64,000 nucleotides of DNA, taken from NCBI RefSeq assembly GCF_900167905.1, contig NZ_FUYZ01000001.1, positions 558,001-622,000 on the forward strand, written 5' to 3'. The stretch comes from Soonwooa buanensis (GTDB lineage Bacteria > Bacteroidota > Bacteroidia > Flavobacteriales > Weeksellaceae). Shown piece by piece: positions 1-64,000 of the stretch (position 1 is its first letter; the number at the start of each line of letters is the position of its first letter). The position numbers and the translations under genes are program-made. The notes beneath the pieces are model-generated. The model worked only from the letters and a program-made list of their open reading frames with translations. It was not told the DNA's origin and searched no databases.

Positions 1-2
1 AA

Positions 3-215
3 TTAGTGAGAACATTGACCAACTCGATCACTGCAGAACCGTTCTTAGAAGGCTACAGAACTCCTAAACAAGCTATCGAATGGGATGGTAAAGACGATTT
101 TGGAGATACTGTTGCAAAAGGAACATATATTTTTAAGATATTTGCAAGAAGTCAAAACCAAGACAAATGTAAAGGCAGCGCAACTGCAGTCGAAAAAATG
201 GTATTATTAAAATAA
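3..215 (+). CDS. porU: PorU, T9SS sorting protease, C-terminal end (5' partial)
   Basis: The window begins inside this gene; 70 codons remain before the TAA at 213-215. The visible residues contain WDGKDDFGD followed by AKGTYIFKI, the beta-sandwich ending of T9SS C-terminal domains, and the tail closes on KMVLLK. PorU is the outer-membrane-associated cysteine protease that removes the sorting domain of T9SS cargo and attaches the cargo to the surface. The assignment rests mainly on position: it lies 51 bases before porV in the same direction, the usual porU-porV order in flavobacteria. The catalytic region is outside the window, so any other protein ending in a T9SS-like domain cannot be strictly excluded. 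Confidence 0.72.
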   Translation, partial: LVRTLTNSITAEPFLEGYRTPKQAIEWDGKDDFGDTVAKGTYIFKIFARSQNQDKCKGSATAVEKMVLLK

Positions 216-266
216 CTAAAGAATAAAAATATTAAAACGGTAAAATTTACCACTAACTAACTAATT

Positions 267-1421
267 ATGAATTTGACAAAAAAACTCTTTTTAGGTTTGG
301 GATTAGGTATGAGCATTGCAGCCTACTCTCAATCTGACTACACAGTACTAACAGGAGCTCCTTTTTTAAGAATTTCGCCAGACGCAAGAGCAGGAGGTAT
401 GGGAGATCAAGGGGTTGCGACATCAACGGATGTTTTTTCACAATTTTGGAATGCTGCAAAATATCCTTTTGCAAAAAATACTTCTGGTGTTGGAGTTAAC
501 TATACACCGTATATGAGTAAGTTAACAAACGATGTTTTCTTACTTTATGGTTCTTTCTATACCTTTTTAGGTGATGATGAAAGATCTACCCTTAGTGCCA
601 GTATCTACTACTTCAATATGGGAGAAGTTAATCTAAGCCAATATGTTGGAGGCGTGGTGTCTGATATGGGAACCACCAAACCAAACGAATTCTCTCTAGA
701 TGTTGCTTATGGTCTAAAACTAACAGACAATTACTCCATGGCTGTTACTGGACGTTTCATTAGATCAGACTTAGGTGGTAGCTTCAATTCGGATAATACA
801 TTAAAACCAGCTAATACTTTTGCAGTTGACGTATCTGGTTACTTCAGATCTCCAAAACATCAAAGTATCGGTGATTACGAAGGACGTGTTAATGCTGGTT
901 GGGCTGTACAAAATCTTGGTCCAAGATTAGATTACACAGGTGACGAAAACTCTAGATCATATCTTCCAACAATGGCAAGATTAGGTGTAGGTTATGACTT
1001 ATTCATTGATGATCTTAACAGATTCAGTATCAGCGGTGAAGCTTCAAAACTTTTAGTACCAGGTCCAGAAGTTTCTGATCACGATGCTAACGGAAAACCA
1101 ATTTACACGATCCCTAACGTAGGTGTTATGGAAGGTATCGGAAAATCATTCGGTAACAAAAAAAGTATTATGTTCTCAGGAGCTGCAGAATATTCTTACG
1201 ATGATGCATTTGCAATCCGTGCGGGTTACTTTACAGAAAGTCCTGAGCAAGGTGCAAGACAATATGCAACAGTTGGTGTAGGTCTTAAGTATCAATCTTT
1301 CGGATTAGACTTATCTTATCTAATTAACATGTCAAAAGTTAACAGTGCTTTGGACAACACCCTTAGATTTGGTTTAACTTGGAATATTGGAGGCGAAACT
1401 TACAACTCTCAAGATTATTAA
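267..1421 (+). CDS. porV: PorV (LptO), T9SS outer-membrane shuttle protein
   Basis: This 384-residue protein has a signal peptide (MNLTKKLFLGLGLGMS to AYSQ) followed by the family opening FLRISPDARAGGMGDQGVA and the FWNAAKY segment typical of PorV. The rest alternates short hydrophobic strands and turns as expected for a FadL-like 14-strand barrel, ending in an aromatic-rich last strand (LRFGLTWNIGG). PorV carries T9SS cargo from the translocon to the PorU sortase and stays bound to PorU in the attachment complex. It follows porU by 51 bases, probably in one transcript, and is followed by a strong hairpin terminator. The ATG at 267 gives a complete signal peptide. Confidence 0.93.
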   Translation: MNLTKKLFLGLGLGMSIAAYSQSDYTVLTGAPFLRISPDARAGGMGDQGVATSTDVFSQFWNAAKYPFAKNTSGVGVNYTPYMSKLTNDVFLLYGSFYTFLGDDERSTLSASIYYFNMGEVNLSQYVGGVVSDMGTTKPNEFSLDVAYGLKLTDNYSMAVTGRFIRSDLGGSFNSDNTLKPANTFAVDVSGYFRSPKHQSIGDYEGRVNAGWAVQNLGPRLDYTGDENSRSYLPTMARLGVGYDLFIDDLNRFSISGEASKLLVPGPEVSDHDANGKPIYTIPNVGVMEGIGKSFGNKKSIMFSGAAEYSYDDAFAIRAGYFTESPEQGARQYATVGVGLKYQSFGLDLSYLINMSKVNSALDNTLRFGLTWNIGGETYNSQDY

Positions 1422-1440
1422 TCTTTATCCAAATATTATT

Positions 1441-1472
1441 AAAAATGCCTCTGTTATGAGGCATTTTTCTTT
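1441..1472 (+). terminator. Rho-independent terminator after porV
   Basis: AATGCCTC (1444-1451) pairs perfectly with GAGGCATT (1458-1465) around a six-base loop, flanked by an A-run before and a T-rich run after. It lies between porV and the next gene and probably ends the porU-porV transcript. Confidence 0.85.
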
Positions 1473-1484
1473 TATTTTTGTTAT

Positions 1485-3731
1485 ATGAATTATACTTCGG
1501 AACTCAAAAAATTTTTAACAAGCCAATATATTTTTGCAGGGACAAGAATTGCCTTGGCTATTGTTATTCCGAGTATTATTCTAGCGCATTTTGGCTTATT
1601 GCAAGAATATTTTCTTTTCCCAATGGGGACAAGTTTTGTAGGCCTTACCGACCAACCTGGACCATTTGTAAGACGACGTAACACTTTAGCTTTTGCTGTC
1701 ATTTCTTACTTTTTTGTTGCTTTAATAGCCAGTCTCGTCAAAGATTTCCAAATTATCGTTTATTTAGAAATCATCCTTTTTGGAATGTTCTTTTCGCTAA
1801 TTGGCGTCTACGGAACACGACTTGCTGGCGTTGGATCTTTATCTTTAGTCGTCCTCAGCATCTTTATTGATGGACATCTGACGGGACATGATGTTATTAA
1901 AAGTTTAATCATATTTCTGGGAGGTTGTATTTGGTTTGTCATTGTATTTTTAATTGTATCGACTTTACAACCCTACAAATTAGCGAGTCAAATGGTCGGC
2001 GAAAACTATCTAGAACTTGCAGATTATTTAAGAATAAAAGCTAAATTTTATCGAAAAAATGAAAATGTTGATACACTTCTCAGCCAACTTATTTCGCAAC
2101 AGATAAAAATAAAAGACCAACAAGAAGCAACGCGAGAAATCGTTTTTAAAACCAGAAAAATCGTCAACGAATCAACAACGCAAAGTCGAATTTTGATGTT
2201 GATGTTTCTTAATTCTATTGATCTTTATGAGAAACTATTCACCTCGGAGAATGATTATAGAAAACTGAATCATGTTTTTGGAGAAACCAAAATCCTAAAC
2301 ATGATGCACGATTATTTGACCAATATGGCCAACGAAATTACCAATATCGGTATTGCGTTGCAAGGTAATATTAGGACAAAAGAGCAATTCAATTTTGATA
2401 AAGCTTTAAAAGAGATTTATCACGAGTTTTACGAACATCGTCTTAAACAAATCAATTCGGATAATCTAGAAGACTTTATGCTTCTTCGCCAAGTTTTGAT
2501 GCGTATAACGGACGTAACGGACGAGGTGAAAACAATTTTCAGAGTTTTTGATCAGGATGTTAAATTGGCGAAAAGTCTTTCTACAGGGCTCGATCTCAAC
2601 AAATTTGTGCCCAAAGAAGAACGTCTTAATCGCAAAGTGCTATTGAGCAATATATCTTTAGATTCTGGACATTTTCGTCATGCTGTTCGTGTGACTTTAG
2701 CATTGTTTATTGGTTATCTTTTTTCTAAAATGGAATTTTTAGGAATTGGTCATGCTTATTGGATCATGATTACCATTACAGCCATCCTAAAACCCGCCTA
2801 TAGTACGACAAAACACCGCAATCTTCTTCGACTTTACGGCACTATTGCAGGTGGAGTCGCAGCTTATATCGTTTTGTATTATATTACGGATCATAGCATT
2901 TTGTTAGCAATTTTATTGACGACAATGACTTTATGTTTCAGTCTTTTAAAATCAAAATATTTTTGGGCTGTATTTTTCATGACCATTTATGTTTTTTTAT
3001 CCTTTAATTTTTTACGTCCGGGTAATGTCAACCTCATCTTTAAAGATCGAATTATAGATACTGCCATTGGAGGTGCTGTCACATTTTTGGTAGCTTATTT
3101 TGTTTTCCCTGTTTGGGAACATACTCAGAATTTACAATTGATGAAAAAATCGGCGAAGAGCAATTTGGAATATTTCCGTGTGGTGATGGATCTTTTCATT
3201 AATAAAAAAGAAAATGATGAGCAATATCGTCTTAAAAGAAAGAATGCCATTATCGATCTTGCCAACCTGTCGGATAACTTCCAAAGGATGATTTCGGATC
3301 CGAAAGATCAGCAAAAAAAATTGGAAACTGTACATCAATTTGTGACGACTTCTCACCTATTGACCGCCTATACAGCTTCGCTGTCGCAATATGCAAAAAA
3401 TGAGGATCAATATCCTGAAATTGACAGCCAAAGTTGGAAAATAAAAATTTCTTCGGAATTGATTAGAAGTAATTCTCTTTTACATAAAGAAGAATTCGAT
3501 CATGATATTATCGACCAAAGCAAAATAGAACCCGACGATCACGTTGATGAATTGCTCGAAAAACGCAGACGCGAACTTGACGAAAGCGAATACAAAGACC
3601 ATCGTGATCCTACAAAAATTAGTCATTTAACAGAGTTAAAAAGTATTCAGGATTTGTTAGAACTGATATATGATGTTGCTAAAGACCAAAGAAAAGTGGT
3701 CGAAAATTACTACAAAAACAAATCCGAATAA
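1485..3731 (+). CDS. FUSC-family (YccS/YhfK-like) inner-membrane protein
   Basis: This 748-residue protein has two hydrophobic blocks (about residues 18-165 and 405-560), each followed by a charged, probably cytoplasmic helical region. That duplicated plan, and the second block with its TKHRNLLRLYGTIAGG segment (compare the RxxGTxxGG signature), is typical of the FUSC superfamily that includes YccS, YhfK and aromatic acid exporters. The substrate cannot be read from the sequence. The C-terminal 90 residues are very rich in Asp, Glu, Lys and Arg. The ATG at 1485 lies 20 bases after the porV terminator hairpin, so the gene probably has its own promoter or depends on readthrough. Confidence 0.8.
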   Translation: MNYTSELKKFLTSQYIFAGTRIALAIVIPSIILAHFGLLQEYFLFPMGTSFVGLTDQPGPFVRRRNTLAFAVISYFFVALIASLVKDFQIIVYLEIILFGMFFSLIGVYGTRLAGVGSLSLVVLSIFIDGHLTGHDVIKSLIIFLGGCIWFVIVFLIVSTLQPYKLASQMVGENYLELADYLRIKAKFYRKNENVDTLLSQLISQQIKIKDQQEATREIVFKTRKIVNESTTQSRILMLMFLNSIDLYEKLFTSENDYRKLNHVFGETKILNMMHDYLTNMANEITNIGIALQGNIRTKEQFNFDKALKEIYHEFYEHRLKQINSDNLEDFMLLRQVLMRITDVTDEVKTIFRVFDQDVKLAKSLSTGLDLNKFVPKEERLNRKVLLSNISLDSGHFRHAVRVTLALFIGYLFSKMEFLGIGHAYWIMITITAILKPAYSTTKHRNLLRLYGTIAGGVAAYIVLYYITDHSILLAILLTTMTLCFSLLKSKYFWAVFFMTIYVFLSFNFLRPGNVNLIFKDRIIDTAIGGAVTFLVAYFVFPVWEHTQNLQLMKKSAKSNLEYFRVVMDLFINKKENDEQYRLKRKNAIIDLANLSDNFQRMISDPKDQQKKLETVHQFVTTSHLLTAYTASLSQYAKNEDQYPEIDSQSWKIKISSELIRSNSLLHKEEFDHDIIDQSKIEPDDHVDELLEKRRRELDESEYKDHRDPTKISHLTELKSIQDLLELIYDVAKDQRKVVENYYKNKSE

Positions 3732-3762
3732 AAAAGCTGACTCATCTCTGAGCCAGCCTTTA
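3731..3762. terminator. Bidirectional terminator between convergent genes
   Basis: GCTGACTCA (3736-3744) and TGAGCCAGC (3749-3757) form a nine-position stem with one mismatch and a four-base loop. The A-run at 3731-3735 gives a U-tract on the minus strand, so it best serves the T9SS cargo gene ending at 3787, but it also lies just after the FUSC stop codon. Confidence 0.72.
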
Positions 3763-3786
3763 ACAAACAATATATAATAGTATTTT

Positions 3787-5763
3787 CTATTTAACGATTA
3801 CTTTCGATGTCGTAACAACAGAATTAGTAGTCAGTTTAACAATATAAAGACCTTTAGCGAAACTAGCCGCAGATATTTTATTTGTATTTGAAGCAACACT
3901 TACCAAATTACCAACAGCGTTATAAACCTCGAACTTATCAGCTTTTTCTAAACTTCCAATAACTTGCGACTTATCATCATAATAGATTTTTGCTTTATTT
4001 TTAGCAACATCCGTCGTTGCCAAAGTTGCTAGCGGCAAATCGTAAAATTCTGTTGTAATATCGTAAGTGGAATTACGATAAAGCATAGCTAATTTTTTAA
4101 TGTCAGTTTCTGTTTCATCTCTTACAAAACCACTAGAAATAATATCGCCGTATGCGCCATCACCTTTTACTGAAAAAATAGGTGTTTGATAATCTTTAGC
4201 TACGCTAAACTCATTATACAACTTTGTCCCTGTTGGGAATTTATGTTTATGAATATAAGAAAACTCAACATCATTATCATTATTATAAATAGTTGGTGAT
4301 AAAGTTTCGGAATTAAGAACAGGAAAGAACATTTGTGGATTTGTACCGATATTAAGTTTAATTTCCTTTTCCAATTGTCCCGTTTTTGAATACTGATTAA
4401 TAATACCATAAGCGACATTATCAATTGTTTTTCCTTGTCCTAAACCTGCTAAATAACTAAAACTTCCTGCATTCGGAATTCTATTAAAATTGGCGGAAAG
4501 CGTTTGTCCATTATAATTTGCTGGGAAAGAAAAACCATCTGTCCAAGACTGAATATTAAAAGTATCTATAGAACTTCCAAAATCACCTTCACCAATAATA
4601 AAACCAAACTGATCATCTTGTCCAGCAATAGGTGTCATCTCCATTGTAGAGATAATGTCCTTCTCTAAAGATTTGATACGTTGACCTTGCTCGTTCGCAA
4701 CATAATAGTTAGCCCAGCTATTATCATTAATAAGATCTTCGTAACGAATCGCATACATAATTTCTAGCGCATCATCATCATTAAAGGTCTTGTCTGTAAT
4801 TTCGAATCTATAGTTGAATGGCAAGGTTCCAAAATCTCCCAAGGCAAATACATACGGAGAATCGGGATGTATTGAAGTCAAATCTAATGGGATTGTCTTT
4901 TCAAGATTAAGATTAACGTCAAAAATTTTCACCAAAAGATGATTATCTGGCGTCACTTCGAAAGTGTCATTATCCATGAAAAGCTTTTCGTAATGTGCCA
5001 TTACAATCTTATCTTCCCCTTTTATCTTTAAGATACTAAGAGGTGAACCTCCGTAGTTATAGAATAAATCAGTATTAATTGTTTCTGTTTTTAATACATT
5101 ATAATTAGTATCATGCAATGTAAAAGTGGTTGAAGGATCCTTTTCTACAGATGTTAATATACGAAGATCACCAGAAGCCGACTTCAAGAATTTTCCTGAA
5201 GTAGCGTCGAATTCTTTTAATTTTTCACCATTTTCGTTAACTACCCAGATTGCATTTTTTTGATAGTCCGGACCTGATCCTCCTTCAAAATAATGAACAA
5301 ACATCATTATTCTTCTAACGCCATCTACTTTTGACATTGTATTAATAACCGTCACATGATTTGCAGTTGTCGGAATACTAATGTTAAAGCTTTTGGTTTC
5401 GTTAAAGTTAGCATCCAAAAACTTGTAAGTCATATTAGCACCAGCACCGTATTTGTATTTAATTTGATAGTTCTCTACCAGACCAGTTTCTACAACTTTA
5501 ATTTGTCCCCATTCATCAGCAACAATCGTATTGCTAGGTGTAATGGATGCTGTTTTGTCAGCAGTCCCGTATGTATTAAAAGACGCATCAAATATTGGCA
5601 TCTGTTTTTTTGCAGAAACAAATTTTGTAAAATCGGGTTTAGTTTTTAATACTTTTTCAGATTTGTTAACTTTTAATCCTGCATTTTCAAAATTGATTAC
5701 CTCTTGCGCATTTACTATATTTGAAGCTAGTAATGTAGCTGCCAAAATAATAGATTTCTTCAT
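3787..5763 (-). CDS. T9SS type A cargo protein of unknown function
   Basis: This 658-residue secreted protein starts with a signal peptide (MKKSIILAATLLASNIVNAQ). The C-terminal 80 residues form a type A sorting domain (VYNAVGNLVS, then ASFAKGLYIVKL, ending KVIVK), which directs export and surface anchoring through PorU/PorV. The middle has repeated short beta motifs (for example DTNYNVLKTETI and DVNLNLEKTIPL), suggesting a beta-propeller-like narrative of values, but I recognise no named domain and no catalytic motif. It lies 18 bases downstream of another T9SS cargo gene on the same strand, so the two are probably co-transcribed and may work together at the cell surface. Confidence 0.85.
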   Translation of the reverse strand: MKKSIILAATLLASNIVNAQEVINFENAGLKVNKSEKVLKTKPDFTKFVSAKKQMPIFDASFNTYGTADKTASITPSNTIVADEWGQIKVVETGLVENYQIKYKYGAGANMTYKFLDANFNETKSFNISIPTTANHVTVINTMSKVDGVRRIMMFVHYFEGGSGPDYQKNAIWVVNENGEKLKEFDATSGKFLKSASGDLRILTSVEKDPSTTFTLHDTNYNVLKTETINTDLFYNYGGSPLSILKIKGEDKIVMAHYEKLFMDNDTFEVTPDNHLLVKIFDVNLNLEKTIPLDLTSIHPDSPYVFALGDFGTLPFNYRFEITDKTFNDDDALEIMYAIRYEDLINDNSWANYYVANEQGQRIKSLEKDIISTMEMTPIAGQDDQFGFIIGEGDFGSSIDTFNIQSWTDGFSFPANYNGQTLSANFNRIPNAGSFSYLAGLGQGKTIDNVAYGIINQYSKTGQLEKEIKLNIGTNPQMFFPVLNSETLSPTIYNNDNDVEFSYIHKHKFPTGTKLYNEFSVAKDYQTPIFSVKGDGAYGDIISSGFVRDETETDIKKLAMLYRNSTYDITTEFYDLPLATLATTDVAKNKAKIYYDDKSQVIGSLEKADKFEVYNAVGNLVSVASNTNKISAASFAKGLYIVKLTTNSVVTTSKVIVK

Positions 5764-5781
5764 AACTTATTTATTTTTAGA

Positions 5782-7236
5782 TTATTTGATTATAATTGTA
5801 GTAGATTCTTTTGTATTGTCTCCTTCTAAAACCAAAATATATTGTCCAGTTTTTACACCAGATTTTATTTCTTGCTTGTCAACAATACCAGACTTAACTA
5901 ACTTGCCTGCAAAATCATAGATTTTATAGGTTTGGTAATTATTTGCTGAAATTCTAAAATCACCATTAGAAGGATTTGGGAAGACCTTAATCTTCGAAAC
6001 TAAAACTGTACCCGTACTTAAAGTAGGATCTTTAACTTCATATAATTCTTTACCAATAGTAGTATCAGCCGTTGCAACCACATAGAGTTTATCATTAAAA
6101 GATATAATATCCGAAATAGAACTTCCATTTACACCAGGATTAATATCCAGAACCATTCTAGTATTTTCTGATGTACCATCTGTAACAAAAAGTTCGCGTC
6201 CCGCCGTTGCATCATTTGCGACAAAGTATAACAAACCTTGATGCTCAACAAATGTCGATGGATTGCTGCCAGTCGTGCCAGGAATTATATCTTTTAAAAT
6301 CTGAGTACCATCAGCCGTTCCATCGCTTACCCAAAGTTCAGAACCAGTTACGCCATTATTTGCAGCAAAATAAAGTTTTCCGTTATAGTCGATAAATTGG
6401 GAAATACCAGCATTGGTTGTTGCTTGATCTTGGCCAGATTTGTTAATATCTTTGAGAAGTATTGTTCCTTGTGGTGTCCCATCGGTCATCCAAGGTTCTG
6501 TTCCGTTTTCGTCAGAACGTGCCGTGAAAAACATTTTATTAAAAGTTGGACTATAATAAAAATTGGACGGAGAACTGCTTCCCGAAACACGAATATCTTT
6601 AATTAAACTAAACTCTCCACCTTCACTTTTATACAGCTCTATATTACTCGTATCGGTACCACCAGCTGCAAAAATCACATCATCGATAACCAAAAGTGGC
6701 GAACTAGAAATAAAGTTAGAGCTAATTGCCGTAGGTGCAGTTACGCCATTAGTTTTGTAAACTCTAGCTGAGGTAGATGCAACGTCGTTTGCCCGAAAAT
6801 AAATTGTACTTTTATCAGGACTTAGCTGCAATTGATTGGGTGAAGAGCTAGCACTCCCCTCTTTAATATCGGCAAATAAACTTATCCCATTACTTGGAGA
6901 ATACTTGTAAAGTTCTACCCCAGAAGGCATCGATCCAATCCCTCCAGCAAAGAACAATTCACCTTGCTTTTCTACGAAAGAATTTGGATTAAAATTTCCG
7001 CTTCCTGCGTTGAAATCTTGCACCATTTTGGTTCCTGCTTCGGTACCGTCTGACTCCCAAAGTTCGGTTCCTGAAACACCATCTGTTGCAGAAAAATAAA
7101 GTTTGTTATTGTAGGTTATAAAATTAGCAGCATTTCCTGAAGAGCTCCCAGGTCTAATATCTTTAACTAGTACTAAAGATTGAGATTGGTACATACCTAC
7201 TGTAAGCATAAAAATACTTAAGTATATTTTTTTCAT
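5782..7236 (-). CDS. T9SS cargo protein with ELWxxDGT repeats
   Basis: This 484-residue protein has a signal peptide (MKKIYLSIFMLTVGMYQSQS) and multiple copies of the ELWxxDGT repeat: ELWESDGTEAGT, EPWMTDGTPQGT, ELWVSDGTADGT and ELFVTDGTSENT are clear. Between them come LYFxANDG-type strands. The arrangement fits a beta-propeller-like extracellular domain. The last 80 residues are a type A T9SS sorting domain (VFPNPSNGDF to STTIIIK). ELWxxDGT proteins are common in secreted Bacteroidota proteins but their ligands are mostly unknown. It is the first gene of a probable two-gene operon with the T9SS cargo gene 18 bases downstream. Confidence 0.88.
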   Translation of the reverse strand: MKKIYLSIFMLTVGMYQSQSLVLVKDIRPGSSSGNAANFITYNNKLYFSATDGVSGTELWESDGTEAGTKMVQDFNAGSGNFNPNSFVEKQGELFFAGGIGSMPSGVELYKYSPSNGISLFADIKEGSASSSPNQLQLSPDKSTIYFRANDVASTSARVYKTNGVTAPTAISSNFISSSPLLVIDDVIFAAGGTDTSNIELYKSEGGEFSLIKDIRVSGSSSPSNFYYSPTFNKMFFTARSDENGTEPWMTDGTPQGTILLKDINKSGQDQATTNAGISQFIDYNGKLYFAANNGVTGSELWVSDGTADGTQILKDIIPGTTGSNPSTFVEHQGLLYFVANDATAGRELFVTDGTSENTRMVLDINPGVNGSSISDIISFNDKLYVVATADTTIGKELYEVKDPTLSTGTVLVSKIKVFPNPSNGDFRISANNYQTYKIYDFAGKLVKSGIVDKQEIKSGVKTGQYILVLEGDNTKESTTIIIK

Positions 7237-7255
7237 ATTAATTTTATTAAGTCCT

Positions 7256-7286
7256 CAAAAATATTGAGACAACTTATCAAAATCAA
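7256..7286 (-). promoter_or_regulatory. Bacteroidota sigma-A type promoter for the T9SS cargo operon
   Basis: On the minus strand, TTG (plus 7284-7286) and TATTTTTG (plus 7256-7263) are separated by 20 bases, matching TTG-N19/20-TAnnTTTG. The predicted start is about 10-15 bases upstream of the ATG at 7236. Confidence 0.6.
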
Positions 7287-7361
7287 GAAATACTCTTTCG
7301 GAATTCGGTAAATTTTAAATACTAAAAATCACACCTATTTGATTTTCAATAAATTAAAAAA

Positions 7362-7976
7362 CTACTCCAAAACCACCGAAAAGTAATAATCATCAATTTT
7401 TCGGACTTTCACTTTGAAATAATCTTCAAAATTATGATCGTAAACGCGTGCTCTAACTGTGAAATCTTCTGTCGGCAGAAAGCTTTGGATATCGTAATGT
7501 TTCTTTAACGACCAATATTTGGAATGATGGATTTTGTACAAAGCTTCCTTCACACTCCATATGCTTGTTAGATAATCGACCTCGTGCTTGTTATCAATAA
7601 AGTCGTTCTCATGAAGAATAAACTTATGGCGAATAAGCTTAATTTTTTCTTTTTTAAGTTCGAGATCGAGACCGATTTTTGATTTCGAAATTCCTATCGC
7701 CGCCAAAGGGAAAGAATGACTTATCGAAATATTAAAATCTTGTGGTTCTAGAAATGGTTCGCCATTGTCTTTGTAAAGGATTTTATGATTGGGTAAAATC
7801 TGTTTTAGCATTTTACGAACCATCAAAACCTCTTTTATTTTCTTAGGATGATACTCTTTAACTTTATTATAATTCTCCTTTTCTAACAAAGTATCCATAT
7901 CCAAAACTTCCTGTTCATCATATTTCCAAATAAGAAGTTGTGCTTTATCATCCGAAAAATCTCTGTACAAAGGCAT
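7362..7976 (-). CDS. 4'-phosphopantetheinyl transferase superfamily protein
   Basis: This 204-residue enzyme carries the Sfp-type signatures: ISISHSFPLAAIGIS around residue 85, IGLDLE around residue 100 (the metal-binding Asp and Glu) and WSVKEALYK around residue 145. These proteins transfer 4'-phosphopantetheine from coenzyme A to a serine of acyl or peptidyl carrier proteins. No carrier protein, polyketide or peptide synthetase gene is nearby, so it may serve the fatty-acid carrier protein or a remote pathway such as flexirubin or aryl polyene synthesis (inference). It has its own upstream region, with a possible TAnnTTTG box at 7994-8001 on the minus strand. Confidence 0.9.
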   Translation of the reverse strand: MPLYRDFSDDKAQLLIWKYDEQEVLDMDTLLEKENYNKVKEYHPKKIKEVLMVRKMLKQILPNHKILYKDNGEPFLEPQDFNISISHSFPLAAIGISKSKIGLDLELKKEKIKLIRHKFILHENDFIDNKHEVDYLTSIWSVKEALYKIHHSKYWSLKKHYDIQSFLPTEDFTVRARVYDHNFEDYFKVKVRKIDDYYFSVVLE

Positions 7977-8060
7977 AGAAAAAATTTAGATTGCAAAATT
8001 ACAAAATCTTAAACTGAAATATTAACAAAGTCTTCCCTCATTTTTTTTAATGATCATTAA

Positions 8061-8086
8061 CAAAAAAACCGCCATTATCGACGGTT
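8061..8086 (-). terminator. Terminator of the lipoprotein gene
   Basis: On the minus strand AACCGTC and GGCGGTT form a seven-base-pair stem (one G-T pair) with a six-base loop, followed by a run of seven T. It is 30 bases downstream of the stop codon of the gene ending at 8116. Confidence 0.8.
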
Positions 8087-8115
8087 GTATTTTTTTTAAA
8101 AAATCAAAGAAGATT

Positions 8116-8982
8116 TTATTTCAGTTTTAAACGATACAGAAAAGATTCTCCTTTTTTGGCAGCTTCGTCGGTAATCAAAAGACTGTCGTTGCTCTCGAAA
8201 GTCAAACCTTCTTTTTGTGTAAAATGATCCAACTCAATCATCTGAGATTTTCCAGAAAAGAAATCATCCCCTTTGAAGTCTGTAAAAATCCAAACTTTAT
8301 CCGAACTCAAAATCGCAACTTTCTTTTTATCAGGACTCATCGCTGCACTTGTCACCGCGCAATGGTTGAAGTTATCGCAAGTCACAAAACTCGAAATCTT
8401 TTTAGCAGGTAATCGTTGCCCAGACTTGTTATCAACGCGATACAAAGAAGTTGTACCATCAAATTTTGAACTTCTATTTTTTGTAAATAAGTAAAATTGA
8501 TTATTGAAAATAAAAAATGACTCCGAATCGTAAATTCGATCTTTCTTCTTGGCAGGAAATTCGGTTTGCTCTGGATAATAAAACTCTACAATCTCCGAAG
8601 CGTCCGCTTGATCTTTCGCCAAATCCGAAGCATTAATTTTATAAATCGCTAGATTTTGTCTTTCGTTATCGTTGTTTCCAAAGTCACCAATGTAGATATT
8701 ACCAGCATCATCCGCCGTTAGATCTTCCCAGTCATTATTTTTAACATTGTTAATTCGGATTTCTTTTTTTAATTCTCCATTTTTAGTAAAACCAAATAAG
8801 ATATTATCATTTTTTTGATCTTCTATCGTCCAAACCAAATCTGGCGATGCTGATGTAACCTCAGCTGCAGAAGCTTCTTTAATAACTTTTGGTAAAGTCG
8901 TTAACACCTCCAACTTATTGTCTGTTGGCGATTGACAAGAGAAAAGACCAATTGTTGCGACACTTAATAATATTGCTTTCAT
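8116..8982 (-). CDS. Predicted lipoprotein with propeller-like repeats, unknown function
   Basis: This 288-residue protein begins with a lipoprotein signal peptide: the hydrophobic run ends in GLFSCQS, with the cysteine at about residue 16 as the lipidation site. The body contains blocks of the form DLTADDAGNIYIGD, SFFIFNNQFYLFTK, AMSPDKKKVAILSSD and FESNDSLLITDEA, each a strand-turn-strand unit typical of a beta-propeller. I see no catalytic motif. It is probably anchored in the outer or inner membrane facing the periplasm or the surface. It lies downstream of queA on the same strand but is separated from it by a terminator, so it is likely a separate transcript. Confidence 0.75.
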   Translation of the reverse strand: MKAILLSVATIGLFSCQSPTDNKLEVLTTLPKVIKEASAAEVTSASPDLVWTIEDQKNDNILFGFTKNGELKKEIRINNVKNNDWEDLTADDAGNIYIGDFGNNDNERQNLAIYKINASDLAKDQADASEIVEFYYPEQTEFPAKKKDRIYDSESFFIFNNQFYLFTKNRSSKFDGTTSLYRVDNKSGQRLPAKKISSFVTCDNFNHCAVTSAAMSPDKKKVAILSSDKVWIFTDFKGDDFFSGKSQMIELDHFTQKEGLTFESNDSLLITDEAAKKGESFLYRLKLK

Positions 8983-9007
8983 AATTTTATTTTTAAAATA
9001 GCTAAAA

Positions 9008-9041
9008 CAAAAAATGCACAGCTATTATCAACTGTGCATTT
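9008..9041 (-). terminator. Terminator of queA
   Basis: AAATGCACAG (9012-9021) and CTGTGCATTT (9032-9041) are perfectly complementary over ten bases around a ten-base loop. On the minus strand the stem is followed by TTTTTTGTTTT. It starts about 20 bases past the queA stop. Confidence 0.88.
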
Positions 9042-9062
9042 GTATCAAATATGTTACCAATC

Positions 9063-10112
9063 TTAGATGATCAACATAGCATCACCGTAAGAATAGAATT
9101 TATACTTTTCTTTAATCGCTTCTTCATAAGCTTCCATGATAAAATCTTTATCAGCAAAAGCTGCAATCATCATAATTAAAGTTGACTTCGGTGTATGGAA
9201 GTTAGTAATCATTGCATTAGCAACTCCAAAATCATGAGGTGGATAGATAAATTTGTTAGTCCAACCATTGAAAGGCCCAATTTTACGGTTAGATGACACA
9301 GAAGTTTCGATAGCACGCATTGTTGTTGTACCAACCGCACAAATTCTTCTTTTCTCTTCTACCGCTTTGTTGATAATGTCAGCATTATGTTGATCGATAA
9401 TAACTTCCTCAGATTCCATTTTGTGCTTTGACAAATCTTCCACTTCGATTGGATTAAATGTTCCTAAACCAACGTGCAACGTGATTTCTGCAAAGTCAAC
9501 ACCTTTTATCTCAAGACGCTTCATCAGATGTTTTGAGAAATGCAAACCTGCCGTTGGCGCTGCAACCGCACCTTCAACTTTAGCGTAGATGGTTTGGTAA
9601 CGTTCTGCATCTTCCGGTTCAACTTCTCTTTTGATATATTTTGGAAGTGGCGTTTCTCCAAGTTCGTTCAACTTAGCACGGAATTCTTCGTAAGACCCAT
9701 CGTATAAGAATCTCAAAGTTCTACCTCTAGAAGTCGTATTATCGATAACTTCCGCTACCAAAGACTCGTCTTCTGTGAAGAATAATTTATTACCAATTCT
9801 TATTTTACGAGCAGGATCAACCAATACGTCCCAAACTCTAGTTTCTTTATCTAATTCTCTCAACAAGAAAACTTCGATTTTAGCACCAGTTTTCTCTTTG
9901 TTTCCGTACAATCTTGCAGGAAAAACTTTAGTGTTATTAAAAATGAACAAGTCATGTTCATCAAAATAATCAATAACATCTTTGAAAAGTTTGTGCTCAA
10001 TAGTTCTATCTTTACGGTTAAGAACCATTAATCTTGCTTCGTCTCTGTGTTCTGATGGATGTTCTGCCAATAACTCTTCTGGCAAGTCGAAATTAAAATC
10101 TGAAGTTTTCAT
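9063..10112 (-). CDS. queA: tRNA preQ1(34) S-adenosylmethionine ribosyltransferase-isomerase QueA
   Basis: This 349-residue enzyme is full length for QueA, which transfers and isomerises the ribose of S-adenosylmethionine onto preQ1 in tRNA to give epoxyqueuosine. Visible family signatures are [12 protein letters not shown] at the N-terminus, [15 protein letters not shown] around residue 55, [13 protein letters not shown] around residue 180, HVGLGTF around residue 215 and NFHTPKSTL near the C-terminus. It acts in the cytoplasm. It stands alone here, with its own promoter and terminator. Confidence 0.97.
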
Positions 10113-10154
10113 TTTTTTAAATTACGGTTTAAAAATTTGTGAATAATAGATTTG

Positions 10155-10185
10155 CAAAGATACGATATTAAAAAGCCTTTGTCAA
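10155..10185 (-). promoter_or_regulatory. Promoter of queA
   Basis: On the minus strand TTG (plus 10183-10185) and TATCTTTG (plus 10155-10162) are separated by 20 bases, a good match to the Bacteroidota housekeeping consensus. The predicted leader is about 35-40 bases. Confidence 0.7.
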
Positions 10186-10296
10186 GTCGCTCCTCAAAGT
10201 CTATCGAAATATCCACAAGAGAAATACAAATCTTAAGTTTATATACTTTAAAAAGTGATGAAAAAATGATAAATTTATTCCAATGAAACATCACCA

Positions 10297-10935
10297 ATGA
10301 AAACTTCAGTCCTATTTATCTTTATTTTAGTTTGTTCGAGTTTTTATTATTATCAGGAAACACAAAAGTTTTCGGACTCTAAAACTGTTATTAAAAACAA
10401 TCAGTACAAATTGGATGTTGTTCAAAAAAATCTGAATGAAGAGGCTTTGGTTAGTTTTTCATTGTTTAAAAAAATAAATAAAAAATGGATTAAACTTCAA
10501 GATTATCGTTTTAAAAAACAAAATTTCTTTCTCTCTGTTGACACAAGCGAAGACCTCAACAATGATGGATACAAGGACGTCAAGATCTCTTTTGCACAAG
10601 CCGCACGCGGCGCAAATGAAATTAATCGATTATTTGTTTTTGATCCAAAATCGCAGAAACTTATCGATATGGAAAACTCTGCGGATTATCCCAATCTGCA
10701 TTACAACGAGAAAAAAGATTGTGTAACCTCAGACATATTTTATGGCGGAAGCGCAACTTATTTTTTAAAAATTAAGAAAAATAAATTGGAGCCTTTCGGA
10801 AAAGTTGAATTTTATAATGATAGCATCTCGAGCTACAAAATTGTGCAAGGCAAAGAAATTCTATTGAAAAAACAAGCCTACGATTCTGATCAAGGCGCGA
10901 CTTTTTTTTCTAATTTTGATCCTGTTGAGGAGTAA
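10297..10935 (+). CDS. Exported protein of unknown function with an EF-hand-like loop
   Basis: This 212-residue protein starts with a hydrophobic segment (MKTSVLFIFILVCSSF) that may be a signal peptide or an N-terminal anchor. Around residues 88-96 it has DLNNDGYKD, the calcium-loop pattern DxNxDGxxD seen in XAC2610-like and dockerin-like proteins, followed by a VKISFAQ strand. The rest is a strand-rich fold with no catalytic motif that I recognise. A GNAT acetyltransferase begins four bases after its stop codon, so the two are probably co-transcribed, although they need not be functionally linked. Confidence 0.7.
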   Translation: MKTSVLFIFILVCSSFYYYQETQKFSDSKTVIKNNQYKLDVVQKNLNEEALVSFSLFKKINKKWIKLQDYRFKKQNFFLSVDTSEDLNNDGYKDVKISFAQAARGANEINRLFVFDPKSQKLIDMENSADYPNLHYNEKKDCVTSDIFYGGSATYFLKIKKNKLEPFGKVEFYNDSISSYKIVQGKEILLKKQAYDSDQGATFFSNFDPVEE

Positions 10936-10939
10936 TTTT

Positions 10940-11446
10940 ATGACAAATATTTTATTAAAAACTTTTTCCGAAGATGATTTTGAATTGCTAAATAATTGGA
11001 TCACAACTAATGAAGATCTAATGCAATTTGCAGGTTCAGCATTAGTTTTTCCATTAACTAAAAAACAGTTTTTTGAAGATCTAAAGCATGAGAATCGTTA
11101 TGCTTTTTCAGTTTTTAAAAATGAAAAATTAATAGGTCATGCTCAAATTTTGGAAAAAGAAAACAGCTTTCTTCTTGGCAGAATTTTGATTGGCGAAAAA
11201 CAAAATCGCGGACAAGGTTATGGAGAGATTATTGTTGAAAAACTTTTGGATTTTGGTTTTAAAAAATTTAAAAATAAAACCGCCGAACTTAACGTTTTTG
11301 ACTGGAACATTTCGGCTATTAAATGTTACGAAAAAATTGGTTTTCGGATAAATCATGACTTAAAAAAAGAAGTCCAAATCAATAATAAAATTTGGACTTC
11401 GGTTAATATGACTATGGGTAAACTAAGTGACTTGCTTATTTCTTAG
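10940..11446 (+). CDS. GNAT-family N-acetyltransferase
   Basis: The protein is 168 residues from the ATG at 10940. That start is preferred to an upstream in-frame codon at 10916 because it places GAGGAG at 10927-10932, one of the few purine-rich ribosome-binding-like sites here, eight bases upstream, and it avoids overlap with the previous gene. The acetyl-CoA loop is visible as QNRGQGYG around residue 90 (RxxGxG), and the C-terminal NISAIKCYEKIGF is the typical beta6-alpha4 segment of RimJ/RimL-like acetyltransferases. The substrate is unknown. Its last 11 bases overlap the end of the convergent gene at 11436. Confidence 0.85.
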   Translation: MTNILLKTFSEDDFELLNNWITTNEDLMQFAGSALVFPLTKKQFFEDLKHENRYAFSVFKNEKLIGHAQILEKENSFLLGRILIGEKQNRGQGYGEIIVEKLLDFGFKKFKNKTAELNVFDWNISAIKCYEKIGFRINHDLKKEVQINNKIWTSVNMTMGKLSDLLIS

Positions 11447-12098
11447 ACAATCTAGTTGAAAAATCGCTAATCACGTTTTGATATTTTCTAAGCACACGAT
11501 CCCAGTCACGGAACTGTTCATCTGCCTTTACACTGGTTCCACTAGCACCAGAATATTCGCTATTAAGTTTAATTTTAAAAGTTAAAGGATTCGATTTTGA
11601 TAACTTAACAATAAGTCTAGTACGAATTGTATTTTGTTGAAAGGATTGGATACTCCAAGCTGTTCGTAGATAAGAAGTTTCTTTGTCGCTAACCTCGATG
11701 GCGTCAAAATAGTCTGTCACAATTTGAGTAGTCAACTTCCAAGCGTCAGAAATTGACAGGTCTGGATTAACCGGAATCTCAAAATCAATATTGGCCTGAT
11801 CGGTTTTAATAGATGCTTCTTCGGAGTCATCCTTTTTCATATTAAAAAATAATGTTTTTGGTGGCTCTGGTCCTGCTTTTTTCCCGCAAACAGTGGCTTC
11901 ATATTTTAAAAATCCTGTTTTTTGTGCTTTTACATTATAGCATTCACTTTTATCGATTTTCAAAAGATAAGTACCCGAACCAACCAACTGTCCATTGACA
12001 ATAATACTAGCGTCATTTTCGGATGTCGATACAGTTACTTTTTGAGCTGTAACACTCGTAAAAGCAAAAATTGCAGATAGTAAAAATAGAGTTTTCAT
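11436..12098 (-). CDS. Exported PEGA-like protein, unknown function
   Basis: This 220-residue protein has a signal peptide (MKTLFLLSAIFAFTSVTAQ). Residues about 20-85 resemble a PEGA domain: VTVSTSENDASIIVNGQ, then GSGTYLLKI and a second strand with a Cys pair (SECYNVK and ATVCGKK) that may form a disulfide in the periplasm. The C-terminal 120 residues hold a predicted alpha/beta region (DAWKLTTQIVTDYF) with no recognised family. It may bind sugar or cell-wall material, as PEGA domains are thought to do, but this is inference. Its stop codon lies inside the convergent acetyltransferase gene. A perfect palindrome lies about 53 bases upstream of its start. Confidence 0.65.
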   Translation of the reverse strand: MKTLFLLSAIFAFTSVTAQKVTVSTSENDASIIVNGQLVGSGTYLLKIDKSECYNVKAQKTGFLKYEATVCGKKAGPEPPKTLFFNMKKDDSEEASIKTDQANIDFEIPVNPDLSISDAWKLTTQIVTDYFDAIEVSDKETSYLRTAWSIQSFQQNTIRTRLIVKLSKSNPLTFKIKLNSEYSGASGTSVKADEQFRDWDRVLRKYQNVISDFSTRLSKK

Positions 12099-12150
12099 AG
12101 TTAATAGTTTTTATTTCTAGCACAATATTAAACTATGTTTTAGACTTTTT

Positions 12151-12170
12151 AATACCTAGTTCTAGGTATT
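12151..12170. promoter_or_regulatory. Perfect 20-base palindrome, possible operator
   Basis: AATACCTAG (12151-12159) and CTAGGTATT (12162-12170) are exact reverse complements separated by TT. The site is in the 298-base gap between the PEGA-like gene and the M49-like gene, 53 bases upstream of the former's start. Without a T-run tightly after it on the minus strand and with only a two-base spacer, it looks more like a dimeric regulator site than a terminator. The rest of the 12099-12396 gap is AT-rich with a terminator at its right end and no gene that I can support. Confidence 0.5.
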
Positions 12171-12351
12171 TTTATAAAAATTTCAACATTTTCACCCTTA
12201 TTTCAACATTATCACTTTCAATTATTATGTTTTTTTAATGCTTTAGTGTTTTTTCCATAATATTTTCAATTTGATTTCTATCATTATTGTGATAGATTGT
12301 ACCTTTCATTGGGTAAAAAACTCAATTCAAAATTTTAATAAATCATCAAAT

Positions 12352-12388
12352 AAAAAACAGAAGCTAAAATTAACTTCTGTTTTTTTTA
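12352..12388 (-). terminator. Terminator of the M49-like peptidase gene
   Basis: AACAGAAG (12356-12363) pairs with CTTCTGTT (12374-12381) around a ten-base loop; A- and T-runs flank both sides, so it can work on either strand. It lies just past the stop codon of the minus-strand gene at 12397. Confidence 0.82.
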
Positions 12389-12396
12389 TTATTAAA

Positions 12397-14046
12397 CTAT
12401 TTCAAACCTAACATTTGTGGACCTTGTTCAAAAACAATATCAACAGGAATATTGTGCGTTTTTAGTTTGTCCAGATCTTTTTGCAAATCTGTTGGGATAA
12501 TTCCTTTCTCAGCATATAATTTTTTAACACCGTCATAATCGCCATTACCTTGTAATGTTAAAACCAGTTCTGAAAGGCCATTCATTGCAGCTTCCATCTT
12601 CGGAACATTAACTTTGTATCGTCCATTGACTGACTTTTCGAAAGCACCTTTTTCAGCAAAATAATTAAAAGCAATCATATTCGCAGTGCCGTGCGCCGAA
12701 CTTGCCCCGAATCTAACCGAACGGAAAATCCCAGCTAAAAATGTCACGAAATAATCTTCTTTACTTCCTGACAATTCGCCTTTTTGCAACAATTGATTAA
12801 CCATGTAAAGTCCAAGAATATCCGCTTTTCCTTCTTCCAAAGCCGAGTTAGCTTCCTTCAACGCTTCGCGAACAGAGCCTTTGCCATTAACTGTATTTTT
12901 AATCCCTAAGCCGTGTGCCACTTCATGGAACATCACATTAGAAAAGAACGCATCAAATTTGATATTCTTTTGTTGACTTTCATCGATAAGCGATGTTGCA
13001 ATCGGAACCAAAATTTTATCAAACTTAGCTTTCATCGCATTTTTAAGTTGCAATCTTCTCGTTCCTTTTTCGAGCTGAACTTTCTCATCATTTGGTAAAT
13101 TAATCGCAATGGTTTTTCCAGCCGCATTACAATCTCCAGCGTAGAATACAACATCGTAAGCATTAAGATCCGAATCCGTCCCTGGAACTTCCTTTTTGTA
13201 TTCCGCTTTTACAGGAAGATTGGTTTGCAGCTCGGGAAGATATTTCACAAACTTCGCCAACTTGTTACTCCATTCCACATCTTTCACCAAAACATAAGCT
13301 TCAAACGAAGATTTGTAACCAAACATTTGGTCTTCATAATTTTCGATCGGGCCAATAACCAAATCCAAATTTGAGTTTTTCATGTCCATCCAAGCCAAGT
13401 CGCTCGGATAATAATTATCTGTCATTAAAGCTTCTGCACGAAGTTTCAAATATTTTTTTAAACCTTCATCTTCCGCGATTGTCGACGCTTCATTCAGGTA
13501 ATTTGCAGCTTCTTGCAATTTAGTTTTAAACTCTACCGAATACGGCACCGCATATAATTTGCCTTTCGCATCTCTTTTAACAACAGAATAAGCGGATTTT
13601 CCGTCTTTAACATCAGCTTTTTCAAACTCAGCTTTTGTCATGTTGGTTGGATAGTAAGTTGCACCTTCGGGTTTTGCGCCAACGCCCGCTACAAATGGCT
13701 TTTCGTTATTAAGACGATCCCAAGGTCCATAATTAATCACAGCATAATCTTTCGCTTCACCAGATAATTTGGACAACAATTTAGTTTTGTCACCGTAAGC
13801 TTGTTGCCAAAACAAATCGTCCATCACTTTTGCAGCTTTGAACATTAATTTCAGAACTTCTTTTTCTTTCGTTGTTAAATGCGAAATATCGGTGGTTAGA
13901 TCAACTTTCGCGTATTGTTGAAAAGGATAAGACTCTTGCATTTTTGTAGTATTTATCTTTGTTTTAGTAGCTTTTTTCTGAGCCGAAAAATTGGTCAACA
14001 AACCCGAAACTGCTAATAAGCCAAGTATAATTGTTTTTGATTTCAT
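12397..14046 (-). CDS. M49-like (dipeptidyl-peptidase III-related) zinc metallopeptidase
   Basis: This 549-residue protein starts with a signal peptide (MKSKTIILGLLAVSG to NFSAQ), so it is exported to the periplasm or beyond. The zinc site is visible as HEVAHGLG at about residue 371 and EEGKAD about 31 residues later, supplying two histidines, the catalytic glutamate and the third ligand. Classical dipeptidyl-peptidase III has HExxGH; this protein has HExxH followed by G, as in the shorter M49-like group that includes the C-terminal half of plant NUDT3. The N-terminal part (WDRLNNEKPFV, YYPTNMTKAEFE) fits this group. Substrate and true peptidase activity are not shown by sequence. The gene has its own terminator. 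Confidence 0.82.
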   Translation of the reverse strand: MKSKTIILGLLAVSGLLTNFSAQKKATKTKINTTKMQESYPFQQYAKVDLTTDISHLTTKEKEVLKLMFKAAKVMDDLFWQQAYGDKTKLLSKLSGEAKDYAVINYGPWDRLNNEKPFVAGVGAKPEGATYYPTNMTKAEFEKADVKDGKSAYSVVKRDAKGKLYAVPYSVEFKTKLQEAANYLNEASTIAEDEGLKKYLKLRAEALMTDNYYPSDLAWMDMKNSNLDLVIGPIENYEDQMFGYKSSFEAYVLVKDVEWSNKLAKFVKYLPELQTNLPVKAEYKKEVPGTDSDLNAYDVVFYAGDCNAAGKTIAINLPNDEKVQLEKGTRRLQLKNAMKAKFDKILVPIATSLIDESQQKNIKFDAFFSNVMFHEVAHGLGIKNTVNGKGSVREALKEANSALEEGKADILGLYMVNQLLQKGELSGSKEDYFVTFLAGIFRSVRFGASSAHGTANMIAFNYFAEKGAFEKSVNGRYKVNVPKMEAAMNGLSELVLTLQGNGDYDGVKKLYAEKGIIPTDLQKDLDKLKTHNIPVDIVFEQGPQMLGLK

Positions 14047-14200
14047 TAGAATTAATTTGTGTAAATTTAGTTATTAATCTTCGGAGCAAGTCTATTTTCT
14101 TGTATTAAAACATGATAAATTTGATTATAAAACCAGTCAAAACGAGCATTTTTATTGAAGGGAATAGTTTTTGATTCTTCCGAAACTGAATATTAACACC

Positions 14201-14551
14201 ATGCAAACTTGTCCAGAATGTGGCGAAAAAATCGTTGGTCGCTCTGATAAAAAATTCTGTTCTGATGCTTGTCGCAACAGTTACAACAACCGAATCAATA
14301 AAGATACGACCAATCTGATGCGAAATATTAATTATCAACTTCGCAAGAACCATCGTATTTTGACAGATTGCAATATTGACGGTAAAACCAAAATTTTAAA
14401 ATCAAAATTGTTGGCTTTGGGATTCAGTTTCGAGTATTTTACACAAATGGTTGTATACAAAAACGCTTCGGAATACAGATTTGTTTATGACCAAGGTTAC
14501 AAATTTTTGGAAGATGATTGGATTTTGCTGGTCAAAAACATTTCGAATTAA
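14201..14551 (+). CDS. Small zinc-ribbon protein
   Basis: Starting at the ATG at 14201 gives 116 residues; an in-frame TTG at 14171 would add ten residues that do not look conserved, so I reject it. The N-terminus holds CPECGEKI and, 15 residues on, FCSDACRNSY, a four-cysteine zinc ribbon of the DUF2116 / FYVE-like type found in many small flavobacterial proteins. The C-terminal part (KSKLLALGFSFEYFT, YRFVYDQGYKFLEDDWILLV) is a conserved-looking helix and strand region. The role is unknown; nucleic-acid binding is possible. The next gene begins three bases after its stop, so the two are likely translated from one message. Confidence 0.75.
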   Translation: MQTCPECGEKIVGRSDKKFCSDACRNSYNNRINKDTTNLMRNINYQLRKNHRILTDCNIDGKTKILKSKLLALGFSFEYFTQMVVYKNASEYRFVYDQGYKFLEDDWILLVKNISN

Positions 14552-14554
14552 ATT

Positions 14555-15646
14555 ATGTACTTTATACTTATCATTGTTCTAGCAATTGCTACTACAGTTT
14601 TTCTATTTATGCAACAACCGATTTTTGGTTCTAAATCTAAAGGTCGTCGCCTCGAAAGAATTAAAAAATCTGCAAACTTCCGAAAAGGACGTTTTCAAAA
14701 TATAGAACACACGCCGAATTTCGGAGAAGGCTTTACACCCAAAAAAGTAATGTGGGATTTTTTAACACAAAGAGTCCCTAATAAAACGCCAAAACATATA
14801 ATCCCTTCAAAAAAAACTGAATTAAAGTCTCAAAATTCTGACGATGAATTTTTAGTTTGGATGGGACATTCATCTTATTATTTTCAGGTTGATGAGACTA
14901 AATTTTTGGTGGATCCAGTTTTTAGTGGCAACGCATCGCCAATTGCAGGAACAACAAAGGCTTTCAAAGGTTCGGATATTTATCAATCTGGTGATTTTCC
15001 AGAGATCGATTATTTGATTATTTCGCATGATCATTATGACCATTTGGATTATAAAACTTTAAAAAGTTTAAAACCAAAAATTAAGAAAATCATCTGTGGA
15101 TTGGGTGTTGGGGCGCATCTCGAACGTTGGGGCTTTGCTGAAGATCAATTAATAGAACTCGATTGGTACGAAGATGCGGTTTTAGAAAAAAATATCCACA
15201 TCACTTCTACCCCAGCCCGACATTTTTCTGGACGAGGCCTGAAAAGAGATATCAGTCTTTGGTCTTCTTTTGTGCTAAAATCTAGTCGTCATAACATTTT
15301 TGTTGGTGGTGATAGCGGTTACGGAAAACATTTTAAAAACATTGGTGAAAAATTCGGTCCTTTTGATTGGGCAATTCTCGAAAATGGCCAATATAACGAG
15401 CGCTGGCATTACATCCATACTTTGCCGTCCGAAACTATAAATGTTATCGAAGATCTACAAGCCGAAAATGTTATCCCTGTTCACTCTTCGAAGTTTGCTT
15501 TAGCCATGCATTCTTGGAAAGAGCCTTTAGAAAAAATCACAGAAAACAGTCAAGGCAAAAACTTTAAAATCGTTACACCAATGATTGGCGAAAAGGTGGA
15601 TTTAAATAATAAAAATCAGGAATTTGCAGCTTGGTGGGCTTCTTAA
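14555..15646 (+). CDS. NAPE-PLD-like metallo-beta-lactamase-fold hydrolase
   Basis: This 363-residue protein has one N-terminal transmembrane helix (about residues 2-19) and a metallo-beta-lactamase fold. Metal-binding motifs are visible: SHDHYDHLD around residue 163 (HxHxDH), TPARHFSGRG around residue 221, GGDSGYG around residue 250 and PVHSSKF near residue 308. The pattern WMGHSSYYFQ before LVDPVFS and the SGRG loop are characteristic of the NAPE-PLD / YfhI-like branch, whose members hydrolyse N-acyl-phosphatidylethanolamines or similar phosphodiesters. A membrane-lipid substrate is plausible because of the membrane anchor, but not proven. It is translationally close to the zinc-ribbon gene upstream. 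Confidence 0.85.
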   Translation: MYFILIIVLAIATTVFLFMQQPIFGSKSKGRRLERIKKSANFRKGRFQNIEHTPNFGEGFTPKKVMWDFLTQRVPNKTPKHIIPSKKTELKSQNSDDEFLVWMGHSSYYFQVDETKFLVDPVFSGNASPIAGTTKAFKGSDIYQSGDFPEIDYLIISHDHYDHLDYKTLKSLKPKIKKIICGLGVGAHLERWGFAEDQLIELDWYEDAVLEKNIHITSTPARHFSGRGLKRDISLWSSFVLKSSRHNIFVGGDSGYGKHFKNIGEKFGPFDWAILENGQYNERWHYIHTLPSETINVIEDLQAENVIPVHSSKFALAMHSWKEPLEKITENSQGKNFKIVTPMIGEKVDLNNKNQEFAAWWAS

Positions 15647-15664
15647 AATTTTGTTAAAAAAGAT

Positions 15665-15672
15665 TATCTTTG
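15665..15672 (+). promoter_or_regulatory. -7 promoter element TATCTTTG before the type B cargo gene
   Basis: TATCTTTG matches the Bacteroidota -7 consensus TAnnTTTG and lies 21 bases before the ATG at 15694. No TTG is found at 19-20 bases upstream, so the -33 half is weak. The box overlaps an alternative TTG start at 15670, which supports translation from 15694. Confidence 0.5.
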
Positions 15673-15693
15673 CCGAAATTTACAAAAAGCTCG

Positions 15694-18600
15694 ATGAAGA
15701 GAATTTTTATTATTGTTTTTTTAAGTATTGCTACGTTACTACTGGCTCAAAATAAGTATCAAAATCAATATTATTTTTACGAAAATAAAGGTCAAATTAT
15801 TGACCAAAAGGCAAAACCAAATCCTGAGGTTAAGTATCTTTTTAATTCAGCAGGATTAAATGTCCAAATCAAAAAAAATGGTTTTTCTTATGATGTCTAT
15901 GAGGTCGAAAAAAAAGTATCAAAAAAGAAACAAGCGACTTCTGAAAATACCATTAATCCTAAGCTTCAGAAAAAGCAAAATCAAAACGTTGAATATACTT
16001 CTAAATATCATCGTGTTGACATCAATCTCGTTAATGCCAATAACAATGTCCAAATTGAAGCCGAAGGAAAATCGCAAGATTACGAGAATTATTACAATCT
16101 AGAGCACAACCCAAAAGGTGTCGAAAACGTGCATCGATACCAACGTATCGTTTACAAAAATGTTTATAATAATGTTGATTTAGTATTTTTTAAACCTGAA
16201 GATTCTACAAAAACTGTAGAATATAATTTTTTAGTTCATCCAGGTGGAAAAGTATCAGACATCAAAATGAAATTTGAAGGTGCCAAAACCAAATTAAAAG
16301 ATGGCAAACTCGCTATGGCACTTCGTTTTGGAGAAATGCAAGAAAACATTCCTAACTCTTGGATAGAACATTCGAATTCAAAACAAAACATTGCTGTTAA
16401 TTTCAAAGATTTTGGAAATCAAACTTTTGGTTTTGATTCTGAAATTAATACTTCTGATAAAACCATTGTTATCGATCCTGTGCCAACAAGGATTTGGGGA
16501 AGTTTTTTTGGTGGTGATAATGAAGATATTGGATTGATAAGAACAGATAATAATGATGATGTTTATGTTTATGGAAATACATGGAGCAGTATTAATATAG
16601 CAACTACAGGAGCATATCAAACTACATTTAATACTTCAGGATATAGAGACGCATTTTTAGCCAAAATAAGTAAGGATGGAAGTCAGAAACTATGGGGAAC
16701 ATACTATGGAATGAAGTATTATGATGACTTCATGCAAGTTACTTTTGATAATCAAAATAATGTTTTTGCAACTGGACAAATTCATATACCATCACCAACT
16801 TCACCAAACAATCCTTACAGCGCTAACATACAAATGTCTTTGGTCAAATTTTCACCAACAGGAACTATGATTTATAACAATATTTATGGTGGAAACGGAG
16901 AAGAAGAACCTTGGGATATTGCTTATCTAAATAATAATATTTATGTAATTGGGAATACTTCTAGTACTGCAGACTTTGCAACAGCTGGAGCTTTTCAATC
17001 TTCGGTAACTGGTGGAAGAAATGGGTTTGTAGCTAAATTTGATAGTAATTCTGGAAACAAAGATTGGATAACATACTACGCAGGATCTGGAGCGACTTCA
17101 CTTTATAAGATATTTAATGTTGACAATGATACAATTGAGATTATAGGAAGGACTGCAGGGACAACATTACCTTTGAAAAATCCTATTAGAAGTTCAAATA
17201 ATGGAGGAGGTTCAGATGGCGTTTACATCATCTTCGATGAAATTGGAGATTTAAAATACGGAACATTTTTAGGGGAAGATGTAAAAAATGAATATTTGCA
17301 GTCCGCTAGAAGAATTGGCGATGAGGTCTATATTTCGGCAGAGCAATATATAAATAGTACTTCTGAAAAAGGATTATTATATAGAATAAATACAAAAACT
17401 AATTCCATTGTTAGTAGTAAACTTTTTGATCTTTATGATACACTTCAAAATATAACTTATATTGACGAGCAAGCCAATATTTTTGTATCAGGCTCTACAA
17501 CACATTTAGGTACAATTGACTATACTGGAGTAAGTACACCAGGAGCTTTTTTGGAAAATCCACCTTCAAGCCAAAATGTTTTTGTTGTTAAATACGATTC
17601 TGATCTCAATAAAATCTGGGGCACCTTCTATTATGGAAGCCAAGTTAATGACGTTATAAAAGATAAATCGGGAAATTTGTATTTTTATGGTATGGTTTCT
17701 GGAAATATTCCTAATATCGCGACACCTGGTGCATTTCAGCAAAATAACCTTAATACCTCTAATAGCATATACATTGCAAAATTCATAGATTGTTCCTCAT
17801 CCGCAACGGCTTCCTCTAACTCCCCAATTTGTATTGGTAGTAACATCGAACTAAAAGCGTCTGGCGGGACAAATTATTCTTGGACTGGTCCTAATGGTTT
17901 TACGTCCAGTCTGCAAAATCCTATTATCACGAATGCTACAACTGCAAATTCTGGTGTATACTCTTGCGCCATCACAGGAAGTGGCGGTTGCGATGGTACT
18001 TATACAGTTACTGTTTTTGTTGGCGATAATGAAAAACCTATTCCTGACGATCCTAATCTTCCAAAATTAACAGGTGATTGTAATTTTGTAGTAACAACAA
18101 TTCCAACAGCAACTGATAAGTGCGCAGGAAAAATTACTGCAACCACAACAGATCCTTTAAGTTATAGTCTTCCTGGTCTTTATACAATTACTTGGCATTA
18201 CACTGACAGAAATGGTAACACCGAAATACAAACCCAACTAGTAGAAATTACTGATCAACCTAAACCTACTGGAAGTCAACAACAGAATTTCTGCGCAATA
18301 GATCATCCCGAAATTTCAGACATCCAAGTTGTTGGGACTAACCTAAAATGGTATAACGCGAGTGGTTTAATTTTACCCGTAAATACAGCCTTGGTTGATA
18401 ATACAACATATTATGTCACACAAAATAGCGCAGGTTGTGAGAGTTCGAAACTAGAGATTTTGGTTAATGTTTCCGATCCTGTTGCACCATCTGGAAACTC
18501 TCCTCAAAGCTTTTGTATTGGACAAAATCCGACTTTAGGAGATATTGCGATTACAGGACAAAACATCAAATGGTATAATGCATCAAATATTTTATTAGCT

Positions 18601-19644
18601 CAAACAACTCCGCTTGTCGATGGCGAAACTTATTATGCTACACAAACAATTTCTAGTTGTGAAAGTATTAATAAATTAGCTGTAAAAGTTGCCGTTAATA
18701 ATAGTAGTATCTCTGCTAGCAATTATGTTGAACCTACATTTTGTAATGATACAACGGATGATTTTAAACTTATTAATTTAAACGATTATAGAACTAAATT
18801 AATTACTAACATAACTGGTTTACAATTCACTTTTTATGATAGTAACAATCAATTGGTGCCTGATTTTACAAAAGCCAAACTCAATATTGGGCATAACCTT
18901 TTTAATGTCGAAATTAAAAACACAGTTGGTTGTTCGCAGTGGTTTACTTTAGAATTTAATTTAAATAAAAAACCAAAACTGAGCCTTCCTTCTGAAGTTG
19001 AATTTTGTAGTGGCATCGATGCAGAACTTAATGCTGGCGACTGTGCAGGCTGTACTTTCTTATGGAACACTGGAGAAACTTCTCAAATTATTAAAACCCA
19101 AACTGAAGGCACTTACACTGTTACTGTAACTACTGAAAAAACTTGTCAAAACTCGGCATCAGTCGTTGTTAAAAAAGCAAAACTTGCGACGATTAAGAAC
19201 ATCCAAATAGAAAATAATTTGGTAACAATTACGATGTCCGAAGCTGGCGATTATCTTTATTCTGATGATAATATCAACTGGCAGACCTCTAACCAATTTA
19301 AATTAGAAAACGGAAATTACACCATCTATGTCAAAACAAAAATGGGATGCCTAATCGACCAACGTACAATTAGTATTTTCGAAATTCCGAATAGTTTTTC
19401 GCCGAATGCTGATGGTATTAACGACACATGGAAAATCAAAGGTTTAGAAAACTACAAAGATTCTCAAGTCATTGTTTTGGATCGATTTGGAAAGAAGCTT
19501 TTCGAAACCAAAGTTAATGGCATTTTTGAATGGAACGGAAAAATCAATGGACATCCATTACCGACAGATACTTATTGGTATATCATTAATGTTAGTGATG
19601 GTCGAAGTTTCAAAGGATTTTTGGTTTTAAAAAATCGAAACTAA
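15694..19644 (+). CDS. Large T9SS type B cargo protein with DUF7948, SBBP propeller and Ig-like domains
   Basis: The ATG at 15694 gives 1316 residues with a clear signal peptide (MKRIFIIVFLSIATLLLAQ). Residues about 25-265 match the DUF7948 region that precedes SBBP beta-propellers (YFYENKGQI, NLEHNPKGVENVHRYQRIVYKNVYNNVDL). Residues about 270-690 contain propeller repeats such as WGSFFGGDNEDIG and TGQIHIPS-type strands. Then follow several Ig-like/PKD-like domains with cysteine-rich segments (CIGSNIELKASGGTNYSWTG) and two near-identical units with NLKWYNAS and NIKWYNAS. The end is a type B (CHU_C) sorting domain: FSPNADGINDTW, VLDRFGKKLFE and PTDTYWYIINVSDG. It is probably a surface adhesin or a gliding-associated filament-like protein. 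Confidence 0.9.
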   Translation: MKRIFIIVFLSIATLLLAQNKYQNQYYFYENKGQIIDQKAKPNPEVKYLFNSAGLNVQIKKNGFSYDVYEVEKKVSKKKQATSENTINPKLQKKQNQNVEYTSKYHRVDINLVNANNNVQIEAEGKSQDYENYYNLEHNPKGVENVHRYQRIVYKNVYNNVDLVFFKPEDSTKTVEYNFLVHPGGKVSDIKMKFEGAKTKLKDGKLAMALRFGEMQENIPNSWIEHSNSKQNIAVNFKDFGNQTFGFDSEINTSDKTIVIDPVPTRIWGSFFGGDNEDIGLIRTDNNDDVYVYGNTWSSINIATTGAYQTTFNTSGYRDAFLAKISKDGSQKLWGTYYGMKYYDDFMQVTFDNQNNVFATGQIHIPSPTSPNNPYSANIQMSLVKFSPTGTMIYNNIYGGNGEEEPWDIAYLNNNIYVIGNTSSTADFATAGAFQSSVTGGRNGFVAKFDSNSGNKDWITYYAGSGATSLYKIFNVDNDTIEIIGRTAGTTLPLKNPIRSSNNGGGSDGVYIIFDEIGDLKYGTFLGEDVKNEYLQSARRIGDEVYISAEQYINSTSEKGLLYRINTKTNSIVSSKLFDLYDTLQNITYIDEQANIFVSGSTTHLGTIDYTGVSTPGAFLENPPSSQNVFVVKYDSDLNKIWGTFYYGSQVNDVIKDKSGNLYFYGMVSGNIPNIATPGAFQQNNLNTSNSIYIAKFIDCSSSATASSNSPICIGSNIELKASGGTNYSWTGPNGFTSSLQNPIITNATTANSGVYSCAITGSGGCDGTYTVTVFVGDNEKPIPDDPNLPKLTGDCNFVVTTIPTATDKCAGKITATTTDPLSYSLPGLYTITWHYTDRNGNTEIQTQLVEITDQPKPTGSQQQNFCAIDHPEISDIQVVGTNLKWYNASGLILPVNTALVDNTTYYVTQNSAGCESSKLEILVNVSDPVAPSGNSPQSFCIGQNPTLGDIAITGQNIKWYNASNILLAQTTPLVDGETYYATQTISSCESINKLAVKVAVNNSSISASNYVEPTFCNDTTDDFKLINLNDYRTKLITNITGLQFTFYDSNNQLVPDFTKAKLNIGHNLFNVEIKNTVGCSQWFTLEFNLNKKPKLSLPSEVEFCSGIDAELNAGDCAGCTFLWNTGETSQIIKTQTEGTYTVTVTTEKTCQNSASVVVKKAKLATIKNIQIENNLVTITMSEAGDYLYSDDNINWQTSNQFKLENGNYTIYVKTKMGCLIDQRTISIFEIPNSFSPNADGINDTWKIKGLENYKDSQVIVLDRFGKKLFETKVNGIFEWNGKINGHPLPTDTYWYIINVSDGRSFKGFLVLKNRN

Positions 19645-19686
19645 TTTTTAGTTTTTAACAAAATTAATTTCTAATTCCTAAAAAAT
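19645..19686. repeat. Short heptad-period element filling a convergent gap
   Basis: The 42 bases between two stop codons are exactly six heptads: TTTTTAG, TTTTTAA, CAAAATT, AATTTCT, AATTCCT and AAAAAAT. The right half shares the CAAArTT-AATTyCT-AATTCCT order with the longer element at 21789-21809. This is the smallest member of the heptad family described in the findings. Confidence 0.6.
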
Positions 19687-20409
19687 TTATTCAAAAGTTT
19701 TGGAAGAACCCTCGAGAAGTTGATTAAGTTCTGCTAATTCTTCTTTTGTTAGATCACGCCATTTACCGATCGGAAGATCGAGTTTGATATTAAGAACTCG
19801 AATACGTTTTAGTTTTTTAACATCGTAGCCAAGATACTCGCACATACGACGAATTTGACGGTTAAGACCTTGCGTCAACACGATTCTAAAGCTCATGGTA
19901 TCGATTTGCTCGACCTCACATTTTTTAGTCACTGTGTCCAAAATTGGTACACCACTTCTCATTTTATTTAAGAAAGCTGGCGAAATTGGCTTATCCACTC
20001 GGACAATATATTCTTTCCCGTGATTGTTTTTAGAACGGAGGATTTTGTTAACAATATCGCCATCAGAAGTCAACAAGATCAAACCTTCACTAGGTTTGTC
20101 TAAACGACCAATTGGGAAAACACGTTTTGGATGTTGGATGTAGTCGATAATGTTGTCCTTTTCGCGCTTTGTATCTGTAGTACAAACAATGCCGACAGGT
20201 TTATTAAAAGCGATGTAGACATGTTCTTCTTCAGTTTTCCTGATTGAAACACCATCCACACAAATTTCGTCTTCGTCAGAAACTTTAGTTCCTAATTCTG
20301 GTTTTACACCATTTATTGTAATTCGTCCTTCTTCCAAAAGCTTATCAGCTGCTCGACGTGAGCAATATCCAACTTCTGACAAATACTTATTAATACGTGT
20401 TTTTTCCAT
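19687..20409 (-). CDS. rluF: 23S rRNA pseudouridine synthase, RluF type
   Basis: This 240-residue enzyme has an N-terminal S4 RNA-binding domain (TRINKYLSEVGYCSRRAADKL, residues 3-60) and an RsuA/RluB/E/F catalytic domain. The catalytic Asp is in GRLDKPSEGL at about residue 101; later signatures are LTQGLNRQIRRMCEYLGYDV and the KLKRIRVLNI strand. The short catalytic loop and the MCEYLGYDV segment fit RluF, which modifies U2604 of 23S rRNA, better than RsuA or RluB, but the subgroup is inferred. It lies two bases downstream of the small envelope protein gene and truB, giving a minus-strand cluster with two pseudouridine synthases. Confidence 0.9.
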   Translation of the reverse strand: MEKTRINKYLSEVGYCSRRAADKLLEEGRITINGVKPELGTKVSDEDEICVDGVSIRKTEEEHVYIAFNKPVGIVCTTDTKREKDNIIDYIQHPKRVFPIGRLDKPSEGLILLTSDGDIVNKILRSKNNHGKEYIVRVDKPISPAFLNKMRSGVPILDTVTKKCEVEQIDTMSFRIVLTQGLNRQIRRMCEYLGYDVKKLKRIRVLNIKLDLPIGKWRDLTKEELAELNQLLEGSSKTFE

Positions 20410-20411
20410 TT

Positions 20412-20975
20412 TTAATATCTTTTATTCGAAAACAAAATCAAACCATAAGTTAAACCTACAAAAAAAGTTCCTTCGCCATCCAAAACTTGATTCTCCAAAT
20501 TAACCGAAAAATATTGTCCTAGATTGTTAGTCATTGGTTCTATTTTTCCTAAACTTAAACCAATAAAACCTGCATTTTTCGCAGCCGTTTGATTGATTTT
20601 ATTACCATATTTTGCACTGATAAAAAAGAAATCATCATCCGTTTTATCATTTACAAAAAAGTAAGGCTGAATTGTAAAATACAACAAATGATAATTGGGA
20701 TCGATATAACTGTAACGTAAACCTCCCGCCAAAGCAAACCAACTTATCGGCTGATAACCAACTTGCGAAGAAAATCCATAATTATACTTCCCAGGTGGAA
20801 CTTGACTCAATTCATAATCTGTTTTTGCTTGACTATTTCTAACAATGGAAGCCAAATCGAAACCGACACCAGCATCCAAAGTTGTAAAAAATCCCAACTT
20901 CTTCCTGGGCGGATAATCTTGCGAAAAAACAAAACTTGAAAATACAAGCAGTAAAAAAAATAAATGCTTTTTCAT
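20412..20975 (-). CDS. Exported protein, possible small outer-membrane barrel
   Basis: This 187-residue protein has a signal peptide (MKKHLFFLLLVFSSFVFSQ). The body alternates polar and aromatic residues in strands such as LGFFTTLDAGVGF, WFALAGGLRYSY, LLYFTIQPYFFV and FFVGLTYGLILF, suggesting an eight-strand or similar outer-membrane barrel, though its C-terminus (FSNKRY) is not a classical barrel ending. I cannot assign a function. It is squeezed between truB and rluF: its ATG directly follows the truB stop codon (no gap) and rluF starts two bases after its own stop, so the three are almost certainly co-transcribed. Confidence 0.68.
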   Translation of the reverse strand: MKKHLFFLLLVFSSFVFSQDYPPRKKLGFFTTLDAGVGFDLASIVRNSQAKTDYELSQVPPGKYNYGFSSQVGYQPISWFALAGGLRYSYIDPNYHLLYFTIQPYFFVNDKTDDDFFFISAKYGNKINQTAAKNAGFIGLSLGKIEPMTNNLGQYFSVNLENQVLDGEGTFFVGLTYGLILFSNKRY

Positions 20976-21677
20976 TTACAAATCTTCAAAATGATAGTCG
21001 TTGTCAAGGAATTTTTCGGAGGCATTTTCGATGCTGTAATCGCCGATTTTGGTACGACGCAATTGCGTGAGATATGCACCGACGCCCAAATCTTGACCAA
21101 TGTCATGCGCTAAACTTCGGATGTAAGTCCCTTTGCTACATCCAACGATAAAGCTAACCAAAGCGCCATCAATTTTAATATCATTAATGTAATGAATCGT
21201 GGTTTTTCGGGATTTCATTTCGACTTCTTCGCCAGCGCGCGCGAGGTTGTACGCACGTTCGCCATCGATTTTTAAAGCTGAAAAAACAGGTGGTTTTTGG
21301 TCGATTTCGCCAACAAATTTTTCTAAAGTTTTATGAATATCTTCTTCTGTAATATGTGAAAAATCCTGATGTAGAATTTCGGATTTTTCCGTGTCATAAG
21401 ATTCTGTCTGAACACCGATTTTTACTTCTGCCCAATATTCTTTAGGCGCATCTTGAATTTCGGGAATTCTTTTCGTAAACTTTCCTGTGCAAACAATCAA
21501 AAGTCCAGTCGCACGTGGATCCAAAGTCCCAGCATGACCAATTTTGAATTTCTTAGGAAGTTCTCTATATTCTCGTTTCAGTTTGTATTTTAGTTTGTTA
21601 ACCGCTTGGAAGGAAGTCCAATCCAAAGGTTTGTCCACTAAAAATATATATCCTGATTGTAATTGTTCTGATGTCAC
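20976..21677 (-). CDS. truB: tRNA pseudouridine(55) synthase TruB
   Basis: This 233-residue enzyme makes pseudouridine 55 in the T-loop of tRNA. The catalytic Asp lies in GHAGTLDPRATGLL at about residue 53; other signatures are the N-terminal VDKPLDWTSFQAVNKL, QKPPVFSALKIDGERAYNLAR and the GTYIRSLAHDIG motif around residue 184. The length matches the short bacterial form without a C-terminal PUA extension. The start ATG at 21675-21677 is preceded, after only six bases, by a 161-base heptad-period element, which would form most of its 5' leader. It heads a tight three-gene unit with a putative barrel protein and rluF. Confidence 0.97.
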   Translation of the reverse strand: MTSEQLQSGYIFLVDKPLDWTSFQAVNKLKYKLKREYRELPKKFKIGHAGTLDPRATGLLIVCTGKFTKRIPEIQDAPKEYWAEVKIGVQTESYDTEKSEILHQDFSHITEEDIHKTLEKFVGEIDQKPPVFSALKIDGERAYNLARAGEEVEMKSRKTTIHYINDIKIDGALVSFIVGCSKGTYIRSLAHDIGQDLGVGAYLTQLRRTKIGDYSIENASEKFLDNDYHFEDL

Positions 21678-21683
21678 AAAATT

Positions 21684-21844
21684 GTGTTTAGTTGATGGTT
21701 GACAGTTGTTGGTTTTTAGTTTTGGGTTTAAGGTTTAAGGTTTAAGGTTTAAGGTTTAAGGTTTAAGGTTTAAGGTTTAAGGTTTAAGCAAAGTTAATTC
21801 CTAATTCCTAATTCCTAATTCCTAAAATCTAGACCTAAACCCAA
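21684..21844. repeat. Heptad-period element with nine GTTTAAG and four AATTCCT units
   Basis: The 161 bases are 23 consecutive seven-base units in one register. They begin GTGTTTA, GTTGATG, GTTGACA, GTTGTTG, GTTTTTA, GTTTTGG, continue with nine identical GTTTAAG units (21726-21788), then CAAAGTT, four AATTCCT units (21796-21823), AAAATCT, AGACCTA and AACCCAA. The left half is G-initial and T-rich, the right half A-initial, so the halves are partly complementary. It sits between prmA and truB, ending six bases before the truB start codon. The remaining 79 bases to prmA (21845-21923) contain nothing I recognise. Confidence 0.85.
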
Positions 21845-21923
21845 GCCGAATACTCTCGCTTTGATTAATTCAACGAACAAAAAAACGAAATTGTATCGCT
21901 CTTTTGTCAAGATTTGAAATTAA

Positions 21924-22751
21924 CTATTTTCTCAAAAGAAGACTTACCCACTCTTCTCTTTGCAATTGTCTTTCTAAAGTTAAATTTTCAGCTTTACAAA
22001 CTTCCAGAATATCATCAACATCAAAGAAGCAAAGTCCTGACAACAACAATTCGCCGCCATCATTCAAATCTTTAACATAAGTCGGAATATCAGAAATCAA
22101 AATATTTCGGTTGATATTCGCCAAGATAACATCAAATTTTTCTTTACCAAGATTTTCGGCAGTTCCTAATTCAATTTTCAAATCAACATTGTTACGTTCT
22201 GCATTCTCGTGAGAGTTTTCTACAGACCATTCGTCGATGTCAATTGCTAAAGTTTCGCCAGCACCACGTTGTTTAGCAAAAATCGCCAACACCGAAGTCC
22301 CACAACCCATATCCAAAACTTTTTTGTCCTTGAAATCCATATCATACATCTGCTGAATCATCAAATGCGTTGTCGCATGATGACCTGTCCCAAAAGACAT
22401 TTTTGGCTGAATAATAATTTCGTAAGGAAGATTTTGACTTTCATGGAATTCTGCTCTTATCAACACTTTGTCATCAATATTAATAGGTGTAAAGTTTTTT
22501 TCCCATTCTTCATTCCAGTTGATATTTGGCATTTGTCGGTATTCATAAGAGATTTCGACATCTGGAGAATTAAGTAAGTTAAGCTCTTTAAGCGTTTCTT
22601 CACTATACAAATCCTCTTGGATATAAGCCAAAATCCCATCATGTTCTTCCGTAAAACTATCGAATCCAATACCGATAAGTTCTGCCATTAATATCTCGCT
22701 CCAAGGTTGTACCGGATTTATTTTGAATGTAAATTCTAAGTAAGAAGTCAT
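21924..22751 (-). CDS. prmA: Ribosomal protein L11 methyltransferase PrmA
   Basis: This 275-residue methyltransferase trimethylates ribosomal protein L11. The family signatures are FGTGHHATTHLMIQQM around residue 127 (FGTGxHxTT), the SAM-binding VLDMGCGTSVLAIFA around residue 152, LAIDIDEWSVENSHEN, and ANINRNILI around residue 208, the equivalent of the catalytic NPPY-type motif in this family. The N-terminal domain (YLEFTFKINPVQPWSEIL) is the substrate-recognition ferredoxin-like domain. It is on the same strand as truB and ggt, with heptad elements on both sides. Confidence 0.96.
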   Translation of the reverse strand: MTSYLEFTFKINPVQPWSEILMAELIGIGFDSFTEEHDGILAYIQEDLYSEETLKELNLLNSPDVEISYEYRQMPNINWNEEWEKNFTPINIDDKVLIRAEFHESQNLPYEIIIQPKMSFGTGHHATTHLMIQQMYDMDFKDKKVLDMGCGTSVLAIFAKQRGAGETLAIDIDEWSVENSHENAERNNVDLKIELGTAENLGKEKFDVILANINRNILISDIPTYVKDLNDGGELLLSGLCFFDVDDILEVCKAENLTLERQLQREEWVSLLLRK

Positions 22752-22797
22752 ATTTTAATTTTAATAATGCAAAAATAAGAATTATGCTTTTAAATAA

Positions 22798-22874
22798 GTT
22801 ATGAGTTGTGAGTTATAAATCATGAATTTTAATAAAATACAAACATTAAACTTAAAACCCCTAATCTTGAAACT
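22798..22874. repeat. Degenerate heptad-period element upstream of prmA
   Basis: Eleven seven-base units can be read in one register: GTTATGA, GTTGTGA, GTTATAA, ATCATGA, ATTTTAA, TAAAATA, CAAACAT, TAAACTT, AAAACCC, CTAATCT, TGAAACT. The left units start GTT, and the right half reversed and complemented gives AGTTTCA, AGATTAG, GGGTTTT, AAGTTTA, so the halves are loosely complementary. It is between ggt and prmA. Confidence 0.6.
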
Positions 22875-22886
22875 CATCGGAGTTTT

Positions 22887-22925
22887 AATAAAAAAAAGAG
22901 CTCAGATTTAAAATCCAAACTCCTT
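22887..22925 (-). terminator. Terminator of ggt
   Basis: On the minus strand GAGTTTGGATTT can pair with AAATCTGAGCTC at all twelve positions if G-T pairs are allowed, followed by a run of eight T. It starts about 25 bases past the ggt stop codon. Confidence 0.78.
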
Positions 22926-22947
22926 TTAAAAATATTTTTAAAAAAAA

Positions 22948-24639
22948 CTATTCCACGCCAACAGAGTCGTCACCACGGCCATCAGCCACCGCATGAATGT
23001 TTTTATTATCGTCAACAAGGATAATTTCTGTTCTTCCGATTTGCTCACGACGTTCGATTTTGTAACCCATTTTCTCTAAAGATTTTACCGTTGTTTCTGG
23101 GAAGTTTTTTTCAACAGCCACAGTTTCTGGCAACCATTGGTGATGGAACTTCGGAGCATTAACTGCAAAGTTGGCATTTAATCCAAAATCTACAACATCT
23201 ACAATCGCTTGGAAAACCGAGGTCGGAATTGTTGTTCCTCCAGGTGTACCAACTACCATTTTCACTTTGTTATCTTTCATTAGAATAGTTGGTGCCATGG
23301 ACGATAACATTCTTTTCCCAGCTTTAATTGCGTTAGCTTCTCCACCAACTGCGCCATACATATTTGGCACGCCAGGTTTTACAGAAAAATCATCCATTTC
23401 ATTATTTAAGAAAAATCCAGCACCCGAAACGACTGTTTTACTACCATAAAGTCCATTAAGCGTCGTCGTCACCGAAACCGCGTTTCCTTCTTTATCCAAA
23501 ATCGAAATATGTGTCGTCTCAGTACTTTCCTTTCCTTGCTTTATGATTTTACCAACTTCACTACTCGGCGTAGCTTGATTTGGATTGTAGGATTTCCAAC
23601 GGTTTTGCAAATACACGTCGCTTACTAACTTTGTCGTTTCATCTTTAATAAAATCTGGATCGCCCATATATTCGGCGCGATCCGCATAAGCACGACGCTC
23701 AGCCTCAACCATAGGCTGCACAGTTTCTATCGCATTTTGTTGCGGATTTTTAACATCAGCATAACTGTACATTTTTAACATTTGTGCTAACAAAATTCCA
23801 CCACTTGATGGTAAAGGCATAGTAACAACTTCATGACCTTTATAGCTAAAAGTCATTGGTTTTCTTTCCTTGGTTTTATAATTTTTAAGATCGGCTTCAG
23901 TAATAATTCCGTTTCCGAGTTTCATCTCGTTAACAATCATTTTTGCCGTTTCACCTTCGTAGAATTCCTTTTCACCATTCTTTTGAATACGTTTCAAGGT
24001 TTCTGCCAATTCTTTCTGAATCAAAATATCACCAGCTTTCCATTTTTCATTTTTTATAAAAACGGGGATATTTTTGTTATGTTTCGCAAATTCTTCTTTA
24101 TGCATATTAAGAAGTCCCGCTTCTTGCTCAGTAATCGCAAAACCTTTTTCCGCTAAATCTATCGCTGGTTGAATTAATTTATCAAAACTTAATTTAGCAT
24201 AAGGCATCGTCGCAAACATCCCAGAAATACTTCCAGGAATACCAACCGCCAATCTTCCATTCTGTGACAAATCGGTATTTGCATTTCCTTTTTTGTCCCA
24301 ATACATATCGAATGTAGACTTTGCTGGTGCCGTTTCGCGATAGTCAAGTGCTATTTTTTTTCCATTATTGGTTGTAGCAACTAAAAATCCACCACCTCCG
24401 ATGTTTCCCGCTTGTGGATAAACTACCGCCAAAGCCAATTGTGTAGCAACAACCGCATCAAAAGCATTTCCTCCTTCTTTAAGGATTTTAGAACCAGCTT
24501 CACTGGCTAAAGGATGCGCCGAAACAATTACACCTTTTTGTTTGACCTTAACTTCTTTAACAATATTAATATCTGTGTATTGCGCCGTAATATTACCAAA
24601 AGCCAAAACTGTGGCAAGTGCGAGTAGTTTAATTTTCAT
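22948..24639 (-). CDS. ggt: Gamma-glutamyltransferase (gamma-glutamyltranspeptidase)
   Basis: The ATG at 24639 gives 563 residues with a signal peptide (MKIKLLALATVLAFGNITAQ); an in-frame TTG twelve bases upstream is not needed. The enzyme is a periplasmic Ntn-hydrolase that cleaves glutathione and other gamma-glutamyl compounds. The autoprocessing and catalytic threonine lies in ESTETTHISILDKEGNAVS (about residue 375), and the substrate loop is visible as SSMAPTILM and GTPGGTTIPTS near residues 455-480. The N-terminal GNAFDAVVATQLALAVVYP and GGGGFL are also typical. It is full length, with two subunits expected after cleavage. A terminator follows at 22887-22925. Confidence 0.96.
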   Translation of the reverse strand: MKIKLLALATVLAFGNITAQYTDINIVKEVKVKQKGVIVSAHPLASEAGSKILKEGGNAFDAVVATQLALAVVYPQAGNIGGGGFLVATTNNGKKIALDYRETAPAKSTFDMYWDKKGNANTDLSQNGRLAVGIPGSISGMFATMPYAKLSFDKLIQPAIDLAEKGFAITEQEAGLLNMHKEEFAKHNKNIPVFIKNEKWKAGDILIQKELAETLKRIQKNGEKEFYEGETAKMIVNEMKLGNGIITEADLKNYKTKERKPMTFSYKGHEVVTMPLPSSGGILLAQMLKMYSYADVKNPQQNAIETVQPMVEAERRAYADRAEYMGDPDFIKDETTKLVSDVYLQNRWKSYNPNQATPSSEVGKIIKQGKESTETTHISILDKEGNAVSVTTTLNGLYGSKTVVSGAGFFLNNEMDDFSVKPGVPNMYGAVGGEANAIKAGKRMLSSMAPTILMKDNKVKMVVGTPGGTTIPTSVFQAIVDVVDFGLNANFAVNAPKFHHQWLPETVAVEKNFPETTVKSLEKMGYKIERREQIGRTEIILVDDNKNIHAVADGRGDDSVGVE

Positions 24640-24788
24640 AGTATAATTCAATAAAAAAGCAAAGTTAAAGATTTACTTCAGGTAAAATAAACAAAATATT
24701 AAAATAATATTTCACAAGCATTCCCATCAGCCATTTAATATTTTTACAAATTTTAATATTTTTTTATACATATTATTCAAATATTATT

Positions 24789-24796
24789 TACATTTG
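24789..24796 (+). promoter_or_regulatory. -7 promoter element TACATTTG
   Basis: TACATTTG matches TAnnTTTG and lies 32 bases upstream of the ATG at 24829. I find no TTG at the expected 19-20 bases upstream, so the site is only a half match in a very AT-rich stretch. Confidence 0.4.
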
Positions 24797-24828
24797 ATAA
24801 ACAAATAACAAAAACAAATTTTAACCGT

Positions 24829-25806
24829 ATGAAAAGAAAATTATTCTCTGTGATGACTTTAATCACAATCGCTGCATCAGCTCAAACCTACGACAATGGC
24901 TCCATGAGTACAGGGTCAACTACTGCGAACGGATCGAATCCCGCACCAACTGGCTACAATTGGAGCGAATTACAAAGTGTAAATAATTTAACTAGCACTA
25001 GTCTTGGATTTGCTGCTATTTACAATAATGCAGGTACTACTAATTATACAATAGCGGACGACTTTGTCGTACCGAGTAATGAAAAATGGACAATAAGTTC
25101 GATAGATGTTTTCTTATATCAGACCAGTTATACTGGGACTGTACCACCTATTGACAATTTGAGGCTTAAAATCTATAACGGAGATCCTGAAACCGCTACG
25201 GCAGTATTAGGTAATATGACAACTAATACCTACAACGCAGCACAAAGCTCCGATGCTAAATTATACAGAATTGGAAACAATAGTGCTGGTACAACTAGAA
25301 AAATTTGGAAAGCTAAAGGTAATCTAAGTGGTGAACTACAGCCAGGTACATATTGGGTAGAATATCAAGTACATGCAACAAATGACTCTTCTATATTTTT
25401 TCCTCCTGTAACAACTGCAGGTATATTGGATAAACCAACTTACAATGCAAAACAATTCGCCTCATCAGGTTGGCTACCTTTAACAGATGCTGGTTCGGGT
25501 GCAAAAATTGACATGCCTTTTATTATAACCTATACAGCTACTAATTTAGGAACTTCAGAAACCAGACAGTACGATAGTAGAATTACGGTATATCCAAATC
25601 CAACAGCAGAATCTTTTAAAATTAATTTACCAGAAGAATCTTTAAATAAAGATACAAAAATAGAACTCTACGACGCTTCTGGAAAATTGGTTAAAACTTT
25701 TGACTTATCAAAAGAATACAATATTTCGAACCTAAAAAAAGGTATTTATATGATCAAAATCAACGACGGTAAAAACATTAAAGTAACCAAACTTATTAAA
25801 AATTAA
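24829..25806 (+). CDS. T9SS type A cargo protein of unknown function
   Basis: This 325-residue protein begins with a signal peptide (MKRKLFSVMTLITIAASAQ) and ends in a type A T9SS sorting domain (RITVYPNPTAESFKI, ELYDASGKLVKTFDL, LKKGIYMIKI, ending KLIKN). The middle (TIADDFVVPSNEKWTISSIDVFLYQTSY, read as two parts, and ELQPGTYWVEYQVHAT) has the look of a jelly-roll beta-sandwich as found in PEP-CTERM-like or choice-of-anchor proteins, but no named domain is certain. There is no catalytic motif. It stands alone between ggt and a convergent pentapeptide-repeat gene. Confidence 0.85.
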   Translation: MKRKLFSVMTLITIAASAQTYDNGSMSTGSTTANGSNPAPTGYNWSELQSVNNLTSTSLGFAAIYNNAGTTNYTIADDFVVPSNEKWTISSIDVFLYQTSYTGTVPPIDNLRLKIYNGDPETATAVLGNMTTNTYNAAQSSDAKLYRIGNNSAGTTRKIWKAKGNLSGELQPGTYWVEYQVHATNDSSIFFPPVTTAGILDKPTYNAKQFASSGWLPLTDAGSGAKIDMPFIITYTATNLGTSETRQYDSRITVYPNPTAESFKINLPEESLNKDTKIELYDASGKLVKTFDLSKEYNISNLKKGIYMIKINDGKNIKVTKLIKN

Positions 25807-25814
25807 ACAAAGAA

Positions 25815-25843
25815 AGAGCTGGGAGATTTCCCAGCTTTTTTTA
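25815..25843. terminator. Terminator shared by convergent genes
   Basis: AGCTGGGA (25817-25824) and TCCCAGCT (25829-25836) form a perfect eight-base-pair stem with a four-base loop and a T-run on the plus strand. It mainly serves the T9SS cargo gene; the convergent pentapeptide gene ends at 25841. Confidence 0.88.
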
Positions 25844-26401
25844 TTCTATATTAATCTCAAAAACATCTAAAAGTCCCGAAATATTCTCTCTTGAAAATTT
25901 GGATTTTTTAATTGAATTATCAACGGGGTTAATCGAAAATCCTGACGCAGTACGAAAATCTGCAGCTTCCAAAATACTTCTCTCAAAATGAGCGTGATCG
26001 AATCGACAATCCGCCAAAATAAGTTTTGAAAGATTAGCTTCTGCAAACTCACACTCGTGGAAATCAACATTTTTAAACTTTGACTTTCGCAAATCGACCT
26101 GATAAAAAGAAGAATGATTGAGCAATGAATGCTTAACATCTATCGAAAATCCGAAGTCATTACAATCTTCAAAATGAAGTCCTAACATTTTACACTCCAC
26201 AAATTCTACATCGCGAAAAGCAGTATCTCCCAACTTTACAAGACTCAAATTACAATTGACAAAACGACTTTCTGAGAACTTATAGCCTGAAAAATCAAAA
26301 TCTGAGAAATCACAATTTTCGAAAATACATTGGTCAAAATCGCCTTTTTCGATTTCGGAAAAGTTGCTTGGACTAAATTGTTGGTCAAAAAAGGATTTCA
26401 T
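25841..26401 (-). CDS. Pentapeptide-repeat protein (Qnr/MfpA-like fold)
   Basis: This 186-residue protein consists almost entirely of pentapeptide units with a central Phe or Leu: FDQCIFENCDFSDFDFSGYKF, and later FKNVDFHECEFAEANLSKL and CRFDHAHFERSILEAADF. These fold into a right-handed quadrilateral beta-helix. The C-terminal FSINPVDNSIKKSKFS followed by GLLDVFEI resembles the end of Qnr-type proteins, which mimic DNA and protect gyrase from quinolones. A Qnr-like role is therefore possible, but many chromosomal homologs have no known function, and the sequence alone does not show gyrase binding. No signal peptide is present, so it is cytoplasmic. Confidence 0.88.
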   Translation of the reverse strand: MKSFFDQQFSPSNFSEIEKGDFDQCIFENCDFSDFDFSGYKFSESRFVNCNLSLVKLGDTAFRDVEFVECKMLGLHFEDCNDFGFSIDVKHSLLNHSSFYQVDLRKSKFKNVDFHECEFAEANLSKLILADCRFDHAHFERSILEAADFRTASGFSINPVDNSIKKSKFSRENISGLLDVFEINIE

Positions 26402-26518
26402 AATTAGAATTTAAAAGTTTATTAAAAAAGAAAAGTTTTATTTTCAGTTTTAAATTAGGGACAATATTAAAAAACGGGTAAATTTACAGAATCGATTTTG
26501 ATGACGAAAAGCGCTTGA

Positions 26519-27829
26519 ATGAAAATCTCAAAAAAAGTTTTAATAATCTCTTATTATTGGCCTCCAGCTGGCGGTCCAGGTGTACAACGTTGGTTAAAGT
26601 TTGCAAAATATCTTCCCGATTTTGGTTGGGAACCAATTATCTACACACCCGAAAATCCGAGTTATCCGATTGTTGACGAAACGCTTCTTAAAGAAGTTCC
26701 TGAAAACATAAAGATTGTTAGAACGAAAATTTGGGAACCTTATCAACTCGCGGAAAAATTCAGTAAAGGCAATAAAAAATATAAAGCTGGTCAATTTGAC
26801 GTTGGCAAAAACCAATCTTTTATGTCGAAGCTTTCCATTTTTGTGCGAGGCAATTTCTTCATTCCCGATGCGCGAAAGTTTTGGGTAAAACCATCCATAA
26901 GTTTTCTAAAAAATTATCTGAAAGAGAATAACATCGATGTTATCGTGACAACTGGTCCACCACATTCTTTACACCTTATTGGACTTGGATTAAAAAAGGA
27001 AATCCCAAATCTAAAATGGATTGCAGATTTCCGTGATCCTTGGACAGAAATATCTTATTACAAACATCTGAAACTTACAAAATCTTCTGACCAAAAACAT
27101 CGCAATCTCGAAAAATTAGTTTTTAAAACAGCTGATTTGACTTTAGCAACGAGTTATACTGATGCTGAAAATTTTAGAAAAATGGGCGCCAATTCGGTGT
27201 GTATCACTAATGGTTTTGACACGAGTAGTTTTGTTGAAGCTGATAGATATAAAAGCACCAAAAAGAAATTCAGTTTGAGTTATGTTGGGGTTTTGGAGCA
27301 ACTGCGAAATCCAGAAAATCTTTGGAAAGCCATCAATGAGCTTCTTACAGAACATCAAGATTTTGAAAAAGATTTCGAAATGAAATTTGTTGGTCGCCTC
27401 GATGATAAAATTCTTGAAAATCTAAAGGCTTCAAAAGTTGGAAAACATTTGCAAATCCTCGGTTATCTAGCTCACGGCGAATCTTATCAGGAAATGAAAA
27501 ACTCAGATTTATTATTGATTACAAACTTTCCAAATGATTCGTCAAAAGGTATTATTCCCGGGAAATTGTTTGAATATTTATCAACTGGAAAACCAATTTT
27601 GTCATTTGGTCCAAGAGAGGCTGATGTTTCAAAAATTTTGGAGGAAACGAAGGCTGGAAAACATTTTGATTATTCGGAAATTGAAAGTCTAAAATCCTAT
27701 ATTCTAAAAATTTATCAGCTTTGGAAATCTGGAAATAGCAATTCTGAAAATGCTAACATAGACGCTTTTTCGCGAAGAAATCTGACAAAAAATTTGGCTG
27801 AGAAATTGAATATTTTGGTTACTGAATAA
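26519..27829 (+). CDS. Glycosyltransferase family 4-like protein
   Basis: This 436-residue cytoplasmic or membrane-associated enzyme has the N-terminal acceptor-domain signature YYWPPAGGPGVQRWLKF (residues 10-26), and DVIVTTGPPHSLHLIGL around residue 145. The donor-domain features are LSYVGVLEQLRNPENLW around residue 243 and KGIIPGKLFEYLSTGKPILSF near residue 345, where the glutamate of the KLFEY segment corresponds to the conserved nucleotide-sugar-binding EX7E-like region. It probably adds a sugar to a cell-surface glycan. No other glycan genes adjoin it, so the pathway is unknown. Confidence 0.88.
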   Translation: MKISKKVLIISYYWPPAGGPGVQRWLKFAKYLPDFGWEPIIYTPENPSYPIVDETLLKEVPENIKIVRTKIWEPYQLAEKFSKGNKKYKAGQFDVGKNQSFMSKLSIFVRGNFFIPDARKFWVKPSISFLKNYLKENNIDVIVTTGPPHSLHLIGLGLKKEIPNLKWIADFRDPWTEISYYKHLKLTKSSDQKHRNLEKLVFKTADLTLATSYTDAENFRKMGANSVCITNGFDTSSFVEADRYKSTKKKFSLSYVGVLEQLRNPENLWKAINELLTEHQDFEKDFEMKFVGRLDDKILENLKASKVGKHLQILGYLAHGESYQEMKNSDLLLITNFPNDSSKGIIPGKLFEYLSTGKPILSFGPREADVSKILEETKAGKHFDYSEIESLKSYILKIYQLWKSGNSNSENANIDAFSRRNLTKNLAEKLNILVTE

Positions 27830-27897
27830 TTCTTTTTTGTCATTAAATTTTTAGCTTTCTAAAAAATAAAATTCGTTTTTCTAAATCTTCTAATTAT

Positions 27898-28010
27898 CCC
27901 GCATCTGCGTGAGGGCGAAGCGCATTGTTGGAGCTCGTGATGTGAGGCGGCGGAGCGCAGCGGAGCCGACCGAGCATCACAGCGACTGCGCGTAGACCGA
28001 CCGATAAAAC
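27898..28010. repeat. GC-rich intergenic element, possibly a dispersed repeat or RNA
   Basis: Of the 100 bases from 27901 to 28000, 66 are G or C, counted by hand, in surroundings that are about one third GC. It holds CCGACCGA twice (27966-27973 and 27997-28004), CGGAGC twice (27951-27956 and 27961-27966), and complementary pairs GTGATG/CATCAC (27937-27942 with 27975-27980) and GCGCAG/CTGCGC (27955-27960 with 27986-27991). I see no convincing coding potential. It resembles the GC-rich dispersed intergenic repeats of Bacteroidota genomes, but this needs a genome search. Confidence 0.55.
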
Positions 28011-28050
28011 AAAAAACGCGGACGACAATGTCGTCCGCGTTTTTGTTTTG
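28005..28050 (-). terminator. Very strong terminator of tpiA
   Basis: AAAAACGCGGACGACA (28012-28027) and its exact reverse complement (28029-28044) form a 16-base-pair stem; with one bulged A the pairing extends outward through AAAACA/TGTTTT. T-runs flank it on both strands. It lies about 30 bases beyond the tpiA stop codon and beside the GC-rich element. Confidence 0.9.
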
Positions 28051-28075
28051 AGGGCACGCCCAAATTAAAAATATG

Positions 28076-28837
28076 TTATGGATTAAAACCTTCGATAATT
28101 TTCGAAAAATCTTCGATTTTAAGCGCTGCTCCACCGATAAGTCCACCGTCGATATCTGGCTGCGAGAAGATTTCTTTTGCATTGTCAGGTTTAACAGATC
28201 CGCCATACAAAATCGAAATTTCGTCCGCCACTTCTTGACCGTATTTGGCAGCGATAAGACTTCTGATGTGCGCGTGAATCTCCTGTGCTTGCTCTGGCGT
28301 CGCAGTTTCGCCCGTACCAATCGCCCAAACTGGCTCGTAAGCGATAACCACTTTTTTGATTTCGTCCGCAGAAAGCGTGAAAAGCGCCACTTCGGTTTGG
28401 TTTTTTACCACTTCGAAATGTTGACCAGCTTTGCGTTGCTCTAAAGTTTCGCCATTGCAATAGATCGGCGTAAGACCCACATCCAACAGAGCTTTCACTT
28501 TTCTATTCGCGTGACTGTCGGTCTCACCGTGGTATTGACGACGCTCTGAATGCGACACCAAACTCCCGTCAATGCCAATAGAATTGATCATCTCAACAGA
28601 AATTTCGCCTGTGTATGCGCCACTTTGGTATTCTGAAACGTCTTGTGCGAAAACCTCAACTTCAGCATTTTTGAAGATGTCTTTAGCCATTGTTAAATAC
28701 AAAGCCGGCGGCGCGATATAAACTTCGCAATTGGTTGTATTGTTTTTTTTGTATTCTAAAAGTTGGATCATTAAAGCCTCTGCATCCGCAAAGTTTTTGT
28801 TCATTTTCCAGTTGCCTGCAACGATGTTTTTTCTCAT
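28076..28837 (-). CDS. tpiA: Triose-phosphate isomerase
   Basis: This 253-residue enzyme interconverts dihydroxyacetone phosphate and glyceraldehyde 3-phosphate in glycolysis. Catalytic residues are visible: Lys in AGNWKMNKN (residue 11), His in SLVSHSERRQYHGE (about residue 97) and Glu in IAYEPVWAIGTG (about residue 169), followed by the phosphate-binding loop ILYGGSVKPDNA. It is full length. The gene closes a minus-strand cluster (DUF1599, MauE/DoxX-like, TerB-like, tpiA) whose order is recurrent in Bacteroidota genomes. Confidence 0.98.
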   Translation of the reverse strand: MRKNIVAGNWKMNKNFADAEALMIQLLEYKKNNTTNCEVYIAPPALYLTMAKDIFKNAEVEVFAQDVSEYQSGAYTGEISVEMINSIGIDGSLVSHSERRQYHGETDSHANRKVKALLDVGLTPIYCNGETLEQRKAGQHFEVVKNQTEVALFTLSADEIKKVVIAYEPVWAIGTGETATPEQAQEIHAHIRSLIAAKYGQEVADEISILYGGSVKPDNAKEIFSQPDIDGGLIGGAALKIEDFSKIIEGFNP

Positions 28838-28859
28838 TTTATTTTTATTAAATTTAATA

Positions 28860-29210
28860 TTAATCCATTTTCCAGATGGTCTTCATCATCGTGTAATATT
28901 GATGTTCTACACGCGATACATCTTGATCCGCCTTGATCAACTTCTTCGCAAAAGCACGGAATTCCTCACGCTCTGCAGGCGTCGAATCGTCATAAAAACA
29001 TCTCGCATGAAACTCGAAATGATCCTTCCAATCGCTTGGCTGAAGACTCGCAATAACATCCAACTCATTGTCCAAATTTAAACGAAACGGAAATTCTTCC
29101 GCCAGATATTCTAAAATAACTTTTTCTTCTTCTGGACTAAATTTGTAATCGACAGCTGACAACAACATCAACATGTGATATCCTGCGATTGATTTATTTG
29201 ATTTTTGCAT
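28860..29210 (-). CDS. TerB-like small protein
   Basis: This 116-residue protein is predicted all-helical and contains SAVDYKFSPEEEKVILEYL and the later PAEREEFRAFAKKLIKADQDVS, an acidic helix-loop arrangement similar to the TerB/DjlA-type tellurite-resistance fold that binds metal. It is cytoplasmic and has no catalytic motif. It lies between the DoxX-like gene (five bases upstream) and tpiA (22 bases downstream) on the same strand. A role in stress or metal handling is only inference. Confidence 0.65.
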   Translation of the reverse strand: MQKSNKSIAGYHMLMLLSAVDYKFSPEEEKVILEYLAEEFPFRLNLDNELDVIASLQPSDWKDHFEFHARCFYDDSTPAEREEFRAFAKKLIKADQDVSRVEHQYYTMMKTIWKMD

Positions 29211-29215
29211 TATTC

Positions 29216-30304
29216 TTATTTTTTATATTCTTCTAAATAATCTTTAGCTCCCAATTTTTCAACGATTTTTCCTTTTTCTAAAACCATTACAAAAGGATTA
29301 CTTCTAGCAATTGTTTTAATTGCGATTTCGTCCATCATAAGATTCGGAATTTTGTTGAAAAAATCTGGTTGCGTCGACACACCGTAGACTTTCACCGAAC
29401 GCTCGTGCATCATCATATTCTGAATCTCAGCAACCAATTGCGTTGACGCTTCTTTTGGTTTATAAACGAACACTAAAATCGCTTTTGGTTCGTTAAGGAT
29501 TTCGGCGGTTTTATCTTCGCCAGTCGGCGTTTCTAATTTTAATTTTTTGATTTCGGAATCGTAACCTTGCTTAACAATTTCGGATGTTGTTTTACCTTCT
29601 TCAATCTGCCAAGTTTCGTCCTTCCAATAGTTTTTGTTGATATATTCATCTTGATCAACCTTCTTCACTTCTCCAGTTTTAGAATTTTTAAGTGAATAAA
29701 AAGTCTTGTAAACCGATGGATCTTGTTCGATTTTTTGACGCTCGGCATTTAGGTCAGTTCCGATTTTATAAGCTCTAAAATCTATTAAAGGTTCATGTGT
29801 AATTCCGCGATACATTACATAAATCATCACTAAAACAAAAATACCAAGAACAGGCATTTTGACACAACCTAAATCTGTTTTTTCGTGATAATTCTTATTT
29901 AATAACAATAAAATTAACAAGCCTACAAGAAGTGCAATATCCTTCCAAAAGGATTGCCATGGCGTCATCTTCATCGCATCACCAAAGCATCCACAATCGG
30001 TTACAACATTATAAAACGCCGAATAAAATGTTAGAAACCCAAAGAATACACAAAGCGCAATAAGTGCAACAAGTGTGGCTTTTAGTTTAATCTTCATTAA
30101 AAGCATAAAACCTAAAGCCAGTTCTAAAACCACAACAATTGTCGCCAACTCTAAGGCATATTGTTCAAAAAATGGCAAGTTGAAAACAGACGGAGAAAAA
30201 TATTCCTCCAGCTTAAAAGAAAAACCTTTTAAATCAACGGCTTTTACAAAACCCGATGCAATAAAAATTACCGCAATAATATAACGTAAAAGTCTTTTGA
30301 TCAT
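29216..30304 (-). CDS. MauE/DoxX-like redox-associated membrane protein
   Basis: This 362-residue protein has four N-terminal transmembrane helices (about residues 5-135) with the MauE/DoxX family pattern, including CGCFGD at about residue 103, a Cys pair in a loop that suggests quinone- or disulfide-linked chemistry. A fifth helix (about 148-165) precedes a soluble, probably periplasmic thioredoxin-like C-terminal domain (AILVFVYKPKE, SVKVYGVSTQP, NPFVMVLEKGKIVEKLGA) that lacks a CxxC pair. It is known from Bacteroidota as the BT_3928-type family. It is placed 13 bases after the DUF1599 gene and five bases before the TerB-like gene. Confidence 0.82.
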   Translation of the reverse strand: MIKRLLRYIIAVIFIASGFVKAVDLKGFSFKLEEYFSPSVFNLPFFEQYALELATIVVVLELALGFMLLMKIKLKATLVALIALCVFFGFLTFYSAFYNVVTDCGCFGDAMKMTPWQSFWKDIALLVGLLILLLLNKNYHEKTDLGCVKMPVLGIFVLVMIYVMYRGITHEPLIDFRAYKIGTDLNAERQKIEQDPSVYKTFYSLKNSKTGEVKKVDQDEYINKNYWKDETWQIEEGKTTSEIVKQGYDSEIKKLKLETPTGEDKTAEILNEPKAILVFVYKPKEASTQLVAEIQNMMMHERSVKVYGVSTQPDFFNKIPNLMMDEIAIKTIARSNPFVMVLEKGKIVEKLGAKDYLEEYKK

Positions 30305-30317
30305 ATGTTATTTAATT

Positions 30318-30854
30318 TTAGGATGAATATTTTATCAAGCAAAAAACAGCATAATTGAGCATATCAAAATAGTTAGCATCCAAACCTTCTGACACCAAAG
30401 TTTTACCTTGATTATCTTCAATCTGTTTGGTTCTCAAAACTTTTTGATAAATTAAATCCGTAATCGAACTAATTCTCATTTCGCGCCAAGCTTCGCCGTA
30501 ATCGTGATTTTTGCATTCCATCAAGGCTTTGGCTTCGTTGGCGTATTTGTCATACAAACTCATAATTTCGGTTTCGTCGGCATTTAATTCATCCGAAAAA
30601 CCTTTTTCTAATTGTATTAAACCAATGATGGAATAATTGACAATTGCCACAAATTCGTCTTTTTCGTCTTCGTCCACCATTTTGACATCCGTCATCTGCA
30701 AAGTACGAATACGATTGACTTTGATGTAAATTTGATCCGTAATCGAACTCGGCCTCAAAACACGCCAAGCCGAACCATAATCGCTAAGTTTTTTCTGAAA
30801 AAGATCTCGGCAGCTTTTGATAACTTCCTCAAACTGCACCGATGTATTCGCCAT
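30318..30854 (-). CDS. DUF1599 protein with an internal duplication
   Basis: This 178-residue cytoplasmic protein contains two copies of the same unit: DYGSAWRVLRPSSITDQIY at about residue 25 and DYGEAWREMRISSITDLIY at about residue 115, each followed by a basic helix (VNRIRTLQ, VLRTKQIE). That double DYGxAWRxxR-SSITDxIY signature defines DUF1599, found mainly in Bacteroidota, with a resemblance to all-alpha NTP pyrophosphohydrolase-like folds. The function is unknown. It is the first gene of the minus-strand cluster ending in tpiA and diverges from folP, suggesting an ancient conserved neighbourhood. Confidence 0.92.
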   Translation of the reverse strand: MANTSVQFEEVIKSCRDLFQKKLSDYGSAWRVLRPSSITDQIYIKVNRIRTLQMTDVKMVDEDEKDEFVAIVNYSIIGLIQLEKGFSDELNADETEIMSLYDKYANEAKALMECKNHDYGEAWREMRISSITDLIYQKVLRTKQIEDNQGKTLVSEGLDANYFDMLNYAVFCLIKYSS

Positions 30855-30871
30855 AAAAATGAGTTATTGGT

Positions 30872-30879
30872 CAAAGATA
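30872..30879 (-). promoter_or_regulatory. -7 promoter element before the DUF1599 gene
   Basis: CAAAGATA on the plus strand is TATCTTTG on the minus strand, 17 bases before the ATG. No TTG is found at the expected distance, so only the -7 half matches. It would drive the DUF1599-tpiA cluster. Confidence 0.5.
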
Positions 30880-30944
30880 CAAATTTTAGCCAATCGCAGA
30901 GGATGACAATTATCGCAAAAAATAAAGGAATTTTAATAATTGGT

Positions 30945-30974
30945 TGGCGTTCCGCATCTTGTTTTATAAATTTG
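30945..30974 (+). promoter_or_regulatory. Promoter of folP, predicting a leaderless message
   Basis: TTG (30945-30947) and TAAATTTG (30967-30974) are separated by exactly 19 bases, a full match to the Bacteroidota consensus. Only four bases separate the -7 box from the folP ATG at 30979, so transcription should begin at or next to the start codon. Confidence 0.72.
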
Positions 30975-30978
30975 TGAA

Positions 30979-31812
30979 ATGAAGTTTTCCAATTCAGCAT
31001 TTTCCGTAGATAAACAATTCAGTATCAATTGCAATGGTAGATTAATCGATCTGAGCCAGACCAAGATTATGGGGATTCTTAACCTGACACCAGACTCTTT
31101 TTCTGATGGTGGAAAATTTAATTCTGAAAAAAACGCACTACTTCACACCGAACAATTATTAAAAGATGGTGCACACATTATTGACATCGGTGCACAATCG
31201 ACGCGACCAAACGCCGAACACATTTCTGCACAAGAAGAAATCAAACGAATCGGGAACATTATTTCTTTAATTAAAAAAGAATTTCCTGAGAGTTTAATTT
31301 CCTTAGATACATTTTATGGCGAAGTGGTGAAATTCGGCTACAACGAAGGCATCGACATTGTTAATGATATTTCGGCTGGACAATTTGACGACCAGATGTT
31401 AAATGAAGTTGCGAAAACTGGACTTCCATACATTTTGATGCACATTAATTCGAGTTACGACAACATGCATGAAAAACCGCATTCTGACGATATTATTCTT
31501 GAATTAAATAAATTCTTTTCGAAAAAAATTGATGAACTTAACCAACTTGGGATAAAAGATATTATTCTCGATCCTGGTTTTGGATTTTCGAAAACGCAAG
31601 ACAATCAATTACAAATCATTAACGAATTAGAATACATTGGTTTTGGCGACTTCCCTATTTTAATCGGAATTTCAAGAAAATCTTTCATTTACAAACCTTT
31701 AGGAAAAAGTCCTCTAGAAATCCAACAAGAAGTTGAAAAAATCCATCAACAACTTTTCGAAAAAGGTGCAAAAATTTTCAGAGTTCACGAACCAGCCTTG
31801 CTAAAATTTTAA
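30979..31812 (+). CDS. folP: Dihydropteroate synthase
   Basis: This 277-residue enzyme joins p-aminobenzoate and 6-hydroxymethyl-dihydropterin pyrophosphate in folate synthesis and is the sulfonamide target. The signatures are KIMGILNLTPDSFSDGG at about residue 29, IIDIGAQSTRPNA at about residue 69, DIVNDISAG near residue 134, LMHINS, DPGFGFSKT near residue 194 and GISRKSFI near residue 233, ending in the RVHEP segment. Residues 1-28 form a short extension typical for these bacteria. It precedes a ClC channel gene by three bases, probably in one transcript. Confidence 0.97.
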   Translation: MKFSNSAFSVDKQFSINCNGRLIDLSQTKIMGILNLTPDSFSDGGKFNSEKNALLHTEQLLKDGAHIIDIGAQSTRPNAEHISAQEEIKRIGNIISLIKKEFPESLISLDTFYGEVVKFGYNEGIDIVNDISAGQFDDQMLNEVAKTGLPYILMHINSSYDNMHEKPHSDDIILELNKFFSKKIDELNQLGIKDIILDPGFGFSKTQDNQLQIINELEYIGFGDFPILIGISRKSFIYKPLGKSPLEIQQEVEKIHQQLFEKGAKIFRVHEPALLKF

Positions 31813-31815
31813 AAC

Positions 31816-33177
31816 ATGAAAAAGATGCTTAACACCCTTCGTCTCATGTTAAAACGTTCTTTCGACAACATCCGAAACGAACAACTAAAAAATAATCTTT
31901 TACAAGCAATTCCTTTTTGGATTGGATCGGTTATTACGGGATTTTTCGCAGTGATGTATGCCAAAATTTTTGCTTGGGGCGAAAAACTTCTCGAACTCAT
32001 TATGAACTGGCATGACTGGATGATTTTTATTATCGCACCAATCGGTTTTGTATTGTCATGGTGGCTAGTTAAAGCATTTGCGCCTTATTCCAAAGGATCT
32101 GGAATTCCGCAAGTTATGGCAGCAGTCGAAATGGCAAATCCTAAAGAGCACAACAAGATTAAACATCTGTTAAGCATTAAAATTTTAATTTTAAAAATCA
32201 TCTCATCAGTCGTTTTAGTCATTGGTGGTGGCGCCATTGGGCGCGAAGGTCCGACCATCCAAATTGCAGGTTCCATTTTTAGAAAAGTTAATGAATATCT
32301 TCCTTCTTGGTATCCGAAAATTTCTAAGAAAAATATGATTATGACTGGTGCCGCAGCAGGTCTAGCAGCGGCATTCAACACACCTTTGGGCGGAATTGTA
32401 TTTGCAGTTGAAGAGTTGACAAAGACGCACATCAACTATTTTAAAACAGCTTTATTCACAGCTGTAATTATTGCAGGTCTAACCGCTCAAACATTAGCTG
32501 GTTCTTATCTTTATCTTGGCTATCCAAAAACAAGTGACATCTCATTAAGTGTTATTTTCCCTGTGATTTTGGTAGCGTGTATTTCAGGAATTTTTGCTAG
32601 TCAACTTTCTGTGATTATGTTAAAAATAAGTGCTTGGAAAAAAAGATTTAAAACCGACGTTTCTAATATCATTTTCCTAGTTATTAGCGCCTTGATTATT
32701 GCGAGTATAGCTTATTTTATTAATCGTGAAATTTTAGGATCCGGGAAAGAAATTATGGAACGCGTCCTATTTACCGACAACAAACACGAAGAATGGTACG
32801 TCCCGCTTCTTAGGATGATCGGCCCTGCATTAGCTTTCACATCTGGTGGTGCAGGCGGAATTTTTGCACCAGCACTTTCTGCGGGAGCAAGTGTAGGATC
32901 GGTAATTTCTGGTTTAATACATTTATCTCCGCACGAGACCAATGTCGTTATCCTTGCAGGGATGGTTGCTTTTTTAACCGGAATTACGCGAGCGCCCTTT
33001 ACTGCAGCTATTATTGTTTTGGAAATGACCGATCGACATTCTTTGATATTTTATTTGATGTTAGCAGGTATGATGTCTTCTATTGCATCGATTTTGGTGA
33101 GTCGCCACTCTTTATATGAAGAATTAAAAATCAATTTTTTAAAAGATTTAAGAAGTAAAAACCATGTTAATGATTAA
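31816..33177 (+). CDS. ClC-family chloride channel or antiporter
   Basis: This 453-residue membrane protein carries the ClC selectivity-filter motifs: SKGSGIPQVM around residue 91 (GSGIP), GGGAIGREGPTIQIAG around residue 139 (the gating glutamate in GREGP) and SGGAGGIFAPALSAGAS around residue 340 (GGIFAP). It has about ten to twelve hydrophobic segments. The presence of the gating glutamate is consistent with either a Cl-/H+ exchanger or a channel; the internal proton glutamate cannot be placed with certainty by eye. There is no C-terminal CBS domain. It starts three bases after folP. Confidence 0.95.
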   Translation: MKKMLNTLRLMLKRSFDNIRNEQLKNNLLQAIPFWIGSVITGFFAVMYAKIFAWGEKLLELIMNWHDWMIFIIAPIGFVLSWWLVKAFAPYSKGSGIPQVMAAVEMANPKEHNKIKHLLSIKILILKIISSVVLVIGGGAIGREGPTIQIAGSIFRKVNEYLPSWYPKISKKNMIMTGAAAGLAAAFNTPLGGIVFAVEELTKTHINYFKTALFTAVIIAGLTAQTLAGSYLYLGYPKTSDISLSVIFPVILVACISGIFASQLSVIMLKISAWKKRFKTDVSNIIFLVISALIIASIAYFINREILGSGKEIMERVLFTDNKHEEWYVPLLRMIGPALAFTSGGAGGIFAPALSAGASVGSVISGLIHLSPHETNVVILAGMVAFLTGITRAPFTAAIIVLEMTDRHSLIFYLMLAGMMSSIASILVSRHSLYEELKINFLKDLRSKNHVND

Positions 33178-33310
33178 TTTTATTCTTAAATAAACTTATA
33201 CATAGGAAATAAAAGCTAAAACAAAGGCCTTAAAAAGACGTTTTAAACCACCGACAACTATTTTTAAAAATATTTTAACTTTTATATTACAAAATTGTAA
33301 ATTTTTTTCA

Positions 33311-33318
33311 TAGTTTTG
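33311..33318 (+). promoter_or_regulatory. -7 promoter element TAGTTTTG
   Basis: TAGTTTTG matches TAnnTTTG and ends 28 bases before the ATG at 33347. A TTG at 33295-33297 is too close (13 bases), so the -33 half is uncertain. The 169-base gap after the ClC gene shows no clear terminator. Confidence 0.4.
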
Positions 33319-33346
33319 AAACCAAACCAAAACAATTTTAAATAAT

Positions 33347-34984
33347 ATGACAAAAAATTTACTTAAGCTAGCCTTTTGCACTCTTCCGCTATTAGGCTAC
33401 AGTCAAATTTTTCAAGAAAACTTTGATGGCAACGGCCCTGGAATCGGTGCTTGGACGGTAATTGATGCCGACGGCAACGTACCCGCTCAACATGTTTCTT
33501 TCATTAATGGATGGACTGTGTATGACAGATCTGGTCCTGATGGAGAATTTCAAGAACCAGCAGGCAACAATGCTGCAATGAGTACATCTTGGTACGAACC
33601 TGCGAATAGCTCTAACGACTGGCTAATCTCGCCAAGTGTAGCAATTTCCGGAAGTAGCCCATCATTGGTATGGCAAGCTAAAGCTGAAGATCCACAATTC
33701 CCAGATGGTTACAAAGTAATGCTTGCGCCAAATGGAGGTAACACCATCGCAGACTTCACCGTTGAACTATTCAGTAAATCTGCAGAAAATGCTAGCTGGA
33801 CAACGCGATATGCGGATCTTACACCTTATATTGGTAAAAATATTCGTTTTGCATTTGTTAATAACTCTAACGATATGTACGTTTTGGCAATTGACAACAT
33901 AAAAGTTGTTAATGATTTTGTACCGCCAGTTTTACCTACTTGTGTAAATCTTTTAACGCCAACCAACAACCAACAAAATGTACCAACTTCTAACAATCAA
34001 TTTAGTTGGGAAGCGTCTCCATCCACTCAAAATGTAAGTGCTTACAATTTCTATTTAGGAAATTCAGCAAACGACCTGCAATTTATTGGTTATGCGCCAG
34101 GAACCAACATTACTTTAACTAATTTAGAATACAACAAAACATATTACTGGAGCATAAGACCTGTTAACGACGCAGGAGAAGCAGCTGGATGTACAGTACA
34201 ATCTTTCAAAACAGAAGGTAGTCCATTCAACCCTTATTGTGGTCCACTTAAATTTGGTTTTGAAATTCTTGGGACTCAAGTAAATGGTGTTGAACCAATT
34301 ACAAAAGTAGAGTTGGCTGACCTGTCTAACACTTCACCTGCGGAGATTGGACAAAATAATGCACACGAAATATTCGTTGATAAAATTGCACACGTTAACA
34401 AAGGGCAATCTTATGATATTAAATTATTTGGAAATACTAATGGGCCATACGAAGCAAAATTCGCAGTATATTTTGATTGGAACCAAAATGGCAGTCTAAA
34501 TGATGCAGGCGAAGTGTATATAATAGATAATGCGCTAACTGATTCAAACGGAGAAGACGAAAAATTTGTAAGTCAATCTATCACTGTACCTGCATCTGCG
34601 TTGTTGGGCAATACTAGAATGCGTGTTAAAAAAATATTTAATGATAATGCAACAGATCTTGGAGCATTAAACGACCCTTGTGCTAGCGCACGTTATGGCC
34701 AAGCGGAAGAATATACTGTTAGCGTAGGTAATTTAGCGGTTAGCGATTTACAAAAAAACAAGTCGGTTATCTATCCAAATCCGGTTAAGGACGTAGTAAC
34801 AATAAACTCAGCATTAAAAATTGAAAACATTAAGATTTTTGATTTTGCTGGAAAATTAGTTTATAACATAGATGTCAATGCTAGTAAAAAAGAAATCAAT
34901 CTTTCTAAATTACAAACTGGCACATACACCATGAACATAAAATCTGAACTTGGCACCGAAACAACCAAGATTATCAGGAAATAA
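33347..34984 (+). CDS. T9SS cargo protein with choice-of-anchor J, FN3-like and GEVED domains
   Basis: This 545-residue protein has a signal peptide (up to LPLLGYSQ). Residues about 20-185 form a choice-of-anchor J domain (FQENFDGNGPG, WLISPSVAI, YVLAIDNIKVVN). A fibronectin type III-like domain follows (YNFYLGNSANDLQFIGY, TYYWSIRPVNDAGEAAG). Next comes a GEVED domain (KFAVYFDWNQNGSLNDAGE, GQAEEYTVSV). The end is a type A T9SS sorting domain (VIYPNPVKDVV to TTKIIRK). This combination occurs in cell-surface adhesins and exopeptidase-associated proteins. It is a paralog of the next gene, which has the same plan with extra repeats. Confidence 0.9.
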   Translation: MTKNLLKLAFCTLPLLGYSQIFQENFDGNGPGIGAWTVIDADGNVPAQHVSFINGWTVYDRSGPDGEFQEPAGNNAAMSTSWYEPANSSNDWLISPSVAISGSSPSLVWQAKAEDPQFPDGYKVMLAPNGGNTIADFTVELFSKSAENASWTTRYADLTPYIGKNIRFAFVNNSNDMYVLAIDNIKVVNDFVPPVLPTCVNLLTPTNNQQNVPTSNNQFSWEASPSTQNVSAYNFYLGNSANDLQFIGYAPGTNITLTNLEYNKTYYWSIRPVNDAGEAAGCTVQSFKTEGSPFNPYCGPLKFGFEILGTQVNGVEPITKVELADLSNTSPAEIGQNNAHEIFVDKIAHVNKGQSYDIKLFGNTNGPYEAKFAVYFDWNQNGSLNDAGEVYIIDNALTDSNGEDEKFVSQSITVPASALLGNTRMRVKKIFNDNATDLGALNDPCASARYGQAEEYTVSVGNLAVSDLQKNKSVIYPNPVKDVVTINSALKIENIKIFDFAGKLVYNIDVNASKKEINLSKLQTGTYTMNIKSELGTETTKIIRK

Positions 34985-35011
34985 TAAAATAAAACAATTA
35001 ATTAATGGAAA

Positions 35012-35040
35012 AGGCCAGCATATTCTGCTGGTCTTTTTTT
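35012..35040 (+). terminator. Terminator of the first choice-of-anchor J gene
   Basis: AGGCCAGCA (35012-35020) and TGCTGGTCT (35026-35034) pair over nine positions, with one G-T pair, around a five-base loop and are followed by a T-run. Confidence 0.88.
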
Positions 35041-35243
35041 TATGAAAAATAAAATAACATATTCACAAAATAACAAATACTTTACCTGCTAAATAACTTT
35101 AACATAAATTAAAAATCTATTAAAATCTAAAATAACGAATTTTATCAATTATTTCAATTAATAATTAATACAATACAAATTAATCAACAAATAACACATA
35201 AAAATAATAAACAATTATTAATATCATTTTTTTCATATCAAAT

Positions 35244-35273
35244 TTGCATTTTAATTTTTTTTTAATATATTTG
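35244..35273 (+). promoter_or_regulatory. Consensus promoter of the second choice-of-anchor J gene
   Basis: TTG (35244-35246) and TATATTTG (35266-35273) are exactly 19 bases apart, a full match to TTG-N19-TAnnTTTG. The ATG at 35303 leaves a leader of about 24 bases. Confidence 0.75.
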
Positions 35274-35302
35274 AAAATCACAAAATCAAAAAATAAATTA
35301 TT

Positions 35303-37723
35303 ATGAAAAAAGTTTTACTATCATGCTTTGTCGCATTGGGCGTGAGCGCATCCGCGCAAACGGTACTTTTCCAAGACAGTTTCGAAAGTTACACCGACTT
35401 CGCAATTGCAAATGTTGGAAGTTGGACTCTTACAGACGTGGATCAGTCTACGACCTATGGTTTCTCAGGAATCCAATTCGCAAACTCTGGAGCAAAAAAA
35501 TCTTTCCAAGTTTTCAACTCCACAACCACAACACCTCCAATTACACCAGGTGCTACATCGGATTGGACAGCAAGAACAGGAAATAAAATGATGGCTGCTT
35601 TTGCTGCAACTACTCCTAAAAACAATGACTGGATGATCTCACCACAAATCCAGTTAAACAACGGTACTATAGAACTTAGCTTCTGGGGAAAATCGTGTGA
35701 TGGCCAATATGGTAATGAAAAGTTTAAAGTACACATTTCAACAACAGGTACTGCAGTAAGTAATTTTACAGCTATCACACCTAACGAAGTATCCTCCCCT
35801 GCGGACATTACTTGGCACAAATATACGTACGACTTAAGTCAATACGCTGGTCAAAATGTATATATTGCAATTCAATGTACATCCAATGATCAATTTGGAT
35901 TTGCGGTAGATGATTTCGTGGTAACTAGTTCTACAGCGCAAACAGAAGCACCTGGCTGTGCAACTCTAACTGCTCCAGCAAATGGAAATCAAGCTGTAGG
36001 CGTTAATCCTGCACCAACCTTATCTTGGACAGCGCCAACAACGGGAGGTACTGCTAGTAGTTACGACGTATATCTAGGAACATCTCCTAACCCAACAACA
36101 TTATTAGGTAACTACACTTCTACATCAACAACTGCTGCTGGACTAAGTCCTTTAACTACATATTATTGGAAAGTTGTACCTAAAAACACAATTGGATCAG
36201 CTACTGGATGTACAGAATTTTCATTCAAAACTTTAGATACAAATCCACCTGGATGCGTTACAAACGTAACACCAGCAGACGGTGCAACAGGAGTTCCTGG
36301 AGGAACAACACCATTATCTTGGGTTGCTCCTACAACAGGAGGCACTCCAGTATCATACGATGTATATTGGGGAACAGATGCTGCATCTTTAACAAAACTA
36401 GGTAGCACAGCCAATACGGCCGTTAATATTACTAACACACAATATAGTACAACATATTATTGGAAAGTTGTAGGAGTAAACACTGATGGCACAAGTGCTG
36501 CAAGTTGTCCTTCTTATAAGTTAACAACAGGTCCTAATCCATACGAGCCATATTGCGGTCCACTTGCTTTTGGTTATGTTGAACCTATTACAAAAGTAAC
36601 TTTTGCTGATTTAACAAATGCAACTTCAGCTGCAACATCAGCACCTGCACACGAGACATTCCTTGACAAAGTTGCAACAGTTACTAAAGGAGAATCTTAC
36701 ACTATGACTCTTGAAGGTTATACTGGAGGTAATTATAAAAACAGATTCGTTGTTTTTGCTGACTGGAATCAAGATGGAACTTTTGATCCAACTACTGAAA
36801 CTTATGTAGTAGAAGGCATCCTAGAAGCTTCAACTGGAGTAGATGGCAAAACTGTATCTGTAAGCATCCCAGTACCAGCTGATGCTACAACAGGAAATAC
36901 TCGTTTAAGAATCAAAAAGACATACGGTGCAACGCCATACGTTGATCCTTGTGTTGTAGGAACATCTTTTGGACAAGCTGAAGACTACATATTAAAAGTT
37001 AACTCTTCTACGCCGCCAGTAACTTATTGCGAAGTAGCACTTAACTGTGAAGATGGTGATCTTATCACAAATGTAACTTTTGCTGGTATTGATAATGACT
37101 CAGCTTGTGGAACAGACGGATACAGTGACTATACTTCTTCAGTAGCACCTGCAAATGTGATGGCTGGTGAAACTTACCCAATGTCAGTAACAGTTGGTGA
37201 CGGTTGGTATGAAAGAGTATCTGCTTGGATCGATTATAACAATAACGGTGTATTTGAAGCAAATGAGTACTTAGGAGAAATTGGTGATGGAGGAACAGGT
37301 GTAGTTACATCTAGCGATATCACAATCCCAGCTACAACAGCTGCAGGTACTTACAGAATGCGTGTTCAAGTTCTAGCAGCAGGTAGTAACAACCCAGCTT
37401 CTGAAGACCCTTGTATGAATGATCTAGACCAATTCGGAGAATACGAAGACTATAGCGTTAAAGTTGGAACATTAGCAGTTAGCGATATTAACAAAGCAAA
37501 AGTTCAGGTATTCCCTAACCCAGTTGTAGATGTATTAAAAGTTACAAGTGCTTCTAATGCTAAATCTATCAAGGTATTTGATATGAATGGTAAATTAGTA
37601 ACTAACCAAGCTGCAAAAACAACAGCTAACGAAGTTAACATGTCAAGAATGACACCTGGTGCTTACGTAGTAGTTGTTGAAACAGACAATGGTTCTGAAA
37701 CTATTAAGGTTATCAAAAAATAA
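35303..37723 (+). CDS. T9SS cargo protein with choice-of-anchor J, two FN3-like and two GEVED domains
   Basis: This 806-residue protein starts with a signal peptide (MKKVLLSCFVALGVSASAQ). Residues about 20-215 form a choice-of-anchor J domain (FQDSFESYTDFAIANVGSW, WMISPQIQL, FGFAVDDFVVTSS). Two FN3-like repeats follow (SYDVYLGTSPNPTTLLGNY and SYDVYWGTDAASLTKLGS), then two GEVED domains (FVVFADWNQDGTFDP, and VSAWIDYNNNGVFEANEYLGE). It ends in a type A sorting domain (QVFPNPVVDVLKV to TIKVIKK). It is a longer paralog of the preceding gene, with the FN3 and GEVED units each duplicated, and is expected to be a surface protein. Confidence 0.92.
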   Translation: MKKVLLSCFVALGVSASAQTVLFQDSFESYTDFAIANVGSWTLTDVDQSTTYGFSGIQFANSGAKKSFQVFNSTTTTPPITPGATSDWTARTGNKMMAAFAATTPKNNDWMISPQIQLNNGTIELSFWGKSCDGQYGNEKFKVHISTTGTAVSNFTAITPNEVSSPADITWHKYTYDLSQYAGQNVYIAIQCTSNDQFGFAVDDFVVTSSTAQTEAPGCATLTAPANGNQAVGVNPAPTLSWTAPTTGGTASSYDVYLGTSPNPTTLLGNYTSTSTTAAGLSPLTTYYWKVVPKNTIGSATGCTEFSFKTLDTNPPGCVTNVTPADGATGVPGGTTPLSWVAPTTGGTPVSYDVYWGTDAASLTKLGSTANTAVNITNTQYSTTYYWKVVGVNTDGTSAASCPSYKLTTGPNPYEPYCGPLAFGYVEPITKVTFADLTNATSAATSAPAHETFLDKVATVTKGESYTMTLEGYTGGNYKNRFVVFADWNQDGTFDPTTETYVVEGILEASTGVDGKTVSVSIPVPADATTGNTRLRIKKTYGATPYVDPCVVGTSFGQAEDYILKVNSSTPPVTYCEVALNCEDGDLITNVTFAGIDNDSACGTDGYSDYTSSVAPANVMAGETYPMSVTVGDGWYERVSAWIDYNNNGVFEANEYLGEIGDGGTGVVTSSDITIPATTAAGTYRMRVQVLAAGSNNPASEDPCMNDLDQFGEYEDYSVKVGTLAVSDINKAKVQVFPNPVVDVLKVTSASNAKSIKVFDMNGKLVTNQAAKTTANEVNMSRMTPGAYVVVVETDNGSETIKVIKK

Positions 37724-37747
37724 TCAATTATAATTTAACTTAACAAG

Positions 37748-37778
37748 AGCTGCTTCAGAAATGGAGCAGCTTTTTTTC
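37748..37778 (+). terminator. Terminator of the second choice-of-anchor J gene
   Basis: AGCTGCTTC (37748-37756) and GGAGCAGCT (37763-37771) pair over nine positions with one G-T pair and a six-base loop, followed by a run of T. Confidence 0.9.
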
Positions 37779-37808
37779 TTTAATACTTTCTATTTTAAAA
37801 AATAATTA

Positions 37809-37816
37809 TATCTTTG
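37809..37816 (+). promoter_or_regulatory. -7 promoter element of the rpsF-rpsR-rplI operon
   Basis: TATCTTTG is a full -7 match, ending 34 bases before the rpsF ATG. The -33 position 19 bases upstream reads TTT, one base off TTG, so the promoter is reasonable. Confidence 0.6.
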
Positions 37817-37850
37817 CAACTCGAAATAATTAACCAATTAATTAATCATT

Positions 37851-38192
37851 ATGAACAATTACGAAACTGTTTTCATTTTAACTCCCGTTCTATCTGATGC
37901 ACAGGTGGAGGAAGCAGTGCAAAAATTTGAAAACCTTTTAAAAGAAAAAGGTTGCGAAATCGTTGCTAAAGAAAAGTGGGGTCTTAAGAAATTAGCTTAC
38001 CCTATCCAATTGAAAAAAAATGGATTCTACACTTTAATCGAATTTAAAGGTGAAGGTGATGTTGTAGCTGAGTTAGAATTAGCTTTCAAACGTGACGAAA
38101 GAGTTATCCGTTATTTAACAACAAAATTGGACAAGCACGCTGTTGACTACGCTGTAACTAGAAGAGCTAAAGTTAAAGCTGCTAAAGCTTAA
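37851..38192 (+). CDS. rpsF: 30S ribosomal protein bS6
   Basis: This 113-residue protein has the bS6 opening [15 protein letters not shown] and the later [22 protein letters not shown] and [12 protein letters not shown] segments. bS6 pairs with bS18 on the 30S platform. The C-terminus ends in an Ala/Lys tail ([10 protein letters not shown]). It is the first gene of the rpsF-rpsR-rplI operon; rpsR starts 26 bases downstream. Confidence 0.97.
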
Positions 38193-38218
38193 TTATTAAT
38201 CCCTAAAACAAAAAAGAC

Positions 38219-38521
38219 ATGGCAATAGATGATATGGCTAAACAAGCCTCAGCTGGTGGAGAATCTGAAGTAAAATTCTTAACACCACTTGATATCAATA
38301 CAAAATCTGAAAAGAAATATTGTAGATTCAAAAAATTCGGAATTAAGCATGTAGATTATAAAGATGCTGATTTCTTATTACAATTCGTTAACGAGCAAGG
38401 TAAAATCTTACCAAGACGTTACACAGGAACTTCACTTAAATATCAAAGAAAAGTATCTGCAGCTATCAAAAGAGCTAGACATTTAGCTTTGATGCCTTAC
38501 GTAGCAGACCTTTTAAAATAA
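38219..38521 (+). CDS. rpsR: 30S ribosomal protein bS18
   Basis: This 100-residue protein contains the bS18 core: [40 protein letters not shown] and the basic [20 protein letters not shown]. The N-terminal 30 residues ([20 protein letters not shown] and following) are an extension typical of Bacteroidota. It lies between rpsF and rplI, and two hairpin or heptad elements separate it from rplI. Confidence 0.97.
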
Positions 38522-38530
38522 GATAAAAAA

Positions 38531-38580
38531 GCAATACGCTATAAGCTTTAAGTATTATACCTAAAGCTTATAGCTATTTT
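38531..38580. repeat. Perfect 13-base-pair hairpin with heptad phrasing after rpsR
   Basis: GCTATAAGCTTTA (38538-38550) and TAAAGCTTATAGC (38562-38574) are exact reverse complements around an 11-base loop, followed by TATTTTTAG. The same bases can be read in heptads: GCAATAC, GCTATAA, GCTTTAA, GTATTAT, ACCTAAA, GCTTATA, GCTATTT. It may be a weak terminator or attenuator in the ribosomal operon. Confidence 0.65.
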
Positions 38581-38617
38581 TAGTTGCTGAATAAATTAAT
38601 TAATTCTAACTGTTTTA

Positions 38618-38697
38618 GATAAAAGACAAAAGATAAAAGATGAAAGACATAACTCTTTTTTCTTTGCTCTTTCTTCTTTCCTCTAAAATCTAAACAA
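38618..38697. repeat. Heptad-period inverted element just upstream of rplI
   Basis: The left arm is GATAAAA, GACAAAA, GATAAAA, GATGAAA, GACATAA (38618-38652). After CTC, the right arm is TTTTTTC, TTTGCTC, TTTCTTC, TTTCCTC, TAAAATC, TAAACAA (38656-38697). Reverse-complemented, most right-arm units read GAnnAAA, the same pattern as the left arm, with mostly five or more of seven bases matching per unit. It ends nine bases before the rplI start codon. Confidence 0.8.
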
Positions 38698-38706
38698 GAC
38701 AACAAC

Positions 38707-39225
38707 ATGGAAATTATCCTTAAAAAAGACGTTGAAAACTTAGGACTTGAGTTCGATACAGTAAACGTAAAACCAGGTTACGCACGTAACTTCCTTATGC
38801 CTCAAGGTATCGCAGTATTAGCAACGCCTAAAAACAAAGCTATCCTTGCAGAAACTCTAGAAGCTAGAAAAGAAGAAGAAGCTAAATTAATCGCTGCTGC
38901 TAATGCTATCGTTGACAAATTGAAAAAAACAACGACAACTATCGCTGCGAAAGTTGGTACAGGAGACAAATTATTTGGTTCTATCAACAACATTAACCTT
39001 TCTGAAGCTTTGGCTAAAGCAGGTGTTGAAGTAGATAAAAAATACATCAAAATCCCTGGTAACACTATCAAAAGAACAGGTAAGTTCGAAGCGCTTATCA
39101 GACTTCACAGAAATGTTGAGTACAACTACGAATTCGACGTTGTATCTGACGCACCTGTTGAAGCTGCTCCTAAAGCTGCTCCAGCTCCTAAAAAAGAAGA
39201 AGAAACTCCAGCTGAAGAAGCTTAA
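38707..39225 (+). CDS. rplI: 50S ribosomal protein bL9 with an Ala/Glu-rich tail
   Basis: This 172-residue protein has the bL9 N-terminal domain (MEIILKKDVENLGLEFDTVNVKPGYARNFLMPQG, read in two parts) and connecting helix (EARKEEEAKLIAAANAIVDKL), then the C-terminal domain ending YNYEFDVVSD. Beyond that is a 25-residue tail rich in Ala, Pro, Lys and Glu (EAAPKAAPAPKKEEETPAEEA) that most bL9 proteins (about 150 residues) lack. The tail is probably disordered. It is the last gene of the operon and is followed by a strong terminator. Confidence 0.95.
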   Translation: MEIILKKDVENLGLEFDTVNVKPGYARNFLMPQGIAVLATPKNKAILAETLEARKEEEAKLIAAANAIVDKLKKTTTTIAAKVGTGDKLFGSINNINLSEALAKAGVEVDKKYIKIPGNTIKRTGKFEALIRLHRNVEYNYEFDVVSDAPVEAAPKAAPAPKKEEETPAEEA

Positions 39226-39244
39226 TATTTTTTCTTTAATAAAT

Positions 39245-39273
39245 ATAAAACCTCCGACTTCGGAGGTTTTTTT
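39245..39273. terminator. Bidirectional terminator between rplI and the AraC gene
   Basis: AAAACCTCCGA (39247-39257) and TCGGAGGTTTT (39260-39270) are exact reverse complements around CT, with T-runs on the plus strand and A-runs on the other side. It ends the ribosomal operon, and the convergent AraC gene ends at 39272. Confidence 0.92.
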
Positions 39274-40072
39274 ATTTTGATTTCAACCGCTGTTGATAAT
39301 CCGTTGGCGAAATGCCCGTTACACGTTTGAAAATATTACTAAAAGACGACAAAGAATTATAACCAACGAGCATCGCAATTTCATACATATTATACTTCTC
39401 CTCGCCCATTAATTCTAAAGATTTTGTAATACGCAAAGCACGAAGAAAACGCACATAATTCATTCCCAATTGTTCTTTAAATTTCCTGGATAAAGTGCGG
39501 CTGCTAACTCCAAAATTTTTTGCGACTTCTTCCAAACCAAGATTTTTATCTAAATTGGTGTTCAAGAATTTTGCAATTTTTAAAAGCATTTCGTCTTTCG
39601 GGAAAGGATGTTGTACAGGAAAAGCCAGCTTTCTTTCTCTCCCAGTTGGCAAAATATACTTCATGGCTTTTAGAAAATAAAATTTCTGCTGGTCAATTTC
39701 TGTAATTTTGCCATTCCAATTTTTGGTAAAAAGAATCATTTCACGCAAAAGATGACTTACGGAATAGATATTCACTTCCGAGAAAAAATCGTCTTCTTCT
39801 TTTTCTGGTTTAAAATAAAAATTAAACAAACTCACTTTTGAACTAAAAGACAAAATGTAATGCGGAATTCCCGCCGGAATCCACATAAAACAGCGAGCAG
39901 GCAAATACCAATGCTTTTCTTCCGTAAAAATGTGAATAATTCCACCTTCGGCGTAAATCAACTGCGCCGAATGATGAGAATGCTTTTTCGTTTCTACATT
40001 TCCCGTTAAAAGATGGTAAACATAAAAGCTTGCATCCGCTTCTTCAAGCTCATCGTAATGACTTTTTCCCAT
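39272..40072 (-). CDS. AraC-family transcriptional regulator with a cupin N-terminal domain
   Basis: This 266-residue regulator has an N-terminal cupin-type sensing domain (SHHSAQLIYAEGGIIHIF, YLPARCFMWIPAGIPHYI, residues 25-100) and a C-terminal AraC double helix-turn-helix (FGVSSRTLSRKFKEQLGMNYVRFL, MYEIAMLVGYNSLSSFSNIFKRVTGISPTDY, residues 165-265). Such proteins sense a small ligand in the cupin and activate adjacent genes. It is divergent from the TolC/EmrA/MFS efflux set 136 bases away and is the likely regulator of that set. Its own promoter box is so close to the ATG that its message may be leaderless. Confidence 0.93.
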   Translation of the reverse strand: MGKSHYDELEEADASFYVYHLLTGNVETKKHSHHSAQLIYAEGGIIHIFTEEKHWYLPARCFMWIPAGIPHYILSFSSKVSLFNFYFKPEKEEDDFFSEVNIYSVSHLLREMILFTKNWNGKITEIDQQKFYFLKAMKYILPTGRERKLAFPVQHPFPKDEMLLKIAKFLNTNLDKNLGLEEVAKNFGVSSRTLSRKFKEQLGMNYVRFLRALRITKSLELMGEEKYNMYEIAMLVGYNSLSSFSNIFKRVTGISPTDYQQRLKSK

Positions 40073-40076
40073 TTCG

Positions 40077-40084
40077 CAAATTTA
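40077..40084 (-). promoter_or_regulatory. -7 promoter element of the AraC gene
   Basis: CAAATTTA on plus is TAAATTTG on the minus strand, ending four bases before the start codon at 40072, the same distance as in folP. No TTG at the right distance is seen. Confidence 0.5.
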
Positions 40085-40158
40085 GTAAAAATATCAATTT
40101 GGCGTAAATGCGCAAATAATTTTCATTTTTCACAAAGTCGGTCACATACTTTGCGTCG

Positions 40159-40166
40159 TAACTTTG
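40159..40166 (+). promoter_or_regulatory. -7 promoter element of the efflux operon
   Basis: TAACTTTG matches TAnnTTTG and ends 42 bases before the ATG of the TolC gene. The preceding TACTTTG at 40147-40153 is a second near match. A consensus -33 is missing, as expected for an activator-dependent promoter. Confidence 0.5.
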
Positions 40167-40208
40167 TGGCATCAAAATAAGAATCCCTAAAAATACATTT
40201 ATAAAATT

Positions 40209-41540
40209 ATGAAAATGATATTTCAATTCAGAAAATATCAACTTTTAAGTTTGTTCTTAATTTTTTTAAGTTTAAACTTAAAAGCTCAAAACTACAATCA
40301 ACTTTCTTTGAAGGAAGCTTTAGAAATAGGACTTAATAACAATAAAGCTGTGCAAATTAGTCATTTAAAAAATTCGATTTCTGAAACTAAAGAAAAAGAT
40401 TTAAAAATGGAAAAATTGCCGAATATTGAGTTTCATACCAATTACACGCAAGTGAGCAATTTGCACCAATATCAAAACGGAATCTTCGATAAATCCATGA
40501 AATATGACGCAATTAATGGCATGTATGATTTCACATTATCGGCTTCCATTCCGCTTTACCTTGGAGGAAAATTAAAAAATAACGAAAAAAAGGCAAAAAT
40601 TAATACAGAAAATTCAAAGCTCAAAACACAGTTAGACGAACGTGAATTGAAAATGCAAATCATTACTGCTTTTCTACAAATTCATCATTTGAAAGAGCAA
40701 CAGTCTTTAATTCAACAAAAAATGAAAGAAGACAGCGCCAATATTAAGGAAACAAAAATTCTAAAACAAAATGGCGTGGTGACTTACAATGAAGTTCTGA
40801 GAACGTCTTTGCAACTTTCTAATCACAAAATGTCTTGGACAGAATTGGATAACGATATTCAAATTGCAGAACATCAACTCAAAACACTTTTATCCTTGCC
40901 CGACAATCAGGAATTGCATGTAGAAACCACAGAATTGGTTTCAGAACAAGTAAAAATCCCGTATTTGGAAGATTTGAATTCTCAAGCCATCTCAGAAAAT
41001 GAAAATATTGAAGTTTCTAAAAATAACATTCGTTTGGCAGAAATCGACAAAAAAATTGTGAAAGGCAATTATCTCCCGAACATCACAATGGGCGGCGAAT
41101 ATTGGTTAAAATACCCGAACATGATGTTTTTTCCGCCAGAACCTTATGCGTACAGACTCGGCATGTTGGGCGTGACACTCACCTATCCTATCGAAAATTT
41201 GTATAAAAATAAATACAAAATGCAGGAAGCCAAACAACATATCGACTTGGCAAATCTGGAATTGGAGGAAAAGGAAGAACAGCTAAAACACGAGGTTTTT
41301 CAGGCTTATAAAAAATATGAAGAAACCGAACAAAAAGTAAATATTGCACAAGAAGCAATTGCCCAAGCTGAGGAAAATTACAGAATTGTAAAAACAAAAT
41401 ATGCCAACAAATTAAGTTTAATAACAGAACTTATCGATGCCGACAATGCTTATTTGGAAGCAGAATCTAATTTAATTTCGGTAAAAATCAATAGACAACT
41501 CAAATATTATCAATTACAATACATCATCGGAAAGCTTTAA
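40209..41540 (+). CDS. TolC-family outer-membrane efflux protein
   Basis: This 443-residue protein has a signal peptide (up to LSLNLKAQ) and the two-fold repeat of the TolC family: LSLKEALEIGLNNNKAV near residue 33 and later NIEVSKNNIRLAEIDKKIVKGNYLPNITMGGEYW, read in parts, plus long heptad-rich coiled coils (KEQQSLIQQKMKEDSANIKET and LELEEKEEQLKHEVFQAYKKYEET). It forms the trimeric outer-membrane channel of a tripartite pump. It starts the plus-strand operon with the EmrA-like gene three bases downstream. Confidence 0.93.
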   Translation: MKMIFQFRKYQLLSLFLIFLSLNLKAQNYNQLSLKEALEIGLNNNKAVQISHLKNSISETKEKDLKMEKLPNIEFHTNYTQVSNLHQYQNGIFDKSMKYDAINGMYDFTLSASIPLYLGGKLKNNEKKAKINTENSKLKTQLDERELKMQIITAFLQIHHLKEQQSLIQQKMKEDSANIKETKILKQNGVVTYNEVLRTSLQLSNHKMSWTELDNDIQIAEHQLKTLLSLPDNQELHVETTELVSEQVKIPYLEDLNSQAISENENIEVSKNNIRLAEIDKKIVKGNYLPNITMGGEYWLKYPNMMFFPPEPYAYRLGMLGVTLTYPIENLYKNKYKMQEAKQHIDLANLELEEKEEQLKHEVFQAYKKYEETEQKVNIAQEAIAQAEENYRIVKTKYANKLSLITELIDADNAYLEAESNLISVKINRQLKYYQLQYIIGKL

Positions 41541-41543
41541 AAT

Positions 41544-42593
41544 ATGGCAACAAAACAACTTACAAAAAGAGAAAAAAGAATCAACAAAAGTATCTCGCTT
41601 CTGGCTTGGATTCTCATAATTGCGGGCGTTGTAGGAATGCTGAGCTTTTACCTTTTTAGTCGAAAAAATGTGACGACCAACGATGCACAAATTGAGCAAT
41701 ATATAACGCCAGTTTCTAGCAAAGTTTCTGGTTTTATCAAGGAAATTAAGTTTAAAGAAAATCAGTTTGTGAAAAAAGGCGACACTTTGTTGATTATTGA
41801 TAATCGTGAGTTTAAAAACCAAGTCAACATTGCAGAAGCCAATCTACAAGCGACAACGGAAACTGTAAAAACCGTGCAAAGTGGCGTGAATACGAAGGAA
41901 AGTGATTCAAAAATTATCGATGCAAAAATTGCTTCTGCGAAAATTGACATTTGGAAAACTGAACAAGATTATAATCGTTACAAAAATCTTCTTGAGCAAA
42001 ATGCCGCAACAGAACAGCAATTCGAAAATATAAAAGCCTCTTACGAACAAGCAAAAGCCAATCTTCTTGCTTTGCAACAACAAAAAAATGCGATAAAAGC
42101 AAGCGCTAACGAGCAACAGACGAGAGTTGCGCCAGTGCAAAGCCAGATTCAGCAAAGTTCGGCAAGTCTTAATAATGCGAAACTTTTTCTTTCTTATACG
42201 GTTGTCACTGCTCCTTACGACGGTTGGGTTGGCAAAAAAACAATTCAGGAAGGTCAATTGATAAAAGAAGGTCAGGCTTTGGTGCAAATTGTTTCTAAAG
42301 AAAAATGGATTATCGCCAATTTTAAAGAAACGCAACTTGGAGAAATCGACCAAAATAAAGAGGTTACGATAACTGCCGACGCATTCCCGAACATTGAATT
42401 TAAAGGAAAAATAGAAAGTATTTCGCCTGCTTCGGGTTCGCAGTTTTCTTTGGTAAAACCTGACAATGCAACTGGAAATTTCGTAAAAATAGAACAACGT
42501 TTTCCCGTAAAAATTATTCTTGAAAACAATCAAAACAACGACAAACTCCTTTCTGGAATGAATGTTTTGGTAAGTGCTAAGAAAAATGAATAG
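41544..42593 (+). CDS. HlyD/EmrA-family membrane fusion protein
   Basis: This 349-residue periplasmic adaptor has one N-terminal membrane helix (about residues 14-36), then a split biotinyl-lipoyl domain (YITPVSSKVSGFIKEIKF and later TVVTAPYDGWVGKKTIQEGQLIKEGQALVQIV), flanking a long coiled coil (SYEQAKANLLALQQQKNAIKA). A beta-barrel domain follows (IIANFKETQLGEIDQNKEVTI). This plan is EmrA/HlyD-like and connects the MFS pump to TolC. Its stop codon TAG at 42591-42593 overlaps the first base of a large heptad element. Confidence 0.94.
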   Translation: MATKQLTKREKRINKSISLLAWILIIAGVVGMLSFYLFSRKNVTTNDAQIEQYITPVSSKVSGFIKEIKFKENQFVKKGDTLLIIDNREFKNQVNIAEANLQATTETVKTVQSGVNTKESDSKIIDAKIASAKIDIWKTEQDYNRYKNLLEQNAATEQQFENIKASYEQAKANLLALQQQKNAIKASANEQQTRVAPVQSQIQQSSASLNNAKLFLSYTVVTAPYDGWVGKKTIQEGQLIKEGQALVQIVSKEKWIIANFKETQLGEIDQNKEVTITADAFPNIEFKGKIESISPASGSQFSLVKPDNATGNFVKIEQRFPVKIILENNQNNDKLLSGMNVLVSAKKNE

Positions 42594-42769
42594 TTGCTGG
42601 TTTATGGTTGATAGTTGTTGGTTTTTGGTTTTTGGCTTTTAGCTTTTAGCTTGAAACCTTAAACATGAAACTTTAAACGATAAACCTAAAAACTTTAAAC
42701 CTAAAAACTCGAAACTTTAAATCCCGAATCTCGCATCTCAAATCTCAAATCTCAAATCTCAAAACATAA
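42593..42769. repeat. Large heptad-period element filling the EmrA-to-MFS gap
   Basis: The whole gap between the two genes reads as 25 heptads with two single-A insertions. Left: GTTGCTG, GTTTATG, GTTGATA, GTTGTTG, GTTTTTG twice, GCTTTTA twice, GCTTGAA. Right: ACCTTAA, ACATGAA, ACTTTAA, ACGATAA, ACCTAAA, ACTTTAA, ACCTAAA, ACTCGAA, ACTTTAA, ATCCCGA, ATCTCGC, ATCTCAA four times (42735-42762) and AACATAA. The left units begin with G and the right with A, with G-TTT facing AAA-C when folded. Confidence 0.88.
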
Positions 42770-42773
42770 ATCC

Positions 42774-44339
42774 TTGTCACACAATACAATATATCATAAA
42801 TGGGTTCCGCAATGGTTGAAACTTCCGTTGCTGATTATGGCGATGTTTCCGCATTTGATGCTGATGTCGTTGTTTCATTCCAACAGCGCGTTTACATCAT
42901 CATTTTTAGATGTAGATTCAGACGATTTGCAATATCTTTTGATGTTGATGTACGGTACAATCGTGGTTACACTTTTGGTTTTACCAAGATTTCTAGCCTA
43001 TTTCAGTGTCAAATATTACATTTTGTTGATGTCATCGGTTTCCATCATTATATTATATGTCGTCTCGGTAACCAACAACTATCACGTGATTTTGGTAATG
43101 CGATTTTTGGAAGGAATTTTTGGGGTTTTGGAAGGTGCTATTTTTTTACCATTAATCACCGCCGAACTAAAAACCAAACACGCGAGAATCGTCGCTTATC
43201 TTTTTCTTTATGCCATAATGTTGACTGGAGGTACGATTACAACAAGTTTACTAAAAACCAGCATCGAAAATTACAACTTTCAACACATGGTTTTAATGAT
43301 AGTTTACTTCCACATTTTTGTGTTGATTGTTGCGTTTTCAATATTTAATACCAACAGATTTTTTGCTAAAATTCCGTTATACCAATTGGACCACGTAAGT
43401 TGTTTTTTACTTTGGTTGAGTTTGCAATCTGGCGCTTATGCCATTATTTATGGGAAAAGATTGATGTGGTTAGAATCTAATCAAATTGTTTTTTGTCTAT
43501 TCCTTTTTATGATTTCGTCGGGTTTATTTATTTTAAAACAGAAATACAGCAAAAGACCGATTTTCCATTTAGAAGTCTTTTCTTACGTCCATATTTTAGT
43601 CGGAATTTTGTTATTTTTTATATTTTATGTTATTCGTGCAGGTCTTAACAATGTGTACAGCATTATGGCAAACGTTTGGAAATGGCCTTGGGAATACATC
43701 AATAATATTCAATATTTCAATGTTGGAGGAACAATTTTGGGTATTTTAATTTCTGGAATTTTGTTGGTACGCGCAGTCTCTTCAAAAACGATTTTCGCTT
43801 CTGGATTTGCAATTTTAGCCATCGATTGTGCTTGGTTTACTTACGTATTTTATCCTGACACAACTTTATGGACAATTGCGCCACCTTTGTTTTTACAAGG
43901 TATTGGACAAGGACTTTTGTTTACGCCACTCGTTATGTACATCATCACGGGACTTCCTCCAAATTTAGTTTCAAATGGCGCTGTAATGGGAACAACGGTT
44001 AGGTTTTGGACGACTGCAATTGGATATTCAATTATGCAAAATGCTATTTTGTATTTAAGTTTAAAACACGCTGATTCTTTGAGTATGAATTTTTCACCAA
44101 CCAACCCTATTTTTAGCACTTTATGGAATAGTAATTTTAACTCAAATCTTAGCAAATTAACTTACAATGACGCTGTCAGCGTAACGATTGGTGGTTTTAA
44201 ATCTAAAATTTCAGCGCAAGCACTTTTGCTTTCAAACATGGAAATCTTCACAATTTTATTCTGGATTGCTCTTGCAACTACAATTATCATTTTGCTTTAT
44301 AAACCTGCAAAAATTGGTGTGAGAAATATTTTTTATTGA
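42774..44339 (+). CDS. MFS efflux transporter (EmrB-like), TTG start
   Basis: This 521-residue inner-membrane protein has about 14 hydrophobic segments and lies directly after TolC and EmrA genes, so it is the likely pump of that tripartite system. The major-facilitator features are weak by eye, for example FLEGIFGVLEGAIFLPLI near residue 113 and GIGQGLLFTPLVMYIITGLP near residue 378. The reading frame has no ATG near its beginning; the first usable start is TTG at 42774, four bases after the heptad element, and the frame stays open back to the stop at 42702. The first ATG in frame (residue 23) would remove part of the first membrane segment, so TTG is preferred, but a start altered by the repeat is possible. 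Confidence 0.85.
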   Translation: MSHNTIYHKWVPQWLKLPLLIMAMFPHLMLMSLFHSNSAFTSSFLDVDSDDLQYLLMLMYGTIVVTLLVLPRFLAYFSVKYYILLMSSVSIIILYVVSVTNNYHVILVMRFLEGIFGVLEGAIFLPLITAELKTKHARIVAYLFLYAIMLTGGTITTSLLKTSIENYNFQHMVLMIVYFHIFVLIVAFSIFNTNRFFAKIPLYQLDHVSCFLLWLSLQSGAYAIIYGKRLMWLESNQIVFCLFLFMISSGLFILKQKYSKRPIFHLEVFSYVHILVGILLFFIFYVIRAGLNNVYSIMANVWKWPWEYINNIQYFNVGGTILGILISGILLVRAVSSKTIFASGFAILAIDCAWFTYVFYPDTTLWTIAPPLFLQGIGQGLLFTPLVMYIITGLPPNLVSNGAVMGTTVRFWTTAIGYSIMQNAILYLSLKHADSLSMNFSPTNPIFSTLWNSNFNSNLSKLTYNDAVSVTIGGFKSKISAQALLLSNMEIFTILFWIALATTIIILLYKPAKIGVRNIFY

Positions 44340-44341
44340 AA

Positions 44342-45007
44342 TTAAAATTTCTTCGTTTTAAATGAAAAGGAGGTTATTCCACCTTTATAATCTTTCAATT
44401 TATCTTGAATATAAAACTCAAACCAAATCCAAAGCGAGAAATAAACAATCCAAAAATACATTACAGTTTGCGGTTTATCAACGAGCATTCCACCAGTTTT
44501 GGCATTTTGCCATCTAAAACCTGATGTATTAAGATAAACTTCTGTCAATCCAAATTGCGGAATCCACTTTTCCAAAACTGCCATGCTGATTCCCGCAATT
44601 AAAAAGAAAATAGCACCTGCAATCGAATAAGCAATATTTCTAATGAAAAACAAAGGATTACTTCCTGCAAAACCAGCACGCATTCGGTTCATAACAATCA
44701 GCAAATAAAAGTAAAAATAATAGTTGTTATGAAAAGATTTTGCCAAGCCATAAATGATAAACCCATACAGTAAAGCAATAAGAATGAATTTTTTACTTCT
44801 TGCAAAAACTGACAGAAAAACGCCAGAATGAATCATTAGAAACTCCACAACAAAAAGCTGAATTCCATTGGTAATAAAAGTTGCATCACCTTGACCAGGA
44901 ACTAGCCACACTTTTATGTAAAAAAATAAGGATAAAAAATAATTTAGAATTTGTAAATTCTCAAACTTTAAATCATATTTCTGTAAAAACTGACTTAGCT
45001 TCTCCAT
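44342..45007 (-). CDS. Integral membrane protein of unknown function
   Basis: This 221-residue protein has about six hydrophobic segments (for example LQILNYFLSLFFYIKVWLV, FVVEFLMIHSGVFLSVFA, ILIALLYGFIIYGLA and VMYFWIVYFSLWIWFEFYI). No family is recognised. Its ATG overlaps the stop codon of the upstream short-chain dehydrogenase (TAATG), so translation is coupled and a joint role is likely, possibly in lipid or aldehyde metabolism. It converges on the MFS gene with two bases between the stop codons. Confidence 0.72.
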   Translation of the reverse strand: MEKLSQFLQKYDLKFENLQILNYFLSLFFYIKVWLVPGQGDATFITNGIQLFVVEFLMIHSGVFLSVFARSKKFILIALLYGFIIYGLAKSFHNNYYFYFYLLIVMNRMRAGFAGSNPLFFIRNIAYSIAGAIFFLIAGISMAVLEKWIPQFGLTEVYLNTSGFRWQNAKTGGMLVDKPQTVMYFWIVYFSLWIWFEFYIQDKLKDYKGGITSFSFKTKKF

Positions 45008-45813
45008 TAGTTTCTTCCTTTAAAATCTTTCATCGTATCATAAATCCCGAAAACATTGCGCATTGTCCAATCAAAGATGGCTAAAGGCAAAATCCCTTGA
45101 CTTAGTCGGATAAACCAATACGGAAGCGGCATTGCCAACATTTTGGTTTGCTTTTCGATGGCACGAATAATTTTTTCTGAAGTTTTTTCTGGGTCAAGAA
45201 TCGGCAAAAGTTTGGATTTTACGCCATCAAACATTCCTGTATTAATGTAGAAAGGCATAATGGTTGTCACAGAAATATTCTTTTTCAGTTCTTCCATTTC
45301 TAGTCGAAGACTGTCGCTCCAGCCAACTGCTGCCCATTTAGAAGCCGCGTAAACAGACATTTTCGGATTTGAAATTAGGCCTGCCGATGAACAAATATTA
45401 CAAATAGAACCCGAATTATTTCGCATCATTTCGGGAAGAAATTCTAAAGTAATATGCATAATTGCATCGGCATTTATCGCCATCGATTTAGAAATATTCT
45501 CATGCGAATGTTCGTGAAAATATTTTCCAACAACAATTCCAGCATTATTGATTAGCACGTCGATTGCACCAACATTTTCTTTGGTTTTAGAAGAAATTTC
45601 AATCAAATTTTCAACATTAGAAACATCAACTTTATAACCAATAATATTTCCTTTTAAAGAAGAAAATTCTTGTTTCACCGCTTCAATTCCAACTTCGTTG
45701 ATGTCCCAAATTATCAAAGTTTTAGCACCTCTTTCGAGGACTTTTCTACCCATAATTTTTCCAATACCCGAAGCGCCACCCGTTATTAAAACCGTTTTCC
45801 CATTGAAGTTCAT
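45007..45813 (-). CDS. Short-chain dehydrogenase/reductase
   Basis: This 268-residue enzyme has the Rossmann cofactor motif TGGASGIGK at about residue 11, the structural NNAG at about residue 87 and the catalytic YAASK with upstream Ser (CSSAGLISNPKMSVYAASK) around residues 140-157. The C-terminal part (MPLPYWFIRLSQGILPLAIFDWTM) is hydrophobic and could associate with membranes, as in the SDR-type lipid reductases. The acidic residue DINEVG after the second strand suggests NAD(H) preference. It lies upstream of and overlaps the membrane protein gene and diverges from the aldehyde dehydrogenase gene. Confidence 0.93.
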   Translation of the reverse strand: MNFNGKTVLITGGASGIGKIMGRKVLERGAKTLIIWDINEVGIEAVKQEFSSLKGNIIGYKVDVSNVENLIEISSKTKENVGAIDVLINNAGIVVGKYFHEHSHENISKSMAINADAIMHITLEFLPEMMRNNSGSICNICSSAGLISNPKMSVYAASKWAAVGWSDSLRLEMEELKKNISVTTIMPFYINTGMFDGVKSKLLPILDPEKTSEKIIRAIEKQTKMLAMPLPYWFIRLSQGILPLAIFDWTMRNVFGIYDTMKDFKGRN

Positions 45814-45904
45814 AAAGTGAATTCTATTTTCAATAAATATAATTAAAACCTACAAAAAGCAAGTCTTATTTCCTTATTTTTATATTCGAAAAATATCAGT
45901 TAAA

Positions 45905-47266
45905 ATGTCCATCCAAAATATTCTAGAAAAGCAACGTGAGTTTTTTAATAGTCAAGCCACCAAAAGTTTAGACTTTAGAAAAACACAATTACAAAAGCTG
46001 AAACAAGTTATTTCTGCTAACGAGAATCTTTTCTACGAAGCTATTCACAAAGATTTTGGAAAATCACAGTTCGATACTTACACAACCGAATTATCGATTA
46101 TTTATGGTGAAATCAACTATTATTTGAAGAATTTAAAAAGTTTGATGAAACCGAAATCGGTAAAAACAAACTTGCCGAATCTTCCAGGTTCTTCTAAAAT
46201 TTACCAAGACCCTTTGGGTTGCAGTTTGGTGATTGGCGCGTGGAATTATCCTTATCAACTTTCGATTTGTCCGATGATTTCTGCGATTGCTGCAGGAAAT
46301 ACTTGTATTCTGAAACCGAGCGAAGTTGCAGAAAATACCATGAAATTGATGGTAGATTTATTCAATAAAAATTTTGATGAGCGAGTTTTTCACGTAGAAA
46401 CAGGCGGCGTTGCAGAAACTACCGAACTTTTAAAATTAAAATTTGACAAGATATTTTTCACAGGAAGTCCGCAAGTTGGAAAAATCATTTATGAAGCTGC
46501 GGCAAAAAATCTAACGCCCGTAACTTTGGAATTGGGCGGAAAAAGTCCAGCTTTGGTCACCGAAAACGCGAATTTAGAAATCGCTACAAAACGGATTATT
46601 TGGGGGAAATTTTTAAATGCTGGACAAACTTGTGTTGCACCAGATTATATTTTGGTTGATAAAAAAGTAGCAACCAAGTTTATTGAAATATTAAAAAATC
46701 AAGTTCAGAAAAACGATTATCAACCGAATAGCTCTCACTTTACAAGAATTATCAACGAAAAGCATTTTAATAGACTTCTAAACTTGATTGATGACACAAA
46801 AATAATTTTTGGTAGAAAAACAGATTTAGAAAAGCTTTACATCCAGCCAACACTTTTGTATCCTATAAATTGGAATGATAAAATTATGCAAGAAGAAATT
46901 TTCGGACCGATTCTTCCGATTTTGGTTTATGAAAATTTTGATGAAGCTTTGAATCAAATCCGAAATCACGAAAAACCTTTATCAGCTTATCTTTTCAGTA
47001 ATAATTCAGACGAAATAGAAAAATTCGCCAACCAAATTTCTTTCGGTGGCGGTTGCATCAACGATGTCGTCATGCATTTAACCAATGAAAATCTGCCATT
47101 TGGTGGCGTCGGAAATTCAGGAATTGGAAATTATCACGGAAAATTTGGTTTTGAAGCTTTCACACACCAAAAATCGGTGTTAAAAAGAGCAACTTGGGGA
47201 GAACCTAACATTAAATATCCGCCGTATTCAGACAAAAAATTGAATTGGATAAAGAAATTGATGTGA
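45905..47266 (+). CDS. Aldehyde dehydrogenase (ALDH3-like)
   Basis: This 453-residue enzyme lacks the longer N-terminus of classical ALDHs and resembles the ALDH3 type. Catalytic features are the Asn in WNYPYQLSI (about residue 110), the Glu in TLELGGKSPAL (about residue 207) and the Cys in NAGQTCVAPDYIL (about residue 241), plus EEIFGPILPIL and NLPFGGVGNSGIGNYHG near the C-terminus. ALDH3 enzymes oxidise medium- and long-chain aldehydes. Between an SDR and an oxygenase-like gene, it may take part in fatty aldehyde or lipid oxidation (inference). It ends four bases before the convergent oxygenase gene. Confidence 0.94.
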   Translation: MSIQNILEKQREFFNSQATKSLDFRKTQLQKLKQVISANENLFYEAIHKDFGKSQFDTYTTELSIIYGEINYYLKNLKSLMKPKSVKTNLPNLPGSSKIYQDPLGCSLVIGAWNYPYQLSICPMISAIAAGNTCILKPSEVAENTMKLMVDLFNKNFDERVFHVETGGVAETTELLKLKFDKIFFTGSPQVGKIIYEAAAKNLTPVTLELGGKSPALVTENANLEIATKRIIWGKFLNAGQTCVAPDYILVDKKVATKFIEILKNQVQKNDYQPNSSHFTRIINEKHFNRLLNLIDDTKIIFGRKTDLEKLYIQPTLLYPINWNDKIMQEEIFGPILPILVYENFDEALNQIRNHEKPLSAYLFSNNSDEIEKFANQISFGGGCINDVVMHLTNENLPFGGVGNSGIGNYHGKFGFEAFTHQKSVLKRATWGEPNIKYPPYSDKKLNWIKKLM

Positions 47267-47270
47267 AAAT

Positions 47271-48470
47271 TTAATGATGTTTATTTCGCGGAGCAGTTTT
47301 AAGATAATCATCTAGCACTTTTTCTTGTGCACTTGCGCCAATTTGTATTTGCTTTTCGCGACTAGCAAAACGGAAAAACAATCGATTTCTTAGTTTTAAA
47401 AACTTTGCAAACGCAAAAGGAAACTTAACCTCTTCAATTCCGAGGCGCTTGTTAGTCTCGTCATCCAACAAAAACCAATTAAGTCCGACGTGCAAATAAC
47501 GCAAATTTCTCCTTTGGAACTGATATTTTAGTGTTGGTGTTTCTAGATTTTCATCCAACAAAGATTTTGCTAAATGCTTAGAATCCTCATCAGAAGCTGG
47601 TTGGGTTGCCGTCCACATATAGAAAAATTCCGTAGCTTCTTTTTTGTCATTTGGTAAAATATCATCAGGAATCCCGATGAGATAACCAATGTACTTCCAA
47701 AGATGAAATAAGCCAGCTTCATCTTCATCGGTAATTTGTACTTCCAATTTTTGTAATCCGTGCAAAAACATCAACGAAAATCCAATATAAGTCGCCATCA
47801 TATCCCAAGAATTAATCGGAAGTCCCCAATTTTTGGTATCCCAATTTTTGGTTTTTTCTAAAATCATCAAACGAGAATACGAATGAATTAATCGCGTCGT
47901 AATACAGAATCCATAACCTTTTTTATGAACATGTAAAGCATCTTTTCTCGTGACATTTACCCAAAAATTCAGCGTGTCCGCTAATCTTTTGACCGCACCT
48001 TTCTTTAGTGCACCTGTCAAAATAAGCGGTTTGTTAAGATATGCATAATCGTAACCGCCCATTAACACGTAATCGCGAAGAATTATCAACGCATTGAGAC
48101 CAGCAATTTGACACAATTCCGAACCTTTTTCGATAAGATTCCAATCAAGCCAATCAGGAATACTTTCTGTTTGTTTAAATAAAACTTTTAGACTTTCTGC
48201 AATTTCGGGATCATTAAAATCAACACCATTCTCAATGTAATTTTTTATCGTCGATGTTGCGTCCGAAAAGGAAGATTTAAAATAAACATCTTTTACAACC
48301 TGATCGCCAACTTCGTCACATTGATAAAAATATGGCGCAAATTTACCCCAATCTTTGAAAGACAATTCTGCTCCACTCCATTCTTGAAGTAACTTCCCAT
48401 TGCCGTTACTCCAAAAGGTTTTGAAATGTTCTGAATCTTGAAAATTTGGTTTTGCTTGAAAATCTTGCAT
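47271..48470 (-). CDS. DUF2236 oxygenase MpaB-like protein
   Basis: This 399-residue protein has no signal peptide. It has the DUF2236/MpaB-family pattern: an N-terminal region with FYQCDEVGDQVV, the helix DYVLMGGYDYAYLNKPL, the putative heme-ligand region HVHKKGYGFCITTRLIHSYSR around residue 205, and a NSWDMMATYIGFSLMFL helix with LGIPDDILPNDKKEATEFFY-like C-terminal segment. Members include latex-clearing (Lcp) and MpaB-type oxygenases, which use a b-type heme to attack prenyl chains. Which substrate this one has is unknown. It is convergent with the aldehyde dehydrogenase gene. Confidence 0.82.
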   Translation of the reverse strand: MQDFQAKPNFQDSEHFKTFWSNGNGKLLQEWSGAELSFKDWGKFAPYFYQCDEVGDQVVKDVYFKSSFSDATSTIKNYIENGVDFNDPEIAESLKVLFKQTESIPDWLDWNLIEKGSELCQIAGLNALIILRDYVLMGGYDYAYLNKPLILTGALKKGAVKRLADTLNFWVNVTRKDALHVHKKGYGFCITTRLIHSYSRLMILEKTKNWDTKNWGLPINSWDMMATYIGFSLMFLHGLQKLEVQITDEDEAGLFHLWKYIGYLIGIPDDILPNDKKEATEFFYMWTATQPASDEDSKHLAKSLLDENLETPTLKYQFQRRNLRYLHVGLNWFLLDDETNKRLGIEEVKFPFAFAKFLKLRNRLFFRFASREKQIQIGASAQEKVLDDYLKTAPRNKHH

Positions 48471-48550
48471 AACTTAAAAATACTAATTATCACGTTATCA
48501 AAATTTTAATTCGATATGATTTTAATCTTGATTTTATTTAATTAAACAAA

Positions 48551-48574
48551 AAAGCCAAGAAAAATCTTGGCTTT
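48551..48574 (-). terminator. Terminator of the thioredoxin-like gene
   Basis: AAAGCCAAGA (48551-48560) and TCTTGGCTTT (48565-48574) pair perfectly over ten bases around AAAA, with a T-run on the minus strand. It lies just after the stop codon of the minus-strand gene at 48579. Confidence 0.92.
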
Positions 48575-48578
48575 GTAT

Positions 48579-49133
48579 CTAACTTTTCGGTTTCCAACTT
48601 TCAAAAAACTCTTTGACTTTCTCCAATCCATAACCTTTATCAGCTTCTAAAACTGAGCTATCTTGTACATGAATCATTTTTCCGTTTTTATCTAAAACTA
48701 TGAAAACAGGATAACCGTATTTGTCACCAGGATTTCCGTACGCTGCAAAGACCTTTTCATTTTTATTATCTGGCGAATAATTGAGGTGATAATACAAATA
48801 ATTGTCATCAACAATTGACTTCAACTCAGGTGTTTTCTCAACAAAATCGTTGAACCTCAAACACCAAATACACCAGTTACCACCAGCTTGTAGAATAATA
48901 TTTTTATTTTCTTTCTTTGCAATTGCCACCAAAGCTTTTATATCTTTTGCAGCATCCGCCTTAGGATCGTAAGGTTTTTTGAGACGTGCTTTTTCCTCAT
49001 CCGCAGCTTTCTTTTTTGCTGCTGCATCTTGAGTTACAGCAGCTTTTGCTGTGTCGGTAGTTTGCGCTTTGAAAACTGTGCTTCCTAACAACAACACACC
49101 AACGCCAAGCACTAGACTTTTTACTTTTCGCAT
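48579..49133 (-). CDS. Secreted thioredoxin-like protein
   Basis: This 184-residue protein has a signal peptide (MRKVKSLVLGVGVLLLGSTVFKAQ) and a low-complexity Ala/Lys/Asp linker (residues 25-60). The thioredoxin fold follows, with the redox motif NWCIWCLRF at about residue 86, and YPVFIVLDKNGKMIHV carrying the cis-proline at about residue 142. It is probably periplasmic and reduces or oxidises disulfides; WCxxC with Ile-Trp in the middle resembles DsbE/thioredoxin_7-type domains. Its partner is unknown, since neighbours are unrelated. Confidence 0.88.
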   Translation of the reverse strand: MRKVKSLVLGVGVLLLGSTVFKAQTTDTAKAAVTQDAAAKKKAADEEKARLKKPYDPKADAAKDIKALVAIAKKENKNIILQAGGNWCIWCLRFNDFVEKTPELKSIVDDNYLYYHLNYSPDNKNEKVFAAYGNPGDKYGYPVFIVLDKNGKMIHVQDSSVLEADKGYGLEKVKEFFESWKPKS

Positions 49134-49195
49134 AATTTCAGTATTTTAATCGCTTTACATTTACAAAACTAAAGAATAAATCGATAGCTTTTCCT

Positions 49196-49203
49196 TAACT
49201 TTG
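49196..49203 (+). promoter_or_regulatory. -7 promoter element TAACTTTG
   Basis: TAACTTTG is a full -7 match ending 22 bases before the TTG start at 49226. A -33 TTG is not found at the expected spacing. It would drive the acyltransferase and GT2 genes. Confidence 0.45.
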
Positions 49204-49225
49204 TCGTTATTCTTTTTTACAAATT

Positions 49226-50110
49226 TTGAACCAAATATTATTCAGCATATTATTATTGTTATCAAAACTGCCTTTACGGGTTTTGTATGCTTTTTCGGAT
49301 GTGATGTCATTTCTCAATTATCACATCGTTGGCTACAGAAAACAGGTCGTTTATGACAATCTAAAAAATTCTTTTCCAGATAAAACGCATGACGAATTGG
49401 TGAGCATTCAAAAACAGTTTTTCATCAATTTCTGTGATTATATTGTGGAAATGTTAAAAGCATTTACTATTTCTGAAACCGAGCTAAAAGTTCGCGTTCA
49501 GCATCTTAACCGCGATTTGTTTTCAGAAATACAAGCCGAAGGCAAGAATATTATTTTACTCTCTGGACACGTTTTCAACTGGGAATGGTTCAATGCTTTG
49601 GCGACAATGGTTCCACAAGAAAATTGTCATCCCGTTTATCGAAAAATGAATAGTAAATTTTGGGAAGAGAAAATTAAATTCGTGAGAAATCGTTTTAACA
49701 ACAAATCTCTCGAAGCCAACGAAGTGATTAAACAAATCTTGAAAAGTCCTAACGATGGTAATTCGATTTACATGTTTGTTGCGGATCAAACACCACATTT
49801 CTCGCATGTGACTTATGGTTTAAAATTTCTAAATCAGCCAACACCAGCTTTTATCGGTTATGACCGATTATCTCAAAAATTAAATTTAGCCTTTATCTAT
49901 TGCGATATGAAAAAGGTGAAACGCGGTTTTTATCAAGTTAATTATTACAGAATTTATCCTGATGGTGAAAAATTTGAGCAATATGAAGTGGTGAGAAAAT
50001 TTCATAAATTGTTAGAAAACACCATCCAAAAACGTCCTGATAATTGGCTTTGGTCGCACAGACGTTGGAAATATCAAGATTCTATTAAACAATACGAAGC
50101 AAACCCATGA
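49226..50110 (+). CDS. Lipid A biosynthesis-type acyltransferase (LpxL/HtrB family)
   Basis: This 294-residue protein begins with TTG at 49226, which gives MNQILFSILLLLSKLPLRVL, an N-terminal membrane helix as in this family; no ATG lies closer upstream in frame. Family signatures are IILLSGHVFNWEW at about residue 108 (the catalytic HxxxxE/D), FVADQTPHFSH around residue 185 and LNQPTPAF around residue 203, with NWLWSHRRWK near the C-terminus. LpxL/HtrB-type enzymes add a secondary acyl chain to lipid A at the inner membrane. It overlaps the following glycosyltransferase gene by four bases. Confidence 0.92.
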   Translation: MNQILFSILLLLSKLPLRVLYAFSDVMSFLNYHIVGYRKQVVYDNLKNSFPDKTHDELVSIQKQFFINFCDYIVEMLKAFTISETELKVRVQHLNRDLFSEIQAEGKNIILLSGHVFNWEWFNALATMVPQENCHPVYRKMNSKFWEEKIKFVRNRFNNKSLEANEVIKQILKSPNDGNSIYMFVADQTPHFSHVTYGLKFLNQPTPAFIGYDRLSQKLNLAFIYCDMKKVKRGFYQVNYYRIYPDGEKFEQYEVVRKFHKLLENTIQKRPDNWLWSHRRWKYQDSIKQYEANP

Positions 50111-51069
50111 GATTAGCAATTGCAATCCTTAATTGGAACGGAAAATCATGGCTAGAGAAATTCTTACCAACTTTAATTAAATACAGTCAACAAGCTGAAA
50201 TCTACGTGATCGACAATGCATCGACAGATGATTCTGTAGCTTGGATTTCGGAGAATTATCCGCAAGTAAAACAAGTTTTAAATGAGAAAAACTTCGGATT
50301 TGCTGGTGGTTACAATGAAGGTCTAAAAGAAATTTGTGCCGACATCTACTGTCTTCTTAATTCTGATGTTGAAGTAACAGAAAATTGGACAGAACCGATT
50401 TTAGATTTATTTAAAAAAGATGAATCTATTGCGGCGATTCAGCCAAAAATTTTAGATTTTAATAATAGAAATAAATTTGAATTTGCCGGTGCTGGTGGTG
50501 GTTTGATCGACAATCTTGGTTATCCGTATTGCCGTGGTCGCGAATTTGAAACTATTGAAGAAGACAAAGGACAATACAATGATATTGCGGAAATTTTTTG
50601 GGCGTCGGGTTGCGCATTGTTTATCCGAGCTAAAGATTTTTGGAATGAAAAAGGATTTGACGAACGATTTTTTGCACATCAAGAAGAAATTGATCTTTGT
50701 TGGCGTTTAAAAAATGAAGGTCGCAAAATTTATTATTGTGGACAGTCGACAGTCTATCACGTTGGAGGCGGAACTTTGAAAAAACAAAATCCGCAAAAGA
50801 CTTACCTCAACTTCAGAAATAATCTAAGTATGATGTTGAAAAATCTTCCGTCTAACAAATTGTATTTAATCTTTTTCCGTCTTTGTTTGGACGGCATTGC
50901 GGGAATTTACATGATGTTCAAAGATGGATTTTCGCATACTTGGGCAATTGTCAGATCACATTTTGGATTTTATGGACAATTTGGAGAAACATTAAAACGT
51001 CGACAAAAACATCAAATTAAAGACTATTATCAAACTAAATGGCTTATTTTTAAACACTTTTTGAAGTAA
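50107..51069 (+). CDS. Glycosyltransferase family 2 protein
   Basis: This 320-residue enzyme has the GT2 signatures AIAILNWNGKSWLEKFL at the start, YVIDNASTDDSV around residue 34, NFGFAGGYNEG around residue 62, LLNSDVEVTENW around residue 81 (a DxD-type metal site) and FDERFFAHQEEIDLCWRLKNEG around residue 185. It is a GT-A fold nucleotide-sugar transferase, similar to rhamnosyl- and other surface-glycan transferases. The ATG overlaps the stop of the acyltransferase gene (ATGA), so the two proteins are translationally coupled and probably act on the same lipid or glycan. Confidence 0.93.
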   Translation: MRLAIAILNWNGKSWLEKFLPTLIKYSQQAEIYVIDNASTDDSVAWISENYPQVKQVLNEKNFGFAGGYNEGLKEICADIYCLLNSDVEVTENWTEPILDLFKKDESIAAIQPKILDFNNRNKFEFAGAGGGLIDNLGYPYCRGREFETIEEDKGQYNDIAEIFWASGCALFIRAKDFWNEKGFDERFFAHQEEIDLCWRLKNEGRKIYYCGQSTVYHVGGGTLKKQNPQKTYLNFRNNLSMMLKNLPSNKLYLIFFRLCLDGIAGIYMMFKDGFSHTWAIVRSHFGFYGQFGETLKRRQKHQIKDYYQTKWLIFKHFLK

Positions 51070-51078
51070 AGCTTGTTT

Positions 51079-51134
51079 GGTTGTTGGTTTTAAGTTGATG
51101 GTTGATGGTTTTTAGTTTAAAACCTAAAATTTAA
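51079..51134. repeat. Heptad-period element between the GT2 and exonuclease genes
   Basis: Eight heptads run in one register: GGTTGTT, GGTTTTA, AGTTGAT, GGTTGAT, GGTTTTT, AGTTTAA, AACCTAA, AATTTAA. The GGTTTT at 51107-51112 can pair with AAAACC at 51119-51124. The element spans most of the gap and ends 11 bases before the ATG of the exonuclease gene. Confidence 0.78.
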
Positions 51135-51145
51135 AAAAGAAAAAA

Positions 51146-51700
51146 ATGGATTTTGTTGCAATAGATTTCGAAACCGCTACACACGAACGGAATTCCGCTT
51201 GTGAAATGGGAATTTGCGTGGTCGAAAACGGAGAAATTGTAACAACTAAAACTTGGTTAATAAAACCGCCTAGCTTCCCCTACTTCCATCCTAGAAATAT
51301 CGATGTCCACGGCATCACACCAGACGATGTTGCTGATGCACCCGTTTTTGAAGATATTTGGCACGAGGCTGAAGAACTAATGTATGGCAATTTGATGATT
51401 GCGCATAATGCGTCTTTCGATGCTGGTGTACTGAGAAGTTGTCTTGATTATTATGGTTTTTTTAAACCGAAAATCAATTATTTGTGTAGTATTTCTTTAG
51501 CGAAAAAATCTTGGAAAAACCTAAAAACTTATGGTTTGCGAAGTCTAGCGGATCATCATCATATAAGCTTTAATCATCACAGAGCTGGCGATGATGCAGA
51601 AGTTTGTGCTAAAATTTCGTTGTTAGGTTTTGAGCGTTTGATGCTAACAAGAAATGACGAAATCAACGATTATTTCTTAAAAAACATTAAGCAACTTTAA
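51146..51700 (+). CDS. DnaQ-like 3'-5' exonuclease (DEDDh)
   Basis: This 184-residue protein has all exonuclease motifs: FVAIDFETA at residue 3 (Exo I, D and E), LMIAHNASFDAGVL around residue 88 (Exo II, NxxxxD) and HHRAGDDAEVCA around residue 151 (Exo III, HxxxxD). It resembles the epsilon subunit and the RNase T/oligoribonuclease group and acts in the cytoplasm on DNA or RNA. It is not fused to a polymerase or GIY-YIG domain. The stop codon overlaps the convergent apaG gene by four bases. Confidence 0.94.
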   Translation: MDFVAIDFETATHERNSACEMGICVVENGEIVTTKTWLIKPPSFPYFHPRNIDVHGITPDDVADAPVFEDIWHEAEELMYGNLMIAHNASFDAGVLRSCLDYYGFFKPKINYLCSISLAKKSWKNLKTYGLRSLADHHHISFNHHRAGDDAEVCAKISLLGFERLMLTRNDEINDYFLKNIKQL

Positions 51701-52083
51701 TTACTCAAAACTTCTGAAACTAAACTAAACTTAGGGATTTCAACCTCAAATTTTTCGTTGGTGTTGACATTTAGGAAAAGATATTGACCTTTCATATTTC
51801 CCATCCCTGACAACAAAACCACATTCGAAAAATACTTAAACGTTTGTCCTGCTTCAATAACTGGTTGCAGGCCGATAACACCTTCTCCTTCGACTTTGGA
51901 CTGACCATAACCTAAATCATAAATCTGCCATTTTCGACTAAGAAGTTGCACGGTTTCTTGACCTATATTTTCGATAATAATGTAATAACGAAACGTGAAA
52001 CGATTATCCAACGGAAAACTGTTCTTGAAATCGTACTCTGTATGAACCGTAACCTGAATCTGAGAAGTCGTTTTTGAAACCAT
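51697..52083 (-). CDS. apaG: ApaG (DUF525) protein
   Basis: This 128-residue protein has the ApaG fold and signatures: VTVHTEYDFKNSFPLDNRFTFRYYI at the N-terminus, IENIGQETVQLLSRKWQIYD and GVIGLQPVIEAGQTFKYFSNVVL, then MKGQYLFLN. ApaG is a small fibronectin type III-like beta-sandwich, implicated in Co2+ and Mg2+ handling in enterobacteria; its exact biochemical role is not established. The gene ends inside the end of the convergent exonuclease gene. Confidence 0.94.
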   Translation of the reverse strand: MVSKTTSQIQVTVHTEYDFKNSFPLDNRFTFRYYIIIENIGQETVQLLSRKWQIYDLGYGQSKVEGEGVIGLQPVIEAGQTFKYFSNVVLLSGMGNMKGQYLFLNVNTNEKFEVEIPKFSLVSEVLSN

Positions 52084-52109
52084 GGCTTAAGTTTATAAAT
52101 GCTATAATA

Positions 52110-52137
52110 CAAAAATCCCGCCGAAATGGGCGGGATT
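52110..52137 (-). terminator. Terminator of the sucA-sucB operon
   Basis: AATCCCGCC (52114-52122) and GGCGGGATT (52129-52137) pair perfectly over nine bases with a six-base loop; on the minus strand the hairpin is followed by TTT and a T-rich run. It lies 22 bases past the sucB stop. Confidence 0.92.
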
Positions 52138-52158
52138 CTGTATATCTAAAGTTTGATA

Positions 52159-53391
52159 TTAAAGTTCTAGGGCTTTTCTCTCATCGCCACCCATTAAGAA
52201 TTCTACTGGATTGTCAATTGCTTCTTTAACAGCAACTAGGAATCCTACAGACTCTTTACCATCGATAATACGGTGATCGTAAGACATCGCAACGTACATC
52301 ATTGGACGGATAACTACCTGACCATCAATAGCAACTGGTCTTTGGATAATATTATGCATTCCCAAAATTGCAGATTGAGGTGGGTTGATGATCGGTGTTG
52401 ACATCATCGATCCAAAAGTACCACCATTAGTTACTGTAAACGTACCACCAGTCATTTCGTCAACCGTGATTTTACCATCTCTAACTTTAGTTGCTAAATC
52501 TTTGATATTAGCTTCAACGCTTCTTAAAGTCATATCTTCTGCATTTCTCAAAACTGGCACCATAAGACCTTTTGGCCCAGACACCGCGATAGAAATGTCG
52601 CAGAAATCGTAATTGATTTTATAATCGCCATCGATAGATGCGTTAACATCTGGATACAACTTAAGCGCTCTAGTTACAGCCTTTGTAAAGAAAGACATGA
52701 AACCAAGACCGATACCATGTTTAGCAGCGAATTCTTCTTTGTATTGTTTTCTGATTCTGAAGATTTCTGACATATCAACCTCGTTGAAAGTTGTCAACAT
52801 TGCAGTTTCATTTTTAACAGAAACTAATCTTGCAGCGATTTTTCTTCTTAATACAGATAGTTTAGTTGTTGTTTGTGCTCTGCTTCCGTTAGTTGAAGAT
52901 GCAGAACCCATTGCAGGAACAGCTTTAACAGCATCATCCTTCGTGATTCTACCATCGCGACCAGTACCTTGTACTTGTGCAGGTTCCATTCCTTTTTCGT
53001 CAAGAATTTTCTTAGCAGCAGGAGACGGTGTATTGCTAGCATAAGTTGCAGCAACTGGCGCTTCTTTCTTCGGTTCTTCTTTTTTCTCTTCTACTTTTGG
53101 AGCTTCAGCTTTTGGAACCTCAGCAGCAGGAGCAGCACCTTCCGGTTTTGCAGCACTCATATCGATAAGACAAACCACTTGTCCTACTTGTACCACATCA
53201 CCTTCTTCAGCTTTCAAAGTGATAATACCACTTTCTTCAGCAGGAAGTTCAAGCGTCGCTTTGTCCGAATCTACTTCTGCGATAGGTTGATCTTTCTCAA
53301 CATAATCGCCATCTTTAACTAACCAAGTTGCAATTTCAACTTCTGTGATAGATTCTCCCGGTGAAGGGACTTTCATTTCTAATATTGACAT
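52159..53391 (-). CDS. sucB: Dihydrolipoyllysine-residue succinyltransferase (E2 of 2-oxoglutarate dehydrogenase)
   Basis: This 410-residue protein has an N-terminal lipoyl domain with the lipoylated Lys in DSDKATLEL (residue 43), a linker rich in Ala, Pro, Glu and Lys (about residues 80-118), an E3-binding domain ([15 protein letters not shown] and [13 protein letters not shown]) and a C-terminal catalytic domain. The catalytic His and Asp lie in the SYDHRIIDG motif around residue 380. It forms the core of the 2-oxoglutarate dehydrogenase complex and passes succinyl groups to CoA. It follows sucA by 60 bases. The E3 subunit gene is not in the window. Confidence 0.97.
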
Positions 53392-53451
53392 AGGAGTAAT
53401 TTTTTTGTTTTAAACAGAGTTAAACTCTGGAAATATCGTTAGTTTTTAATA

Positions 53452-56247
53452 TTAAGCTGTTACTGGTCTATTACTTGGTGCGTCATCACAGTTAAATACT
53501 TTGTTGATAATCGCAGTTTGATTTCTTTCAAACATCTTATGACTACCCGGTGCTGGTGTGCCTGATGCTACTGGCGAAATAACTTGGATACCTGTATCTC
53601 TAAAGTTTCTCAATATATAACTCCAAGCTCCCATATTTTCAGGTTCTTCTTGTGCCCAGATAAGATCTTTTCTATTTTTATATTTTTCAAAAATAGCATC
53701 AATCTTTTCAAAGTTAAGTGGATATAATTGCTCCAATCTTACCAAAGCAACAGACTCGTCGCCACTTTCTTCTTTCTTCGCTAATAAATCGAAATATAAT
53801 TTACCAGTACAAAGAACAAGACGTTCTACTTTGTTAGGATCAGCCGTTGGATCGTCCAAAATCGGTTGGAATTCTCCGTTTGCCATATCTTCTAAACTAG
53901 AAACCACTTTTGGATGTCTTAACAATGATTTTGGTGTAAATACAACCAATGGTTTTCTGAAATTAAATTTCATTTGTCTTCTCAACAAATGGAAATAGTT
54001 AGCTGGCGATGTGATGTCTGCAACAATAATATTGTCGTTAGCACACAATGTCAAGAATCTTTCCATTCTTGCAGAAGAGTGTTCTGCACCTTGCCCTTCT
54101 GATCCATGCGGTAGTAACATTACTAAACCATCTTGGATTTTCCATTTTTCTTCAGCAGCTACTAAATATTGGTCGATGATGATTTGTGCACCATTCATAA
54201 AGTCACCGAACTGTGCTTCCCAAATCGTTAATGTATTAGGAGAAGCCATCGCATAACCATAGTCAAATCCTAGAACTGCGTACTCTGACAAGTGTGAATT
54301 GAAAATATCAAATTGTGCGTCAGAAACATGCTTAAGCGGCGTGTATTCCTCCTCCGTATCTTCAGTTTTAATAACAGCATGACGGTGAGAGAAAGTTCCT
54401 CTTTCTACATCTTCCCCAGAAATTCTGATTCCGAATTGCTCTGTTAAAAGTGTTGCATAAGCCAACAACTCTCCCATTGCCCAATCCAAAGAATCGTTAT
54501 CTACCATTTTGATACGGTTATCAAACAATCTTGTGATTTTGTTCAAGAATTTTTTATCAGCCGGAAGTGTTGAAATTTTAATAGCTAATTCTTTAAGCTT
54601 CGCTAAATCATATTTAGTATCAAAATCTTTAAGAACCGAACCTTTTGGCGCCATTGGGAAATCTACCCAATCTTCAGCCATAAAAGGTGTCATTGCATTA
54701 CGCGTAATTTCTTTAGAAGCATCAAAATTTTCATCTAACAACTTTTTGAAATCTTGCTCCATTGTTTTAAGAACTTCGTCAGAAACAATGTTCTCCTGAA
54801 TCAACTTTTGCTTATAGATTTCTCTTGGATTAGGATGTTTAGAAATGCTTTTATAAAGATTCGGTTGCGTAAATCTTGGTTCGTCACCTTCGTTGTGACC
54901 ATATTTTCTATAACCTAAAAGATCGATGTATACATCTTTTCCAAATCTTGCACGGAAGTCTGCAGCAAAACGAATCGCATGTACAACTGCTTCTACATCG
55001 TCAGCATTAACATGCATCACCGGAGATTGCGTTACTTTTGCAATATCTGTAGAATAGATTGATGATCTCGCGTCTAAATAATTGGTCGTAAATGACACTT
55101 GGTTGTTAACAACGATATGTACTGTACCACCAGTTTTGTATCCGTCCAAAGTCATCATTTGTGCAACTTCGTACACGATACCTTGACCAGCAATCGCACC
55201 ATCACCATGAATGATGATTGGCAATACTTTGTTATAATCTTTGTATTTGTGATCAACTTTTGCACGGCAAATACCTTCTACCAAAGCTGCTACAGTCTCT
55301 AAGTGCGAAGGGTTAGGTGTTAAATTAATAATCACTTCTTCGCCGTTAGCTGTTGTAATAGTTTTAGATGAACCTAAATGGTATTTAACGTCTCCAGAAA
55401 ACACATCTTCTTCGAATTCTTTTCCTTCAAATTCTGAGAAGATTTCTTTGTATGATTTTTGGAAAATGTTAGTCAAAACATTAAGACGACCTCTGTGTGC
55501 CATCCCTAATACAACCTCGTCAACACCAAGTTGAGATGATCTTGTAATTAATTGATCAAGTGCAGGAATCAAAGATTCTCCACCTTCCAATGAAAAACGT
55601 TTTTGACCAACAAATTTTGTATGTAAATAATTTTCAAAAGCAACCGCTTGGTTAAGTTTGAAAAGGATTTCAGTTTTTTCTTCCGCAGATAACTTCGGAT
55701 GATTTTCGTTAACACTAACCCACTCTCTGATAAATTGCTTTTCATCAACATCGTTAATGTGCATGTATTCTACACCGATAGAGTCACAATAGATCTCTTC
55801 TAGATGCTTGATAATCTCAGCCAAAGTCGCCGGACCAGACATCCCAGTTGTTGTTGCAGAATTGAATTTTTTAGAAAGGTCAGCTTGTGACAATTCAAAA
55901 TTTTCAATATCCAAAGTTGGTACAAAGTGTCTTCTTTCTCTAACCGGATTGGTTTTAGTGAAAAGATGTCCACGTGTTCTGTAGGCTTCGATTAGGTTAA
56001 GAACTTTGAATTCTTTACTAATATCTTCCGAAGCTTGACCATTGTTAACACTTTGCTGTGCATATTGTACCACTGGAGACGCGTCAGTATAGCTATCGTC
56101 ATCACCATAATATTCTCTTGCAAAGTCAAAACCTTGGAAAAAAGCTTTCCAAGATGGTTCTAAAGAATCTGGGTATTTCAGGTACTGCTCGTACATGTCG
56201 TCAATCAACTGAGCATGCGCGGCATTTAGAAACGAAAATTTATCCAT
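53452..56247 (-). CDS. sucA: 2-oxoglutarate dehydrogenase E1 component
   Basis: This 931-residue thiamine diphosphate enzyme decarboxylates 2-oxoglutarate in the citric acid cycle. The N-terminal segment FLNAAHAQLIDDMYEQYLKYPDSL is the E1 helical extension that contacts E2. Other signatures are GMAHRGRLNVLTNI around residue 245, HGDGAIAGQGIVYE around residue 347 (ThDP-binding), GYRKYGHNEGDEP, and EAQFGDFMNGAQIIIDQYL, followed by LLPHGSEGQGAEHSSARMERFL. It is full length. It is the first gene of the sucA-sucB operon and is followed by sucB after 60 bases. Confidence 0.98.
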   Translation of the reverse strand: MDKFSFLNAAHAQLIDDMYEQYLKYPDSLEPSWKAFFQGFDFAREYYGDDDSYTDASPVVQYAQQSVNNGQASEDISKEFKVLNLIEAYRTRGHLFTKTNPVRERRHFVPTLDIENFELSQADLSKKFNSATTTGMSGPATLAEIIKHLEEIYCDSIGVEYMHINDVDEKQFIREWVSVNENHPKLSAEEKTEILFKLNQAVAFENYLHTKFVGQKRFSLEGGESLIPALDQLITRSSQLGVDEVVLGMAHRGRLNVLTNIFQKSYKEIFSEFEGKEFEEDVFSGDVKYHLGSSKTITTANGEEVIINLTPNPSHLETVAALVEGICRAKVDHKYKDYNKVLPIIIHGDGAIAGQGIVYEVAQMMTLDGYKTGGTVHIVVNNQVSFTTNYLDARSSIYSTDIAKVTQSPVMHVNADDVEAVVHAIRFAADFRARFGKDVYIDLLGYRKYGHNEGDEPRFTQPNLYKSISKHPNPREIYKQKLIQENIVSDEVLKTMEQDFKKLLDENFDASKEITRNAMTPFMAEDWVDFPMAPKGSVLKDFDTKYDLAKLKELAIKISTLPADKKFLNKITRLFDNRIKMVDNDSLDWAMGELLAYATLLTEQFGIRISGEDVERGTFSHRHAVIKTEDTEEEYTPLKHVSDAQFDIFNSHLSEYAVLGFDYGYAMASPNTLTIWEAQFGDFMNGAQIIIDQYLVAAEEKWKIQDGLVMLLPHGSEGQGAEHSSARMERFLTLCANDNIIVADITSPANYFHLLRRQMKFNFRKPLVVFTPKSLLRHPKVVSSLEDMANGEFQPILDDPTADPNKVERLVLCTGKLYFDLLAKKEESGDESVALVRLEQLYPLNFEKIDAIFEKYKNRKDLIWAQEEPENMGAWSYILRNFRDTGIQVISPVASGTPAPGSHKMFERNQTAIINKVFNCDDAPSNRPVTA

Positions 56248-56375
56248 TATTACAGATTATCTGTTTATAAAAATTATCAAATATTGCCAACAAATTTACT
56301 AAATTTTTATCTATTAAGTGGCAATCGAATTTGCTTTTTAACAATATGTTAAATATCAGTTTTTCAAGTCTTCAA

Positions 56376-57413
56376 TTATCGATAAACGGGAAGTTGCAAT
56401 TTTAGTTTTACGTCAGATCCAGCATCGGGTTCTTCCAAAAATTGTTCTTGCAAATCGTTATATCGCATGGTATCTTTTTTGGCTTTTTGCATCAGTTGTT
56501 GGACGCTTTTTATCCTACCAGCATAACTTCCTTGATAATAAATAACATAAGTTTTCCCGCCATTAACTGTACGGAATGTATAATTATTGTCTTGAACGCC
56601 TATTCTTTTTGGTAAAGCAACGCCATAATAATACGACACTTCTTTATCCTTAAAATTATTCGGATTGGTGATTAACATTGGACTTCCGAACTCGTCATCT
56701 TTCTTGCCCAAATCTTGTTTAACAAAATTTACGACTTTGTTATGGTTAATCACAATATTCTTGATAAGCGCATCTTTTTTGTTAGATGTACTTACGTTAA
56801 CGCCCAATAACAAAGCACTTTCCTGATTTTCGATCATAATGCTATCGTATTTAATAGACGCAATCAGGTTTTCTTTATCGACTTTATTTCCTAAAATTGC
56901 AGTCAAATGTTTAATACTTTTATCGATTTTATCAACGAAAACACCTTCGGTCATAAGGTTAATCGAACGCTTTAACAAAGGTTGTTTTGGCGTTTGAATT
57001 TTCCAAATAATATCTGTCGATTCTCCTTTACCAACAAATTTAACATCGATTAAATAAGGATAAGATTCGTCCTCCAAAAACAATTGATAGCGCAAGGTTC
57101 GCATCGGGTTCTCGTACCGAACAAACATCTCGCCAAACTGATCTTGTTTCTTTTTGTTAAAGAATTTCATCGATGATCCTTGCCCAGAATAAGGCGTAAA
57201 AAAACTGAATCCCAAGTTTTTATCACTCGTGAAGAAGTCATTCCAATGCGAAAAATTTTGTAAATTGTTAAACTGCGGAAACACCTTGTCAATCGGATAA
57301 CCGACTTTAGATTGTACAGTGTACTCTTTTCGTTCCTCAACAAAAGTCATCGAAACGGCGTAAATCCCGAAAAGTATTATTAAAATTAAAACTCCAAATT
57401 TTATCCAGCGCAT
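56376..57413 (-). CDS. Membrane-anchored SRPBCC-GyrI-like fusion protein
   Basis: This 345-residue protein has one N-terminal transmembrane helix (about residues 7-24). Residues about 30-175 read as an SRPBCC/polyketide cyclase-type lipid-binding fold (VQSKVGYPIDKVFPQFNNLQNFSHWNDF, read in parts). Residues about 180-345 resemble a GyrI-like effector-binding domain (VSYYYGVALPKRIGVQ, NGGKTYVIYYQGSYAGRIKSVQQL). This pairing occurs in Bacteroidota but the ligand is unknown; a periplasm-facing sensor or carrier for a hydrophobic small molecule is an inference. A TAnnTTTG box (minus strand, 57434-57441) lies 20 bases upstream of the ATG. Confidence 0.75.
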   Translation of the reverse strand: MRWIKFGVLILIILFGIYAVSMTFVEERKEYTVQSKVGYPIDKVFPQFNNLQNFSHWNDFFTSDKNLGFSFFTPYSGQGSSMKFFNKKKQDQFGEMFVRYENPMRTLRYQLFLEDESYPYLIDVKFVGKGESTDIIWKIQTPKQPLLKRSINLMTEGVFVDKIDKSIKHLTAILGNKVDKENLIASIKYDSIMIENQESALLLGVNVSTSNKKDALIKNIVINHNKVVNFVKQDLGKKDDEFGSPMLITNPNNFKDKEVSYYYGVALPKRIGVQDNNYTFRTVNGGKTYVIYYQGSYAGRIKSVQQLMQKAKKDTMRYNDLQEQFLEEPDAGSDVKLKLQLPVYR

Positions 57414-57433
57414 ATCTACGAATGATTCAAGTG

Positions 57434-57441
57434 CAAATATA
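57434..57441 (-). promoter_or_regulatory. -7 promoter element of the SRPBCC-GyrI-like gene
   Basis: CAAATATA on the plus strand is TATATTTG on the minus strand, 20 bases before the ATG at 57413. No -33 TTG is seen. Confidence 0.45.
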
Positions 57442-57521
57442 GCAATTGTATGTGGTCTATATTTCTATGTTTGTAAGTTTCTTTAATCGAACAAATCTAT
57501 TTTTTGATTTAAATAAAAGCA

Positions 57522-59996
57522 TTAAATATCGATGTCGTTATCCTCCGCATATTGTCGCCATTTCTCATAAAGCTTCGGGTTTGCAAGCTCCCCATCCTCC
57601 GAATAATAAGCCAAAAGTCGCTCGGTCGCATAAGGATACACGTCATAATTATTGGCTTTTTCGTAGTATTTAACTGCTTTTTTAGAATCTTGTTTTACAC
57701 CATAACCAAAGTCGTAAAGAATCCCATAATAAATATTTGAGTAAGAATCTTCGTAATCTTTTTTAAGATGCTTTAGCAGGTTTTCATAATCTTCCTTTTC
57801 GTAGTAGATTTTAACAACTTTATCATTATTGCTGTACAATTTTTTACTAGCTTCCTTGTAATATTCCAAAGCTTTGTCATAATCTTGATCAACATGCTCC
57901 GCATAAAAATACAAATCTCCGAGATTGCTCATCGCCATTCCTTCGCCTAATGCTGCGGCTTTTTCATACATCTCAAACATTTTCGAAACATCAAAATCAT
58001 AACCAATTTCACTTTGATAAAAATAACCAAGATTGTTAAACGCGACAGCATTATTGCTTTCAGCAGCTTTTTCCGTCCACATTACTGCCTCTTTTGGTCG
58101 GTAATAATTGGCGTCTTTATCACTTAACAACAACCCCAATTCTATCATCGAATCTATGTCACCCAATTTTGAAGTATGCGTGTAAAGTCGTATAGCGTCG
58201 TCAAACTGAGCATTTTTTGCATAATTAATAGCCAACTTAAAAATGGTCTGTAAATCAAATTTTAATTCATAATCTTCACCAGAATTTTTGCTCCAATTTT
58301 CAAAAAACTGATTCCAGAAATTAAGATCTTCTCCACGCAAATTGTAACGCTGCTCGTTAATTTCACCAAATTTTTCTTCGGAAATCAACTGCATTTCTTG
58401 ATTTTCTAAAACACGAAAAACTTGATTATTATTAAACAAGACAAAATTTTCGCCCAAATCACTATCTCCATTTAAACTAAAAAATGGCGTACAAACGAAA
58501 TCATATTTATCGCTCAAAGTTCGTTTTTCAACATCAAAAAACTGATTATAATTTTGTGATTTAATTCTTAAAAATTTAGCATTCAAAACTTCGAAAGTAT
58601 TGTAGTCAGAATGTGGTTCAATCCAAAATTGATGTTCCAAAGCATGATACAATCCTTTCCCAGAACTCATTTTAATTCCCCAAGTTTCTTTAAAAGCATA
58701 TTTAAAATCATCAAGAAATATTTCCTCAATTTCTTCATTTTCTAAAACATAAACATGTTGAACGCCATCAAAAAGTCGCCATTTTTTATCTTTTTTAAAA
58801 GCAAAAGATTGATAATCGTCTAACACAATGACTTTATCGATTTCAGTTTCTAAAATTTCTCCTTTAGAATTGATGATAGAAAACTTAGTCTGGAATTTAT
58901 TTGGTTTTATTTGATAATAATTTTCTCCGATTTTAGAAATTGATTCTTCAACATATTCACCAACAAAAAAGCCTTTTTTAGTATAGAATTTTCTCTTCTG
59001 AGTTCCTTGTTCTTTTGTAAAAAACAAATCTGACCAATAATCAATATCAAAAATGTTAGAACCCGAAACATTCAAAAGTTGCTGATTTTCAATATCAAAA
59101 ACATGCCACACTCCATTTTTAGAAACATTAAAATAAGCATAATTCAAAATCTCCAATTCATCGTATTCACAAGGCAAAATCAATTGATTCGTATTACAAT
59201 TAATAATCCCGATTTTGTTATTCATGTGGACTTCCGCCACCGAAATTTTATCAAAAGAATTAACATCGAAAGCGTCTTCGTAAATCGTCGGAACTAAAAC
59301 TTTTCCATCCATTGCGATGTAACCAAAAAACCCATCCTTTCTAACCAAAGCAATATTCGTCTCACTCCAATCGTAGATTTCGTCATAGATTGGAGCGATG
59401 ATTTTAATTCCTTTACTTGTTTCTAAACCAAATTTCCCATCAACTTCATAAACATTAATGTTGTTTTTTAAAAACAAATCGTACTCAAAATAGCCCAATC
59501 CATAGTTAATCCAGTCGGTTTCCATAATTTCTTGAAACGACTTGTAACCTGTCATGAAGAACTGTGGATTTAGGAAATTAAGGTCTTGATGCTCAATCGC
59601 TGTTTCAAAATTTTTCCATTTGTTATCGATTTCCAAAACCCAGTCTTTGGCCTGTTCTTTCGGAGATTTTTCATTCATCGTGAAGACGTCGCTGCCATCA
59701 ATCAGAAATGTATCAAACGGCAAATCCTCCAAAAACTGGAACATTTGGTTGACAGGCTCGTAATAAAACTTCCTGTAATGCCATTGGTAAGTGTCCGCGA
59801 TTAGGTTAAAAAAACTTCGCAAACGACTGATGCCTTCTTGTTTATCCGCAAACAATTGCTTGCCTTTTGCGCGCAAATTCCCAGAAACAAGCGGAACCAA
59901 CAGCAACGGAATTTCGTAATTCCACTCCCCGAGATAGTTAGGAAAAGTTTCTTTGCTTTTACTGTCGAGATTGTATAAATAAATGCGATGTGCCAA
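57522..59996 (-). CDS. WG-repeat and Sel1-repeat protein
   Basis: This 824-residue cytoplasmic protein has three parts. Residues 1-170 form an unrecognised N-terminal domain rich in aromatic residues. Residues about 170-330 carry WG repeats of the form KFGLETSKGIKIIAPIYDEI and GFFGYIAMDGKVLVPTIYEDA, with further divergent copies up to about residue 520. Residues about 590-820 contain Sel1/tetratricopeptide units: AVMWTEKAAESNNAVAFNNLGYFY, MFEMYEKAAALGEGMAMSNLGDLY and KAVKYYEKANNYDVYP. There is no signal peptide. WG and Sel1 repeats mediate protein interactions, so it may be a scaffold. It is not in an obvious operon. Confidence 0.85.
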   Translation of the reverse strand: MAHRIYLYNLDSKSKETFPNYLGEWNYEIPLLLVPLVSGNLRAKGKQLFADKQEGISRLRSFFNLIADTYQWHYRKFYYEPVNQMFQFLEDLPFDTFLIDGSDVFTMNEKSPKEQAKDWVLEIDNKWKNFETAIEHQDLNFLNPQFFMTGYKSFQEIMETDWINYGLGYFEYDLFLKNNINVYEVDGKFGLETSKGIKIIAPIYDEIYDWSETNIALVRKDGFFGYIAMDGKVLVPTIYEDAFDVNSFDKISVAEVHMNNKIGIINCNTNQLILPCEYDELEILNYAYFNVSKNGVWHVFDIENQQLLNVSGSNIFDIDYWSDLFFTKEQGTQKRKFYTKKGFFVGEYVEESISKIGENYYQIKPNKFQTKFSIINSKGEILETEIDKVIVLDDYQSFAFKKDKKWRLFDGVQHVYVLENEEIEEIFLDDFKYAFKETWGIKMSSGKGLYHALEHQFWIEPHSDYNTFEVLNAKFLRIKSQNYNQFFDVEKRTLSDKYDFVCTPFFSLNGDSDLGENFVLFNNNQVFRVLENQEMQLISEEKFGEINEQRYNLRGEDLNFWNQFFENWSKNSGEDYELKFDLQTIFKLAINYAKNAQFDDAIRLYTHTSKLGDIDSMIELGLLLSDKDANYYRPKEAVMWTEKAAESNNAVAFNNLGYFYQSEIGYDFDVSKMFEMYEKAAALGEGMAMSNLGDLYFYAEHVDQDYDKALEYYKEASKKLYSNNDKVVKIYYEKEDYENLLKHLKKDYEDSYSNIYYGILYDFGYGVKQDSKKAVKYYEKANNYDVYPYATERLLAYYSEDGELANPKLYEKWRQYAEDNDIDI

Positions 59997-60090
59997 TGTC
60001 TAAATTTTAAGTTTTAAAAATAAGAATTCCTTTTTCAAAAAAGCTAAGAACTGTTTAACAATCGATGTTAAAGAAATTTTAAATTTCATA

Positions 60091-60127
60091 AAAAACAAAA
60101 ATCCGCCTTCGAAAAGACGGATTTTGA
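60091..60127 (-). terminator. Terminator of purL
   Basis: AAAATCCG (60097-60104) and CGGATTTT (60118-60125) pair perfectly, with inner CTT/AAG pairs, and the minus strand continues with a T-rich run. It is about 20 bases past the purL stop. Confidence 0.9.
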
Positions 60128-60146
60128 TATCATTTAAAAACTGATT

Positions 60147-63100
60147 TTACTTAAAATACTCCACACCATTTTTGAAAATGTTGTGGTAGTTTGCAGTTGG
60201 AATGTTTTTCATTAAACCTTCTGCAAAACGTTCTGGATGTCCCATTCTTCCGAATATTTTACCATCCAAACTCGTGATTCCTTCAATTCCGAATAATGAA
60301 TTATTTGGATTGAACGGCATTCCGTGAGCGATGTTTCCATCAAAATCAATGTATTGTGTCGCGATTTGTCCATTTTTGTAAAGTTCCGTCAACACCTCTT
60401 CCGAAGCCATAAAACGACCTTCACCATGAGAAATCGGAATCGTATATTCCAAACCTTTCATACCTTTTAACCAAGGAGAATCTTCGTTAACAACTTTCAC
60501 ATTCACCATTTGAGAAATGTGTCTTCCAATGGCGTTGTGCGCCAATGTTGGAGAATTTGCGTCCAAATCACGGATTTCACCGTAAGGAAGCAAACCAGAT
60601 TTCACCAAAGCTTGGAAACCGTTGCAAATTCCTAAAATCATTCCGTCGCGTTGTAACAAAGCGTGAACAGCATCTTTCATCTTTTCGTTTTTCAAAACAT
60701 TCACAATGAACTTTGCTGAACCATCTGGCTCGTCACCCGCCGAGAAACCTCCCGAGAAAACCAAAATTTGAGATTGTTCGATTTCTTTTACCCAAGCATC
60801 GATACTTTCATTTAATTTATTAAAATCAAGATTGATTAACGGCAAACTCGAAACTTCCGCACCTTCTTTTCTGAAAGCATTTTGCGTTTCATATTCACAG
60901 TTCGTTCCAGGGAAAACTGGAGCAAAAACTTTAGGCTTAGCAAGATCATGTTTCTTAATATGAATCGTTCTTGGGTTTGTAGAATTTAAGCTTTCATCGA
61001 TATTAACAACGATTTTTTCATTCTCCGAAGTTGGGAAAAGATTTTCGAAAGTTCCAGTGAAAACAGATACTAGAGCCGAGACGCTAGATTCAAGACCATT
61101 TATTGTGAGTGTTGAATTTTCAACAACATTTCCGATTTTTTGTATAGTTGGATGCGATAATTCCTCAACAGATTCAATGATTAATCCACCAATATTTTTT
61201 TCTAAAATTTGATTTTCATTTAAAGAAACGGTCGCTCCAAGATTATTTCCAAAAGCCATTTTAGCCAATGCAACTGCTACTCCACCTTCTTTGATGGTTT
61301 TTGCAGAAACAATGGTTTTTCGTAAAATTCCATCATGAATAAACTCGTAAATGTCTTTTAAAACCTCATAATTAGGAAGTCCATTTTCGTCCGCTTGATG
61401 GTAAAAATGATACAAATGATTTCCTGCCAATTTGAATTCTGGCGAAATAATATGACGCTTCACGCCGTTTGCACAAGCAAAAGAAATCAAAGTTGGCGGA
61501 ACATTAATGTTCTGGAATGTCCCACTCATGGAGTCTTTTCCTCCGATTGCAGCCAATCCAAGATTCATTTGAGCATTGTAAGCTCCCAACAACGACGCCA
61601 TTGGCTTGCCCCATTTATCAGCTTGATTTCCTAATTTCTCAAAATATTCTTGGAAACTCAAACGTATTTTTTTGTAATCGCCACCCATCGCAACGATTTT
61701 AGAAACGCTTTCTACAACAGCATTTGCAGCACCAACCATCGAGTTTTGACTCGAAATATCGGCATCAAATCCCCAACTCGCCAAAGAAACGGTTTCTATA
61801 TTTTCAGCGTTCAAAATTGGAAGCGTTTGCACCGAGCCTTCCATTTCTGTCAACTGATATTTTCCTCCCAAAGGCATCGCAACCGTCGTCGCTCCCACCG
61901 AAGCATCGAACATTTCTAACAAACCTTTTTGAGAAGCATTATTTTTATCTTTTAAAATATTTACAAAATTGTCTTCTGTAAAGGCTATTTTTTCTGTTTT
62001 TACAGGCTCTAAGTGAGAAATCTCAACCGTTTGTGTTTTCGCACAACCGTTCGTATCCAAGAAATCACGACTTAAATCCACAATCTTGTTGCCTTTCCAG
62101 AACATTTGCATTCTTCCAGAATCGGTCACTTTTGCAACGACAACCGCTTTGATGTTTTCTTTTTCGCAGAACTCAATGAATTTAGCTTCGTCTTTCGCTT
62201 CGATAACAACCGCCATTCTTTCTTGAGATTCAGAAATCGCCAATTCAGTTCCGTTCAAACCTTCATATTTTAAAGGCAAAACATCCAAATTAATTTCCAA
62301 AGAATCTGCAATTTCACCAATCGCAACAGAAACGCCACCCGCTCCAAAATCGTTTGATTTCTTAATTAAAGTCGTTACTTCAGGATTTCTAAACAAACGT
62401 TGAATTTTACGTTCCTCAACAGCATTTCCTTTTTGAACTTCCGTAGAAAGTGTATGAATAGAGGTTTCGTCTTGCTCTTTTGAACTTCCCGTTGCTCCAC
62501 CAACACCATCACGACCCGTTGCACCGCCTAAAAGCACAACAATATCACCATTTTCAGGCTTTTCACGACGAACCCACGTTTTTGGAACCGCACCAACTAC
62601 GAAACCAACTTCCATTCTCTTGGCTTTGTAACCTTCATGGTAAATTTCGTTCACTAAAGTTGTCGCCAAACCGATTTGGTTTCCATACGATGAATAACCG
62701 TTTGCAGCTTGTTTCGTAATCGTTCTTTGGGGAAGTTTTCCCGCAATTGTATCTGAAATTGGTTCTAAAACATTTCCCGCACCCGTCAAACGCATCGCCT
62801 GATACACAAACGCACGCCCAGACAAAGGGTCACGAATCGCACCACCAAGGCACGTTGAAGCTCCACCAAAAGGCTCAATTTCCGTTGGGTGATTGTGAGT
62901 TTCGTTTTTGAACAACAAATACCAAGGTTCTTTTTTTCCGTCGTATTCAGCTTCGATTTCAATGGTACATGCGTTGATTTCGTCTGAAACCACAAGGTTT
63001 TCTAAGTTCCCCGTTTTGCGGAAATATTTGGCAGCGATAGTTCCCAAATCCATTAAAGAAATTGGTTTTTCTTCGCGTCCTAAGAATTTTCTTTTTTCTA

Positions 63101-63836
63101 AATAATCATTGAAAATAGTTTCCAAAGTCGATTTAAACTGACCTTTGAATTCAATTTCTGTTAATTCTGTTTCGAAAGTCGTGTGACGACAATGGTCGCT
63201 CCAATAGGTATCCAAAACTTTAAGTTCGGTTTCGGTTGGATTTCTGTTTTCTGATTTAAAATGAGCTTGAATAAACTCTAAATCGTCCAGTCCAAATGCA
63301 AAACCTATCTTATCATAAAAGTTTTTCAATTCCTCTGAACTCCAATCTTTAAAACCATCATAAACAATAACTGGTTGTGGCTCGTTCTCAGCAGGAATTT
63401 CTAATTTTGATAAATCTTTTTCTTTAGATTCTACTTTATTAATCAACAAATCCTTGATTTTTATCAAATCTGAATCGTTGATTCCCGAAAGTTCAATTAA
63501 TTTTCCACTTCTAACTGTTGCGTTGCCATTTTGCGTCAACAAAGCGATGCATTGCTCCGCAGAATCGGCTCTTTGGTCGTATTGACCTGGAAGAAATTCG
63601 GTTGCGAAAAATGTATTCTTCACAGGATTTTCTTCGTGCAGAATATCAGTAACCGGATCCACAAAAGTAGAATTCACCACTTTTTGAAAATCGGCATCTT
63701 CAATTCCGAAAATATCGTAAACATTATAAACTTTCACGCTTTCGATGTTGGGAACGATGTTCAAGATTTCCGAAAAAATCTTTAGACTTTCCACATCAAA
63801 CAAGCCTTTCTTTTCTACAAAAATTCTTTTATTCAT
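60147..63836 (-). CDS. purL: Phosphoribosylformylglycinamidine synthase (large single-chain form)
   Basis: This 1229-residue enzyme makes FGAM from FGAR, glutamine and ATP in purine synthesis. It is the large single-chain form: an N-terminal PurS-like region (about residues 1-160), two AIRS-type synthase halves with FKNETHNHPTEIEPFGGASTC at about residue 330 and GGKDSMSGTF around residue 790, and a C-terminal glutamine amidotransferase with the cysteine in ILGICNGFQALVKSG (about residue 1080), the histidine in SHGEGRF and the GHPER segment at the end. A heptad element begins eight bases upstream of the start codon. Confidence 0.98.
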   Translation of the reverse strand: MNKRIFVEKKGLFDVESLKIFSEILNIVPNIESVKVYNVYDIFGIEDADFQKVVNSTFVDPVTDILHEENPVKNTFFATEFLPGQYDQRADSAEQCIALLTQNGNATVRSGKLIELSGINDSDLIKIKDLLINKVESKEKDLSKLEIPAENEPQPVIVYDGFKDWSSEELKNFYDKIGFAFGLDDLEFIQAHFKSENRNPTETELKVLDTYWSDHCRHTTFETELTEIEFKGQFKSTLETIFNDYLEKRKFLGREEKPISLMDLGTIAAKYFRKTGNLENLVVSDEINACTIEIEAEYDGKKEPWYLLFKNETHNHPTEIEPFGGASTCLGGAIRDPLSGRAFVYQAMRLTGAGNVLEPISDTIAGKLPQRTITKQAANGYSSYGNQIGLATTLVNEIYHEGYKAKRMEVGFVVGAVPKTWVRREKPENGDIVVLLGGATGRDGVGGATGSSKEQDETSIHTLSTEVQKGNAVEERKIQRLFRNPEVTTLIKKSNDFGAGGVSVAIGEIADSLEINLDVLPLKYEGLNGTELAISESQERMAVVIEAKDEAKFIEFCEKENIKAVVVAKVTDSGRMQMFWKGNKIVDLSRDFLDTNGCAKTQTVEISHLEPVKTEKIAFTEDNFVNILKDKNNASQKGLLEMFDASVGATTVAMPLGGKYQLTEMEGSVQTLPILNAENIETVSLASWGFDADISSQNSMVGAANAVVESVSKIVAMGGDYKKIRLSFQEYFEKLGNQADKWGKPMASLLGAYNAQMNLGLAAIGGKDSMSGTFQNINVPPTLISFACANGVKRHIISPEFKLAGNHLYHFYHQADENGLPNYEVLKDIYEFIHDGILRKTIVSAKTIKEGGVAVALAKMAFGNNLGATVSLNENQILEKNIGGLIIESVEELSHPTIQKIGNVVENSTLTINGLESSVSALVSVFTGTFENLFPTSENEKIVVNIDESLNSTNPRTIHIKKHDLAKPKVFAPVFPGTNCEYETQNAFRKEGAEVSSLPLINLDFNKLNESIDAWVKEIEQSQILVFSGGFSAGDEPDGSAKFIVNVLKNEKMKDAVHALLQRDGMILGICNGFQALVKSGLLPYGEIRDLDANSPTLAHNAIGRHISQMVNVKVVNEDSPWLKGMKGLEYTIPISHGEGRFMASEEVLTELYKNGQIATQYIDFDGNIAHGMPFNPNNSLFGIEGITSLDGKIFGRMGHPERFAEGLMKNIPTANYHNIFKNGVEYFK

Positions 63837-63844
63837 TTTTTATT

Positions 63845-63921
63845 AGATGTTAGATATTAGACATTAGATGTTAGACAAGAGACAACCCTCTAAATTCTAA
63901 CTTCTAATCTCTAACTTCTAT
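63845..63921. repeat. Heptad-period inverted element upstream of purL
   Basis: Eleven heptads run in one register. Left: AGATGTT, AGATATT, AGACATT, AGATGTT, AGACAAG, AGACAAC (63845-63886). Right: CCTCTAA, ATTCTAA, CTTCTAA, TCTCTAA, CTTCTAT (63887-63921). The reverse complements of the right units are mostly TTAGAnn, the same pattern as the left arm, giving an imperfect long hairpin. It ends eight bases before the purL start codon (minus strand). Confidence 0.82.
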
Positions 63922-63929
63922 TTTGTTAA

Positions 63930-63957
63930 AACAAAATGCAGCCGACAAGACTGCATC
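63930..63957 (-). terminator. Terminator of the gene at the right edge
   Basis: ATGCAG (63936-63941) and CTGCAT (63951-63956) pair over six bases with a nine-base loop; on the minus strand the stem is followed by TTTTGTTTT. It lies just past the stop codon of the partial gene that continues beyond 64000. Confidence 0.6.
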
Positions 63958-63961
63958 AAAT

Positions 63962-64000
63962 TTATACTTTTAAATCTGCTTCAAGACCAATTAAATCCGA
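63962..64000 (-). CDS. C-terminal end of an unidentified gene (5' part outside the window)
   Basis: On the minus strand the only frame open to the window edge gives 12 residues, SDLIGLEADLKV, before a TAA at 63962-63964, with a hairpin terminator just after it. The other two frames close within a few codons. The fragment is too short to name. Being directly upstream of purL on the same strand, a purine-synthesis gene is possible but not shown. Confidence 0.4.
   Translation of the reverse strand, partial: SDLIGLEADLKV

Follow-up and report, generated by a model that had tools for sequence, protein, structure and literature searches.

What fills the space between two efflux genes of Soonwooa buanensis with units of seven bases, and why those units change from G-bearing to C-bearing along the gap, is the question raised by positions 42593-42769 of the window (the whole stretch of 64,000 nucleotides that was analysed). 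An outer membrane efflux protein gene precedes the first of the two genes, and the features of the junction are arranged as follows:

41544..42593, + strand, EmrA/HlyD-type membrane fusion protein gene, upstream of the gap (Pfam HlyD_D23 and HlyD_3); the last base of its stop codon is at 42593
42593..42655, + strand, G arm of nine G-initial heptads, GTTNNNN then GCTTNNN; its first base is the last base of the EmrA stop codon
42656..42769, + strand, C arm of sixteen A-initial heptads and two extra A's, drifting from ACCTTAA to ATCTCAA; it ends 4 bases before the MFS start
42774..44339, + strand, MFS transporter gene, downstream of the gap, EmrB-like by neighbourhood (MFS_1 match below the Pfam cut-off); its TTG start at 42774 aligns with the ATG of Chryseobacterium orthologues

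The element is a period-7 array of 177 bases, and re-reading of the sequence upheld the earlier note's parse into 25 heptads with two single-A insertions, nine units being G-initial and the next sixteen A-initial. Four copies of ATCTCAA are present near the end of the array as claimed, but the final unit is AACATAA. Identity at lag 7 is 0.735, compared with 0.28 +/- 0.036 in dinucleotide shuffles (n=2000, maximum 0.418); the top identity over lags 3-30 in 1000 shuffles is 0.430. The units drift along the array, such that over lags 7 to 42 identity within the G arm falls from 0.83 to 0.50 and within the C arm from 0.71 to 0.37. The units do change from G-initial to A-initial, but the change is better described as one from G-bearing, C-poor units to C-bearing, G-poor units; the best split by script lies at about 42635, within the G-initial stretch, with 15 G and 1 C to its left and 8 G and 31 C to its right. 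GG is present on the + strand and GGG is not; CCC, which is GGG on the other strand, occurs once. No Rfam 15 family matches at gathering score anywhere in the 64-kb window, and a known RNA family was therefore rejected as the identity of the element; a plasmid or phage origin was likewise rejected, as the 177 bases have no match in either collection (blastn, E 1e-5, low-complexity filter on).

Heptad elements in the genome and the phylum

Six segments exceed the lag-7 threshold in the window and represent five elements; lags 4-6 and 8-13 give no segment, lag 14 gives four and lag 15 two, and five shuffles of the window give none at lags 4-15. The other four elements, which carry no strand assignment, are:

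21691..21825, second element, GTTGATG-type and GGTTTAA units, the core GCAAAGTTAA, then TAATTCC units
38617..38694, third element, before the ribosomal L9 gene and two genes after the ribosomal S6 gene, with an ORF at 38219-38521 between
51077..51145, fourth element, occupying the whole space between glycosyltransferase and exonuclease genes
63829..63920, fifth element, TTAGATN then TCTAACT units, next to where the minus-strand gene 60147-63836 starts

The genome was sampled over 852 kb of its 3.33 Mb (the window and 40 further stretches), with ORFs called by a simple longest-ORF script that places gene edges approximately. Of the lag-7 segments in this sample 46 are in gaps and 8 in ORF calls, and each other lag from 4 to 13 gives 1-6 gap segments. 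Merging of the lag-7 segments leaves 42 elements, 36 of them in gaps, which make up only 77.7 of the 852 kb; the six within ORF calls include some that are plainly arrays in doubtful or cut ORFs. The densities are biased by stretches that were picked for known repeats (C8:140001-160000, C10:80001-100000, C12:240001-260000, C29:400001-440000 and those on C9). Edges of the gap elements tend to coincide with those of ORFs, 27 of the 36 being at most 15 bases from an ORF edge at some end and 11 at both. Among gaps of at least 60 bp an element is present in 31 of 374. By arrangement, the counts are 26 of 240 where the genes run in the same direction, 4 of 85 where they diverge and 1 of 49 where they converge (same-direction against the rest, Fisher p=0.018).

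Non-periodic 16-mers common to another element are found in 19 of the 42 elements (two with overlapping flanks) as opposed to 2 of 42 control gaps; the contrast points to some dispersal through copying from locus to locus. Other elements are made up of single-G units such as GAATTAT; three copies of GAATTAT, taken as a marker, occur in 4 of 100 family genomes and 7 of 148 phylum genomes, the genome itself being counted in both, and single units are thus not widely shared, although period 7 is. Stretches of 31 other phylum genomes contain 26 gap segments at lag 7, 6 at lag 8 and no more than 3 at any of the remaining lags between 5 and 12, with nine very short or cut stretches omitted; L152, L167 and L170, picked for repeats, hold 6 of the 26.

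Several further sequence features accompany the arrays. A GC-richer, REP-like dispersed sequence of about 26 bases, TTCGAGTAGCGCAGCGTATCGAGAAG, is located in or beside heptad elements at two loci, L192 (about 3550-3590) and L208 (about 4080-4170), which account for three listed elements, two with overlapping flanks. In one genus of the family (genome G011), period-10 segments of the TTTGANNTNG type stand beside period-7 arrays at L175:15420-15454, L187:3248-3280 and 7883-7961. Two heptads such as GAATTAC and GATTTAG alternate at L091:14043-14221 and L192:3472-3735, giving a period of 14 built on 7, and a two-armed element of about 80 bases at L093:16977-17142 appears by eye to be a whole tandem duplication.

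The order of the arms is fixed. The 36 gap elements comprise 16 two-armed elements that run from G to C, none that run in reverse, 17 with one arm and 3 that are unclear; without the stretches picked for repeats the two-armed count is 11 of 11, and the 11 two-armed gaps of other genomes (six from the 64 Chryseobacterium loci described below, two from other family members and three from the phylum) follow the same order without exception. The reverse complement of a G-then-C element keeps its order, and G after stops with C before starts amounts to G then C in any gene arrangement, hence the order by itself does not distinguish a cause at the DNA level from one at the RNA level. Single arms can be placed by the same rule: of the 17 counted here by eye, 13 lie closer to the predicted edge, 3 to the opposite edge, and 1 is equally far from both, while the expected and other edges are preferred by 27 and 3 segments in Chryseobacterium, 10 and 2 in the phylum and 6 and 1 in the sister species G001; other family members show no preference (3 and 3). 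Control gaps display a weak tendency, 95 against 72 of 201. Across the elements the G strand leaves stops as the coding strand and faces starts as the non-coding strand; 3 of the 17 single arms are contrary to this. Since single-G, AT-rich units obey the rule, runs of G or quadruplex formation are not its general cause, which must lie either in the making of the arrays or in the RNA beside starts and stops.

The same gaps in related species

One scan returned 67 loci related to the junction, of which 64 from Chryseobacterium were compared (L076, L078 and L079, from other genera, are excluded from the counts). The EmrA-MFS gap measures 2-560 bp in these loci; an array of period 7 or 8 is present in 28 of the 64 and none in 36. 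Twenty-five loci have period-8 segments (30 in all; the 26 that pass a higher threshold are all within the EmrA-MFS junction) and five have period-7 segments, that of L073 lying outside the EmrA-MFS junction; L077 features one G-bearing and one C-bearing heptad array, and L028 a heptad array. The octads start directly after the EmrA stop (offset 0) in L024, L026, L027 and L058, and C-bearing octads stop 1-3 bases short of the ATG in L033, L037, L038, L039 and L072. Runs of at least two TTTTAGAG/TATTAGAG units, from 2 to 12 copies, are found in 17 of the 64 loci. In L013, the best full-length match (73% identity), only 2 bp separate the EmrA stop from the MFS ATG, and the C-terminus of EmrA aligns; the array is therefore dispensable in a relative, and the genes can adjoin without a spacer. 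L075, a partial match (75% over 302 residues), has a gap of 270 bp in which no TTTTAGAG/TATTAGAG run reaches two units. By eye, the EmrA-MFS gaps in many of L013-L075 contain, 3' of the first arrays, a second inverted repeat that is better conserved (AGCGAAAAGGC ... GTCTTTTCGC).

Forty-eight orthologous gaps of at least 20 bp were compared with G001, their edges anchored by protein alignment; the median protein identity between the two species is 86% (99 reciprocal best hits), and no close orthologue of the studied MFS gene was found in G001 (best 22%). Median gap identity is 0.405 for the six gaps with an array here compared with 0.725 for the 38 that are array-free in both species (one-sided p=0.009). 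Three of the six (L084:16374, L086:5345 and L191:18983) correspond to shorter, array-free sequence in G001, the array at L191:18983 being 192 bp against about 9 bp; the remaining three (L086:14368, L088:3456 and L192:3407) have arrays in both. Array identity is 0.71 at L086:14368 and 0.76 at L088:3456, and such well-kept arrays indicate that some elements are inherited and that not every array is fast-changing. At L082:15372 the arms have different units in each species and look complementary by eye within each.

The earlier note had proposed looking for changes in whole units of seven at this junction, and had counted relatives with an aperiodic gap as evidence against its reading. Changes in unit steps are found in form, as 2 to 12 copies of octads at this junction and as G arms of four heptads here and five in G001 at L086:14368, each compared across species; aperiodic relatives are found in part, with 36 of 64 gaps free of arrays and one reduced to 2 bp. 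The array-free and 2-bp gaps imply that the array is not a conserved structure.

Growth and order of the arms

Averaged over 26 elements, identity within arms at lags 7 to 42 falls through 0.77, 0.72, 0.68, 0.65, 0.62 and 0.61. This decay with distance fits the copying of neighbours with errors or local duplication, and not a single amplification followed by even mutation; together with the ordered switch in 16 of 16 two-armed gap elements it bears out the objection, raised from this locus alone, that slippage of one fixed unit is inadequate. On balance, 42593-42769 is probably a two-armed intergenic heptad array of a class dispersed in this genome and phylum, self-copied in 7-base steps and tolerated as a spacer. 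New units would be copied imperfectly from their neighbours by slippage during replication or by repair synthesis, and the spacer between the pump genes presumably has no locus-specific function. The fixed order may be set by the making of the arms, through extension of G-bearing 3' strands from both sides, instead of by selection on RNA. Neutral slippage by itself gives no reason for G units to precede C units, which counts against this explanation, as do the 16-mers common to separate elements, the promoter-like core near the switch of some two-armed elements (see below) and the two arrays that are well kept in G001.

That order is the arrangement of two fused telomeres, and one alternative is break healing: a double-strand break in the gap would be resected, its 3' ends extended with G-bearing heptads and the ends joined head to head, placing G before C on both strands. 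The G-to-C order of all 16 two-armed elements here and all 11 elsewhere agrees with such an event, as do the T-rich G arms (A 1154, C 150, G 789, T 1563), the often unrelated units of left and right arms (L096:9383, L084:16375, L095:7740), the lack of complementarity between arms beyond chance (p=0.86, see below), as though they had grown independently, and the three of six compared arrays that stand at shorter, array-free sequence in G001. Against it, the other three have an array in G001 too, separate loci share related cores and edges, and no enzyme or template was identified. Homogeneity along the arms, tried as an indicator of growth direction, gave no signal: inner and outer halves are equally homogeneous (0.807 and 0.798; 17 arms against 18, with 8 ties). 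Break healing is given a small chance, and its fuller form a slightly smaller one, in which the arrays would be scars of telomere-like healing with self-templated G-heptads (octads in the Chryseobacterium junction), no fixed template and a clade-specific step length.

An RNA hairpin, in which the G arm would pair with the C arm to protect the mRNA, couple translation or bridge the stop and start codons, draws on the fold of 42593-42769, which beats its shuffles (z -2.66, and -2.15 in a second run), on better-matched arms or strong folds in some elements (38617, 63829, L093:16977, L208:7203) and on the complementary-looking arms of L082:15372, kept in two species despite differing units. As a class-wide feature it was rejected: arms are no more complementary within elements than between them (permutation p=0.86, 19 two-armed elements), the mean fold z of the 36 elements is -1.03 compared with -1.87 in 60 control gaps, and L013 has only 2 bp at the same junction. 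A special RNA structure is unsupported as a common property of the class, though this one element folds better than its shuffles; the earlier note had proposed to probe the structure of the region. A functional hairpin is considered improbable.

Selection on the transcript is also doubtful, to about the same degree, in the form of a G-poor, C/A-rich leader favoured for translation in a phylum that lacks Shine-Dalgarno sequences, and of a central TAHHTTTG promoter in a subfamily of elements. C arms do tend towards start codons and G arms towards stops, as the 13 of 17 single arms show, and a TAHHTTTG core lies near the switch in 7 of 19 two-armed elements where 1.0 is expected; the motif is reported as the -7 element of promoters in Flavobacterium (PMC6847099, PMC9723704), and the subfamily core at the switch is AATTAATTTTG or TTAACTTTG. 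A leader does not explain, however, the lack of any C arm after a stop among the 16 two-armed elements. The seven cores are almost the same in sequence and hence not independent, the core in L084/L121 is oriented against both genes, that of L126 is between convergent ORFs, and 42593-42769 has no such core; a promoter role of the core is at most putative. The conserved core AATTAANTTTGCYW was tried separately and rejected, the genome having 11 matches and 6 to the reversed pattern, with 8 of the 11 in heptad elements and 3 outside. A bidirectional terminator, with the C-rich, G-poor RNA of either direction serving as a Rho site, is very unlikely: both strands of two-armed elements do finish in a C-bearing, G-poor arm, but convergent gaps, where it would be most useful, hold an element least often (1 of 49), and no terminator-like hairpin was found in the 42593-42769 gap.

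Known heptameric repeats

Positions 42593-42769 belong to the known intergenic heptameric repeats, as an AT-rich variant with drifting units: the period is exactly 7, the elements are dispersed in many gaps and enriched outside genes, and unit number differs between related species, with heptads at L086:14368 and with octads at the EmrA-MFS junction. The STRR (short tandemly repeated repetitive) heptanucleotides of filamentous cyanobacteria are also tandem and lie between genes; they consist of a few fixed units, while the units described here vary and drift.

The heptads of Xanthomonas and Nostoc, GGGNATC or GGGGA(C/T)T, are described in the parts of Rehm et al. 2015 considered here as mostly intergenic, mainly between same-direction genes, and varying in unit number and sequence between close species (PMC4692102). 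Their G strand is the coding strand downstream of stops and the non-coding strand upstream of starts, Xanthomonas has 70 and 75 pairs in 'convergent orientation', read here as G then C, and Nostoc has few paired repeats; Calothrix heptanucleotides are mentioned in the same parts (PMC4692102). The present elements resemble these in being mostly intergenic, in their same-direction gaps, in the variation of unit number and sequence between close species and in the orientation of G to stops and starts. They differ in having AT-rich units, of which many contain one G and which change gradually from one end of the array to the other; a run of at least three G per unit, as in the GGGNATC type, is absent from 42593-42769.

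The TAACTGA direct repeats are reported, in the parts of MacGregor 2015 covered, with mixed heptamer assemblages from Beggiatoaceae, Cyanobacteria and five Bacteroidetes (PMC4679880). TAACTGA gaps contain other heptamers alongside, relatives have shorter gaps with no obvious repeats, indels between two Cyanothece strains are mostly in 7-nt steps, and in the Guaymas Beggiatoa genome the repeats are mostly just upstream of starts (PMC4679880). The likeness extends to intergenic heptads in Bacteroidetes, mixed heptamers within one gap, array-poor relatives and changes in steps of one unit. The TAACTGA unit is absent from 42593-42769 and, unlike the arms described here, bears both G and C; a G-then-C rule is unstated in the parts of that paper covered. 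The rule for AT-rich heptads is not stated in the part of the open-licence literature that was read, and searches of that literature listed no paper on such arrays in Chryseobacterium. What the present elements add to these systems is that AT-rich units, many with a single G, keep the G-then-C rule, and that the period changes at one orthologous junction; this change from 7 to 8 provides a natural comparison for what sets the step length.
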